The notes beneath the pieces are model-generated. The model made no database searches and was not told where the DNA came from. It saw nothing but the letters and a program-made list of their open reading frames with translations. From NCBI GenBank assembly GCA_018396915.1, contig JAGTRD010000014.1:1-40354 (forward strand): a DNA stretch of 40,354 nucleotides, read 5' to 3'. Below, piece by piece: positions 1 to 40,354 of the stretch. Made by a program: the position numbers and the translations under genes. This stretch comes from Candidatus Bathyarchaeota archaeon. Lineage in GTDB: Archaea > Thermoproteota > Bathyarchaeia > 40CM-2-53-6 > RBG-13-38-9. Position 1 is the first letter of the stretch; every line of letters starts with the position of its first letter.

Positions 1-2
1 GT

Positions 3-341
3 CCAGATGTTGTAAACATTTCAAAGTATGCGCCGAGACCTGGAACGGAGGCGGCGAAGATGAAGCAGTTGGAGAGTAATATCGTCGCCTCGAGGTCACG
101 TCGACTTTCAAACCTTGCAGCGAGGTTTGTCCTTGAAAGAAACATTAGGATGATCGGTGTTTTTGAGGAGATCAATGTGGTTGAGAAGAATAGGCGGAAT
201 ATCACATTTGGGAGAACTCATAACTACAAGAAGGTTATGGTTGGGGGAGAACGATTTCTAGGTGAAAGGTTGAATGTCAAGGTTACCTCAGCCAACTTGA
301 GGTACCTATGCGCGGAGATAGTATCTTCCCCAAACGGTTGA
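3..341 (+). CDS. tRNA threonylcarbamoyladenosine methylthiotransferase (e-MtaB/CDKAL1 type), 3' end only
   Basis: The reading frame is open from the left edge, so only the C-terminal 112 residues are present. The start of the fragment reads like the end of a radical SAM methylthiotransferase (NISKYAPRPGTEAAKMKQL). It is followed by a TRAM-like RNA-binding domain ending about residue 110. Family enzymes add a methylthio group to t6A37 of ANN-decoding tRNAs using two Fe-S clusters; the cluster-binding part lies outside the window. The gene converges on the PHP gene, with 8 bases between the stop codons. Assignment to e-MtaB rather than another MiaB-like family rests on the archaeal context and the C-terminal pattern. 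Confidence 0.85.
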   Translation, partial: PDVVNISKYAPRPGTEAAKMKQLESNIVASRSRRLSNLAARFVLERNIRMIGVFEEINVVEKNRRNITFGRTHNYKKVMVGGERFLGERLNVKVTSANLRYLCAEIVSSPNG

Positions 342-349
342 TAGACGGA

Positions 350-991
350 TCATATCCTGAGCCTACGGGTGAAGTTGCTTCCAGCACTCTTCAGAATATT
401 CATGCAGCAAGTCGGACCGCCTACTGCTTGAACCCTCCCATCCCTCATAGCCGTCAGGATGTCTTCCAACGACCTGGAGTTTGAGTCGATGCAGGTATAT
501 GCGTCTCCAATGGTTTCAGGTGTATGGGAGTCGCTTCCACCGAAGGATGGTAAGCCGAGTCTCCTCGAAGCCCTCTCCGCAAGATGCTTGGAGAGTATGA
601 AAGGATTCGCCCTAGAATTTATAGTCTCGATCCCGTCAAGCCTCTCAGACACCATCTCAGGCTTGACACCACCACGAACCACATCGTATGGATGGGCGAG
701 GACGGCTAATCCACCCCTCTCATGTATCAACCTAACAGTCTCGTCGACGGAGAGTCCTGGACTGATTTCTTCAACATCACCAAAAGCTAGGATGTGCCCT
801 TCCCTGGCACTCACCTCCACTCCAGGTATTACTATGATACCCTCGACATGATAGTTGGAGAATCTATCATGGTCTGTTATCGCCACACCGTCAAGTCCCT
901 TCAACCTGACAATCGAAGGGATCTGGTTAACCTGTGTGGAGGAGTCTCCTGAAAGAACTGTATGTATGTGAGTGTCTATTCTAAGAATCAT
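350..991 (-). CDS. PHP-domain metal-dependent phosphoesterase
   Basis: This 213-residue protein belongs to the PHP (polymerase and histidinol phosphatase) superfamily. Metal-binding motifs are visible in order: RIDTHIHT at the N-terminus, AITDHD near residue 40, LAHPYD about residue 100 and GGSDSHTPE about residue 155. These proteins hydrolyse phosphoester bonds with a di- or trinuclear metal site; the substrate of this one is unknown. I chose the ATG at 991, two bases after the metG stop, because the protein then begins MILRIDTHIHT as is usual for the family. A start at 1021 would overlap metG. The gene is very likely co-transcribed with metG. RNase P Rpp30 is also a PHP-like fold, but the intact metal motifs favour an enzyme. 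Confidence 0.85.
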   Translation of the reverse strand: MILRIDTHIHTVLSGDSSTQVNQIPSIVRLKGLDGVAITDHDRFSNYHVEGIIVIPGVEVSAREGHILAFGDVEEISPGLSVDETVRLIHERGGLAVLAHPYDVVRGGVKPEMVSERLDGIETINSRANPFILSKHLAERASRRLGLPSFGGSDSHTPETIGDAYTCIDSNSRSLEDILTAMRDGRVQAVGGPTCCMNILKSAGSNFTRRLRI

Positions 992-993
992 CT

Positions 994-2685
994 CTAAACC
1001 TGACCTGGGGTCGCGGACCATACCCTCATTATCTCTTGGAGATCTATCTTTCTAAATAGGGGCTTCGGCTCTCCAATCTTATGATCTGGTTCAATAAGCA
1101 TCTTTCCAGCGTCGCTCCAACATCTACCCTCAACCCTACCGCCTAAACCTATCTGCCTCCACATTTCCTCAGATGTCTTAGGCATGAAAGGATATAGGAG
1201 AATAGCGATTGAGGAGGCGAGTTGGCTGCAGACGTTTATTACATTCGAAGCATCCTGCCTATCAGTCTTGATCATGTGCCAAGGTTCACGTCTACTTAGG
1301 TATTCATTGCCGATCCTCGCCAGATCAACTACCGCTGCCAAGGAATCTCTGAGTTTGAAATTGTCCATCAGAGACCCAACCCTAGAAGGCGCTTCCATAA
1401 TAATTTTCATTACCTCCTCATCTGCTGATGATGGGGCTTCTAAATTGGGGACCCTACTCTCAAAATTCGATTTTATGAAAGTTAAGGTTCTATAAAAGAA
1501 ATTGCCTATGATATCGTTAAGTTCAGTGTTTACACGTCTCTCAAACTCTTTCCATGTGAAGTTTGCATCCCTCATCTCAGGCCTGATAGCGATCAGAACA
1601 TACCTCCAATATTCGGGGTCAGCTATCTTCAGGGCCTCATCCATCCAAACACCTATTCTTCGACTCTTAGAAAATTTTCCTTGCCCCTCATATAGAATAA
1701 ATTCTGTAGATGAGACCTGCCATGGTAGCGTGTAACCTTCATTGGAAGCTATGAGTAGGGCTGGGAATATTATTGTATGGAATGGAATGTTGTCCTTCCC
1801 TATGAAATGGATATTCTTGGTCTCCCTGTCGAGCCAGTATCTCCTCCAGAGTTCTGGATCACCTAACCTCTCACCAAGCTCTATTGTAGCCGATATGTAA
1901 CCCAGAACTGCCTCCATCCAGACATATATCGTCTTTCCTTCAGATCCTGGAAAAGGCGCTGGGATACCCCACTTGTTATCCCGTGTTAAGGCCCTGGGCT
2001 TCAATCCTTCCTCAAGCCATCTGAGAGAGAAGTTCTTCGCGTTCTCTGGGAGCTGCCTGTTCTCGGTGAGAAACTTTCTAATATCTGGTTCGAGCTTGGG
2101 AAGGTTGAAAAACCAGTGGACAGACTCCTTCACCTCAGGTTGGGAACCACAGAACACACATCTAGGATTCTTAAGCTCTGTAGGTTCGAGGACTCTTCCG
2201 CAACTTTCACATTGATCACCCCTTGCACCCTCTGAACCACAGTGTGGACATATACCTTCCACAAACCTATCTGGAAGAAACTTGTCACATCTATCACAGT
2301 GTAGAAGCTCAACCTGCCTCTTGTAGACGTAGCCCCTATTGTATAGGTTCAAGTAAAATGACTGAGTGAAATCGATATGGGCTGGAGCCTCGGTCCTAGT
2401 GTAGTTGTCGAATGATATCGAATATTTTTCAAGAAGATCCAACATGATGCTGTGGTAATGGTCGGTGAGCTGCCTTGGATCAATTCCTCTCCTCAGAGCC
2501 TCGACCTCTATTGGTGTTCCATGCTCATCGGACCCCGTGACAGCCACCACATCCTCCCCTCTCAACCGCAAGTATCTTGCGTATACATCTGCCGATAGAA
2601 GGTGTATGAATGTTCCAAGATGGGGGACTGTATTTACATACGGCCAGGCAGCGTTAACTATCCACCTACCCAAGGGGATCACCAA
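994..2685 (-). CDS. metG: Methionyl-tRNA synthetase
   Basis: The enzyme charges tRNA-Met with methionine in the cytosol. The class I HIGH-type signature is HLGTFIH near residue 22 and the KMSKS loop is KFSKSRRIG about residue 340. Between them lies a double zinc-knuckle connective region (CDRCDKF, CPHCGS, CESCGR, CVFCGS, roughly residues 130-185), with all four CXXC pairs intact. The C-terminal half is the helical anticodon-binding domain. At 563 residues there is no EMAPII-like dimerisation domain, as is common in archaea where it is encoded separately or absent. Start codons TTG (2685) and GTG (2682) are adjacent; TTG is taken here. It is divergent from aIF2-beta and leads the metG-PHP operon. 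Confidence 0.95.
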   Translation of the reverse strand: MVIPLGRWIVNAAWPYVNTVPHLGTFIHLLSADVYARYLRLRGEDVVAVTGSDEHGTPIEVEALRRGIDPRQLTDHYHSIMLDLLEKYSISFDNYTRTEAPAHIDFTQSFYLNLYNRGYVYKRQVELLHCDRCDKFLPDRFVEGICPHCGSEGARGDQCESCGRVLEPTELKNPRCVFCGSQPEVKESVHWFFNLPKLEPDIRKFLTENRQLPENAKNFSLRWLEEGLKPRALTRDNKWGIPAPFPGSEGKTIYVWMEAVLGYISATIELGERLGDPELWRRYWLDRETKNIHFIGKDNIPFHTIIFPALLIASNEGYTLPWQVSSTEFILYEGQGKFSKSRRIGVWMDEALKIADPEYWRYVLIAIRPEMRDANFTWKEFERRVNTELNDIIGNFFYRTLTFIKSNFESRVPNLEAPSSADEEVMKIIMEAPSRVGSLMDNFKLRDSLAAVVDLARIGNEYLSRREPWHMIKTDRQDASNVINVCSQLASSIAILLYPFMPKTSEEMWRQIGLGGRVEGRCWSDAGKMLIEPDHKIGEPKPLFRKIDLQEIMRVWSATPGQV

Positions 2686-2775
2686 TCAAGTTGGATGTTA
2701 AGACTGGATCGGATATGGTTAAAGGTATCTTGTAAGTCTACCTCCATATTTAATAGGTGAGTATGAAATATCTTA

Positions 2776-3210
2776 GTGCAGGTCGATGTGAGAGCCCCTA
2801 TGGAAGAGGAGTACATAAAGTCCCTTGACCGAGCATTGAGCATGATCCCTAAGAGGACGACTGGTGGAGAAAGATTCGAGGAGCCGAAGCCTGAAGTTAC
2901 CGTATTCGGAACTAGAACAGTCATACACAACTTCAACGAATTAGCGAGGAGATTGAATAGGTCACCTCAACATGTTCTCAAATTTCTATCCAAGGAGATG
3001 GCGACAGCAGGTACATATGATGGCCAGAGAGTATATTTTCAAGGAAAATTTCATGAGGCAACAATAGGCCAACTCATACACATATACGTAACAAGATATG
3101 TTATCTGCCCGATATGTAAGAGACCCGACACAAAGATTGAGAAAGCTGGAAGATTCATAACCTTAACATGTGAAGCCTGCGGTGCAAAATCTCCTGTAAA
3201 GCCTGTTTAG
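2776..3210 (+). CDS. Translation initiation factor aIF2 subunit beta
   Basis: This is the beta subunit of the heterotrimeric initiator-tRNA carrier aIF2. An N-terminal helix contacts the gamma subunit, a central alpha/beta domain spans residues 40-105 (VTVFGTRTVIHNFNELARRL), and a C-terminal C4 zinc ribbon is seen in VICPICKRPDTKI and LTCEACGAK. The length of 144 residues matches archaeal homologues. The earliest in-frame start is GTG 2776, since a TGA lies in frame at 2764. The ATG at 2800 (MEEEYIKSLDRAL) is an equally plausible start and would give 136 residues. A TATA-like ATTTAATA sits at 2748-2755. DUF424 follows 2 bases after the stop, an arrangement that suggests an operon. Confidence 0.95.
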   Translation: MQVDVRAPMEEEYIKSLDRALSMIPKRTTGGERFEEPKPEVTVFGTRTVIHNFNELARRLNRSPQHVLKFLSKEMATAGTYDGQRVYFQGKFHEATIGQLIHIYVTRYVICPICKRPDTKIEKAGRFITLTCEACGAKSPVKPV

Positions 3211-3212
3211 AG

Positions 3213-3521
3213 ATGTCTACATTGGAAAAAGTCTATGTGAAAGTATACGTGAAGGATAGACAGAAACTGGTTGCTGTCTGTGACAGCAACCTCATAGGAA
3301 AGACTTTTAGAGAGGGTAAATTGAAGCTTGAGGTTACGAGCAAATTCTATGAGGGGGAGCTTGTAACAGCGTCTGAGGCACTAAAACAATTGCTCGACGC
3401 AGATATGGGTAACTTGGTGGGTAGGAACGCTGTTAAGATGGCTGTCGATAGTAAACTTGTGAACCCAGACGCCATCATATACATTGCTGGAATTCCGCAT
3501 GTGCAACTCCTCAAGCTTTAA
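3213..3521 (+). CDS. DUF424 family protein
   Basis: This 102-residue archaeal protein matches the DUF424 pattern: VYVKDRQKLVAVCD, then a GKTFREGKLKLEV segment, then a helical centre and a C-terminal NPDAIIYIAGIPHVQL. The family is small, cytosolic and of unknown biochemical function. Here it starts 2 bases after the aIF2-beta stop, and this linkage recurs in archaea, so a role in translation initiation or ribosome function is inferred from context only. No catalytic residues can be named. It is followed by about 160 bases of intergenic DNA containing the likely promoter of aIF1A. Confidence 0.85.
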   Translation: MSTLEKVYVKVYVKDRQKLVAVCDSNLIGKTFREGKLKLEVTSKFYEGELVTASEALKQLLDADMGNLVGRNAVKMAVDSKLVNPDAIIYIAGIPHVQLLKL

Positions 3522-3605
3522 AGAAAAAGGACCTCTACTACAAATAGATGAACCGATAAAACATATTTTGTAATATCTCAATATCAAAGCAGTTCATAAG
3601 CCAAA

Positions 3606-3615
3606 CCTTTATCTA
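3606..3615 (+). promoter_or_regulatory. Putative TATA box for the aIF1A-RIO1-KH operon
   Basis: The sequence CCTTTATCTA lies about 70 bases upstream of the aIF1A TTG start in an otherwise gene-free interval (3522-3681). It resembles an archaeal box A. The assignment rests on position and composition only. Confidence 0.35.
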
Positions 3616-3681
3616 CAATGGTGGTAGCATAGTCAGATCAAAAACTATTAGACTCGAAGATACGGAGCTGCAGAGGATAGA

Positions 3682-3990
3682 TTGGGGAAGAAGAAAGTCA
3701 TCAGCGAAGAAGAGTTGAAGGAGATGGTTTTGCCTGGGCCAAGGCAGGTAGTCGGCTTCGTATCGCAACTTCTAGGCTACGATAGGGTCAGGGTCAAATG
3801 CGCCGACGGATATGAGAGGTTATGCAGAATCAGAGGGAAGATGAAGAGGAAGGTCTGGGTCAGAGTCGGCGACGCCGTCCTAGTGGATCCATGGGACTTC
3901 CAATACAATGAGAGGGGAGACATTATCTGGCGTTACACGCAGAGCCAAGTCGACACCCTCAGGGAGAAGGGCTACCTCCCTACGAAATAG
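3682..3990 (+). CDS. Translation initiation factor aIF1A
   Basis: This 102-residue S1/OB-fold factor stimulates initiation-complex assembly on the small ribosomal subunit. The family pattern is clear: PGPRQVVGFVSQLLGYDRV, then CADGYERLCRIRGKMKRKVWV, then GDAVLVDPWDFQ and the tail RYTQSQVDTLREKGYLP. The start is TTG at 3682, preceded by a GAGGAT Shine-Dalgarno-like run. The next gene, RIO1 kinase, starts 9 bases after the stop with a GGAGAGG run between them. This aIF1A-RIO1-KH order is conserved in many archaea and links initiation with small-subunit maturation. Confidence 0.97.
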   Translation: MGKKKVISEEELKEMVLPGPRQVVGFVSQLLGYDRVRVKCADGYERLCRIRGKMKRKVWVRVGDAVLVDPWDFQYNERGDIIWRYTQSQVDTLREKGYLPTK

Positions 3991-3999
3991 GGAGAGGAA

Positions 4000-4803
4000 T
4001 TGAGTAAATTTTTAGAGGACAAGATAAGGGAGAGGCTCAAGCTTAGAGAGAAGAGGTATGATTTTGAGAGAAGGATGCGGAGAAAAAGAAGCGAAGAGAT
4101 GGAAGTATTAGAGGAAGTATTCGATAAGCCAACCCTGATGGCTCTCTACAATCTACTCAATAAAGGATATCTAAAGGAAGTCTACGGAGCAGTCAAAGCT
4201 GGAAAGGAGTCGAAGATCTACTGGGGTAAGAGTCTGAAGGGAGAGGACTTAGCGATCAAGATATACCTCACAGTCTCATCGGAATTTCGTAGGGGGATAT
4301 TACAATATATCGATGGTGACCCAAGGTTCAAGAGTATCGACAGAAGCACAAGAGCCCTCATATACCGTTGGGCCCTTAAGGAGTTTGAGAATCTAAAGTT
4401 GGCTTTGGACGCAGGTGTCAGAGTTCCAAGAGGGGTTGCAGTGGAGAAGAACATATTGATAATGGAGTTCATAGGGGAGGATGGTACCCCCGCCCCCCTA
4501 CTCAAAGAGGTGACCTTGCCAGATCCGGGGAAAACCTTCGACCTTATAATTGAAGGCGTCGAGAAACTATACCATATTGCAGGACTCGTACATGGGGACT
4601 TGAGTGAGTATAACATCATGATATGGGAGGATGCACCTGTCTTCTTCGACGTCTCTCAAGCAGTCAAACTAGATCACCCTATGGCGAGAACCTTCCTCAG
4701 ACGAGACCTATATAATATTCATAGGTTCTTCTCAAAGATGGGTCTAGATATTCCATCTGCAGAGGAATTATATGGACGAGTGGCTGGTGAGGATGCAGAA
4801 TAG
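4000..4803 (+). CDS. rio1: RIO1-type serine/threonine protein kinase
   Basis: RIO kinases act in late maturation of the small ribosomal subunit. The protein has an N-terminal basic helical region (residues 1-50), then the kinase fold. Nucleotide-binding segment: VYGAVKAGKESKIYWG. Catalytic loop: LVHGDLSEYNIM. Metal-binding segment: FFDVSQAV. The length of 267 residues is normal for archaeal RIO1. The TTG start follows GGAGAGG. The 3' end overlaps the downstream KH gene by 32 bases, which indicates translational coupling. All catalytic residues that I can locate are present. Confidence 0.95.
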   Translation: MSKFLEDKIRERLKLREKRYDFERRMRRKRSEEMEVLEEVFDKPTLMALYNLLNKGYLKEVYGAVKAGKESKIYWGKSLKGEDLAIKIYLTVSSEFRRGILQYIDGDPRFKSIDRSTRALIYRWALKEFENLKLALDAGVRVPRGVAVEKNILIMEFIGEDGTPAPLLKEVTLPDPGKTFDLIIEGVEKLYHIAGLVHGDLSEYNIMIWEDAPVFFDVSQAVKLDHPMARTFLRRDLYNIHRFFSKMGLDIPSAEELYGRVAGEDAE

Positions 4804-5356
4804 ATTCAGCCTATTGGTTCCAAGAGAGAGAATAGGTGTGATAATAGGGGAGGATGGGAAAGTAAAAGATAGGATTGAAAGGATCTTCAAGGTGAACCTG
4901 AATATAGACAGCGAGAGTGGAACAATAGAGATAACTCAAACACAGGACGGTGATCTCACAAATATCTTGAAGGCCCGTGACGCAGTTACAGCCATCGCAA
5001 GAGGATTCTCACCTGAAGACGCCCTCAAACTCAAGAACGACGACATCATATTGGACATAATAGATCTTAGAGAGATCTTTGGAAAGAGCGACAACGACAT
5101 AACAAGGGTGAAGGGAAGGATCATCGGTCGAAACGGGAAGATGAGAAGGGCGCTTGAGGAACTCACAGGAACAGACATATCAATATATGGCCACACCGTA
5201 GCGATCACTGGAGACTATGAAGCCGTATCTACAGCTAGGGAAGCCATATCTATGTTGATTGAAGGAAAGCAACATTCAACAGTATATAAGTTTCTGAGAA
5301 GGCGCAGACATGAGGAGAAGAAAAAGAGAATGACTGAGCTTTGGATCCATCCGTAA
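4772..5356 (+). CDS. KH-domain ribosome-biogenesis protein (Dim2/Pno1-like)
   Basis: This 194-residue RNA-binding protein has two KH-like domains. The first GXXG-type loop is in RIGVIIGEDGKVKDRIE near residue 25, and the second is in VKGRIIGRNGKMRRALEE near residue 115. Archaeal and eukaryotic Dim2/Pno1 binds 3' regions of small-subunit rRNA with RIO1, consistent with the 32-base overlap with the RIO1 gene. The C-terminus is strongly basic (KFLRRRRHEEKKKR). The start is ATG at 4772; an internal ATG at 4793 would remove the overlap to a few bases but shorten the protein by 7 residues. I am confident in the family and less so in the exact start. Confidence 0.93.
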   Translation: MDEWLVRMQNRFSLLVPRERIGVIIGEDGKVKDRIERIFKVNLNIDSESGTIEITQTQDGDLTNILKARDAVTAIARGFSPEDALKLKNDDIILDIIDLREIFGKSDNDITRVKGRIIGRNGKMRRALEELTGTDISIYGHTVAITGDYEAVSTAREAISMLIEGKQHSTVYKFLRRRRHEEKKKRMTELWIHP

Positions 5357-5420
5357 TAGTTTACAAGCAACGACACACATCTGACCTGAATATGTGAATG
5401 CAATGAGTAGGTGAAGATTT

Positions 5421-8159
5421 TTGGCTGAAGAGTTCAAGGAGATAACGCCGTCAGACTTCTTCTATAGGAACAGGGATATCGCAGGTTTCACAAATCCTTC
5501 GAGGGCATTATACTCAACCATTAGAGAGTTGGTTGAGAATTCTCTGGATGCATGTGAGATCCATGGCATCCTCCCAGACATCTACATAAGGGTCTCCCCT
5601 CAGGCTGAGACTACAGCGGATCCCGCTGTTTACAAGATAAGAATTCAAGATAACGGTTCAGGCCTTCCAGCCGAGGTTATACCATCGGCTTTCGGCCAAG
5701 TCCTCTTCGGCTCGAAATATAGACTCAGGCAGAGCGTAGACTACAATGAGAGGATAGTGATAAGAAATGGGCGGAATATCGAATCTGTTGAGATAGGAAG
5801 GTTCGTCGAACAATTCCTCAAACCCAATGAGGACATTAAGAATATTCATGAGAGAGGCTACGAGACCTTAGCTTTCAACCTTGAGGACTTCAGGTTCTCA
5901 TGGAGCAGAATATCACATGTCTCCAGACACATAGTCGATGAGCCACTATATGAGGTTAGGCTTGAGGGTGGAAGAAAGATCAGAGTAACCGGCGGCCACA
6001 GCATATTCATTATGAAAGACGGCAGGATCGCCTTGAAAGATGTCGAACAGATGAAGGTTGGTGAGTATGTTGCAGTTCCAAGAACTTTACCTTTCGACAC
6101 ATATAAAATTGAGGGCGAAAAATTGGAGACACCGTTCAGAACTCATGCAAAGCGGGATGATTCAAAATACTATGAGAATCTTTTTGGCAACCCATCCCGA
6201 AACATCTACAAATGCCTGAGCCATCATAGAGTACAAGACGAGCCCAAGAATTCACGTATCTCACTCACGAAAGAATTCATGAGGTCCCTAGGATACGTTG
6301 TAGGCAGAGGTGAAGACCTCCAGAAGGGCCCAAAAATTAGAATAGATGAGTCTCAAATTGAACGATCAAACCAACTAGCCGTCACATTCAAAGGTACTCC
6401 AAATATTGAAGAGCAAGTTGAAATCTTCTCTTCCCTTGATTCTGGACTCGTTTTGAACAATCCAAGGTCAACTGCCACCACGATCAGTATTGAAATAGAA
6501 GGAGTGAGTAGTGGGGAGATCCCTAAAATTGCATTCAACGTTCCCACCGAGCTCAGGAGAGCGTTCATAGAGGGCCTATACAACGGCGGAGGATACGTAG
6601 CTGATGGGGAGCATGTATCTTTTCCAACCCGAAGGCGAAAACTAGCCTATGATTTGATGTATCTGCTGATGTCTATAGGAGTCTTCCCAACAGTCGAAGA
6701 ATTGGAGCTGGATAAGAATAGTACGATGTATGTAATTAAAATGTTAGGCCGGAATCTTGATGAGGCTTTGAAGGTTGGATCTAAAGAATCTAATGAGACC
6801 TTCAAAACTTCAGAGGATTATCCGGATTTCGTGTTTTGCAGGATAATCGAATTGAGAAGGGTTAGGGCGACTTCACCATACGCTTACGATCTATCTATAC
6901 CAGGAAGAGAGAATTTCATATGCGGGTTAGGAGGCGTCTGTTGCCATAACACCCGAGGAACATTCGGCCTCGGCGGAAAGATGGCTGTCCTCTACGGGCA
7001 GATAACCACCCACGGCCAGACGAGAATCATCTCAAGCGTAGGAACATCCAAGATTCATGAGTATATCTTGATGATGGACATCCAGAGGAACAAGCCTATA
7101 GTTACAAAACATAGGGTCCACATCAACAAGTCAAGATGGCATGGAACAATTGTTGAGTTCACTACTGAAGCCGATTACTCAAGAGCCATGCCCAAGATCC
7201 TTGAATATTTGAAGGAGACCGCCATAGTCGTCCCATATGCAAACCTGACTTTTGTGGATCCCAGGGGTAGACTATATAGGTTCGACAGGGCAACAAGCAT
7301 CATGCCCAAAACTACGAGTGAGACTACACCCCATCCCCATGGAATAGACATAGAGACCCTGAAGAGGATGATTGAGGCTACAGACTCCAAGACTATGAAG
7401 GAGTTTATGAAGAAGCATTTCCAGAGGGTCGGTGAGAAGATAGCTAGGAGATTCCTAGAGTTTGCAGACGTAGGAGTCAAGAAGAATCCTAAGAGGCTCA
7501 CCCAGGACGAGATCGTTAGGCTCGTGAACGCCCTTAAGAATTACGATGGATTCCTCCCTCCAGACGCCAGTTGCCTGTCACCTTTAGGGAAGGACCTTCT
7601 GAAGACAGGGATAAAGAAGGAGCTAAACCCTGAATTTGTTGCGGTCCACCAGAGGAAGCCGGCGGCCTATTCGGGATTTCCATTCATAGTCGAGGTTGGG
7701 GTAGCCTATGGCGGAGGCATACCCAAGACAGAAGGCATCTTACTATACAGATTCGCGAATAGGATACCGCTCCTATTCGATGAGGCCAGCGACATATCAT
7801 ATAAGGTTGTGAACGAGTTGATGAACTGGAGACACTACAAAGTCACACCAGAGACACCTATCGCTGTCTTCATCCACATATGCAGCCTCAAGATACCCTA
7901 CAAGACCGTTGGGAAAGAGTTCATAGCGGATAGGCCTGAGGTTGAACATGAGATTCTGAACGCTCTGAGGGAGGTCGCAAGGCAACTTGCCCTATTTTTA
8001 TCTAGGAAACACCATATGGAGAGAGAGAGGAGGAGGCTCGACGTATTCTCAAAATATCTGCCAAAGATCGCATCCTTCTCAGCCAAACTTGCGAATAGAG
8101 AGAAGATTCCAGACGTCAAGAAACTTTTAGGGAGCATTGCAAAGTATGTCGAAGAATGA
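5421..8159 (+). CDS. top6B: DNA topoisomerase VI subunit B, interrupted by an intein
   Basis: Subunit B is the GHKL ATPase of the type IIB topoisomerase that relaxes and decatenates DNA. The Bergerat-fold motifs are ELVENSLDA (residues 36-44) and DNGSGLP (77-83). The third glycine box, RGTFGLGGKMA, appears only after a 406-residue insertion at residue 105. The extein alone is 506 residues, normal for the family, with the transducer domain and a basic C-terminus. The TTG start at 5421 follows a GGTGA run 9 bases upstream. It overlaps top6A by 14 bases and lies downstream of the KH gene. Splicing must occur before ATP can bind, because the intein splits the nucleotide-binding fold. Confidence 0.97.
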   Translation: MAEEFKEITPSDFFYRNRDIAGFTNPSRALYSTIRELVENSLDACEIHGILPDIYIRVSPQAETTADPAVYKIRIQDNGSGLPAEVIPSAFGQVLFGSKYRLRQSVDYNERIVIRNGRNIESVEIGRFVEQFLKPNEDIKNIHERGYETLAFNLEDFRFSWSRISHVSRHIVDEPLYEVRLEGGRKIRVTGGHSIFIMKDGRIALKDVEQMKVGEYVAVPRTLPFDTYKIEGEKLETPFRTHAKRDDSKYYENLFGNPSRNIYKCLSHHRVQDEPKNSRISLTKEFMRSLGYVVGRGEDLQKGPKIRIDESQIERSNQLAVTFKGTPNIEEQVEIFSSLDSGLVLNNPRSTATTISIEIEGVSSGEIPKIAFNVPTELRRAFIEGLYNGGGYVADGEHVSFPTRRRKLAYDLMYLLMSIGVFPTVEELELDKNSTMYVIKMLGRNLDEALKVGSKESNETFKTSEDYPDFVFCRIIELRRVRATSPYAYDLSIPGRENFICGLGGVCCHNTRGTFGLGGKMAVLYGQITTHGQTRIISSVGTSKIHEYILMMDIQRNKPIVTKHRVHINKSRWHGTIVEFTTEADYSRAMPKILEYLKETAIVVPYANLTFVDPRGRLYRFDRATSIMPKTTSETTPHPHGIDIETLKRMIEATDSKTMKEFMKKHFQRVGEKIARRFLEFADVGVKKNPKRLTQDEIVRLVNALKNYDGFLPPDASCLSPLGKDLLKTGIKKELNPEFVAVHQRKPAAYSGFPFIVEVGVAYGGGIPKTEGILLYRFANRIPLLFDEASDISYKVVNELMNWRHYKVTPETPIAVFIHICSLKIPYKTVGKEFIADRPEVEHEILNALREVARQLALFLSRKHHMERERRRLDVFSKYLPKIASFSAKLANREKIPDVKKLLGSIAKYVEE
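5733..6950 (+). mobile_element. Intein in Top6B with degenerate LAGLIDADG endonuclease
   Basis: The intein runs from Ser105 to Asn510 of the precursor (406 residues). Visible splicing blocks are A (SVDYNERIVIRNG), B (VTGGHSIFI, with Thr and His of the TXXH motif), F (YAYDLSIPGRENFICG) and G (GGVCCHN followed by Thr +1). Ser1, the penultimate His, terminal Asn and Thr +1 are all competent for class 1 splicing. The exteins join as RLRQ/TRGTFGLG. The endonuclease region keeps the shape of two LAGLIDADG helices, LGYVVGRGE (290-298) and FIEGLYNGGG (382-391). The catalytic acidic positions are Arg296 and Gly390, and Asp388 is Asn. It should therefore splice but not home. Confidence 0.93.
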
Positions 8160-9246
8160 GTCTTCAAGGGGAGCTGTCAGAGAGAGGAAGGAGAAGGTTC
8201 TTACATCCCTCCAAAACCTAGGTGAGAGGATCTACCGCCAAATAATTGCTGGAGAGTTTCCATGGATAAAGATGCCTAGCAGATCAATAAACAACATACT
8301 CTACGATCCGAAACTCAGACAATACATATTGGGTAACAGGAGTGTGAGAAGAAGCTCAAGGAACATCAGACATATCAGACCCTTAACCCAGCTAATTTGG
8401 ACAGCTATGTTCGTCAACGACCTGACCAGACAGAGCAAGACCAGCACCCTCAGAGACGTCTTCTACTCAGCCCAAGCCTATGAGATGTCCTTCACAGACC
8501 AGCAGGAGAGCGACAACCTCATAACAGACCTTGAGACTGTTATAGGATATTCAAGAGAAGACTTCAACGTCTTCCCTGAAGAGAGAAGCGCAATATTCGG
8601 AGACCTGACCATAGAGTATACGATCCCAGGATATGAGGGAAGGAGACTCAACCTCACTTCACACCCAGATGGCATGATGATAGGGCCTGCGCTGACAGGG
8701 GCCGAGTTTATAGACTGCAAAGCGGATAAAGTTATAGCAATAGAGAAGGGCGGCCTCTTCACAAGATTCATAGAGGAGCAGGTGCACATCAAACATAAGG
8801 CCCTTCTAGTCCATACAGCGGGCCAAGCACCGAGGGCTACGAGAAGCTTCCTAAGAAGATTGAACCAGGAACTTGGCCTGCCTGTATACATATTCACAGA
8901 CGGAGACCCTTGGGGCATGCATATTGCAATGGTTATAATATCGGGTTCAGCGAACGCCGCGCACCTCCGAGACTTGAACACACCGGATGCGAAGTGGTTC
9001 GGCGTATGGGCCTCAGACATAGTTGAGTATAAGCTCCCAAGCGACAAATTGACGGAGCTAGACATCAAGAGGCTACATGAATTGAGGAAGGACCCAAGAT
9101 ATGAAGGTAAGATCTGGAGCAGAGAGATAGAGACCTTCATGAGGATAAAGAAGAAGGCTGAGCAGGAAGCGTTCAGTAGATACGGTTTGACTTACATAGT
9201 TGACGAGTATCTACCTGCTAAACTGGAGATGGCTGACTCCTACTAG
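8146..9246 (+). CDS. top6A: DNA topoisomerase VI subunit A (Spo11-like)
   Basis: This is the DNA-cleaving subunit of topoisomerase VI and a homologue of eukaryotic Spo11. The catalytic tyrosine is in TLRDVFYSAQAYE (about residue 107), within the CAP/winged-helix domain. The Toprim domain follows with IEKGGLFTRF about residue 200 and FTDGDPWGMHIAM about residue 250, which supply the Mg-binding acids. The length of 366 residues is normal. I prefer ATG 8146 over TTG 8137, because GGAG at 8131-8134 is correctly spaced only for the ATG. The gene overlaps top6B by 14 bases, so the two subunits are translationally coupled. Confidence 0.97.
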   Translation: MSKNESSRGAVRERKEKVLTSLQNLGERIYRQIIAGEFPWIKMPSRSINNILYDPKLRQYILGNRSVRRSSRNIRHIRPLTQLIWTAMFVNDLTRQSKTSTLRDVFYSAQAYEMSFTDQQESDNLITDLETVIGYSREDFNVFPEERSAIFGDLTIEYTIPGYEGRRLNLTSHPDGMMIGPALTGAEFIDCKADKVIAIEKGGLFTRFIEEQVHIKHKALLVHTAGQAPRATRSFLRRLNQELGLPVYIFTDGDPWGMHIAMVIISGSANAAHLRDLNTPDAKWFGVWASDIVEYKLPSDKLTELDIKRLHELRKDPRYEGKIWSREIETFMRIKKKAEQEAFSRYGLTYIVDEYLPAKLEMADSY

Positions 9247-9317
9247 CTTTCCTTGGAAAAGTGGAAATAAAAAATTCAAAGAGCAATCCATAGAAAAGAA
9301 AAGGGAAGTGAATATTT

Positions 9318-10028
9318 CTACTCTTCAAGGACAGCTACGGCCCTTATCGGCGACCCTGTGCCCCCACGTATCTTGAGAGGTAGACCAACATATGTGAAGC
9401 GTCTCCCAGCAACCTTATCTAGATTGCATAGGTTCTCAGTATTCATTATGCCGTATTCACAGCAGACCTCATGAGCAGGGAAGAAGCCTGTAGCAGTATT
9501 TCCACATGAATCTATTGTTGTGGCGTCTATCCCAATATTGACTACACCACGCTTGGCAAGCCACGCTGTGGAATCGTAATCTAAACCTGGATTCTCAGTC
9601 AGATACTCGGGTCTCGGATATGTCCTGGTATAGTGCCCTGTATAGAGGAGTACGGTGTCTCCCTTCCTAACGTCGAGCTTGGCCTTGGCCAAGGCGTCCT
9701 CAAGATCCTTAACTGATATGATCCCTCGTGGTTTTATATGTGTGAAGTCCAGACATATTGCGCTTGTGTAGAACCATTCGAGGGGGATCTCATCTATCTT
9801 TTTGGCACCTGGCTTGTTACATATATGCCATATAGAGTCGGTGTGGGTAGGCCCATGGTCAGACATAAGTAGACCAAATGTGGTGTAGGTGAAACCGCCT
9901 TTGGTTCCGTGGATCTTGCCCACTGTACCCTCATGGGTGTGAAATGGGAATATTACGGTGTTAAGGTGGCCTGGGAAGACCGGCATCCCATTATATATCT
10001 CTTGGCTGAGATCTATTATATTCACCAT
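9318..10028 (-). CDS. Cyclase family protein (kynurenine formamidase-like hydrolase)
   Basis: This 236-residue metal-dependent hydrolase of the cyclase/KynB family has the signature SDHGPTHTDSIWH about residue 58, a version of HXGTHXDXXXH in which the Gly before Thr is Pro. Other family segments are DLSQEIYNGMPVFPGH at the N-terminus, DTVLLYTGH near residue 120 and a His-Glu pair in FFPAHEVCCEYG. Family members hydrolyse N-formylkynurenine, isatin or other cyclic amides; the substrate cannot be read here. ATG 10028 is preferred because AAGGTG lies 6 bases upstream; GTG 10037 is possible. It stands alone, divergent from the acyl-CoA synthetase gene. Confidence 0.85.
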   Translation of the reverse strand: MVNIIDLSQEIYNGMPVFPGHLNTVIFPFHTHEGTVGKIHGTKGGFTYTTFGLLMSDHGPTHTDSIWHICNKPGAKKIDEIPLEWFYTSAICLDFTHIKPRGIISVKDLEDALAKAKLDVRKGDTVLLYTGHYTRTYPRPEYLTENPGLDYDSTAWLAKRGVVNIGIDATTIDSCGNTATGFFPAHEVCCEYGIMNTENLCNLDKVAGRRFTYVGLPLKIRGGTGSPIRAVAVLEE

Positions 10029-10168
10029 ACTTGACACCTTATATCGGTGATAAAGGCCAATAAAACTTATTAAGACTTTTGTAAGGCTTTATTGAATAGG
10101 CCTGATCCTAGAAATCGAAAATCTTTTTATCGGTTGAATATTTCTATGAGAGGGGTAAGTGGAGATAT

Positions 10169-11560
10169 ATGAAGACAAGTCTAGACACATTCTTCAATCC
10201 TAAAAGTGTGGCTGTCGTCGGAGCTTCGACCACCCCAGGAAAACTGGGGTATGTTGCAGTTGAAAACCTGATCAGGCTTGGATACCAGGGAAAGATATTT
10301 CCAGTCAATCCTAAAGCAACTGAGATTCAAGGATTGAAAGCATATCCTAACGTCAAGGAGATACCTGAACCTGTTGATGTAGGGTTGGTACTCGTGCCTG
10401 CTGAAGCTGTAGTTGGCGTGGTAAAGGACTTGGCCGAGAAAGGGGTCAAGCATACGGTTATAATTGCAGGAGGATTCAGTGAGGTAGATGAGAAAGGCGC
10501 CAAGATGCAACAGGAGATTGTGGAGATAGGTCGAAAGTATGGTATGAGGATCATTGGGCCGAACACAACTGGAATAGTCAGCATTCCAGGACGATTCTCA
10601 ACAACCTTCTTCAAGGTAGACTATAATCCTGGATCAGCCGCTTACATAGCTCAGACTGGAAACTTTGCGTCAATAACTTTCAGGTGGATAGTGACTAGGG
10701 AGAATTTTGGGATAAGTAGAATAATAGGATTAGGGAACAAGTGTGATGTGGACGATGCTGATGCCCTAGAGTACTTGGAGAGTGATCCTCACACAAAAGT
10801 CATAGCTATGTATATTGAAGGTTTGAAGGACGGTAGACGATTCGTGGAAGTTGCCAAGAGAGTGTCAAAGAAGAAGCCTATCTTAGCCTTGAAGTCGGGG
10901 AGGACACCTGCAGGCTCTAAGGCTGCCATGTCGCATACGGCGTCACTTGCAGCAGACGATGCTATATTGGATGCGGCTCTTAAGCAAGCCGGTGTTATAA
11001 GGGTCAATAACTATATGGACCTGGTAAATTATACTAAGGCCTTCGTTTTCCAGCAACCGCCAAAAGGCAATAGAGTGGGAATCATAACGCCCTCTGGAGG
11101 TCTGGGCGTAATAAGCGCAGACGCATGCCAACTTCTAGGCCTCGACCTAGCAAATCTTTCGGAGAAGACTCTTGAAAGATTCAGAAAGGCCAGCCCACCA
11201 TTCATAAGGGTTGGGAACCCTTACGATATCTGGCCTTCGGTCACATATATAGGGGTTGATGAAGCTTACAAAGTTGGGATCGACTCTCTTTTCGAGGATG
11301 AGAACGTCGACGCCATAATTGCAGGGTTCCAGTTTACTGAAGGATTCGAATTAAAAGATCATAAATTCATATCTGAGGCTTCAAGGAAACATCCTGACAA
11401 ACCAATAATCGCTTACGCGTCAAGCGATTGGGTTTTGGTTGAGAAGATGAGAGCAATACTTGAGAAGGAGAGTATTCCAGTCTATTACTCACCTGAGGAA
11501 GCTGCTCAAGCATTGGCTGTGATGTACAGATATTCGAAGATAAAAGGGGAAGTTGATTAG
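10169..11560 (+). CDS. ADP-forming acetate/acyl-CoA synthetase, alpha subunit
   Basis: Alpha subunits of ADP-forming acyl-CoA synthetases convert acyl-CoA, ADP and phosphate to acid, ATP and CoA together with an ATP-grasp beta subunit. The order is an N-terminal CoA-binding Rossmann domain (SVAVVGASTTPGKLGY), then two succinyl-CoA-ligase-like domains. The phosphorylated histidine is His256 in MSHTASLAADD. The length of 463 residues fits a stand-alone alpha subunit, and no beta gene lies nearby. A TATA-like TCTTTTTATC is about 40 bases upstream of the ATG. A second paralogue is encoded at 19297-20718. Possible substrates include acetate, branched-chain or aryl acids; the sequence does not decide. 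Confidence 0.88.
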   Translation: MKTSLDTFFNPKSVAVVGASTTPGKLGYVAVENLIRLGYQGKIFPVNPKATEIQGLKAYPNVKEIPEPVDVGLVLVPAEAVVGVVKDLAEKGVKHTVIIAGGFSEVDEKGAKMQQEIVEIGRKYGMRIIGPNTTGIVSIPGRFSTTFFKVDYNPGSAAYIAQTGNFASITFRWIVTRENFGISRIIGLGNKCDVDDADALEYLESDPHTKVIAMYIEGLKDGRRFVEVAKRVSKKKPILALKSGRTPAGSKAAMSHTASLAADDAILDAALKQAGVIRVNNYMDLVNYTKAFVFQQPPKGNRVGIITPSGGLGVISADACQLLGLDLANLSEKTLERFRKASPPFIRVGNPYDIWPSVTYIGVDEAYKVGIDSLFEDENVDAIIAGFQFTEGFELKDHKFISEASRKHPDKPIIAYASSDWVLVEKMRAILEKESIPVYYSPEEAAQALAVMYRYSKIKGEVD

Positions 11561-11586
11561 TCGACGCAACGGATTCCCAATATAGC

Positions 11587-11934
11587 TCAAGTAGATTTGG
11601 CTGGGAATATTATCACATTCCCATCCTTATCCTTGACAGCCCTTACAATCAATCTCCTAGGAGGCTTCTTCAAGGACCTGCCCCAAACCATTTGATTGAC
11701 TTCATTGCTTATCTTGAAATCCTCAACCTTCATATGTCTTCTTATGTAATCTTTCAAGACCCTGATGGCTTTGGGGGTTCTCCTTCCCCTTGGACTAGTC
11801 CAAACATCTCTTAAGTTGATTGTGTAGAACTTCTCTTCAACAATCTCCACCTCTTCAGCTTCAACAGGCTCCTCCTCAACCTCCTTTATCTTCTCAACTT
11901 CTTCAGGCTCTTCACTGCTCTTGTTTGATGACAT
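11587..11934 (-). CDS. rpl31e: Ribosomal protein L31e (eL31) with acidic N-terminal extension
   Basis: The large-subunit protein core begins about residue 36 (KFYTINLRDVWTSPRGRRTPKA) and ends with RLIVRAVKDKDGNVIIFPAKS. Usual archaeal L31e is about 80-95 residues; here 35 extra residues precede the core, and almost half of them are Glu. The ATG at 11934 is preceded by GGTGAGA with a 5-base spacer, so the extension is likely translated. It is the last gene of the S19e-PDCD5-L39e-L31e operon, starting 11 bases after L39e. The acidic arm is unusual for an RNA-binding protein and may act as an intramolecular or partner-binding tail. Confidence 0.95.
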   Translation of the reverse strand: MSSNKSSEEPEEVEKIKEVEEEPVEAEEVEIVEEKFYTINLRDVWTSPRGRRTPKAIRVLKDYIRRHMKVEDFKISNEVNQMVWGRSLKKPPRRLIVRAVKDKDGNVIIFPAKST

Positions 11935-11945
11935 GGATTCTCACC

Positions 11946-12101
11946 CTAAATCTTAAGTTTGCTTCTTCTCCAGTGCCTCCTTCTGGAGGTAGCCCTCACC
12001 TTTCCACGAGTTTTAGCGACAACCCATGTCGGTACAGGTCTGCTCCTCTTATGGGCTCGACCTAACCTCTTCTTCTTCGATACTGGCTTATTTCGGGCCA
12101 A
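11946..12101 (-). CDS. rpl39e: Ribosomal protein L39e (eL39)
   Basis: This 51-residue, very basic large-subunit protein begins MARNKPVSKKKRLGRAHKR and ends with RRRHWRRSKLKI. The family hallmark RPVPTWVVAKT is present in the middle. L39e lines the peptide exit tunnel. The start is TTG at 12101, two bases after the PDCD5 stop; its Shine-Dalgarno run GGAGG lies inside the last codons of PDCD5. The length and motif leave little doubt. It sits in the S19e-PDCD5-L39e-L31e operon typical of archaea. Confidence 0.96.
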   Translation of the reverse strand: MARNKPVSKKKRLGRAHKRSRPVPTWVVAKTRGKVRATSRRRHWRRSKLKI

Positions 12102-12103
12102 AT

Positions 12104-12454
12104 CTAGATCCTCCTTATCTTAATCTCTCTCCTCTGGCTTTGGATCCTCCTCAGCGTCTCCTTAAGCTGCTCGTCAGTCAATGGAACACGGATCCTCCCA
12201 GCCTGGGCGAGCTGAATAAGCTGGAGTTCAATCTGCTCAGCAAACTCAGGCCTCACCATTTTTATGTTCGTCAACCTCTGCCTCGCCTCAGGTGTAAGTA
12301 TCACCCTGAGAATACTCTGCTTCTGAGCCTCAAGTTGACTCTGTAACCTCTCAGCCTTCTGCTCATCAGCCATGGCACGTTGAAGTTCAGATAGTTTCCT
12401 TTTACGGATAAGCTCAAGCTCCTCATCCGTTGGCTCGCCGATACTCATCCTCAC
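12104..12454 (-). CDS. PDCD5-family DNA-binding protein
   Basis: This 116-residue homologue of eukaryotic PDCD5 has the usual sequence landmarks: [16 protein letters not shown] at the N-terminus, a helical bundle with [25 protein letters not shown], and the basic C-terminus [14 protein letters not shown]. Archaeal members bind double-stranded DNA, and some are linked to translation. The GTG at 12454 overlaps the S19e stop in a GTGA overlap; ATG 12448 is the alternative start. Position between S19e and L39e is a conserved archaeal neighbourhood. Confidence 0.93.
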
Positions 12455-12903
12455 CTTCCACCCTCAACCCTACTCTCTTTCAATATCTCGGCAGCGATCC
12501 TGTTCAGTAAACTCACGCCTTCACTTGTGAGTCCACGACCCTTCTTGTTGACCTTAGTCACCAATTTCGCTCTCTCCAATTGCTGGAGAGGCTCCCTAAC
12601 CGATGATCCACCTCCACGCCTAACATGCTCTCTGCTTGTTCCACGCCTCTTCCTCCCACCATATTCAGACCTTAACCTAGATACTCCTGTGGGGCCGTGA
12701 ATGTAGAGTTTACGTAGAATAGAAGCACACCTTGTGTACCACCAGTCAGGGTCTTGGGGAGGATGTTCAGTGTGTGATCCTGTCTTCGCTGTGAGGGACC
12801 AAGCCGGCGGCGTGACCTCGCCGATATTCTCCTTGAGGTATGTGGCCAGCCTTTTGATCATCTCGTCTGCTGGAACATCGTAAGGTGTCGGCAAGTAATG
12901 CAT
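12451..12903 (-). CDS. rps19e: Ribosomal protein S19e (eS19)
   Basis: This 150-residue small-subunit protein has the N-terminal [20 protein letters not shown] and the central [20 protein letters not shown] that mark S19e. A glycine/arginine-rich loop follows ([20 protein letters not shown]), then a winged-helix C-terminus with [17 protein letters not shown]19e is needed for maturation of the small-subunit rRNA 3' end. It is the first gene of the operon running down to L31e. The ATG at 12903 follows an AGGGGCG run. Confidence 0.97.
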
Positions 12904-12960
12904 CGCCCCTTTTCTTCTTCAATATTTCAGTTTGACTTTAACCACTTGACTGAAACGCAC

Positions 12961-12968
12961 AATATAAG
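12961..12968 (-). promoter_or_regulatory. Putative TATA box for the S19e operon
   Basis: On the minus strand CTTATATT lies about 60 bases upstream of the S19e ATG, in the 190-base interval separating S19e from the YhbY gene. It is an archaeal box-A-like sequence, called on position and composition only. Confidence 0.35.
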
Positions 12969-13091
12969 TTTTCGTAGAATTAAGTAGGTTAAGGATTTAA
13001 TTTGTAATATAGGAGAGATAGGTTAACCTAACGATTTCAAATATTCTATTTCCAAAATGTTCACTCAAATAAAGGCTGAAAATAGAGATCA

Positions 13092-13355
13092 TCAAGGAGT
13101 TTCAGACACATCGTCTCTCTCCCTGTAAAGCGTGAATGTCCTACCCCTTATATCGATGACGTATGCTCCTGTTGCGGCGGCTGCCGCCCCGGTGATCTCA
13201 TTCATCTCATGCACCGAAGCAAAACTCTTTTGAACTTTCACCTTAACAAGTTTGTCGACCTTAAGCTGCTTCTTAAGCTGCGTGATAAACTGATCTGTAA
13301 GACCTGCCTTACCGACCCAGATTTTAGGCTTGGCGGAGGCGGATCTTTCACTCAA
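13092..13355 (-). CDS. YhbY/CRM-domain RNA-binding protein
   Basis: The protein has the CRM fold typical of YhbY: KPKIWVGKAGLTDQFITQLKKQL at the start, LVKVKVQKSF in the middle and GAYVIDIRGRTFTLYRE at the end. These proteins bind pre-rRNA in large-subunit assembly. The frame extends upstream to ATG 13430, but that would overlap Rpp21 by 79 bases without a visible Shine-Dalgarno sequence. I prefer TTG 13355, which forms a TTGA overlap with the Rpp21 stop and gives 87 residues starting just before the CRM core. The TTGA pattern recurs in two other gene pairs here. The longer form cannot be excluded. Confidence 0.88.
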   Translation of the reverse strand: MSERSASAKPKIWVGKAGLTDQFITQLKKQLKVDKLVKVKVQKSFASVHEMNEITGAAAAATGAYVIDIRGRTFTLYRERDDVSETP

Positions 13356-13696
13356 TCTCCGAAACTTTTTCTTCGATCGGTCTTCTCCCTTAACATCGGA
13401 TATCTTTTGACCATTCCGCATTTTAGACATGTAACAACAACCCTCCCATACCCTTCAGGTCTTGTCCTAACCCTTGAGTTGACCCCGAAAACAAGGTATG
13501 AACCGCACCCCTTGCAGAAACGCATCTTCAGGTGTTTTGGAATCCTTACCCGACACTTCATCCCTATCTTCCTCGCAAGCTCCACATATCTGTCTGCGAG
13601 GTGAGGGGACTCCTTGAAACATTCTCCAGCCAACTCGAAGAGTCTCTCTATTCTTTCTGAGGCCAGCTCCTTATAACGGCTACTGATCCTCGCCAT
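13352..13696 (-). CDS. rnp4: Ribonuclease P protein component 4 (Rpp21/Rpr2)
   Basis: This 114-residue RNase P subunit acts with the RNA subunit and Rpp29 in 5' maturation of tRNA. Two N-terminal helices (ARISSRYKELASERIERLFELA) are followed by basic segments RKIGMKCRVRIPKHLK. The C4 zinc ribbon is FCKGCGSYL and TCLKCGMVKRYP. The ATG at 13696 is close to the divergent Nep1 start, so a shared 45-base region holds both promoters. The gene is coupled to YhbY through a TTGA overlap. RNase P is especially relevant here given the many intron-bearing tRNA genes in the window. Confidence 0.95.
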   Translation of the reverse strand: MARISSRYKELASERIERLFELAGECFKESPHLADRYVELARKIGMKCRVRIPKHLKMRFCKGCGSYLVFGVNSRVRTRPEGYGRVVVTCLKCGMVKRYPMLREKTDRRKSFGD

Positions 13697-13741
13697 CCAA
13701 CCATCCCAACTTAAATTGTGATTCTTAAGAGTTAAATCTTC

Positions 13742-14446
13742 GTGGTAGACTTGCTGTTCATAGTTCTCGCCGAATCTGCTTTGGAGCCTGTTCCAAGGGA
13801 GATATTAGACCACCCCTCGATCGTGAAGGACGCTAGGAGACGGTGTAAGAGGCCTGAGCAGCTCATACTCGACAGGTCCTACCACCATCATGCAATGGCG
13901 GGGTTAAGTGATGCCCATAGAAGGGGGAGACCAGACATAATACATATCACCTTACTGACAGCCTTGAGCTCACCCCTAAACTTGACTGGAAACTTGAAGA
14001 TCTATATACACACAAGAAATGACGAAGTCATATTCATCTCTCCAAAAGTAAGAGTTCCAAGAAACAGCGAGAGGTTCAAAGGTTTAATAGAGCAGCTATA
14101 CGAGTTTGGCCAAGTACCTCCAAAGGGCGAACCTCTAATGAAGATGAGAAGGATGGGGATTGAAGAGCTGCTTAGAAACATAGATCCAACATTGAAGGTG
14201 GGAATGTCGATGAGGGGAGAGAGTAGATGGATCAGAGATGTTGTAGGTCTGATTGCAAACCATGATAGGCCGACTGTTCTGGTAGGAGGTTTCCCTAGAG
14301 GCCACTTCTCCAAGGAAACCATCAGCCTCCTAGATAAGACATTCAGAATATACAGTTCGGGACTCGAGAGCTGGACCGTGACTTCCTGGCTAATATTTGC
14401 ATACATGGATGTAACCGGAGCTGATAAGGTTGTTCAGAATAGGTGA
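13742..14446 (+). CDS. nep1: rRNA pseudouridine N1-methyltransferase Nep1/Emg1
   Basis: Nep1 is a SPOUT-class enzyme that methylates a hypermodified pseudouridine in small-subunit rRNA and helps 30S assembly. Recognisable segments are LDRSYHHHAM about residue 44, RRGRPDIIHITLLTALSSPLN about residue 60, and the C-terminal knot VLVGGFPRGHFSKET near residue 180. The length is 234 residues. The GTG at 13742 is the only plausible start and may be leaderless, since the divergent Rpp21 start is only 45 bases away. The reductive dehalogenase homologue begins 10 bases after its stop with its own Shine-Dalgarno sequence. Confidence 0.95.
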   Translation: MVDLLFIVLAESALEPVPREILDHPSIVKDARRRCKRPEQLILDRSYHHHAMAGLSDAHRRGRPDIIHITLLTALSSPLNLTGNLKIYIHTRNDEVIFISPKVRVPRNSERFKGLIEQLYEFGQVPPKGEPLMKMRRMGIEELLRNIDPTLKVGMSMRGESRWIRDVVGLIANHDRPTVLVGGFPRGHFSKETISLLDKTFRIYSSGLESWTVTSWLIFAYMDVTGADKVVQNR

Positions 14447-14456
14447 GGTGGATTTT

Positions 14457-15887
14457 ATGTTCAATGTATCGTATGCAGGATTGTTGGGATCGAAGATCCT
14501 TAAAGGAGAGTCTAGCATGTTGAGGCTTGATTCTAAGTTGAGGCATTTCGACAGGACCTTGAACTTCCAGAAATCTTTGAGGAGGCTCATTGGCGTCGAG
14601 GAATTGGATAAACCAACATATAGGGTTGAAAGTGGATACACTAGGTTCAACCAGAAGTATAACCTCACCATAGGAAGACCCTTTTGGGATGAAGCCATGA
14701 GAGAGAATCTCAATATTCAAGAGGAGAATATGAAAAACCTCGCAGCCAGAGGTGTAGCCGGCTACACTATAGTCGACTACGCCTTGGCAGATGCAGCATA
14801 TACGATGGCGAGAAACTTCGGTACAGACATCAACTATCCTAACTCAGGATTCTTATCTTGGACCCCTTTGAGGACACCCACATACAGATGTGTTGGAGCC
14901 GAGAGATTTGAGGTTACCGATGAAACAAAGATGTCCAGGCTGGTCAAGAAGGTTGCCATGTGGTTCGGAGCATCCATCGTGAGGATTACGACGCTTGATA
15001 GGAGATGGGTATACTCACACTGGTACGATAACAGGGCTTCACCCCATAGAAACCCACCCATAGTCTTCTCAGACGAGTCAGGTTATGAAGATTATGTTGA
15101 ACCAACCCAGCTCGAAGATGGAACCCAAGTCATACCGAAAGAGATGAGGTACGCCATATCATTGGGGTTTGAGATGGATTACGAATCTATCAGAACAGCG
15201 CCTACAGCAGTTGCTTTCGCTGGGACCCTAATGTACGGATACAGAACCATAATACAGACAGTAGCATCCCTTGCAGAGTTTATCCGAGGATTAGGATACA
15301 ATGCCATACCAAGTTCCAACGATACTGCTTTGAATGTTCCAATAGCTATAGACGCAGGTCTGGGTGAGGATGGGAGGATAGGTGGATGCCTAATCAGTCC
15401 AGAGTATGGTCCGAGGCTCAGGCTAGCAAAGGTGATAACTGATCTCCCCCTCTCCACAGATAGACCCGTAACATTTGGTATCCACGATTTCTGTGAGGAA
15501 TGCAGAAGATGCTCAAGACGATGTCCAGCCCAAGCAATTCCAAAAGGTCCAAGAACTGTAGGGCTTGAGAAGAATGATGTCGGCGCCCCAACTATCTCAG
15601 AGAGTGTTGGACCTCTCAGGTGGATAAACAATCAGGAGAGATGCAGAGCATACTTCGCTGTTGGAGGTACGAACTGCGGAGTATGCATCAGCATCTGCCC
15701 ATGGAGTAGGCCCAACTCAACCAAAAGCATTTTGTGGAAGCGACTTGCAGCGAGGGGAGGAAAAACCCTCAGACGCATACTACTACATTTAGATGAGGTT
15801 TCGGATGGTGAAGAGATAAATCCTGAAAGATGGTGGGGTAAAGAGATATATGAGATGGTGAGAAAAAGTAATATTGCAACCGTTTGA
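14457..15887 (+). CDS. Reductive dehalogenase (RdhA) homologue, cytosolic type
   Basis: The 476-residue protein matches RdhA: a corrinoid-binding core including GVAGYTIVDYALADAAYTMAR and SGFLSWTPLRTP, then two [4Fe-4S] sites near the end. Cluster one has CEECRRCSRRCP (Cys346, 349, 352, 356). Cluster two uses Cys396 plus CGVCISICPW (Cys407, 410, 414), closing with the first site in ferredoxin style. Family enzymes remove halogens from organohalides with cobalamin. There is no twin-arginine signal, no membrane segment and no rdhB anchor gene, so it is predicted cytosolic. ATG 14457 has GGTG 6 bases upstream; the frame could begin at TTG 14430 inside nep1. Queuosine reductase QueG is related, but the length and N-terminal pattern favour RdhA. 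Confidence 0.85.
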   Translation: MFNVSYAGLLGSKILKGESSMLRLDSKLRHFDRTLNFQKSLRRLIGVEELDKPTYRVESGYTRFNQKYNLTIGRPFWDEAMRENLNIQEENMKNLAARGVAGYTIVDYALADAAYTMARNFGTDINYPNSGFLSWTPLRTPTYRCVGAERFEVTDETKMSRLVKKVAMWFGASIVRITTLDRRWVYSHWYDNRASPHRNPPIVFSDESGYEDYVEPTQLEDGTQVIPKEMRYAISLGFEMDYESIRTAPTAVAFAGTLMYGYRTIIQTVASLAEFIRGLGYNAIPSSNDTALNVPIAIDAGLGEDGRIGGCLISPEYGPRLRLAKVITDLPLSTDRPVTFGIHDFCEECRRCSRRCPAQAIPKGPRTVGLEKNDVGAPTISESVGPLRWINNQERCRAYFAVGGTNCGVCISICPWSRPNSTKSILWKRLAARGGKTLRRILLHLDEVSDGEEINPERWWGKEIYEMVRKSNIATV

Positions 15888-15951
15888 CTTTTGAAAATAC
15901 GTTTTTAACCATCAAACCAAATCTAAGTTGATAGTCAGGGCGAGTGAATAA

Positions 15952-16347
15952 ATGTCTGAGGATACCGATCTGGATCTACTCAAGAAGCGTAAACTATTGG
16001 AGATGCAGAAGAGACTTCTAGCAAAGAAGATTGAAGAGGATACAATGGTTGGTTCAGAGGCGAGTATAAAGAAGATCGATTCGAGGGAAGTCTTAAAGAA
16101 AATATTTGTCGGCAGGGCTGAGGAGGTTTGGGATGCAGCCTGCAGACAGTACCCCCAAGCCATGAAGAGGCTTGAGGACGGTCTCGCCCGCATGGTGCTC
16201 AGGAGGGAGATAAGCGAGACTCTGGATGAGGGTCAGCTCCTATACATACTCAGAGCCCTAGGATTGAAGCCGAGATTCGATGTGAAGATAAGAATTCTCG
16301 AGGGTGGGAGGTTGAAGTCAATATCTGAGAAATTGAAGGAGGAGTAG
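15952..16347 (+). CDS. Conserved archaeal protein with PDCD5-like N-terminus
   Basis: This 131-residue hydrophilic protein has an N-terminal helix (DLDLLKKRKLLEMQKRLLAKK) that resembles the start of PDCD5. The middle contains RAEEVWDAACRQYPQAMKRLEDGLARMV, and the C-terminus (LYILRALGLKPRFDVKIRILEGGRLKSI) looks like a small alpha/beta unit. I do not recognise a named family. It may bind nucleic acid, by analogy with PDCD5 only. The ATG at 15952 follows GCGAGTGA. It is monocistronic, 64 bases after the RdhA homologue, with a TTTTTAAC box about 45 bases upstream. Confidence 0.75.
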   Translation: MSEDTDLDLLKKRKLLEMQKRLLAKKIEEDTMVGSEASIKKIDSREVLKKIFVGRAEEVWDAACRQYPQAMKRLEDGLARMVLRREISETLDEGQLLYILRALGLKPRFDVKIRILEGGRLKSISEKLKEE

Positions 16348-16501
16348 GACCTCAACGCTCTCCAGTTTGAACCAGATTTGCATCAGCCTTAAATTTAAAC
16401 TCGATCAAGGCATACTCTGTTGGCAGTCTACCGATATTACACGTTGAAAGTTACTATAAGCCGAGTCTCATCAATTCGAATAAACTATTGAAGACTATAT
16501 T

Positions 16502-16648
16502 TTGAGTGAGAAAGGTTATCCCACCAATTACTACCTTTGGTTCTTTCATAGATTCGAGATTGGGAATTTGGCAGACCCAGATATTCAACTCATCATTAAG
16601 TCAAAGATTGGGAAAAGGTCCATGTCTGCAACCCCATTAAATTCTTAG
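16502..16648 (+). CDS. Possible 48-residue small protein in a gene-poor interval
   Basis: The interval 16348-16684 has no clear gene. Its only suggestive content is a TTG-initiated frame encoding a peptide starting MSEKGYPTNYYLWFFHRFEIG and ending SMSATPLNS. Amino-acid composition looks protein-like and a weak GAGTGAG follows rather than precedes the start, so translation is doubtful. It could be the remnant of a longer gene. No family is recognised. Confidence 0.2.
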   Translation: MSEKGYPTNYYLWFFHRFEIGNLADPDIQLIIKSKIGKRSMSATPLNS

Positions 16649-16684
16649 CTAATGTTTTTAGCCTTCCGAAGAGAAGCGGTATCT

Positions 16685-17908
16685 ATGAATCTAAGATCTA
16701 TAACTGTCGGCTCCAATATTCGAAATGAGAGTAACGCGGAGACTATACGTAAGGCTGCTGGAATAGTGGCCACAGTCAGAAGTAGGCTTACAGACAGATA
16801 TCCGAAGGTTAGAACAACAAGGTTGTGTACACAACCCCTTACCGAGATAGATGGTTTGAATCCTGGTGAGGTAGGTCGGCTTGTGAAAGAGGTCGACCGA
16901 CTTTGCAGGGGTGGGGGGGTAGACTGGTTCTGCATCCCTATAGGAGAGTGCTATGACACTACACACCTAAGATTCGTCAAGACACTGCCGACGATCATGC
17001 GTTGCTCGGAGATAGCCTTCTCGAATGTTATAGCAACTCAGGGGGGTAGAATCAATTTCGAGGTGATCCTTGAATGTGCGAGACAGGTTTTGAAGATCTC
17101 TAAGTTAAGGAGTGACGGATTCGACAACTTCAGATTCTGTGTCAGTGCAAACGTGAAGCCCAACGGCGCCTTCTTCCCATACTCATGGCATAGGGGTGAG
17201 GATGGATTCTCAATAGGACTCGAAGCCATAGACCTGATAATCGACAATGTCAGGGTCGGCGGAGATTTGGTGGAGATCAGGGATAGGATTCGTAGGGCTT
17301 TGTCTGCAGAGCTTGAGAAAATAGATAGTATCGCAAGGGAGGTTGAGTCTGAAATTGGGGTGAAGTATTATGGGGTCGACTTATCCTTGGCCCCATACCC
17401 TACGGAGAGCCAGTCGATAGGCAGGGCCATTGAATATTTGGGAGCTGAGACTTTCGGTGTGAATGGAACACTCTTCCTAACATCCTACCTAACAAATATT
17501 TTAAAGTGCCTGGAGAGAGACCTCCCAATTCGAACAGTAGGTTTCACAGGGGTTATGTATCCTGTTCTCGAGGACAGATATTTAGCCCACAGCAACGATG
17601 AAGGTTTTCTGAGTGTGGACAGTCTATTACTATATTCTTCAGTCTGCGGTTGTGGTCCAGATATGATACCGCTCCCAGGAGACATATCGGAGAGGGAGGT
17701 GGCGTCTATCATGCTGGATATGTCAGCTCTAGCCTTGATCTTGGATAAACCCCTCGTCGCTAGGCTCGTCCCAATTCCAAGAAAGAGGGAGGGACAGAGA
17801 ACCAAGTTCAATTACCACTTCTTCCACAACACAAGGATAATGGCGGCAAGAAACCGGTCTTTAACAAGAAAGATGTTGAAGGCAACCTCGAGCTTCGAGT
17901 TTCCATGA
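16685..17908 (+). CDS. UPF0210/DUF711 (PFL) family protein
   Basis: This 407-residue protein belongs to the DUF711 family related to anaerobic ribonucleotide reductase/PFL-like folds. Family marks are NLRSITVGSNI at the N-terminus, ANVKPNGAFFPYSWH about residue 155, SVCGCGPDMIPLPGD about residue 320 and FHNTRIM near the end. The function is not established, and no glycyl radical motif is visible. I chose ATG 16685 because family members begin with this ITVG strand; the frame is open to 16652, giving 11 more residues. It is monocistronic. Confidence 0.85.
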   Translation: MNLRSITVGSNIRNESNAETIRKAAGIVATVRSRLTDRYPKVRTTRLCTQPLTEIDGLNPGEVGRLVKEVDRLCRGGGVDWFCIPIGECYDTTHLRFVKTLPTIMRCSEIAFSNVIATQGGRINFEVILECARQVLKISKLRSDGFDNFRFCVSANVKPNGAFFPYSWHRGEDGFSIGLEAIDLIIDNVRVGGDLVEIRDRIRRALSAELEKIDSIAREVESEIGVKYYGVDLSLAPYPTESQSIGRAIEYLGAETFGVNGTLFLTSYLTNILKCLERDLPIRTVGFTGVMYPVLEDRYLAHSNDEGFLSVDSLLLYSSVCGCGPDMIPLPGDISEREVASIMLDMSALALILDKPLVARLVPIPRKREGQRTKFNYHFFHNTRIMAARNRSLTRKMLKATSSFEFP

Positions 17909-18001
17909 GAAGCAGATGAGGCATAATATCACCAAAAATATAAATTGGTACATTTATTGATCGACCATCGCATCATAGATCTCTCGCCTCCAAGAATAAA
18001 A

Positions 18002-19300
18002 TCAGGCAGAAGGGGGATTTCTCATGAAGAGGCTTAGTATAAACATGAATGTTATAAGCGATGCCACCGTCAATAAACCTGTAAGAAATGAGCCTGTGAG
18101 GTCCCTGAGGAACCCTATGAGGATGGGGCCGAGAACCCCACCCACTTCTCCGAATGAAAAGTATAGTCCCCCAGCCGAACCCATCCTCCTCGAACCTACC
18201 TCTGGCATATCCATCAGAATGGTGAGAAGAAGTGGGGGTAAAGCTCCGACACCGATGCCACATGCAAATATTCCAAGGGCCAACCATATACCTCTACCAG
18301 CCGCCATAAGTAGTATTGAGATAGCTACCATCAGTAGGGTTGATGAGACCACCAATTTCCTCGATCCGAACATGTAAGAAGCCTTCGAAATACCTAGACT
18401 ACCGACTATTCTGCATAGGCTGAATATCGCAGCCAGCAATCCAGCAGTTACTGCTTGGAGATAGTATGACTCCAAAATTTTTGGCAACCAGTTGTTGAGG
18501 CCGTGAGCGACTATGAATGTCGTTGAACCTATGACGATTACCAGCCATAGATCCCTACACTTCAGAAGCTCAGAGACTCCACCCCACACCCCACGCCCCC
18601 TAACATGGGTGCTCTGCATATTTTTGTGAGACGATTTGCCTAGGAAGAGCCAAAGAACCGAAGTAACCAGAGCTACTGAACCGTATAGGAGGAAACAGCT
18701 CCTCCAACTTCCAAGATATGGGAGGACCAGACTGTTGGTTGCACCAAGGGAGAAGGCTGTTCCAGAAGATACGCCTGTAAAATATATTCCTGAGGCGGTT
18801 CCTCTCTCACGGCCAGTGAACCATGTAGCCACAAGTTTTGGTAGGCCAACAGAGACCATCGGTGCTCCAAAACCGAATATGGCTATTGATCCGAATAGAC
18901 TTGGAAAGTCGAAGGCCAGCGCCCTAAGCATACTAGACGCCGATATTACGATCAAGCCCAGGAACAGGGACCTCCACAAACCTAGTTTATCTATTAGTAA
19001 ACCTTCAGGATAAGCTGAGGCGATGTAGATGAGGGGCCAAGCGCCGGCTGCGACTCCAACCTGCGTATATGTAAGCCTGAGCTCACTCATCACAGGAGTC
19101 ACAAGAGGCGCGATTGAGAAACATATCAGGCCGAAACAAAAGTATATCAACCATGCAAGGAAGAGCATAAACCATCTATAGTTCTCCAGCGGTTGCTGTT
19201 CAGCAGCAGACTCCAAGTTCATGGAGATCAACTGTTCAAAATGTTCTAATTCAAACTGACCATGACTGTTGTTGAAATGTCTTCTAGGAGAGGATATCAA
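18002..19300 (-). CDS. Major facilitator superfamily transporter
   Basis: The 432-residue membrane protein has about 12 hydrophobic segments starting near residue 42 (WFMLFLAWLIYFCFGLICF). The MFS loop 2-3 region is seen in GLLIDKLGLWRSLFLG. It resembles NarK/OFA-like anion transporters, but the substrate cannot be read. The TTG start at 19300 overlaps the stop of the upstream acyl-CoA synthetase gene in TTGA. An ATG at 19222 would remove 26 hydrophilic residues and is a reasonable alternative. Coupling to the synthetase suggests transport of an organic acid that is made or used by that enzyme; this is inference. Confidence 0.87.
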   Translation of the reverse strand: MISSPRRHFNNSHGQFELEHFEQLISMNLESAAEQQPLENYRWFMLFLAWLIYFCFGLICFSIAPLVTPVMSELRLTYTQVGVAAGAWPLIYIASAYPEGLLIDKLGLWRSLFLGLIVISASSMLRALAFDFPSLFGSIAIFGFGAPMVSVGLPKLVATWFTGRERGTASGIYFTGVSSGTAFSLGATNSLVLPYLGSWRSCFLLYGSVALVTSVLWLFLGKSSHKNMQSTHVRGRGVWGGVSELLKCRDLWLVIVIGSTTFIVAHGLNNWLPKILESYYLQAVTAGLLAAIFSLCRIVGSLGISKASYMFGSRKLVVSSTLLMVAISILLMAAGRGIWLALGIFACGIGVGALPPLLLTILMDMPEVGSRRMGSAGGLYFSFGEVGGVLGPILIGFLRDLTGSFLTGLLTVASLITFMFILSLFMRNPPSA

Positions 19301-20718
19301 GTTCGATTTAGGGTTTTCCTAAGTTTGCTATAAGACACGATGGTCGACGCAGCCATGGCAACCCTCGAAGGTGACGGATAACATGGGATCCGGCCTCTCC
19401 TCAAAAATTCAACACCCTCCCTTGTACTCCTCTCACCCATCCAAAATGCTAGGACAGGTTTACTGTATCTGCCAGCTACCTCTACAACCGCCCTAGCAGG
19501 CTGCGCAGCTGTAACCAAGCCCTGGGAGACGAATATGCATATTACACAATCTATCGTATCCTCGGCCAGAACCGTATCGAGCACGTTCCTGTAACATTCA
19601 TAGTCAGCCCCACCAGTCATATCTATAGGATTCGAAGTTGAAGCTATTGGTGGCAGAAAATTTTTGATCTTTCTCTGAACTTCATCTGGCAACACTGGAA
19701 TCTGGAGGCCGAACTTACTGCACCAGTCTGACACCAAGACAGCCAACCCACCTGCATTGCTGATTATTCCTACTCTACCCCCTTCAGGCAGAGGCTGGTT
19801 CATCAGCGCTACGGCTGCGTCGAAGATATCGTCAACATCATTCACCCTGAGCATACAAGCCTGCCTCAGACCTGCGTCGACAACACTCTCTGAACCAGCC
19901 ATTGAACCAGTATGGGATAGGGATGCCCTGGCGCCAGCCTCTGAAGACCCAGCCTTCAAAACTATTATAGGCTTACTTCGAGCAACAAGCCTCCCTACTT
20001 CAATAAGCTTCCTCCCATCCTTCACACCCTCGACATATGCACATATAACCTTGGTATTAGGATCGAGAGAGAGGTATGCCAAAACATCTGAGATGTCGAC
20101 GTCACATTCATTGCCCAAATTTATGAATTTTGAGAACCCTATCTCCCTATTGTACGCCCAATCCAAGGTTCCGCAGCACATAGCCCCACTCTGAGAAATG
20201 AAGGCTATGGATCCCCTCAACGCGTTTGTGAAGGTGAAGGTCAAGTCTAAACCTATATCTGTGTTGATTATTCCGAAACAGTTAGGGCCAATAACCCTGA
20301 TACCTATCGTCCTCGCGATCTCTACAACCTCAGATTGAAGATCGGAGTTTCCACTCTCAGCAAACCCAGCAGATATGATCACCGCTCCAGCTACATTCTT
20401 ACCAGCCAGCCGCCTCATCGTCTCAGGTACAAGGCTTGCTGGAACAATTATCTCTACCAGATCAACATTTTCAGGTAACTCCTCAACACTTGGGTATGCT
20501 TTGCGTCCAAATATTCTTGGCAGCTTGGGATTTACCAGATAGACCTCTCCATTGTAATTGCTGTTCAAAACGTTTCTCGTGATCGCCCCTCCAACCTTAT
20601 CTATCTTGTCTGATGCACCTATTATAGCTACAGACTTCGGCTCGAAGACTCTCCTCAACTCCTCATAAGTCTTTGAGATGAAATAGCTGTCAAATCGATT
20701 TTTTGAGTCACCCATCAA
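19297..20718 (-). CDS. ADP-forming acyl-CoA synthetase alpha subunit, second paralogue
   Basis: This 473-residue protein has the same architecture as the paralogue at 10169: a CoA-binding Rossmann domain (SVAIIGASDKIDKVGG, residues 29-44) and two ligase CoA-type domains. The phosphohistidine is His269 in SLSHTGSMAGSE. The CoA-ligase Cys/Gly loop IGPNCFGIINTD is intact, whereas the paralogue has IGPNTTGIV. No ATP-grasp beta gene is present in the window, so a partner must be encoded elsewhere. It leads an operon with an MFS transporter and is divergent from a small Lrp-type effector-domain protein, which may sense an amino acid or organic acid. Two adjacent ATG codons start the frame. Confidence 0.88.
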   Translation of the reverse strand: MMGDSKNRFDSYFISKTYEELRRVFEPKSVAIIGASDKIDKVGGAITRNVLNSNYNGEVYLVNPKLPRIFGRKAYPSVEELPENVDLVEIIVPASLVPETMRRLAGKNVAGAVIISAGFAESGNSDLQSEVVEIARTIGIRVIGPNCFGIINTDIGLDLTFTFTNALRGSIAFISQSGAMCCGTLDWAYNREIGFSKFINLGNECDVDISDVLAYLSLDPNTKVICAYVEGVKDGRKLIEVGRLVARSKPIIVLKAGSSEAGARASLSHTGSMAGSESVVDAGLRQACMLRVNDVDDIFDAAVALMNQPLPEGGRVGIISNAGGLAVLVSDWCSKFGLQIPVLPDEVQRKIKNFLPPIASTSNPIDMTGGADYECYRNVLDTVLAEDTIDCVICIFVSQGLVTAAQPARAVVEVAGRYSKPVLAFWMGERSTREGVEFLRRGRIPCYPSPSRVAMAASTIVSYSKLRKTLNRT

Positions 20719-20776
20719 GCAACCCCACCTAATAATATATTAACTGTCTCAAACATATTTAGTAAGGGTGTCGGAT

Positions 20777-21031
20777 ATGATCTTCATAGTCTTTGCCGAT
20801 ATTGAAGCGGCGAGGGAGAAGGAGGCTTACCTATCTGTAGCTGAAATATCAAAGTTGCCAAACGTCAAAGGTGTATATTTGACTTTTGGTGGACATGACT
20901 TCGTAGTCATCCATGAGGCTCCGGACCTAGCGAGCGCCGTTCAGACAGCGGTCAAAATAAGAAATATCCCTGGAGTCACAGACACTGAGACTATAATATG
21001 TATGGATATACATGAAGTCTTTGGGTCATAA
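20777..21031 (+). CDS. Stand-alone Lrp/AsnC effector-binding (RAM) domain protein
   Basis: The 84-residue protein is a single alpha/beta RAM domain: IFIVFADIEAAREKEAYLSVAEI, GVYLTFGGHDFVVIHEA, then IRNIPGVTDTETIICMD. There is no helix-turn-helix, so it cannot bind DNA alone; such proteins modulate full-length Lrp proteins or act as small ligand sensors. ATG 20777 has AAGGGTG with a 6-base spacer; GTG 20768 is the upstream alternative. It is divergent from the acyl-CoA synthetase/MFS operon, with only about 50 bases between the starts. Confidence 0.87.
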   Translation: MIFIVFADIEAAREKEAYLSVAEISKLPNVKGVYLTFGGHDFVVIHEAPDLASAVQTAVKIRNIPGVTDTETIICMDIHEVFGS

Positions 21032-21172
21032 CTTCATCCATAGAGGATTCGCATGCGTAGAATAATGGTCAGCCTTAAGATCTCTAAAAATGTAGAAATG
21101 TATATGGCATAGTGTATCATATTTAGAGTCGAATGAGTTTCGGTATAATGAAATGTTGGGGTAGGGTGCCGA

Positions 21173-22348
21173 ATGGATCCTCAGACTGTAGCCCACGCCG
21201 AGTTCATATTCCAGCTTGCAGTACTGCTAGCAGCAGCCTCATTGGGTGGGCTACTAGTCAATAGGCTCGGCTACCCTTCAGCACTTGGAGAGTTGATCGT
21301 TGGGATCCTCCTGAGCCCATACGCCCTTGGCGTCGTAGAATATTCAGATACACTGCTAATCTTCGCAGAGTTAGGAGCTATCCTACTACTTTTCTATATA
21401 GGATTGGAGGCTGATTTTAGCCTATTGATGAAGAACTTCAAGATATCGACTCTTGTGGGGATCCTAGGAGCCATATTACCATTTATCCTAGGATACTTGG
21501 CGATGGTGTATATGGGATATCAGGATGGACAGGCCCTACTGGTCGGAACGGTCTTGACTGCAACCAGCCTTGGAATAACAGTACGCATGTTGAGTAGCAT
21601 TGGACGATTGCATACACCTGAAGGGAATGTTGTGCTTGGGGCTGGCGTCATAGACGATGTGGTAGCTGTCATAATTCTCAGTGTCGTCCTAGGAGTTTTC
21701 ACTGGTTCATTCAACCCCTATGATCTTGCCTCAACGGTGGCGAAGGCGATCATATTCTGGGTCTTGACCATCATCATAGGGATGAAGATTCTTACTCTTT
21801 TCTTCGACAGATACTTTCAAAATGTTGAGAACCTTACGTTGATACTCATAGCATTATGTTTTGTAGGATCTCTCTTCGCAGCTAGGGTAGGGCTATCATC
21901 CATCATAGGAGCATTCGCTGTAGGTCTCTCCCTATCGAGAATTAGAAGGATAGGATATGTGAGGGAGAGGATGGATGCTATCATTTTAGTATTCGTGCCA
22001 ATATTCTTCGTATCCATCGGCATGCTGATAGATATAAGGGTATTCGGCGAGTTTTTGATTCCAGGGATCATAATCTCAATCGTCGCTGTTCTTGGGAAGA
22101 TATTGGGATGCGTAGGAGCTATGGTCTTTGCGAGATGGCCTAAGAACCAGGCTTTCAGGGTAGGCGTAGCCATGGTTCCGAGAGGGGAGATGGGGCTCGC
22201 AATAGCGAGCTTGGGGCTTGCGTCGGGATATATGGGTAATGAAGTATACGGGATAGCCGTAATGTCTGTCGCAATATCAACAGTTATAGCTGTCCCATTG
22301 ATGAAGATCCTATATGCGGAGAGGGTTGCACCATTGGAGGGCCATTAA
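21173..22348 (+). CDS. CPA2-type Na+/H+ (K+/H+) antiporter
   Basis: The 391-residue protein is almost entirely membrane-embedded, with roughly 11-13 hydrophobic segments. The central motif GAGVIDDVVAVIILS (about residues 160-174) contains the paired aspartates typical of electrogenic CPA2 antiporters. GAFAVGLSLS and RVGVAMVPRGEMGLAIA later in the sequence are further family marks. It lacks the C-terminal TrkA-N/RCK domain that many KefB-like proteins carry, so regulation would be independent or in trans. The ATG at 21173 follows GGGTG. The next membrane-protein gene begins 19 bases after the stop. Confidence 0.9.
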   Translation: MDPQTVAHAEFIFQLAVLLAAASLGGLLVNRLGYPSALGELIVGILLSPYALGVVEYSDTLLIFAELGAILLLFYIGLEADFSLLMKNFKISTLVGILGAILPFILGYLAMVYMGYQDGQALLVGTVLTATSLGITVRMLSSIGRLHTPEGNVVLGAGVIDDVVAVIILSVVLGVFTGSFNPYDLASTVAKAIIFWVLTIIIGMKILTLFFDRYFQNVENLTLILIALCFVGSLFAARVGLSSIIGAFAVGLSLSRIRRIGYVRERMDAIILVFVPIFFVSIGMLIDIRVFGEFLIPGIIISIVAVLGKILGCVGAMVFARWPKNQAFRVGVAMVPRGEMGLAIASLGLASGYMGNEVYGIAVMSVAISTVIAVPLMKILYAERVAPLEGH

Positions 22349-22367
22349 GTCGACGATAGAAGACAGT

Positions 22368-22946
22368 ATGAACATTATATGTCAAGTATTAACGAGTAAA
22401 AATATTCTTGTCAGAACTATAACTTTATGGATGATAGGGTTCATCTTGATGTATGCTAGTTGGGCGGTCAGCTACAGAACATTACCTGAAGGTGTACTCG
22501 CCGGAAGGCTTCTGGTAAGCCGAATTGAAATAGTAACATATGAGTTGACATCAACCTTCTCAAGAATATTTTGCTACAACCTATTTATGGTTTGTATTCC
22601 ACTTGTAGCATCCAACCTTTTCAAGCTGAGAGGCTTACCTTTAGGATATGTGGTTCTTTTGTATCACTGGACACTTTACGGCGCCTTACTTGGAACGAAC
22701 TCCTTCCTTATACCTTCACCCATGAGGCCCATACCATCCATCGACGCCCTTTCTTACGGAGTCGGTGTATATGAGATCACAGCCTACACCTTCATAGTTG
22801 CCTCAACTTACGGTTTAAAGCTCAGACTCAAAGGTAGCAAGCTTGATATTCAGGGTTTACCAGCCGCGGAGAGTGCTGCCATAACTCTGTCCATATTACT
22901 GTTGGCTGCGTCAAGTTTTTATGAGGCTTGGCAGATAGCCGGTTGA
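22368..22946 (+). CDS. SpoIIM/DUF95-like integral membrane protein
   Basis: This protein of about 192 residues has five hydrophobic segments. PLGYVVLLYHWTLYGALLGTN and YGVGVYEITAYTFIVASTYGL resemble the two conserved parts of SpoIIM (DUF95) proteins, where a loop of small residues precedes a helix with PHGXXE-like residues. Archaeal members are of unknown function. The frame is open upstream to 22314 within the antiporter gene; ATG 22368 is preferred because it avoids that overlap. Co-transcription with the antiporter is likely. The family call is from pattern only. Confidence 0.6.
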   Translation: MNIICQVLTSKNILVRTITLWMIGFILMYASWAVSYRTLPEGVLAGRLLVSRIEIVTYELTSTFSRIFCYNLFMVCIPLVASNLFKLRGLPLGYVVLLYHWTLYGALLGTNSFLIPSPMRPIPSIDALSYGVGVYEITAYTFIVASTYGLKLRLKGSKLDIQGLPAAESAAITLSILLLAASSFYEAWQIAG

Positions 22947-23017
22947 AAGCTTATCATGTAAGTAATCCTTAACTCACAGTCAACCAATCCCAGATATTGT
23001 GTATGGAAGGTGTCTCA

Positions 23018-24322
23018 GTGGCAGATATTCTACTCATACAGCCACCACTGTCCCCACCTATGAGCGACTACGTTCAAGACCTCGTGTTGACCCCACCCCT
23101 AGGTTTATGTTACATCGCAGCCTTTCTGAATGGTGACTATGAAGTCTCGATCCTCGACTCATCTATCCTAAACCTTGACGACGAGTCTATTGAGGGGAGG
23201 ATCAAGAGGGAAAATCCGAAGGTAGTAGGCTTAACAGCTACGACACACACGTATAAGAAAGCCTTGAGGATAGCCTTCATGGCGAAGAGATGCAACAAGG
23301 AGATATTCACAGTAATCGGTGGACCCCACGTAACCTTCAGAGCTGAGGAGGCTGCTTCGAATCCTCATATCGACTTCGTTGTCAGACATGAAGGTGAGGT
23401 TACAATGAGAAAACTCGCCGATCTTCTGATAAGGGGGGAGGGATGTCTCGCAGACGTAAATGGAATAACTTACAGGAAGAATGGTAGGGTCTACTCGAAT
23501 CCTCCTCAACAATTCATAGAAGACTTAGACTCCTTACCATATCCTAGAAGGGACCTGACACCGATCAATATGTATAAAGTTCCAGCATCAATAATAACGA
23601 GTAGAGGATGCCCATCAAGATGCATATTCTGCGCAGCAGGCGCAATGTCAGGTCACAGGTATAGGATACGCAGCCCAGATAACATCATCGGGGAGGTTAA
23701 GTTGATAATGGAGGAGATATCCCCGAAATTTCTATTCATAGCAGACGACACATTCACTATATTTCCAGAAAGGGTGAGAGCCATCACCAGAAGGCTGAAA
23801 GAGTTGGGTGTGAGATGGATATGTGAGTCGAGGGCCAACTCGGTGACCTGGGAGATCATCGAGGAACTTGCCTCATCAGGATGCTTCGTCCTACAATTCG
23901 GAGTTGAATCGGGATCACAGAAGATACTGGATTCGATACGCAAAGGCATCACCATCGACCAAGTTAGGAGGGCTGTAAACTGGTGTATAAAGGCAGGAAT
24001 AGTGCCTGTATGCAGTTTCATGGTGCCCCATCCCGAAGATGATTGGGATACAGTTAGGGAGACTGAGAAACTCATGAACGAGCTGAAGGACCTCGGAGCC
24101 CAGATATACGTATCTTTCACAACGCCATTCCCTGGAACTAACCTATACGAGAAGGCTGAGAAGTTTGGAGTAGAGTTTCTTTCGGATGACACAGACGACT
24201 ATAACTTGGCGACACCGGTTATAAGGACGAGAAACCTCACAGCCGAGAATGTTGAAGAGATCTTTGACAGGTACATGAAGATTGCGCAGGAGACTATTCC
24301 ATTCGAAAAACTTGTTGACTGA
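23018..24322 (+). CDS. B12-binding-domain radical SAM protein
   Basis: The 434-residue protein has an N-terminal cobalamin-binding-like Rossmann domain (ADILLIQPPLSPP, then GLTATTHTYKKAL and IGGPHVTF). A radical SAM core follows, with CPSRCIFC (Cys198, 202, 205 for the 4Fe-4S cluster). Family enzymes catalyse methyl transfers or other radical reactions in cofactor and lipid biosynthesis; the substrate is unknown. The typical DXHXXG B12 motif is not evident, so cobalamin may not bind. GTG 23018 has AAGGTG 5 bases upstream, a better start than TTG 22997. The gene is monocistronic. Confidence 0.88.
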   Translation: MADILLIQPPLSPPMSDYVQDLVLTPPLGLCYIAAFLNGDYEVSILDSSILNLDDESIEGRIKRENPKVVGLTATTHTYKKALRIAFMAKRCNKEIFTVIGGPHVTFRAEEAASNPHIDFVVRHEGEVTMRKLADLLIRGEGCLADVNGITYRKNGRVYSNPPQQFIEDLDSLPYPRRDLTPINMYKVPASIITSRGCPSRCIFCAAGAMSGHRYRIRSPDNIIGEVKLIMEEISPKFLFIADDTFTIFPERVRAITRRLKELGVRWICESRANSVTWEIIEELASSGCFVLQFGVESGSQKILDSIRKGITIDQVRRAVNWCIKAGIVPVCSFMVPHPEDDWDTVRETEKLMNELKDLGAQIYVSFTTPFPGTNLYEKAEKFGVEFLSDDTDDYNLATPVIRTRNLTAENVEEIFDRYMKIAQETIPFEKLVD

Positions 24323-24427
24323 AGGAGAAGAATATATTCTGAGGATTCATATCATAAACTGATGAAATATTTGGTTCAGCAAAATAGTATGAAGTGAGAT
24401 GTATAAGAGGTTTCTGGGCGTCTGAAC

Positions 24428-25231
24428 TTGCTGGTCAGAGAAGTACAATGTAGGTCATTGCTCAGTAGAAGCCGACTGGCAGACTACTGCATAAACCCCT
24501 ACATTGGATGCCAACATGCATGCATATACTGCTATGCAGACTCATACACCAGAAGATTCACCGAACATACCGAGGCTTGGGGAGAGTTTGTAGACGTAAA
24601 AATTAATGCGCCAATAGTCTTGGAGAGGGAGGTCAATAGTAAGCCGAGGGGAACAGTCTTTCTAAGCTCCCTAACAGATCCATACCAGCCATTGGAGGAG
24701 AGGTACACCCTGACGAGGAGACTGCTGGAGATTCTGTTAAGACACAGATACCCAATATTCATACAGACCAAGTCGGCACTAGTTTTGAGAGACCTGGATT
24801 TGATCAAAAGATTCCCTGATGGGGAGGTTGGATTCACAATAACGACACTCAACGATGAACATAGAAGACTCTTCGAGCCATCTTCATCCCCAGTCGAGGA
24901 GAGGCTGAGAGCATTAGGTAAGTTCAGGGAGAGTGGGGTTAAAACATTTGTATTCTTAGGCCCAATACTGCCCTATATCTCAGATCAAGATGTCGAAGGG
25001 TTCCTCAGAGAAATCTCAAGAGTAGGGGCAGACTATGTTTATTTTGATAGGTTGAACCTGAAGCCTGGTCTATGGTTGAAGCTTGAAAGCCACATCAAAA
25101 ACTATGAACCACACCTGGTTGATGAGTGGAAACGCATCCTGAACGAGAATATGGGCTACTATAAAGCTTTGAAGGCTAGAATATCAAAGACAGCTGGAGA
25201 GTTAGGTTTAAACTGCATATTCTGTTTCTGA
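24428..25231 (+). CDS. Radical SAM protein related to spore photoproduct lyase (COG1533-like)
   Basis: This 267-residue protein has the cluster motif CQHACIYC (Cys28, 32, 35) just after INPYIG, a pattern of SPL-related radical SAM proteins. FLSSLTDPYQPLEERYTLTR and FIQTKSALVLRDLDL are further family landmarks. The C-terminus ends in CIFCF, a pair of cysteines (263, 266) that could bind metal. Biological role is unknown in archaea; DNA repair is one suggestion for distant relatives. The TTG at 24428 is the start. It is not clearly in an operon, with gaps of about 100 and 145 bases on either side. Confidence 0.85.
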   Translation: MLVREVQCRSLLSRSRLADYCINPYIGCQHACIYCYADSYTRRFTEHTEAWGEFVDVKINAPIVLEREVNSKPRGTVFLSSLTDPYQPLEERYTLTRRLLEILLRHRYPIFIQTKSALVLRDLDLIKRFPDGEVGFTITTLNDEHRRLFEPSSSPVEERLRALGKFRESGVKTFVFLGPILPYISDQDVEGFLREISRVGADYVYFDRLNLKPGLWLKLESHIKNYEPHLVDEWKRILNENMGYYKALKARISKTAGELGLNCIFCF

Positions 25232-25375
25232 AGCGTATTTGAACATCACTCTGAACATGGTCGTAGGTAAAGTATAATTGAACCCCATATTTCGAGGCGA
25301 GTGTTCAGCCTAGAATATTTGGCTTATTGCTTCTCCAGCGGTCATTTTATTCACTTTCACCATCCTCTCTAGTTT

Positions 25376-26125
25376 ATGCATAACATCACCCAAACATCTT
25401 TGGGTGACGTTGCGTTGGAGGCGGAAAAGTCTCTAGCGAGGTTCCAAGCAGCAAGCGAATTCGAGACTGGACCTACACTAAGATTCGGCTTTGACCATCT
25501 TGACAGGCTCATCGGCGGATTAAATTCAGGACAAACTGTATTTCTACACGGTTCATCTCGATGCCTGACGCTCTCTGAAATACTATGTGTCCGTGTGCAG
25601 CTTAAGCATTGTTTTGGAGGATTAGATTCGAAAGCGATGTTCATAGATGCAGGAAACATGTTCGACCCCTATTTCATAACAGAATATACAGCCGAGCATC
25701 ATCCAGAACTTCTGGATGAGGTTTTGGATAAGATACTTGTGCTACGCACCTTCACTTGCCACCACTTAACCACATTCATCGCGAAGAATCTTCAAAAAGA
25801 AATTCATAGACACAACGTCAAGCTCATAGTGATATCAGATATGGTCACCCCATACTGTGATCCAGATATAGACCTGCATGAAGGCCTAGACCTGCTTAAG
25901 GTTTCACTAAATTATTTGACTTCAACAGTTGGTTTCGAGAGGGTTGCAACATTACTCACCAGCATTAGAAGAACTCCTCAACGACACCTGCTTGCAGTTA
26001 AGAGCAGGATGGATGTTGTTGCGAGGATAGAGGATGATGAAGAATACTTGTTGAGGGTTGTTCTCGAGAAGCATCCTAACCCAACAATGAAAGAGGTTAG
26101 GATAAAGGAGGAGGTTTGGGCCTGA
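25376..26125 (+). CDS. RecA/RadB-like ATPase homologue with lost Walker A
   Basis: The 249-residue protein resembles archaeal RadB/RecA-superfamily ATPases: FGFDHLDRLIGGLNSGQTVFLHG before the nucleotide loop and VKLIVISDMVT as the Walker B strand. The P-loop reads GSSRCLTL (residues 59-66) instead of GXXXXGK(S/T), so the lysine and glycine are missing. It is probably inactive as an ATPase. It heads an operon with a small protein and a catalytically dead B-family polymerase. Archaeal inactivated PolB proteins are a described family (Rogozin and colleagues). By analogy, this protein may have a structural, loading or sensing role. Confidence 0.82.
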   Translation: MHNITQTSLGDVALEAEKSLARFQAASEFETGPTLRFGFDHLDRLIGGLNSGQTVFLHGSSRCLTLSEILCVRVQLKHCFGGLDSKAMFIDAGNMFDPYFITEYTAEHHPELLDEVLDKILVLRTFTCHHLTTFIAKNLQKEIHRHNVKLIVISDMVTPYCDPDIDLHEGLDLLKVSLNYLTSTVGFERVATLLTSIRRTPQRHLLAVKSRMDVVARIEDDEEYLLRVVLEKHPNPTMKEVRIKEEVWA

Positions 26126-26144
26126 ATTTTCTGGAGGCATCTTG

Positions 26145-26426
26145 ATGGGTAGGACGATACCTTCATGGAGGATAATTATTGAGGAGACTTTTAAACGGTG
26201 GAGAAGGTTTCAGGAAACCCTCCGATCCGATGAACGGGGCATATTCGAAGATCTGATGAATGATTGCAGAAGATACGCCTCAGCTGCTGGTGCTTCGGTA
26301 TTCCCAGTCAAGGCTGAAGGCATCTTCTTGGCAATAATCTTTGCCCATCATAAGAAGCTAAAGGAGTTAGAGGATAAAATTGACAGGCTGATCAGCGTCA
26401 CTGAGGAAGATGATGGGTACGGTTGA
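26145..26426 (+). CDS. Small conserved archaeal protein of the dead-PolB operon
   Basis: This 93-residue protein starts MGRTIPSWRIIIEETFKRW and is predicted mostly alpha-helical, ending in a heptad-like segment (HHKKLKELEDKIDRLISVTEE) that could form a coiled coil. I recognise the GRTXPS(W/F)R start as a recurring archaeal small-protein pattern, but no function is established. ATG 26145 has GGAGG with a 7-base spacer; TTG 26142 directly before it is less likely. It overlaps the polymerase-like gene by 17 bases and follows the RecA-like gene by 19 bases, so the three products probably work together, perhaps as a scaffold. Confidence 0.8.
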   Translation: MGRTIPSWRIIIEETFKRWRRFQETLRSDERGIFEDLMNDCRRYASAAGASVFPVKAEGIFLAIIFAHHKKLKELEDKIDRLISVTEEDDGYG

Positions 26427-28659
26427 TGGTTGGATAATCGACCTGTACCGGAAAGGAAATTTTATGGTTGTCTGGCTGAAGGAGCCAGACGGCAATGCCG
26501 TGAGGATAATCGATACTTGGCGGCAACACATCTTTGTGGCTGGAGAACGCAGAGATCTATTAAACCTTGCTGAAGAGTTGCATGTTGAAGACATAGGCTT
26601 CGATGAGAAATTTGTTAGACCTGAAGATGACGAGCCATCCATAGTCCTGAAAATTCCAGTCGAGAACAACTGGAACGCTGAACAGATCGCGAGGATGATT
26701 ATGGCCCATGGAGGTTACAGACGCTACGAACTATACAATGTAGACGTAGCGCCGAGCCAACTATACATGTACGAGAAAGGGATATACCCCTTCGGATATT
26801 TACAGGCCACCTCGAAGGGCGATACTGTTTGTTGGAAGCTCAAGGATAGCCTAGAATCGACAGACTATGAGATCCCGCCGCTCAGGAAGGCAGAGCTCTC
26901 AGTGAAGACCAGTATGAAAGGAAGATTACAGAGCCTATCCGACCCAATAGAGTCGATCACTGTGAGAACAGATGATGAAGATTATTGCATCGATTTGGGT
27001 GATGAAGGGCAGAAACTCATCACCTTATCAGAGACCATAAAAGAAATCGATCCAGACATAATCTACACGGTAGGCGGCGACAAGTTCATCTTCCCATACC
27101 TTTCACATAGAGCAATCGCCAATAATGTATTAGAACAATTCACTATAGACAGGGAATCGACCCCTCTCAAAGCCAGGTATGGAGAGGGACAGACCTACAT
27201 AAGTTATGGGAGGATATACCACCGACCAGCCCCTACAAGGATCCCTGGAAGGATCCATATCGACATAGGTAGATACACACTATACAAGGAGTGCGGCCTA
27301 CATGGTATAATAGAGGTAGCCCGCCTATGCAGAATCCCAGTCCAAAGAGTTATCGATACGACGATAGGGACGAGCATGACCTCAGCCCAACTTTATGAGG
27401 CGACAAGCCTAGGCATATTGATCCCATGGAGGAAGACATATGTTGAGAGGCTAAAGACCGCTAGGGAACTCTTAACAGCCGATCGCGGAGGATTCTATTA
27501 TGAGCCGATAGTAGGCTTGCATGAGTCGGTTGGTGAACTTGACTTCACATCCCTATACCCGACGATAATGTTCAAAAAGAACATCAGCGGGGAGACCATA
27601 AGATGCGAATGTTGCCCAGACTCTAAAAACAGGGTTCCAGAACTGGACTATAATATATGTGAGAGACGTGTAGGGATAGTTCCAAGAAGCCTCGGGATCA
27701 TACTGGAGAAGAGGAGGCTGTATAAAGAGTTAAGGCAGAGAACATTCGACCAGGATACCCGCAAGATCTATGAGATGAGGCAGGCTGCTTTAAAGTGGAT
27801 CCTAGTATGTGCATTTGGATATTTGGGATTCAAGAACGCCCGTTTCGGAAGGATCGACGCCCACATAGCGACATGCGCATTCGCCAGGAAGATATTGACG
27901 GACGCCGCCCATCTGGCTGAGTCGAGAGGATTCAAGATAATACACGGCATCGTAGACTCGTTGTGGCTTTGGAAGGAGGATGCTCAGGAGGATGATTATA
28001 GGAGGCTCAAGTTTGAGGTTGAGGAGGCAACGGGCTTCCCAGTCACCTTCGAAGGAGTCTACCGTTGGATAGTCTTCCTACCTTCAAAGATTCATAGTAG
28101 GATCCCAGTATTAAACAGATATTACGGTGTCTTAAAGGATGGAAGGATAAAGGATAGAGGCATAGCAACTAGAAGGGGCGACATGCCACCGATCATAAAG
28201 AGATGTATATGGGAAATACTTGATGTTCTGGCTGAAGCAAGGAATGCCAGGGAATTCTATGAGAAGCTGAGAACAACACCCAAGATCATTAACAGATACA
28301 TCCGCATGTTGAGGGAGGGTGTGGTGCCGGTTGAAATGTTGACGATTCAAAAGCGACTCTCAAAGAAGCTGAGCAGCTACAAGAATAAAGTCTGTCAAGC
28401 AATCGCTGCCGAGCAGCTATCTATGGGAGGAGGCGATGTTAGGATAGGTGAAGATGTAAGCTACATAATCGTCAATAGCAGAAGTAAGATTCCTAGCAGA
28501 CGTGTACTTGCATCAGCCCTTGTAAAGGGCCGAACATATGATGCTGATGCGTATGTAAACCTCCTCCTCTCAGCCGTAGAGACTATGCTCAAACCATTCC
28601 ATTTCACCTTAAAGCCAATGTTCTGTCTCAATTCAAAATTAAGCGTAAGATCAAGATGA
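26410..28659 (+). CDS. Inactivated B-family DNA polymerase homologue
   Basis: The 749-residue protein keeps the overall order of PolB, but the key residues are gone. Exo I reads SVKT instead of DIET (about 164), and Exo II reads GGDKFIFPY (the Asp is Ile227). Motif A is intact as DFTSLYPTIM (Asp378). Motif B is KWILVCAFGYLGF (462-474) instead of KXXXNSXYG. Motif C reads HGIVDSLWL (512-520), where the first Asp of DTD is Ile514. A cysteine-rich segment after motif A (Cys399, 401, 402, 417) may bind metal. It matches the described archaeal inactivated PolB family and should lack polymerase and exonuclease activity. Its operon partners are the RecA-like and small proteins. Confidence 0.92.
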   Translation: MMGTVDGWIIDLYRKGNFMVVWLKEPDGNAVRIIDTWRQHIFVAGERRDLLNLAEELHVEDIGFDEKFVRPEDDEPSIVLKIPVENNWNAEQIARMIMAHGGYRRYELYNVDVAPSQLYMYEKGIYPFGYLQATSKGDTVCWKLKDSLESTDYEIPPLRKAELSVKTSMKGRLQSLSDPIESITVRTDDEDYCIDLGDEGQKLITLSETIKEIDPDIIYTVGGDKFIFPYLSHRAIANNVLEQFTIDRESTPLKARYGEGQTYISYGRIYHRPAPTRIPGRIHIDIGRYTLYKECGLHGIIEVARLCRIPVQRVIDTTIGTSMTSAQLYEATSLGILIPWRKTYVERLKTARELLTADRGGFYYEPIVGLHESVGELDFTSLYPTIMFKKNISGETIRCECCPDSKNRVPELDYNICERRVGIVPRSLGIILEKRRLYKELRQRTFDQDTRKIYEMRQAALKWILVCAFGYLGFKNARFGRIDAHIATCAFARKILTDAAHLAESRGFKIIHGIVDSLWLWKEDAQEDDYRRLKFEVEEATGFPVTFEGVYRWIVFLPSKIHSRIPVLNRYYGVLKDGRIKDRGIATRRGDMPPIIKRCIWEILDVLAEARNAREFYEKLRTTPKIINRYIRMLREGVVPVEMLTIQKRLSKKLSSYKNKVCQAIAAEQLSMGGGDVRIGEDVSYIIVNSRSKIPSRRVLASALVKGRTYDADAYVNLLLSAVETMLKPFHFTLKPMFCLNSKLSVRSR

Positions 28660-28775
28660 GAGAGTTCGTAGTGGGTCTTGGCTTGAACTCCAAAGAAATG
28701 ATGAAATATTACCATACAATTGGCACATATCATGATATCCAGATGAAATAAATAGAGTTCCTAAGGAATGTCTAT

Positions 28776-29006
28776 GTGGCTTCCGGTCTCAGTACCAGAC
28801 CCAAGACCGGAATATCGAAGGTTGAAATACTGAAGACCTTTGCCAGAGGAATTGGTCTCAACCCTGAAAAGATCCTCACCGGGGAGGCCCTGGCTGAACC
28901 GCATAGAGTCTATGCTTCAACAAGTGAAAGAGAAGGCTACGAAATTCGATTGCTCAGTAAAGAACTAAAAGAACCGTTGAAGGAGGATGTTCTTTCTGAC
29001 AGATAG
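28776..29006 (+). pseudogene. Unrecognised ORF, probable remnant
   Basis: The frame encodes about 76 residues from GTG (ASGLSTRPKTGISKVEIL..., ending EDVLSDR). It continues upstream without a start codon to a TAA at 28749, before which protein-like sequence (MKYYHTIGTYHDIQMK) resumes in the same frame. That suggests a gene broken by a nonsense change. The helical run ILKTFARGIGLNPEKIL is loosely like the N-terminal core-binding part of tyrosine recombinases, but I cannot support that call. It lies between the PolB-like operon and a tRNA pair, in DNA that looks accessory. Confidence 0.35.
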
Positions 29007-29042
29007 TTTCAAAATGGGGCGTGGTATGTCATGATTTATGGA

Positions 29043-29061
29043 CTATCCGCTTTGCGGATAG
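29043..29061. repeat. Perfect 8-bp inverted repeat (hairpin)
   Basis: CTATCCGC and GCGGATAG are separated by TTT, giving a stable hairpin. It is followed by a pyrimidine run (ATCCTTTCTCT). It lies between the remnant ORF and the broken HEPN-like gene. It could act as a terminator for the upstream ORF or be the end of a lost element; no partner copy is seen in the window. Confidence 0.5.
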
Positions 29062-29112
29062 ATCCTTTCTCTGATGTGTCTGCAACTTTTCTAAAATAGG
29101 AGAAAGTGGAGT

Positions 29113-29615
29113 ATGCACTCAAGTCCTGAACTACATCTGAACCACGATGAAGAGAGATGCTGGAAAGATATCCAACGGTTTCGATTTTCACATCCATCTC
29201 CTGAAGGACAAGTTATCGGACTTTTCTGGAGAAAAGCTGTAGAGGCTTTTGCGAAAGGTGATTTCATTTGTTCAATCATACTGGCTGGTGTAACGTCAGA
29301 ATTGGCTCACAAAACGAGACTTCATGAACAAGGCGCCAAAATTAAAAGGCCTAACGGTAGGCCAAAGTCATGGAAAACTCATTTGATCAGTACGGGAAGA
29401 GTGATGAGATAAAGCTGCTCACAGAAAAAATCAAAGATGACTATCGAAATATTTGGGTTCATCTCAGCTACGACGAACTTAAATTGTTTCAACAGAGAGA
29501 AGGCGAGCCAGTGACGACGGATCCCGAAATTAACGTTGGGACCGCTTCTGCTAAGGTTTTAAGGCTTTTGGCACTGACATGTCAATTCTTGAAGATGCTC
29601 TTCGGCGGTAGCTGA
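29113..29615 (+). pseudogene. HEPN-like protein gene, frameshifted
   Basis: Two overlapping frames read as one protein of about 166 residues. The first (from ATG 29113, with GGAG upstream) carries FWRKAVEAFAKGDFICSIILAGVTSELAHK, a helix pair typical of HEPN-like proteins. The second carries IKDDYRNIWVHLSYDEL, which contains RNIWVH, an RX4H HEPN-type RNase motif. The switch of frame lies near 29375-29379, in the AAAA run of GGAAAACTC. Stepping back one base gives RPKSWK joined to NSFDQYGKSDEIK. The simplest view is a one-base deletion, real or from assembly; programmed -1 frameshifting is possible. No MNT-type antitoxin gene is adjacent. Confidence 0.55.
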
Positions 29616-29732
29616 GCAGTAACCGATACTTACCGCACCATTTTCATTAACTCTATTATTCGCAACTCATTGCTCGTGCTAGATGAAAGAGACTTTAGAG
29701 ACTGGGGTACTGGCATCTATTCATTGCCGGAG

Positions 29733-29847
29733 TGGTGCGGCCGCCGGGATTTGAATTCCCGGATCTTACATAGACCTCCCGGGTCACCGGCGGTCTGCGG
29801 GGAGACTTGGCAGGCCGATGTCTTAGACCAAGCTGGACTACGGCCGC
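29733..29847 (-). tRNA. tRNA-Gly (GCC) with two introns
   Basis: The acceptor stem GCGGCCG/CGGCCGC is followed by A73 and an encoded CCA. The D-arm is GTCC/AGAC with loop AGCTTGGTCTA. The anticodon stem is TCGGC/GCCGG and the loop is CTGCCA-C, giving GCC. Intron 1 (15 bases, 29793-29807) is at the canonical 37/38 position. Intron 2 (22 bases, 29756-29777) lies at 53/54, between the CCGGG 5' T-stem and TTCAAAT; it ends with a second CCGGG copy that mimics a T-stem with a 9-base loop. Removal gives a textbook tRNA-Gly. A TATA-like ATATATA run lies about 40-50 bases upstream. Confidence 0.9.
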
Positions 29848-29922
29848 TATCATTATCATGGTAGACTCAGATATGTTGATTTCAAGCATATATATCTATT
29901 AGTGGTCCGGTTTAGGACGGGT

Positions 29923-30057
29923 TGGTGCCGAGGGCCGGATACTCACAGACTCCTTGCCTGTTTTGAACCAGCGACAGCCCGGTCTTCAGCTTCACCCTTC
30001 TTGGTCGGGTGCTCTCCATAGTCTCCATATGGATGGATCAGGCTGAGCTACCTCGGC
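29923..30057 (-). tRNA. tRNA-Phe (GAA) with three introns
   Basis: The acceptor stem is GCCGAGG/CCTCGGC with A73 and encoded CCA. Intron 1 (21 or 22 bases, 30018-30038 or one longer) interrupts the D-loop after AGCCTG. Intron 2 (15 bases, 29991-30005) is at 30/31, splitting the 5' anticodon stem CCCG/G. The spliced stem CCCGG pairs with CCGGG around CTGAAGA, the classical Phe loop with G37. Intron 3 (22 bases, 29940-29961) is in the T-loop at 58/59 or 59/60, between TTCAAA and T. The T-stem is GCTGG/CCGGC. None of the introns is at 37/38. Confidence 0.88.
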
Positions 30058-30089
30058 ACCTGACTTTTAGAAACATGTAAAACAGAGAC

Positions 30090-30098
30090 TTAAATATT
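30090..30098 (-). promoter_or_regulatory. TATA-like box of tRNA-Phe
   Basis: On the minus strand AATATTTAA lies 33-41 bases upstream of the first base of tRNA-Phe, a suitable distance for archaeal TBP binding with a short 5' leader. The call is based on sequence and spacing. Confidence 0.5.
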
Positions 30099-30216
30099 CC
30101 GAGACATTTGCTGAACTATTTCATATAGATTCAGCTCAACCATCAACCATTCATCATATATGCGAGTTAAAGGCTCGTATTTCATGGATTGACATTTATC
30201 TGGGCGGAGGAGAGTT

Positions 30217-31062
30217 ATGAGAGTAGTTGATGTTTCAGAGATCATTCCAGTAGTGGCCAGACTTTGTGTAGAGGCGAATATCTATTTGGATAGGGATGTG
30301 ATTGAGAGTATTGAGGAGTTCGCTAGTGTTGAGGAGTCCCCTTTGGCCAGGGAGATATTGGAGCAGATCCTTGAGAATGCTCGGCTTGCAGCTGTGGAGA
30401 AGATGCCTATGTGCCAAGATACTGGAGTTGCCGTCGTATTTGTAGAGTTGGGGCAGGAGGTTTGCGTAGTGGGTGGGGATTTCAAGGATGCGATAAATGA
30501 GGGGGTCAGATTAGGCTATAGGGAAGGTTTCTTGAGAAGGTCCATGGTTGATGATCCCATATTCAACAGGAAGAATACTGGAGATAATACGCCAGCCGTC
30601 ATCCATACAGAACTTGTTCCAGGAAGGGATGTGAAAATTACTGTGGCTCCTAAGGGTGCTGGTTCAGAGAATATGAGTGAGGTTAGGATGTTGAGGCCTG
30701 CAGATGGTTTGGAGGGTCTGATGGAGTTTGTCGTCGACAGGGTTTCGAGGTCTGGAGGGATGCCTTGTCCACCGGTTATTGTTGGAGTTGGGGTTGGAGG
30801 TGACTTTGAACAGTGCGCATACCTGTCAAAGAAGGCTCTCCTCAGGCCTCTGAACGTGATAAATCCAGACCATAGATGGCGAAGTGTTGAGGATGAGCTT
30901 CTTAAGAGAATCAATAGGTTGGGTATAGGTCCGATGGGTCTGGGTGGTAGGACGACGGCTTTAGCCGTTCAAATCTCGGCGATGCCATGCCACATAGCAA
31001 GCCTGCCTGTGGCGGTGAACCTCCAATGCCACGCCCAAAGACACAAGACAGCAGTAATCTGA
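30217..31062 (+). CDS. fumA: Class I fumarate hydratase, alpha subunit
   Basis: This is the N-terminal-type subunit of the oxygen-sensitive [4Fe-4S] fumarase that interconverts fumarate and malate. Cluster cysteines are in KMPMCQDTGVAVVF (Cys66), GDFEQCAYLSKKA and the C-terminal QCHAQRHKTAVI. KNTGDNTPAVIHTELVPG and VAPKGAGSENMSEVRML are additional active-site segments. The length of 281 residues fits archaeal two-subunit enzymes. The ATG at 30217 follows GGCGGAGGAG. The beta subunit gene starts 16 bases after the stop. L-tartrate dehydratase is a close relative and cannot be wholly excluded. Confidence 0.93.
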   Translation: MRVVDVSEIIPVVARLCVEANIYLDRDVIESIEEFASVEESPLAREILEQILENARLAAVEKMPMCQDTGVAVVFVELGQEVCVVGGDFKDAINEGVRLGYREGFLRRSMVDDPIFNRKNTGDNTPAVIHTELVPGRDVKITVAPKGAGSENMSEVRMLRPADGLEGLMEFVVDRVSRSGGMPCPPVIVGVGVGGDFEQCAYLSKKALLRPLNVINPDHRWRSVEDELLKRINRLGIGPMGLGGRTTALAVQISAMPCHIASLPVAVNLQCHAQRHKTAVI

Positions 31063-31078
31063 GGAGACTCAGGAACCT

Positions 31079-31639
31079 ATGACTGAAAAGTTAAGAGTCT
31101 ATACGCCATTGGATGAGAGTGTTTTGGGGAGGCTTGAGGTCGGCCTCAAAGTCCTGATAACAGGGAAGATATACACCGCCAGAGACGCGGCCCATAAGAG
31201 GCTTACAGAATCGATAATGAAAGGAGAGAAGTTGCCCTTCGATGTTAAGGGTCAAGTCATATATTATACCGGCCCAACACCTGAAAAGCCTGGAGCCGTA
31301 ATAGGCTCAGCAGGCCCAACAACAAGCAGTCGAATGGACCCATACACACCCATACTCCTCGAGAATGGTTTGAAGGGGACCATAGGTAAAGGGCCACGCA
31401 GCAGGGAGGTTATAGAGGCGATGGTTAGAAATAGGGCTGTGTACTTCGCTGCAACCGGAGGCGTAGGCGTTCTTCTCGCCAAATCCATAAGAGAATCGAA
31501 GGTTGTAGCCTACCCTGACCTGGGACCTGAAGCGGTGAGGATGCTTGAGGTAGTTGACTTCCCATGCATAGTTGCAATAGACATATACGGCTCCAACCTC
31601 TATGAGATAGGTGTCAAAAAGTATAGGATTCAATGCTGA
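31079..31639 (+). CDS. fumB: Class I fumarate hydratase, beta subunit
   Basis: This 186-residue beta subunit completes the fumarase with the upstream alpha gene. Family landmarks are LRVYTPLDESVLGRLEVGLKVLITGKIYTARDAAHKR at the start, YYTGPTPEKPGAVIGSAGPTTSSRMD about residue 61, and GLKGTIGKGPRS, the segment that contributes catalytic residues. VYFAATGGVGVLLAKSI and the C-terminal YPDLGPEAVRMLEVVDFP are also typical. ATG 31080 follows GGAGACTCAGGAACCT. Same-strand spacing of 16 bases indicates one transcript. Confidence 0.93.
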   Translation: MTEKLRVYTPLDESVLGRLEVGLKVLITGKIYTARDAAHKRLTESIMKGEKLPFDVKGQVIYYTGPTPEKPGAVIGSAGPTTSSRMDPYTPILLENGLKGTIGKGPRSREVIEAMVRNRAVYFAATGGVGVLLAKSIRESKVVAYPDLGPEAVRMLEVVDFPCIVAIDIYGSNLYEIGVKKYRIQC

Positions 31640-31675
31640 AATGGAGGACATAATCACTCTTCAAACCTGAAACTC

Positions 31676-31843
31676 TTAAACATCGATTGCCAGCTCGAAT
31701 TGTCTATATTCAACTCTGAAAAGAGAGCATCCACATACCGGACACGGATTATCCCTAGTACAAAACTCAATTCTCCGGCCGCACCTCACACATTTACACG
31801 TGGGAACCTTCTCGATCTCAGACATTTCCTCAGGGACACCCAT
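31676..31843 (-). CDS. Small zinc-ribbon protein (55 residues)
   Basis: The frame from ATG 31843 encodes MGVPEEMSEIEKVPTCKC, then VRCGRRIEFCTRDNPCPVCGCSL, then a short tail ending in FELAIDV. The seven cysteines form a CXCXXC...CPVCGC zinc-ribbon-like knuckle, similar in size to RNA polymerase subunit P, but the match is not close enough to name it. A second in-frame ATG at 31825 would give 49 residues. A TGA closes the frame upstream. It is convergent with the fumarase operon and upstream of tRNA-Ala on the same strand. Confidence 0.65.
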   Translation of the reverse strand: MGVPEEMSEIEKVPTCKCVRCGRRIEFCTRDNPCPVCGCSLFRVEYRQFELAIDV

Positions 31844-32067
31844 CTTGACATGGCGAGTTCATCTTCAACTCGGCCATTAACGTCACCCTCCATAAAGGTT
31901 TAGGCTGAAATGAATATGTTAAGGCAGCATTTTTCGACTAAGCCTTCTCAGAAGAGGATACTGTAGACTTCGATTCCATATGTTTACTCATACAAGACGG
32001 CGAGAGTTTGAAAGAGAGATAGAATGGTTACTCTACGCCCCATCAAATAAGGTGAAAATGGGTTGAT

Positions 32068-32179
32068 TGGTGGACCGGGCGGGATTTGAACCCGCGACCT
32101 TCCGGTTTCTCGAGATACTATGCGAACCGGACGTTCCTTGGCCCCAAATGGTGGGCATACCAGACTGAACTACCGGCCC
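32068..32179 (-). tRNA. tRNA-Ala (CGC) with two introns
   Basis: The acceptor stem GGGCCGG/CCGGTCC contains the G3:U70 pair that defines tRNA-Ala, followed by A73 and encoded CCA. The D-stem is GTTC/GAAC with loop AGTCTGGTA. Intron 1 (21 bases, 32137-32157) follows A21 at 21/22. The anticodon stem is TCCGG/CCGGA with loop TTCGCA-A, giving CGC. Intron 2 (14 bases, 32107-32120) is at the canonical 37/38. The T-arm is GCGGG-TTCAAAT-CCCGC with no intron. The spliced molecule is a standard archaeal tRNA-Ala. Confidence 0.93.
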
Positions 32180-32202
32180 AACCCATCAATATGCTCGGTA
32201 GC

Positions 32203-32212
32203 GATTAATATC
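32203..32212 (-). promoter_or_regulatory. TATA-like box of tRNA-Ala
   Basis: On the minus strand GATATTAATC lies 24-33 bases upstream of the first base of tRNA-Ala. The composition and spacing fit an archaeal TATA box. Confidence 0.45.
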
Positions 32213-32734
32213 GGTTTAGGTGAGAAATCATCATATTCGTCCTCTCCATGGACGGCTTCACCTAGTAAGATAGAATGTCGTATCCTGAATTTAACAGACA
32301 TACTGAAACATTTTGCAGTTAACGATTCTCATATTTCTATTAAGTTGATAGGGGGTTGGTGCTCCAATGGGAGTGAAAATCGCTCATCGATATCGGTGGC
32401 TATTCCTAAGGATGAACGCGAGAAATCGAACCTTTCTGTAGTTGAGGTCCGGTATGATGAAACGTGGATCGTTATCGAAAAGCTCTTGAAGGATGATATG
32501 ACGTGATTATGGAGACAGCTGCAGTCATCGTATTCGAGAAGATGAAAGACTCGATTGAGGTTTTAAATTGGTTTAGAAGAATGTCCTCATAAAACTCGAC
32601 TGAGAACCTTTAACTCATCTCATCAGACTATCCAGACATTTTATTATAGAAATCAATATCTACCACTTTTCAATAGCAACTGAAGTGCTGACGTGGATCA
32701 GAGAGTTGAAGATTAAGCAGTTCATTATATAAGG
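32213..32734. other. Gene-free stretch, possible decayed coding sequence
   Basis: About 520 bases lie between tRNA-Ala and the MFS exporter. One plus-strand frame is open up to 32506 and encodes protein-like sequence (SVAIPKDEREKSNL, then VEVRYDETWIVIEKLLKDDM). It lacks ATG, GTG or TTG near a Shine-Dalgarno sequence, and the frame runs back through the tRNA antisense strand. I read it as non-coding or a gene remnant. I see nothing else in the interval apart from the MFS promoter near its end. Confidence 0.4.
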
Positions 32735-32791
32735 GTGATTTAGACGGAGTATAAGTGGGTTGCTCTGACGGTTACTACTGTTGGGGCTTTC

Positions 32792-34162
32792 ATGGTTGCC
32801 GTGGATACCAGTATAGTTGTTGTTGCTCTGCCTACTCTCCTCCATGATCTTGGTGCTTCCCTTCTGCATGGCGTCTGGATCATTACTGGGTATAGGTTGG
32901 CGTTGACTATTCTTCTGGTTGCTATTGGTAGGGTTGCTGACATGTTTGGGAGGGTGAGGCTGTATGTTCTCGGCTTCGCCTTTTTCACATTCTCTTCTGC
33001 TCTATGTGGGCTATCCCAGAGTGGTGACCAACTTGTGTTCTTCAGGATGCTTCAGGGTGTCGGTGGGGCTCTGATCATTGTGAATAGTGTGGCTTTGATA
33101 GCTGACGCTTTCCCACCTTCCCAGCTCGGTACAGGTATAGGGATGAACTTTATGGCTTTCAACTTTGGCGCAATAATCGGTTACACCCTGAGCGGTGTTA
33201 TAGTGGCTCTGGCTGGTTGGAGGTATATCTTCCTCATCAATATTCCAATAGGGGTCTTCGGAACCTTCTGGGCCTACATTAGGTTGAAGGAACTCCATCC
33301 GACTGTGAGGGAGAGTTTCGACTATCTTGGAGCATTGCTGTATTCTGCCTCGTTGACTTTGATTCTGGCAGGGTTGAGTTTTGAGGATTTAAACTCCCCC
33401 CTCACCGTCATACTTCTCGGTGCTGGTGTGATTCTTCTTCCATTATTCATCATCGTTGAGAAGAGGGTAGCCCATCCGACATTGGACCTGGCCCTCTTCA
33501 AGATCAGACTCTTCACAGCCGGCAACCTGGCGAGCCTACTCAACTCTTTAGCCTTCAACGCTCAACCTTTCCTTCTCACTCTATACTTCCAGCTTGTCAG
33601 GGGTGAGGATCCCTTAAGTACAGGCCTTCTCCTCATACCTTTGGAGGTTACTTTCCTCATATTCGGACCTTTAAGCGGCAGACTCTCAGACATATACGGC
33701 GCCAGGGGCCTGAGCAGTCTGGGTCTACTCCTCAGCGGTGCAGCCCTTCTCTGGCTTGGAAACGTCGACGCGGGGACAGACTACACAACCATAACATTGA
33801 TCCTCATAGCGTCAGGGGTCGGCAGGGGCCTATTCACATCACCGAACTCAAGCTCCATAATGTCATCGGTCCCAGCCCACCGAAGAGGTGTCGCAAACGG
33901 TGTTAGAACCACAATAGTCCAGACAGGCATAGTTGCGAGCATACCTCTATCCCTGGCCTTCATGACATTGGGTATGCCTTATGCTAGGCTGACCCAACTA
34001 ACCGGAGGAACCTCACCGATGACCCCTCAAGACATTCCAAAATTCCTCACAGCCATCCATCACGCCTTCAACATACTTGCAGTACTAACCTTCTCAGCAA
34101 TATTGCCATCCATATTGAGGGGGCCGAAACCGAACTTGGATAGTTTAGATAAAGCATCTTGA
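32792..34162 (+). CDS. MFS drug-exporter-like protein (DHA2, 14 TM) with unclear start
   Basis: The protein is a DHA2/EmrB-QacA family transporter. TM1 ends VAVDTSIVVVALPTLL, motif A is GRVADMFGRVRLYVLG, and motif C is in MNFMAFNFGAIIGYTLSG. The first ATG at 32792 cuts TM1. The upstream in-frame sequence (TEYKWVALTVTTVGAF) is clearly the true beginning of TM1 but has no normal start before an in-frame TAG at 32741. GTG 32735 precedes that TAG. Either the start is unusual (ACG 32744), or an amber mutation or sequence error has broken the N-terminus. A TATA-like TTATATAA is at 32725-32732. Substrate is unknown. Confidence 0.85.
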   Translation: MVAVDTSIVVVALPTLLHDLGASLLHGVWIITGYRLALTILLVAIGRVADMFGRVRLYVLGFAFFTFSSALCGLSQSGDQLVFFRMLQGVGGALIIVNSVALIADAFPPSQLGTGIGMNFMAFNFGAIIGYTLSGVIVALAGWRYIFLINIPIGVFGTFWAYIRLKELHPTVRESFDYLGALLYSASLTLILAGLSFEDLNSPLTVILLGAGVILLPLFIIVEKRVAHPTLDLALFKIRLFTAGNLASLLNSLAFNAQPFLLTLYFQLVRGEDPLSTGLLLIPLEVTFLIFGPLSGRLSDIYGARGLSSLGLLLSGAALLWLGNVDAGTDYTTITLILIASGVGRGLFTSPNSSSIMSSVPAHRRGVANGVRTTIVQTGIVASIPLSLAFMTLGMPYARLTQLTGGTSPMTPQDIPKFLTAIHHAFNILAVLTFSAILPSILRGPKPNLDSLDKAS

Positions 34163-34365
34163 GATTTGACCCGTTCCATCACACCCAACTAGGATCCGGC
34201 TCAAGATATGTTCTCGTCTCCTAAATAAGATCAAGCTGTATCCTCACGTCAAAGAGACCTGGCTCAGAGTATTCTCGGCATCCTTCACACTCGATTTCAA
34301 ATCCATGATCAAGTCAGAAGGAATCTCCTTGCTTCCACAGTAGATGATTGAATCCATGGTTTGTA

Positions 34366-34488
34366 GGCCGCCGGCGAGATTCGAACTCGCCCTCCAGGCT
34401 CCATTGGCCAAGACCAGCCGAGGGTCTTTCAGGCCTGTACGCTAACCAGGTTCCGCAGAGAATCTTTCTCTTCTACGTTACGGCGGCC
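34366..34488 (-). tRNA. tRNA-His (GTG) with two introns, one inside the anticodon
   Basis: G-1 (34488) pairs with C73 (34366), the tRNA-His identity element. The acceptor stem is GCCGCCG/CGGCGGC; CCA is not encoded. Intron 1 (22 bases, about 34457-34478) falls at 9/10 (up to 12/13 because of a repeated CG) and contains the hairpin AGAGAA/TTCTCT. The D-loop is AACCTGGTTA. The anticodon stem is CAGGC/GCCTG. The loop is CTG, then intron 2 (26 bases, 34404-34429), then TGGA. Splicing gives CTGTGGA with anticodon GTG. A 37/38 cut would give GAA instead, at odds with G-1:C73. The T-arm is GCGAG-TTCGAAT-CTCGC. Confidence 0.85.
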
Positions 34489-34512
34489 ACCATTTCTCTT
34501 CTCGATCCCACC

Positions 34513-34522
34513 TATAATTTAA
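34513..34522 (-). promoter_or_regulatory. TATA-like box of tRNA-His
   Basis: On the minus strand TTAAATTATA lies 25-34 bases upstream of G-1 of tRNA-His. The composition and spacing fit an archaeal TATA box. Confidence 0.5.
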
Positions 34523-34601
34523 GGGTTTGGTGAATCTAACCGTTGACTCCAATCTTATATCTTACTATGTGGATTCTCGCCTGAAGTAGTGTGTATGCGA
34601 T

Positions 34602-35132
34602 ATGGAGGAGCTTGTCTCATCTACAAGAATCTATGATGGTAAGATCATAAATCTGAGGGTTGACCAGATCAAGTTGCCAGACGGTAGCCTGCACCAGAGG
34701 GAGATAGTTGAGCATCCAGGCGCAGTCGCTATTCTACCAGTCCTCGATGATGGTAGGATCCTTCTCATCCGACAGTATAGGCACGCCGTAGGTAAGATCC
34801 TCCTTGAGATACCTGCTGGAACCTTAGCGAAAGATGAGGATCCGAAAGAATGTGCAAGACGTGAACTCTTAGAGGAGACAGGTTACATGGCCGAATCCAT
34901 AACGGAACTCTTCAGCTGCTACCTGGCCCCAGGATACAGCAGTGAGAGAATCCACATATACCAAGCCTCAGGACTTAGGATGGTAGGTTCAAGAAGGGAT
35001 GCCGATGAGTATATAGAGCTTGAACCAGTGACCGTGGATGAGGTTGAGGCCATGATAAGAAATAGGCAGATTCAAGATGCTAAGACAATTGCTGGAGTAA
35101 CCTTCTACCTGTGGAGAAGAGGGTTGGGATGA
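34602..35132 (+). CDS. Nudix hydrolase, ADP-ribose pyrophosphatase type
   Basis: This 176-residue protein probably hydrolyses ADP-ribose or related nucleoside diphosphates to AMP and ribose 5-phosphate. The Nudix box is complete across residues 73-95: G73, E79 and RELLEETGY (87-95). Upstream IVEHPGAVAILPVLDDGRIL and IRQYRHAVGKILLEIPAGT match the ADPRase subfamily (the Q-Y-R of RQYRHAVG). The ATG at 34602 is the only clear start. It is monocistronic, and the TATA box of tRNA-Leu begins 3 bases after the stop codon. Confidence 0.93.
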   Translation: MEELVSSTRIYDGKIINLRVDQIKLPDGSLHQREIVEHPGAVAILPVLDDGRILLIRQYRHAVGKILLEIPAGTLAKDEDPKECARRELLEETGYMAESITELFSCYLAPGYSSERIHIYQASGLRMVGSRRDADEYIELEPVTVDEVEAMIRNRQIQDAKTIAGVTFYLWRRGLG

Positions 35133-35134
35133 AT

Positions 35135-35144
35135 CTTAAATTTA
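35135..35144 (+). promoter_or_regulatory. TATA-like box of tRNA-Leu
   Basis: CTTAAATTTA lies 31-40 bases upstream of the first base of tRNA-Leu and immediately after the Nudix stop codon. The composition and spacing suit an archaeal TATA box. Confidence 0.5.
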
Positions 35145-35174
35145 ACCGGGGGATACAATACCTTGACAGTCTAT

Positions 35175-35336
35175 GCGGGGGTACCCGAGACCTCGCATAT
35201 ATATGCGAGGCAGGAATCAGGCTAAAGGGGCAGGACTACAGGAAAGTAAAACTGTAGGGTCAGACTTAAGATCTGAAGAGTATTAGCCATCCTGTGGCGT
35301 AGGCCTTCGTGGGTTCGAATCCCACCCCCCGCACCA
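35175..35336 (+). tRNA. tRNA-Leu (TAA) with three introns
   Basis: The acceptor stem is GCGGGGG/CCCCCGC with A73 and encoded CCA; the T-arm is GTGGG-TTCGAAT-CCCAC. Intron 1 (28 bases, 35190-35217) is in the D-loop after CCCGAG and contains a perfect 20-base palindrome (35191-35210). The anticodon stem is CAGGA (35231-35235) with TCCTG (35290-35294). Intron 2 (29 bases, about 35236-35264; position ambiguous from 30/31 to 33/34 because of a GACT repeat) precedes CTTAAGA. Intron 3 (18 bases, 35272-35289) is at about 38/39. The variable arm GGC-GTAG-GCC is that of a class II tRNA. The spliced tRNA closely resembles archaeal tRNA-Leu. Confidence 0.87.
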
Positions 35337-35435
35337 AGTCACACATAAGAAATAATATGATACTCGCTACGCTAACCAACAGAATTCCCTGAAGAAAATG
35401 GTATTTTGGGAATAGATTGATTCGGTGATGTGAGA

Positions 35436-35603
35436 TCACTTTCTCTTTTTCTTGGCTACTATCCTTCTAGTTTTCTTTCTCCCCACTTTTCTCATTGGAG
35501 TATTACAGCAAATTAGGTCGCATTCTGCGCAGCCACAAACTTCGTCTACAGCACATACCACGCCGCATACATCACATTTGTACAGATCTCCTTTGGTGAC
35601 CAA
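35436..35603 (-). CDS. Desulforedoxin-like small metal protein with basic tail
   Basis: The 55-residue protein begins MVTKGDLYKCDVCGVVC, followed by LICCNTPMRK, which together resemble the desulforedoxin Fe(Cys)4 site (CXXC and CC). Extra cysteines in VCGCAEC lie between them. After the domain comes a strongly basic tail (KKTRRIVAKKKRK), unlike the usual desulforedoxin. I chose TTG 35603 because GGAGGGTGA stands 4 bases upstream; the frame is open to 35750 but upstream residues look non-coding. Possible roles are electron transfer or metal-dependent nucleic-acid binding. The family call rests on cysteine spacing. Confidence 0.65.
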   Translation of the reverse strand: MVTKGDLYKCDVCGVVCAVDEVCGCAECDLICCNTPMRKVGRKKTRRIVAKKKRK

Positions 35604-36019
35604 GATCTCACCCTCCGGAAAATATATGCTGCTTCCATACTCAAAACATTTGCTATATGGAATGTGAATCACTTTTGAACAGACATTACTCCTGATGGTG
35701 GTTCTCGCTATAATATGGTTACCTGCCACAAACGTCCCAGAGGCATCCATACAAACCTCTACCTGCGGTCACCACTCCAACATCAAATCGATCCCGACTA
35801 TGCTGCCAAAAGCGGCAGCCCAGAATTGATTTCAATCAGATCCTTATGGCAGTTGGCATCTAGCCTCCGCGTCATATCTTCAACCGTTCCGACTATTCAT
35901 CACTGGTATTCGCCTGCAGAAAGAATATTCTGAGTCGGATAGATACCAAAGTTTATCTACTTATTCCGTAACATATAAATTATCGAAAAAGTCTTGTATG
36001 TTTGGAGAGGCTGCTCCTC
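35604..36019. other. Gene-free stretch upstream of the ABC ATPase
   Basis: About 415 bases separate the desulforedoxin-like start from the ABC gene. The open frames here (a 49-codon upstream extension of the desulforedoxin frame and a 72-codon plus-strand frame at 35715-35933) show no convincing protein features or ribosome-binding sites. AT-rich sequence near 35940-35990 probably contains the promoter of the ABC gene. Confidence 0.4.
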
Positions 36020-37111
36020 TTGGTTGGTGTTGTTTTAAAGAATGTCTCTAAACATTTCGGTGACGTGAAGGCTGTCGACGATGTGAACCTAGATATTAAG
36101 GATAAGGAGTTTATAACTCTGCTTGGGCCTTCCGGATGTGGTAAGACGACGACCCTACGGTTGATAGCTGGATTGGAGACCTTGACAAGAGGCGATATAT
36201 ACATTGGTGATCGGTTGGTCAACGATCTCCCTCCTAAGGATAGAGATATAGCGATGGTTTTCCAGAGCTACGCTCTGTACCCACATATGAGCGTATATGA
36301 TAACATAGCATTTCCCCTCAAGATTAGGAAGCTACCTAAGGATGAGATTGAAAGGAAGGTAAATTATGCAGCTGAGCTTCTCGGCATATCTAGACTTCTT
36401 AAACGTAAGCCTAAGGAGTTGAGTGGGGGTGAGAGGCAGAGGGTCGCCCTTGGCAGGGCTATAGTTAGGAACCCCCAAGTATTCCTTATGGACGAGCCTC
36501 TCAGCAACCTCGATGCGAAGCTACGTGTATACATGAGGGCTGAGCTGATAAGGCTACAGAAGATGCTGGCTACAACCCTCATCTATGTTACACACGACCA
36601 GGTTGAGGCGATGACGATGAGCAACAGAATAGCTATTATGAATCATGGTAAACTGATTCAGGTGGCTCCTCCAAACATAATATACAGCAACCCAGCAGAC
36701 ACATTCGTAGCAGGATTCATAGGAAGCCCACCGATGAACTTCATAGACTGCTCATATATGTCCAAGAACGGTCAAGCATATCTTGATGCAGGAACCTTCC
36801 AGATAGATGTGACAGAGTATAGAGACCTGATTGTGAAGGAGGCTAAGGGTTCGGAGTTGATTCTGGGCGTCAGACCTGAAGATGTCACCGTATATAGGGA
36901 GAGGCCTCCAGGTGAATCGGTTGAGGCTGAGGTCTACGCGACTGAGCCGCTGGGCTCAGAGATAATAATAAACCTGAAGGTAGGAGATTCAATAGTGAAA
37001 GCAAAGAGCACACCAGAATTCAAGGCTGAGATGGGTGACAGACTATACCTAACAATGAACAAGGATAAGATGCACATATTCGACAGAGCAACAGGAAAAG
37101 CAGTAATGTAA
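36020..37111 (+). CDS. ABC transporter ATP-binding protein, MalK/UgpC type
   Basis: This is the nucleotide-binding subunit of a carbohydrate-type ABC importer. Walker A is GPSGCGKTT (residues 36-44), the Q-loop VFQSYALYPHMSV, the signature LSGGERQ (132-138), and Walker B FLMDEPLSNLD (about 153-163). The H-loop is YVTHDQVEAMT. The C-terminal TOBE domain is present (LGVRPEDVTVY). The frame is open to TTG 36002, but TTG 36020 gives the usual MVGVVLKNVSKHFG start. No permease or substrate-binding gene accompanies it here, so it is either an orphan or shared by several importers, as is known for MsmX-type ATPases. Confidence 0.92.
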   Translation: MVGVVLKNVSKHFGDVKAVDDVNLDIKDKEFITLLGPSGCGKTTTLRLIAGLETLTRGDIYIGDRLVNDLPPKDRDIAMVFQSYALYPHMSVYDNIAFPLKIRKLPKDEIERKVNYAAELLGISRLLKRKPKELSGGERQRVALGRAIVRNPQVFLMDEPLSNLDAKLRVYMRAELIRLQKMLATTLIYVTHDQVEAMTMSNRIAIMNHGKLIQVAPPNIIYSNPADTFVAGFIGSPPMNFIDCSYMSKNGQAYLDAGTFQIDVTEYRDLIVKEAKGSELILGVRPEDVTVYRERPPGESVEAEVYATEPLGSEIIINLKVGDSIVKAKSTPEFKAEMGDRLYLTMNKDKMHIFDRATGKAVM

Positions 37112-37127
37112 ACTTCATCCCGGAAAG

Positions 37128-37140
37128 GGTTCGGTGAACC
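37128..37140. terminator. Small hairpin between convergent genes
   Basis: GGTTC and GAACC flank GGT in the 57-base gap between the ABC ATPase and the convergent epimerase gene. A short A-run (AAAAAA) follows on the plus strand and would be a U-run for the minus-strand gene. It could assist termination; archaeal termination usually needs only U-runs, so the call is weak. Confidence 0.25.
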
Positions 37141-37168
37141 ACACCACCTTCAAAAAAGTGCCCCCACT

Positions 37169-38317
37169 TTACTCTATTGTGTAGACCAGTTCTGCAATCT
37201 TTTCTTTGACGGTTACTCCGAGTCCAGGTCTTCCGGACGGTATGCGTGAACCCATAGCGAATCGGGGTCTCGAATCTTCGGTTACAATGTCGCTTTTAAG
37301 CTCAAGATCCGTATCCAGGTCTGAGCATGCGATATTCTCGACTCCGGCGGCAAAATTTGCTCCGTAGGCGATTCCAACCCCGCTCTCCACCATACATCCA
37401 ACCATAACTTGGAGGCCGTTCTCTTTGGCAAGTCTGACAGCTTCGAGACCAGGAGTTATTCCACCCACCTTCTGAAGTTTCAGGTTTACACCCTTAGCTG
37501 CTCTCAACTCAACTATTCTTTTGACATCTTCGATCGTCGCGGCTGATTCGTCGGCGAAGATAGGTATCTTGGATTTGACGGTTATCTGCCTGAGTTTTGC
37601 AAGGTCTTCCTTGGGGCATGGCTGCTCTATGAGAACCACTCGAGACCCTATCAGGTCGTAGATATTGTTGAATAGGTCTGCAGCCGAGTCTGGGTCGTTG
37701 TAGGACTGGTTTGCGTCCAACGTCAATTCACCAGGATATAATTCGGCTACAGCCATTACCCTCTCAAGGTCTGAGTTGGGGTCCCCTGAAAGTTTCAGCT
37801 TCAACCTGGATAGGTTGGCATCCTTGTATCTGTCCAAAATTTTTTTGACCCTCTCCTCGGTCTCATACTTAGGCCCGAGGTACAGTGTTACAGTGTTTGG
37901 GATGAGTCTAGGCTTCTCTGACCCTAAGATCTGGTATATCGGTTTTCCAAGAATCTTCCCTGCGATGTCGTAGCAGGCTGAGTCTACCGCAGCTATGGAT
38001 GTTGAACTTGATAATCCCAATTCTTCAGAGGCTCTGTTTAGGATTGAATTTATCTTACCGATTTCTGTTGGGTCTTCACCGATGAGGTATCTCCCTGATC
38101 TTTGAAGGAATTTTATTGAGTCGACTTGGCTGTCGCCTGTCACAGGGGTGAGTGGTGCAGCCTCACCGTAACCAGATATTCCCGAATCTGTATCAACAAT
38201 TACGAGAACGTTTGATGTTTGAGTGAAGGTGGTGTATGAGATTCTGAGTGGTTCATGGAATTCGAGGTTCAGATTGTAGGCTCTGATTCTGGTGATCTTC
38301 AAGGGTTGAACATCCAA
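37169..38317 (-). CDS. Dipeptide epimerase-like enolase-superfamily enzyme
   Basis: The 382-residue protein has the enolase-superfamily N-terminal capping domain and TIM barrel. Catalytic landmarks are RLKLKLSG (the KXK base near residue 170), LTLDANQSY, VLIEQP and IFADES for Mg binding, and NLKLQKVGG for the second lysine. The C-terminal SDLDTDLEL includes the DXD motif that binds the substrate amino group in dipeptide epimerases (Ala-Glu type). It therefore probably epimerises L-Ala-D/L-Glu or related dipeptides. Muconate cycloisomerase relatives lack the DXD, which argues against that call. It is divergent from the aminotransferase gene across 91 bases. Confidence 0.88.
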   Translation of the reverse strand: MDVQPLKITRIRAYNLNLEFHEPLRISYTTFTQTSNVLVIVDTDSGISGYGEAAPLTPVTGDSQVDSIKFLQRSGRYLIGEDPTEIGKINSILNRASEELGLSSSTSIAAVDSACYDIAGKILGKPIYQILGSEKPRLIPNTVTLYLGPKYETEERVKKILDRYKDANLSRLKLKLSGDPNSDLERVMAVAELYPGELTLDANQSYNDPDSAADLFNNIYDLIGSRVVLIEQPCPKEDLAKLRQITVKSKIPIFADESAATIEDVKRIVELRAAKGVNLKLQKVGGITPGLEAVRLAKENGLQVMVGCMVESGVGIAYGANFAAGVENIACSDLDTDLELKSDIVTEDSRPRFAMGSRIPSGRPGLGVTVKEKIAELVYTIE

Positions 38318-38408
38318 TTATAGAGAATAGAATATTTTTGGTGTGGGCTCTAATATTGTTATTGAGGTTGAGGTCAGAGGGTTCGATGTGTTTTGAGGTT
38401 TAGAGTCT

Positions 38409-39656
38409 ATGCGGAAAACATATCTGGTATACTCATCATATTTTTGGATGATGCGTATGGACGATATCTTTCTTGATATATATGGTAATACTGGGACAGG
38501 CATCTCAGATACAGATGTGAAGACTCTCAGGGCGATGCTGAGACGGTTCAATCTTCACACGAAGGAGTTTCATCAATACTGGGATGAGACCGAGGATATG
38601 TTGAGGAAGGTCTTCCAGACAAGGAATGAGGTTGTGGCTGTCACAGGTTCTATCAGGGTTGCTTTCGATGTGGTGTTGAGTAACCTCGTTGAGAGGGGTG
38701 ACAAGATACTTGTATTGACGAACGGCTATTGGGGCGACTATGTTCCAAGGGTTGTCGAGTCTTACGGTGGTGAAGCCGTCGTATGCAGGGATGATCCTAG
38801 AAGGCCTGTGAGTCTGGGCAAGGTTGAGGATTCTTTGAGAGAGCATGGTGATGTGAAGGCTGTGACGGTGATGCATGTTGAGACAGATACCGGTGTTGCG
38901 AACCGGATCAGAGAGATAGGGGAGATTGTCAGAAGAATGTCTGATGCTCTATACGTTGTTGACTGCGCAACATCGCTTGGAGGGATGGAGGTTAAGGTCG
39001 ACGATTGGCGGATAGACTTCTGCTTCTCGGGCTCACATAAATGTTTGACGGCCCCTGTAGGCTTGGCCTTCATAACGGTGAGTGGCAGAGGCTGGGAGGC
39101 TATTCAGAACAGGAAGACTCCTGTCCTGGGCATATACAACAATCTGGTTCCATGGAGGAAGCCTTTAAAGTTGGAGTGTGAGCCGCCGATACCTGCGCTG
39201 GTCGTCCATGCGGTCAGGTCCACTCTGGAATGGATCCTCTCCAAGGGTATGGATAATGTTTTCAAGATGCATGAGGTCGCCGCCTGCGCCTTAAGATGTG
39301 GACTCATCGAGATGGGCTTGGAAGTCTTTCCAGACTGCTCCAGCTGTGGAGGCTGCACCTCAAAGGATAGGTATTGCAGCGACGTCGTAACAACCCTCAA
39401 ATATCCTGAGAGAGTCAACTCTGATGATTTTGAGGATATTATGGGGCGGAGGTATCATCTCTCGGTCATCGCCTCACCTTACAGACCTGAATGTTTCCAG
39501 CTTGGCACAATAAATATGCTCCAAACATCACCAGGCTACATACTGAAGCTTGTAACAACATTGGGGTTGACTATGTCTGAGCTCGGGGTAGATATAGACT
39601 TGGAGGGTGGGTTAAGAAGGGCGAACGAGATTCTCTGCAGCCAAGAAATATTATGA
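38409..39656 (+). CDS. Class V aminotransferase (alanine-glyoxylate/serine-pyruvate type) with Cys-rich insertion
   Basis: This 415-residue PLP enzyme transfers amino groups between small amino acids and glyoxylate or pyruvate. The PLP lysine is Lys211 in FSGSHKCLTAPVG, and VVDCATSLGG contains the PLP-binding Asp. VTGSIRVAFDVVLSNLV is the phosphate-binding segment. An unusual insertion, CSSCGGCTSKDRYC (Cys310, 313, 316, 323), sits between the large- and small-domain segments and looks like a metal or Fe-S site. The start could be ATG 38409 (GAGGT 9 bases upstream) or ATG 38457, which gives the more family-like MDDIFLDIYGNTGTG. It is divergent from the dipeptide epimerase, suggesting a role in peptide or amino-acid use. 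Confidence 0.85.
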   Translation: MRKTYLVYSSYFWMMRMDDIFLDIYGNTGTGISDTDVKTLRAMLRRFNLHTKEFHQYWDETEDMLRKVFQTRNEVVAVTGSIRVAFDVVLSNLVERGDKILVLTNGYWGDYVPRVVESYGGEAVVCRDDPRRPVSLGKVEDSLREHGDVKAVTVMHVETDTGVANRIREIGEIVRRMSDALYVVDCATSLGGMEVKVDDWRIDFCFSGSHKCLTAPVGLAFITVSGRGWEAIQNRKTPVLGIYNNLVPWRKPLKLECEPPIPALVVHAVRSTLEWILSKGMDNVFKMHEVAACALRCGLIEMGLEVFPDCSSCGGCTSKDRYCSDVVTTLKYPERVNSDDFEDIMGRRYHLSVIASPYRPECFQLGTINMLQTSPGYILKLVTTLGLTMSELGVDIDLEGGLRRANEILCSQEIL

Positions 39657-39720
39657 ATAGCAAATATTGGCCTACTGAACCAACAGAATCTTACACTGAA
39701 CTTTAAGCCGTCTAGAGATT

Positions 39721-39888
39721 GTGAATGCCGTTAACGTCGAGAATGTTGTCGGCTTGATGGAGTTCCTTCCAATCGATCAAGATTCTTTGAAGAGTTTAGA
39801 AGCGGAGAGAAGTTTGGCTGCCGCAAGCATAGCTGAGGAATGCCTAGAGATGGTTGCTATTGAAATAGCCATATGGCGCCTAACATAG
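39721..39888 (+). pseudogene. Small ORF, possible PIN-domain remnant
   Basis: GTG 39721 starts a 55-residue frame with NVENVVGLMEFLPIDQDSLK and then an alanine-rich helix and IEIAIWRLT. The VVGLMEFLPIDQDSL pattern is reminiscent of the central part of archaeal PIN (VapC) proteins, but the catalytic acids are lacking. It lies just upstream of an intact vapBC pair, so a decayed toxin gene is possible. Low confidence; it may simply be a small unknown protein. Confidence 0.3.
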
Positions 39889-39942
39889 CAAGGTCAAACA
39901 TACTGGTCAGATCCTGGAAAATAGGGAAACTGTGGATGAATC

Positions 39943-39950
39943 TTTATAAA
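39943..39950 (+). promoter_or_regulatory. TATA box of the vapBC operon
   Basis: TTTATAAA lies 30 bases upstream of the vapB ATG, immediately before a perfect inverted repeat. It is a near-ideal archaeal box A, and the spacing implies a short leader or leaderless transcript. Confidence 0.65.
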
Positions 39951-39953
39951 GTT

Positions 39954-39972
39954 GTATTACAGTACGTAATAC
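39954..39972 (+). promoter_or_regulatory. Inverted-repeat operator of vapBC
   Basis: GTATTAC and GTAATAC form a perfect 7-bp inverted repeat separated by AGTAC. It lies between the TATA box and the vapB start codon, where a bound VapB ribbon-helix-helix dimer or VapBC complex would block transcription. Such autoregulation is known for VapBC systems; the site itself is seen directly. Confidence 0.7.
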
Positions 39973-39979
39973 GGTAGAG

Positions 39980-40204
39980 ATGAGCATCATAACTATTAGG
40001 GTTGCAAAGGAAATTAAGGAAAAGCTGGAAAAATATAATGTTAATACCAGTGAGACTGTGAGAAAATTGCTTGACAAATATCTTGCAGAATTAGAATTGA
40101 AGGATCTTGAGGAGAGGCTGGAGCGATTAAAAGGGCGCATAGGCAATAAAATAGATCCGAAACTTGTAGCTGAGCTTGTACGAGGGGATAGGGAAGCATA
40201 TTGA
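39980..40204 (+). CDS. vapB: VapB-type antitoxin
   Basis: This 74-residue protein starts MSIITIRVAKEIKEKLEKYN and continues NTSETVRKLLDKYLAEL, a ribbon-helix-helix DNA-binding domain (strand then two helices). The C-terminal half is helical and charged and would bind and cover the toxin. It is preceded by a TATA box and a perfect operator. Its stop overlaps the toxin start in TTGA, giving coupled translation. The antitoxin neutralises VapC and represses the operon. Confidence 0.85.
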   Translation: MSIITIRVAKEIKEKLEKYNVNTSETVRKLLDKYLAELELKDLEERLERLKGRIGNKIDPKLVAELVRGDREAY

Positions 40205-40354
40205 AGTACTTGTTAGACGCATCAGCACTCTTGCCACTGGTCGCTAGAGGTGGCAAACAACTGATATCTGAAACCGCTCGTGAAGATCTGGCTACCACAG
40301 ACCTAGCAATACATGAAGCCTGCAACAGCCTCTGGAAACTCTCGACATTACTGA
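40201..40354 (+). CDS. vapC: VapC PIN-domain ribonuclease toxin, 5' part
   Basis: A TTG at 40201 overlaps the vapB stop (TTGA) and opens a frame running off the right edge. The first residues KYLLDASALLPLVARGG carry the first PIN Asp (LDASAL). The segment DLATTDLAIHEACNSLWKL contains the conserved acidic residue after TTDL (IHEACN). PIN toxins cleave RNA, often tRNA or rRNA. Only 51 codons are visible, so the last acidic residues cannot be checked. Confidence 0.85.
   Translation, partial: MKYLLDASALLPLVARGGKQLISETAREDLATTDLAIHEACNSLWKLSTLL

Follow-up and report, generated by a model that had tools for sequence, protein, structure and literature searches.

Relaxed splicing motifs, introns at non-canonical positions and tRNAs with several introns are all well described in the Archaea (PMC4090602, PMC8450103, PMC4033280, PMC3218864), where the HBh' motif is an accepted intron form and where the positions given include 3/4, 20/21, 22/23, 25/26, 29/30, 30/31, 45/46, 53/54, 56/57, 59/60, 'etc.' (PMC4090602). 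An off-canonical intron within the anticodon loop has been confirmed experimentally in the tRNA-Pro(CGG) of A. pernix (PMC4307357), and the (alpha-beta)2 splicing endonuclease has a broad substrate range (PMC7714728). Most group I tRNA introns lie at 37/38 (review PMC4033280). These elements, known from bacterial and plastid genes such as tRNA-Leu(UAA), also occupy the anticodon region, but they are self-splicing, hundreds of bases long and possess a catalytic core, in contrast to the insert of 26 nt with an endonuclease motif that is described here in a tRNA-His gene. In cyanobacterial tRNA-Leu(UAA) the group I intron falls after U34 and likewise splits the anticodon; the bare idea of an anticodon-dividing intron is thus not new.

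Two further systems are close to this case. The canonical 37/38 introns of archaea and eukaryotes are likewise removed by enzymes of the EndA family, but they leave the gene's anticodon triplet in one piece, whereas an intron at 34/35 splits it. The split and permuted tRNAs of Nanoarchaeum, Caldivirga and Thermofilum likewise become complete only after bulge-helix-bulge processing; their exons lie on separate or reordered transcripts, in contrast to those of the present gene, which are in order within one short locus.

Where, then, does this tRNA-His gene stand? It resembles the non-canonical introns of Thermoproteales, Aeropyrum and Sulfolobus in its short inserts, its 4-bp core and its bulges of 3 nt, where the cut falls behind the second base, and further in the HBh' form, in having several introns per gene and in the probable (alpha-beta)2 EndA. 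Positions 59/60 and 29/30 of the known archaeal introns recur in bathyarchaeal relatives. Unlike the examples in PMC4090602, the intron considered here lies at 34/35, and it is a shared feature of tRNA-His genes within a single bathyarchaeal order and in two families besides. In kind it is nothing out of the ordinary, a tRNA intron of the protein-spliced archaeal type that sits at an uncommon site. A literature search returned neither an archaeal intron at 34/35 nor any work on the tRNA introns of Bathyarchaeota, with key primary surveys lying beyond its reach, such that priority is unproven.

The tRNA-His gene and its parts

The gene lies on the minus strand of a 40,354-nt stretch of a Bathyarchaeota genome, referred to below as the window. 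Its exons and introns are listed in minus-strand order, from 34488 to 34366, after the whole gene and the upstream element.

34366..34488, minus strand: tRNA-His(GTG) gene with two introns; G-1 = 34488, C73 = 34366
34514..34523, minus strand: likely archaeal TATA box, about 26-35 nt upstream of G-1, read from sequence; TTAAATTATA
34473..34488, minus strand: exon 1, positions -1 to 15; GGCCGCCGTAACGTAG
34451..34472, minus strand: intron 1, 22 nt, D-loop 15/16, placed by its hairpin, its bulges and relatives without the insert; AAGAGAAAGATTCTCTGCGGAA
34430..34450, minus strand: exon 2, positions 16 to 34, closing with CTG, whose G is the first anticodon base, by comparison with relatives; CCTGGTTAGCGTACAGGCCTG
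34404..34429, minus strand: intron 2, 26 nt, at 34/35 within the anticodon, placed by the HBh' motif, covariation and intronless relatives; AAAGACCCTCGGCTGGTCTTGGCCAA
34366..34403, minus strand: exon 3, positions 35 to 73, TGGA followed by the T arm, acceptor and C73; TGGAGCCTGGAGGGCGAGTTCGAATCTCGCCGGCGGCC

When the exons are joined, the predicted fold is a cloverleaf, and the product agrees with those relatives whose anticodon loop is unbroken. The acceptor stem is GCCGCCG/CGGCGGC, the D stem ACGT/GCGT and the T stem GCGAG/CTCGC, and a perfect anticodon stem (CAGGC/GCCTG) closes the loop CTGTGGA, which carries GTG for histidine. The predicted mature RNA has G-1, C73 and the anticodon GTG, and the gene is a tRNA-His, as the initial annotation had proposed. 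Alignment of the spliced form with 11 relatives gives a mean column identity of 94%; it is letter-for-letter the same as that of one of them (G006), and exon 1 is identical or nearly so in all the tRNA-His genes read in the order. C73 is the last encoded base, with CCA absent from the 3' end of the gene. A CTTAAAT-like stretch is also found upstream of tRNA-His in three related genomes (G006, G008, G005), and the element at 34514..34523 is likely to be the TATA box of this gene.

The locus is poorly visible to standard tools. ARAGORN reported zero tRNAs in the window, though five tRNA genes can be read there. The Rfam tRNA model scored the locus at 37.4 bits in a search of the genome and did not find it in a scan of the window alone, presumably because the two introns break the arms. 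A tRNA-Phe(GAA) at 29923-30057 (minus strand), which neither ARAGORN nor Rfam at the gathering score picked up, apparently has three introns, one in the D loop, one at about 30/31 and one in the T loop at 59/60. A tRNA-Gly(GCC) at 29736-29847 (minus) is interrupted by an intron at 37/38 and by another insert close to the variable loop or T stem, and a tRNA-Ala(CGC) at 32071-32179 (minus) carries an insert in the D loop as well as an intron at 37/38, with a 3' CCA that is apparently encoded. A probable tRNA-Leu(UAA) at about 35175-35332 (plus) has a long D-arm insert and a weak match to the Rfam model (19 bits).

The anticodon intron

The 26-nt intron at 34429-34404 is confirmed to sit exactly between anticodon positions 34 and 35. 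Its borders, 34430/34429 and 34404/34403, are those first proposed, and this is the only placement from which the product loop CTGTGGA can be obtained. A bulge-helix-bulge is present at these borders in relaxed form. The central helix, GGCC:GGCC, with all four pairs Watson-Crick, is formed between exon bases 29-32 and a GGCC close to the intron's 3' terminus. It is flanked by two 3-nt bulges (TG|A and AA|T), where a cut after the second base would release the exon ends, and the inner helix AAGACC/GGTCTT has 6 bp and a 7-nt loop. The outer exon helix is absent, so that the motif is not a strict hBHBh' and is classed as HBh'. In an exhaustive scan of the pre-tRNA it ranks first, and when introns were shuffled with the junctions fixed, a 4-bp Watson-Crick central helix together with an inner helix of at least 6 bp arose in 5 per million trials. 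None of the neighbouring junction placements that were checked fits the splicing motif; at 37/38 or 36/37 only one of four central pairs is formed, there is no inner helix and the motif is lost. A group I intron was likewise rejected, since its catalytic core needs about 100 nt and the insert has only 26.

The predicted fold of the isolated arm is exactly the HBh' structure. In the fold of the whole precursor the motif pairs have a probability of at least 0.91 and the central pairs one of 0.99, with the anticodon stem at 0. In fold energy the isolated arm does no better than shuffled sequences (z -0.39), and the case therefore rests on geometry and comparison.

These features suggest how the precursor may be processed. 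The layout, motif, covariation and enzyme genes are read from the sequence itself, and from them we infer expression, cleavage and ligation. Exon bases 29-32 (GGCC) would pair with the intron 3' GGCC, thereby displacing the normal anticodon stem; the tRNA splicing endonuclease would cut after U33-G34 and before U35; and the RtcB ligase would join the exons to create the G34-U35-G36 anticodon.

Since the GTG triplet is non-contiguous in the gene, histidine codons would be readable only after splicing. The initial annotation had noted this. The statement does follow from the sequence, but it is less remarkable than it may seem, because the splicing motif of canonical archaeal introns likewise rearranges the anticodon loop, split tRNA genes encode no complete tRNA, and histidyl-tRNA synthetase relies mainly on G-1:C73.

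The D-loop intron

A second intron had been proposed near 9/10. The insert and its 6-bp hairpin (AGAGAA/TTCTCT) are real, but its position is 15/16 (34472-34451), as relatives without the insert have a continuous CGTAG-CTTGG. Its bulges are AG|A and AA|C, and three of the four central-helix pairs are formed. At 9/10 two of four central pairs and no inner helix would be formed, and the relatives contradict this placement. A 20-nt alternative, AGAGAAAGATTCTCTGCGGA, has slightly better core pairs, but leaves two extra D-loop bases that occur in no relative. The D-loop intron is common to several relatives. Many genomes of the order have a third tRNA-His intron at T-loop 59/60 (L033, L036, L039 and others), which is absent in the gene of the window.

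Distribution among relatives

The comparison of tRNA-His genes in related genomes was made through a similarity search over 61 genomes, which yielded tRNA-His loci with nearly identical spliced forms. Over all the loci read, the intron at 34/35 is seen in 29 genomes, of which 26 belong to the same order (families f1, f2, f3, f4 and f6) and three to two other families, namely both genomes of f16 (G049, G058) and one of f27 (G229). Between genomes the site is shared and the sequence changed, with lengths of 20-35 nt and loops that are not conserved. Across 18 distinct sequences, in a MAFFT alignment of the intron arms that left out the divergent G229, 95% of pair cells are standard, versus no more than 54% when the partner strand is shifted; four of the five inner-helix pairs have changed on both sides, and 93% of central-helix cells are paired. 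The central helix has only three of four pairs in 5 of 26 distinct introns.

The same order includes one genome (G017, family f5) with the loop CTGTGGA and no insert, a state that may represent either precise loss or the ancestral condition, and 11 genomes whose anticodon arm could not be resolved. Outside the order, many tRNA-His genes of the class carry an unbroken loop, read as CTGTGGA. These intronless relatives settle the junction at 34/35. In f11 several tRNA-His genes are interrupted at 37/38, and in f9, f15 and f24 some are interrupted at about 29/30. The tRNA-His genes of G192, G216, G057, G040 and G059 (L122, L125, L045, L052 and L051) have an intron at about 29/30, not 34/35. The 29/30 introns suggest replacement or independent gain within the same arm.

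An exact-motif scan of named genomes returned 28 stretches. The contigs in which the match is a tRNA-His bear the labels Candidatus Bathyarchaeota, Crenarchaeota or archaeon; among them are contigs of genomes from the window's own family and order. The non-Bathyarchaeota matches that were read (L065, L068, L076) are not tRNAs. A phylum-wide pattern search with an exact GGCC core, which diverged cases would escape, brought up no clear case of tRNA-His with a 34/35 intron beyond the class. Two of its hits (L142, L144) are not tRNAs, and a third (L143), a gene resembling tRNA-His, carries an ambiguous insertion.

Copy number and splicing enzymes

A covariance model built from spliced tRNA-His relatives (R1) gave 67 bits at the locus, the best score in the genome. 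The next, at 41.8 bits, is read as a tRNA-Gln. A second tRNA-His was sought, and none was found by model searches of the assembly (96% complete, 42 contigs), on which the one-gene statement rests. The genome encodes two EndA paralogues and an RtcB ligase. The alpha paralogue has the catalytic-type motif HGPGIDHA and finds its best matches in the EndA chains 2cv8, 3p1z, 3ajv and 2zyz, which we take to be crenarchaeal catalytic subunits. The second, a degenerate beta paralogue, is without this motif and has weaker matches. The splicing endonuclease is probably of the (alpha-beta)2 type.

Interpretation

What best accounts for these observations is, very probably indeed, a single detected tRNA-His(GTG) gene with two short protein-spliced introns (15/16 and 34/35), an HBh' motif and processing by the endonuclease and RtcB. 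That the insert is instead an ordinary intron at 37/38 (or 36/37), with a GAA (Phe) product, deserves almost no credence. Placement at 37/38 would yield GAA, as had been pointed out at the start, and the 36/37 reading gives CTGAAGA, the very loop read in the window's tRNA-Phe, but the splicing motif collapses at both positions, G-1 and C73 are present and insert-free relatives read GTG. A separate tRNA-Phe(GAA) is, moreover, present in the window where it had been reported (about 30057-29923, minus strand).

It is also extremely unlikely that the locus is a decayed copy, with the true tRNA-His at another place or in the portion of the genome that the assembly lacks. Such a gene could be hidden in a 96%-complete assembly of 42 contigs, and intron-unaware tools do miss or under-score a tRNA-His gene of this kind; yet every stem of the spliced product is intact, its sequence equals that of G006, the intron is kept with compensatory changes among 29 genomes, and the assembly yielded no second candidate. 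A regulatory or modification-guiding role of the excised intron or of the masked anticodon, for which the intron would be retained, has a slim chance of being correct. Box C/D guide RNAs do lie inside some archaeal tRNA-Trp introns (PMC11408192), and the present intron has been retained through most of one order, but at 20-35 nt, with loops that are not conserved, it is too short for a box C/D guide, and G017 of the order has a tRNA-His without it.

The reading as a doubly interrupted tRNA-His(GTG) gene can be extended into a history, in which 34/35 is an undescribed position, the intron was acquired before the radiation of the order (being also present in two other families), gave way to another intron or disappeared in other groups (29/30, 37/38 or none), and has been retained because masking of the anticodon checks the maturation of tRNA-His. 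As a whole this extension is improbable, and we hold it with little confidence.

Significance

With this gene, the map of archaeal tRNA introns gains both a position, 34/35, and a class, the Bathyarchaeia. The tRNA-His anticodon arm, with an intron at 29/30, 34/35 or 37/38 or with none according to family, offers a record of gain and loss that can be read. There is also a warning for annotation, in that placement of the intron at the canonical site would cause such a tRNA-His to be called Phe (GAA) or Leu (GAG), and archaea with genes miscalled in this way would seem to be without a tRNA-His.
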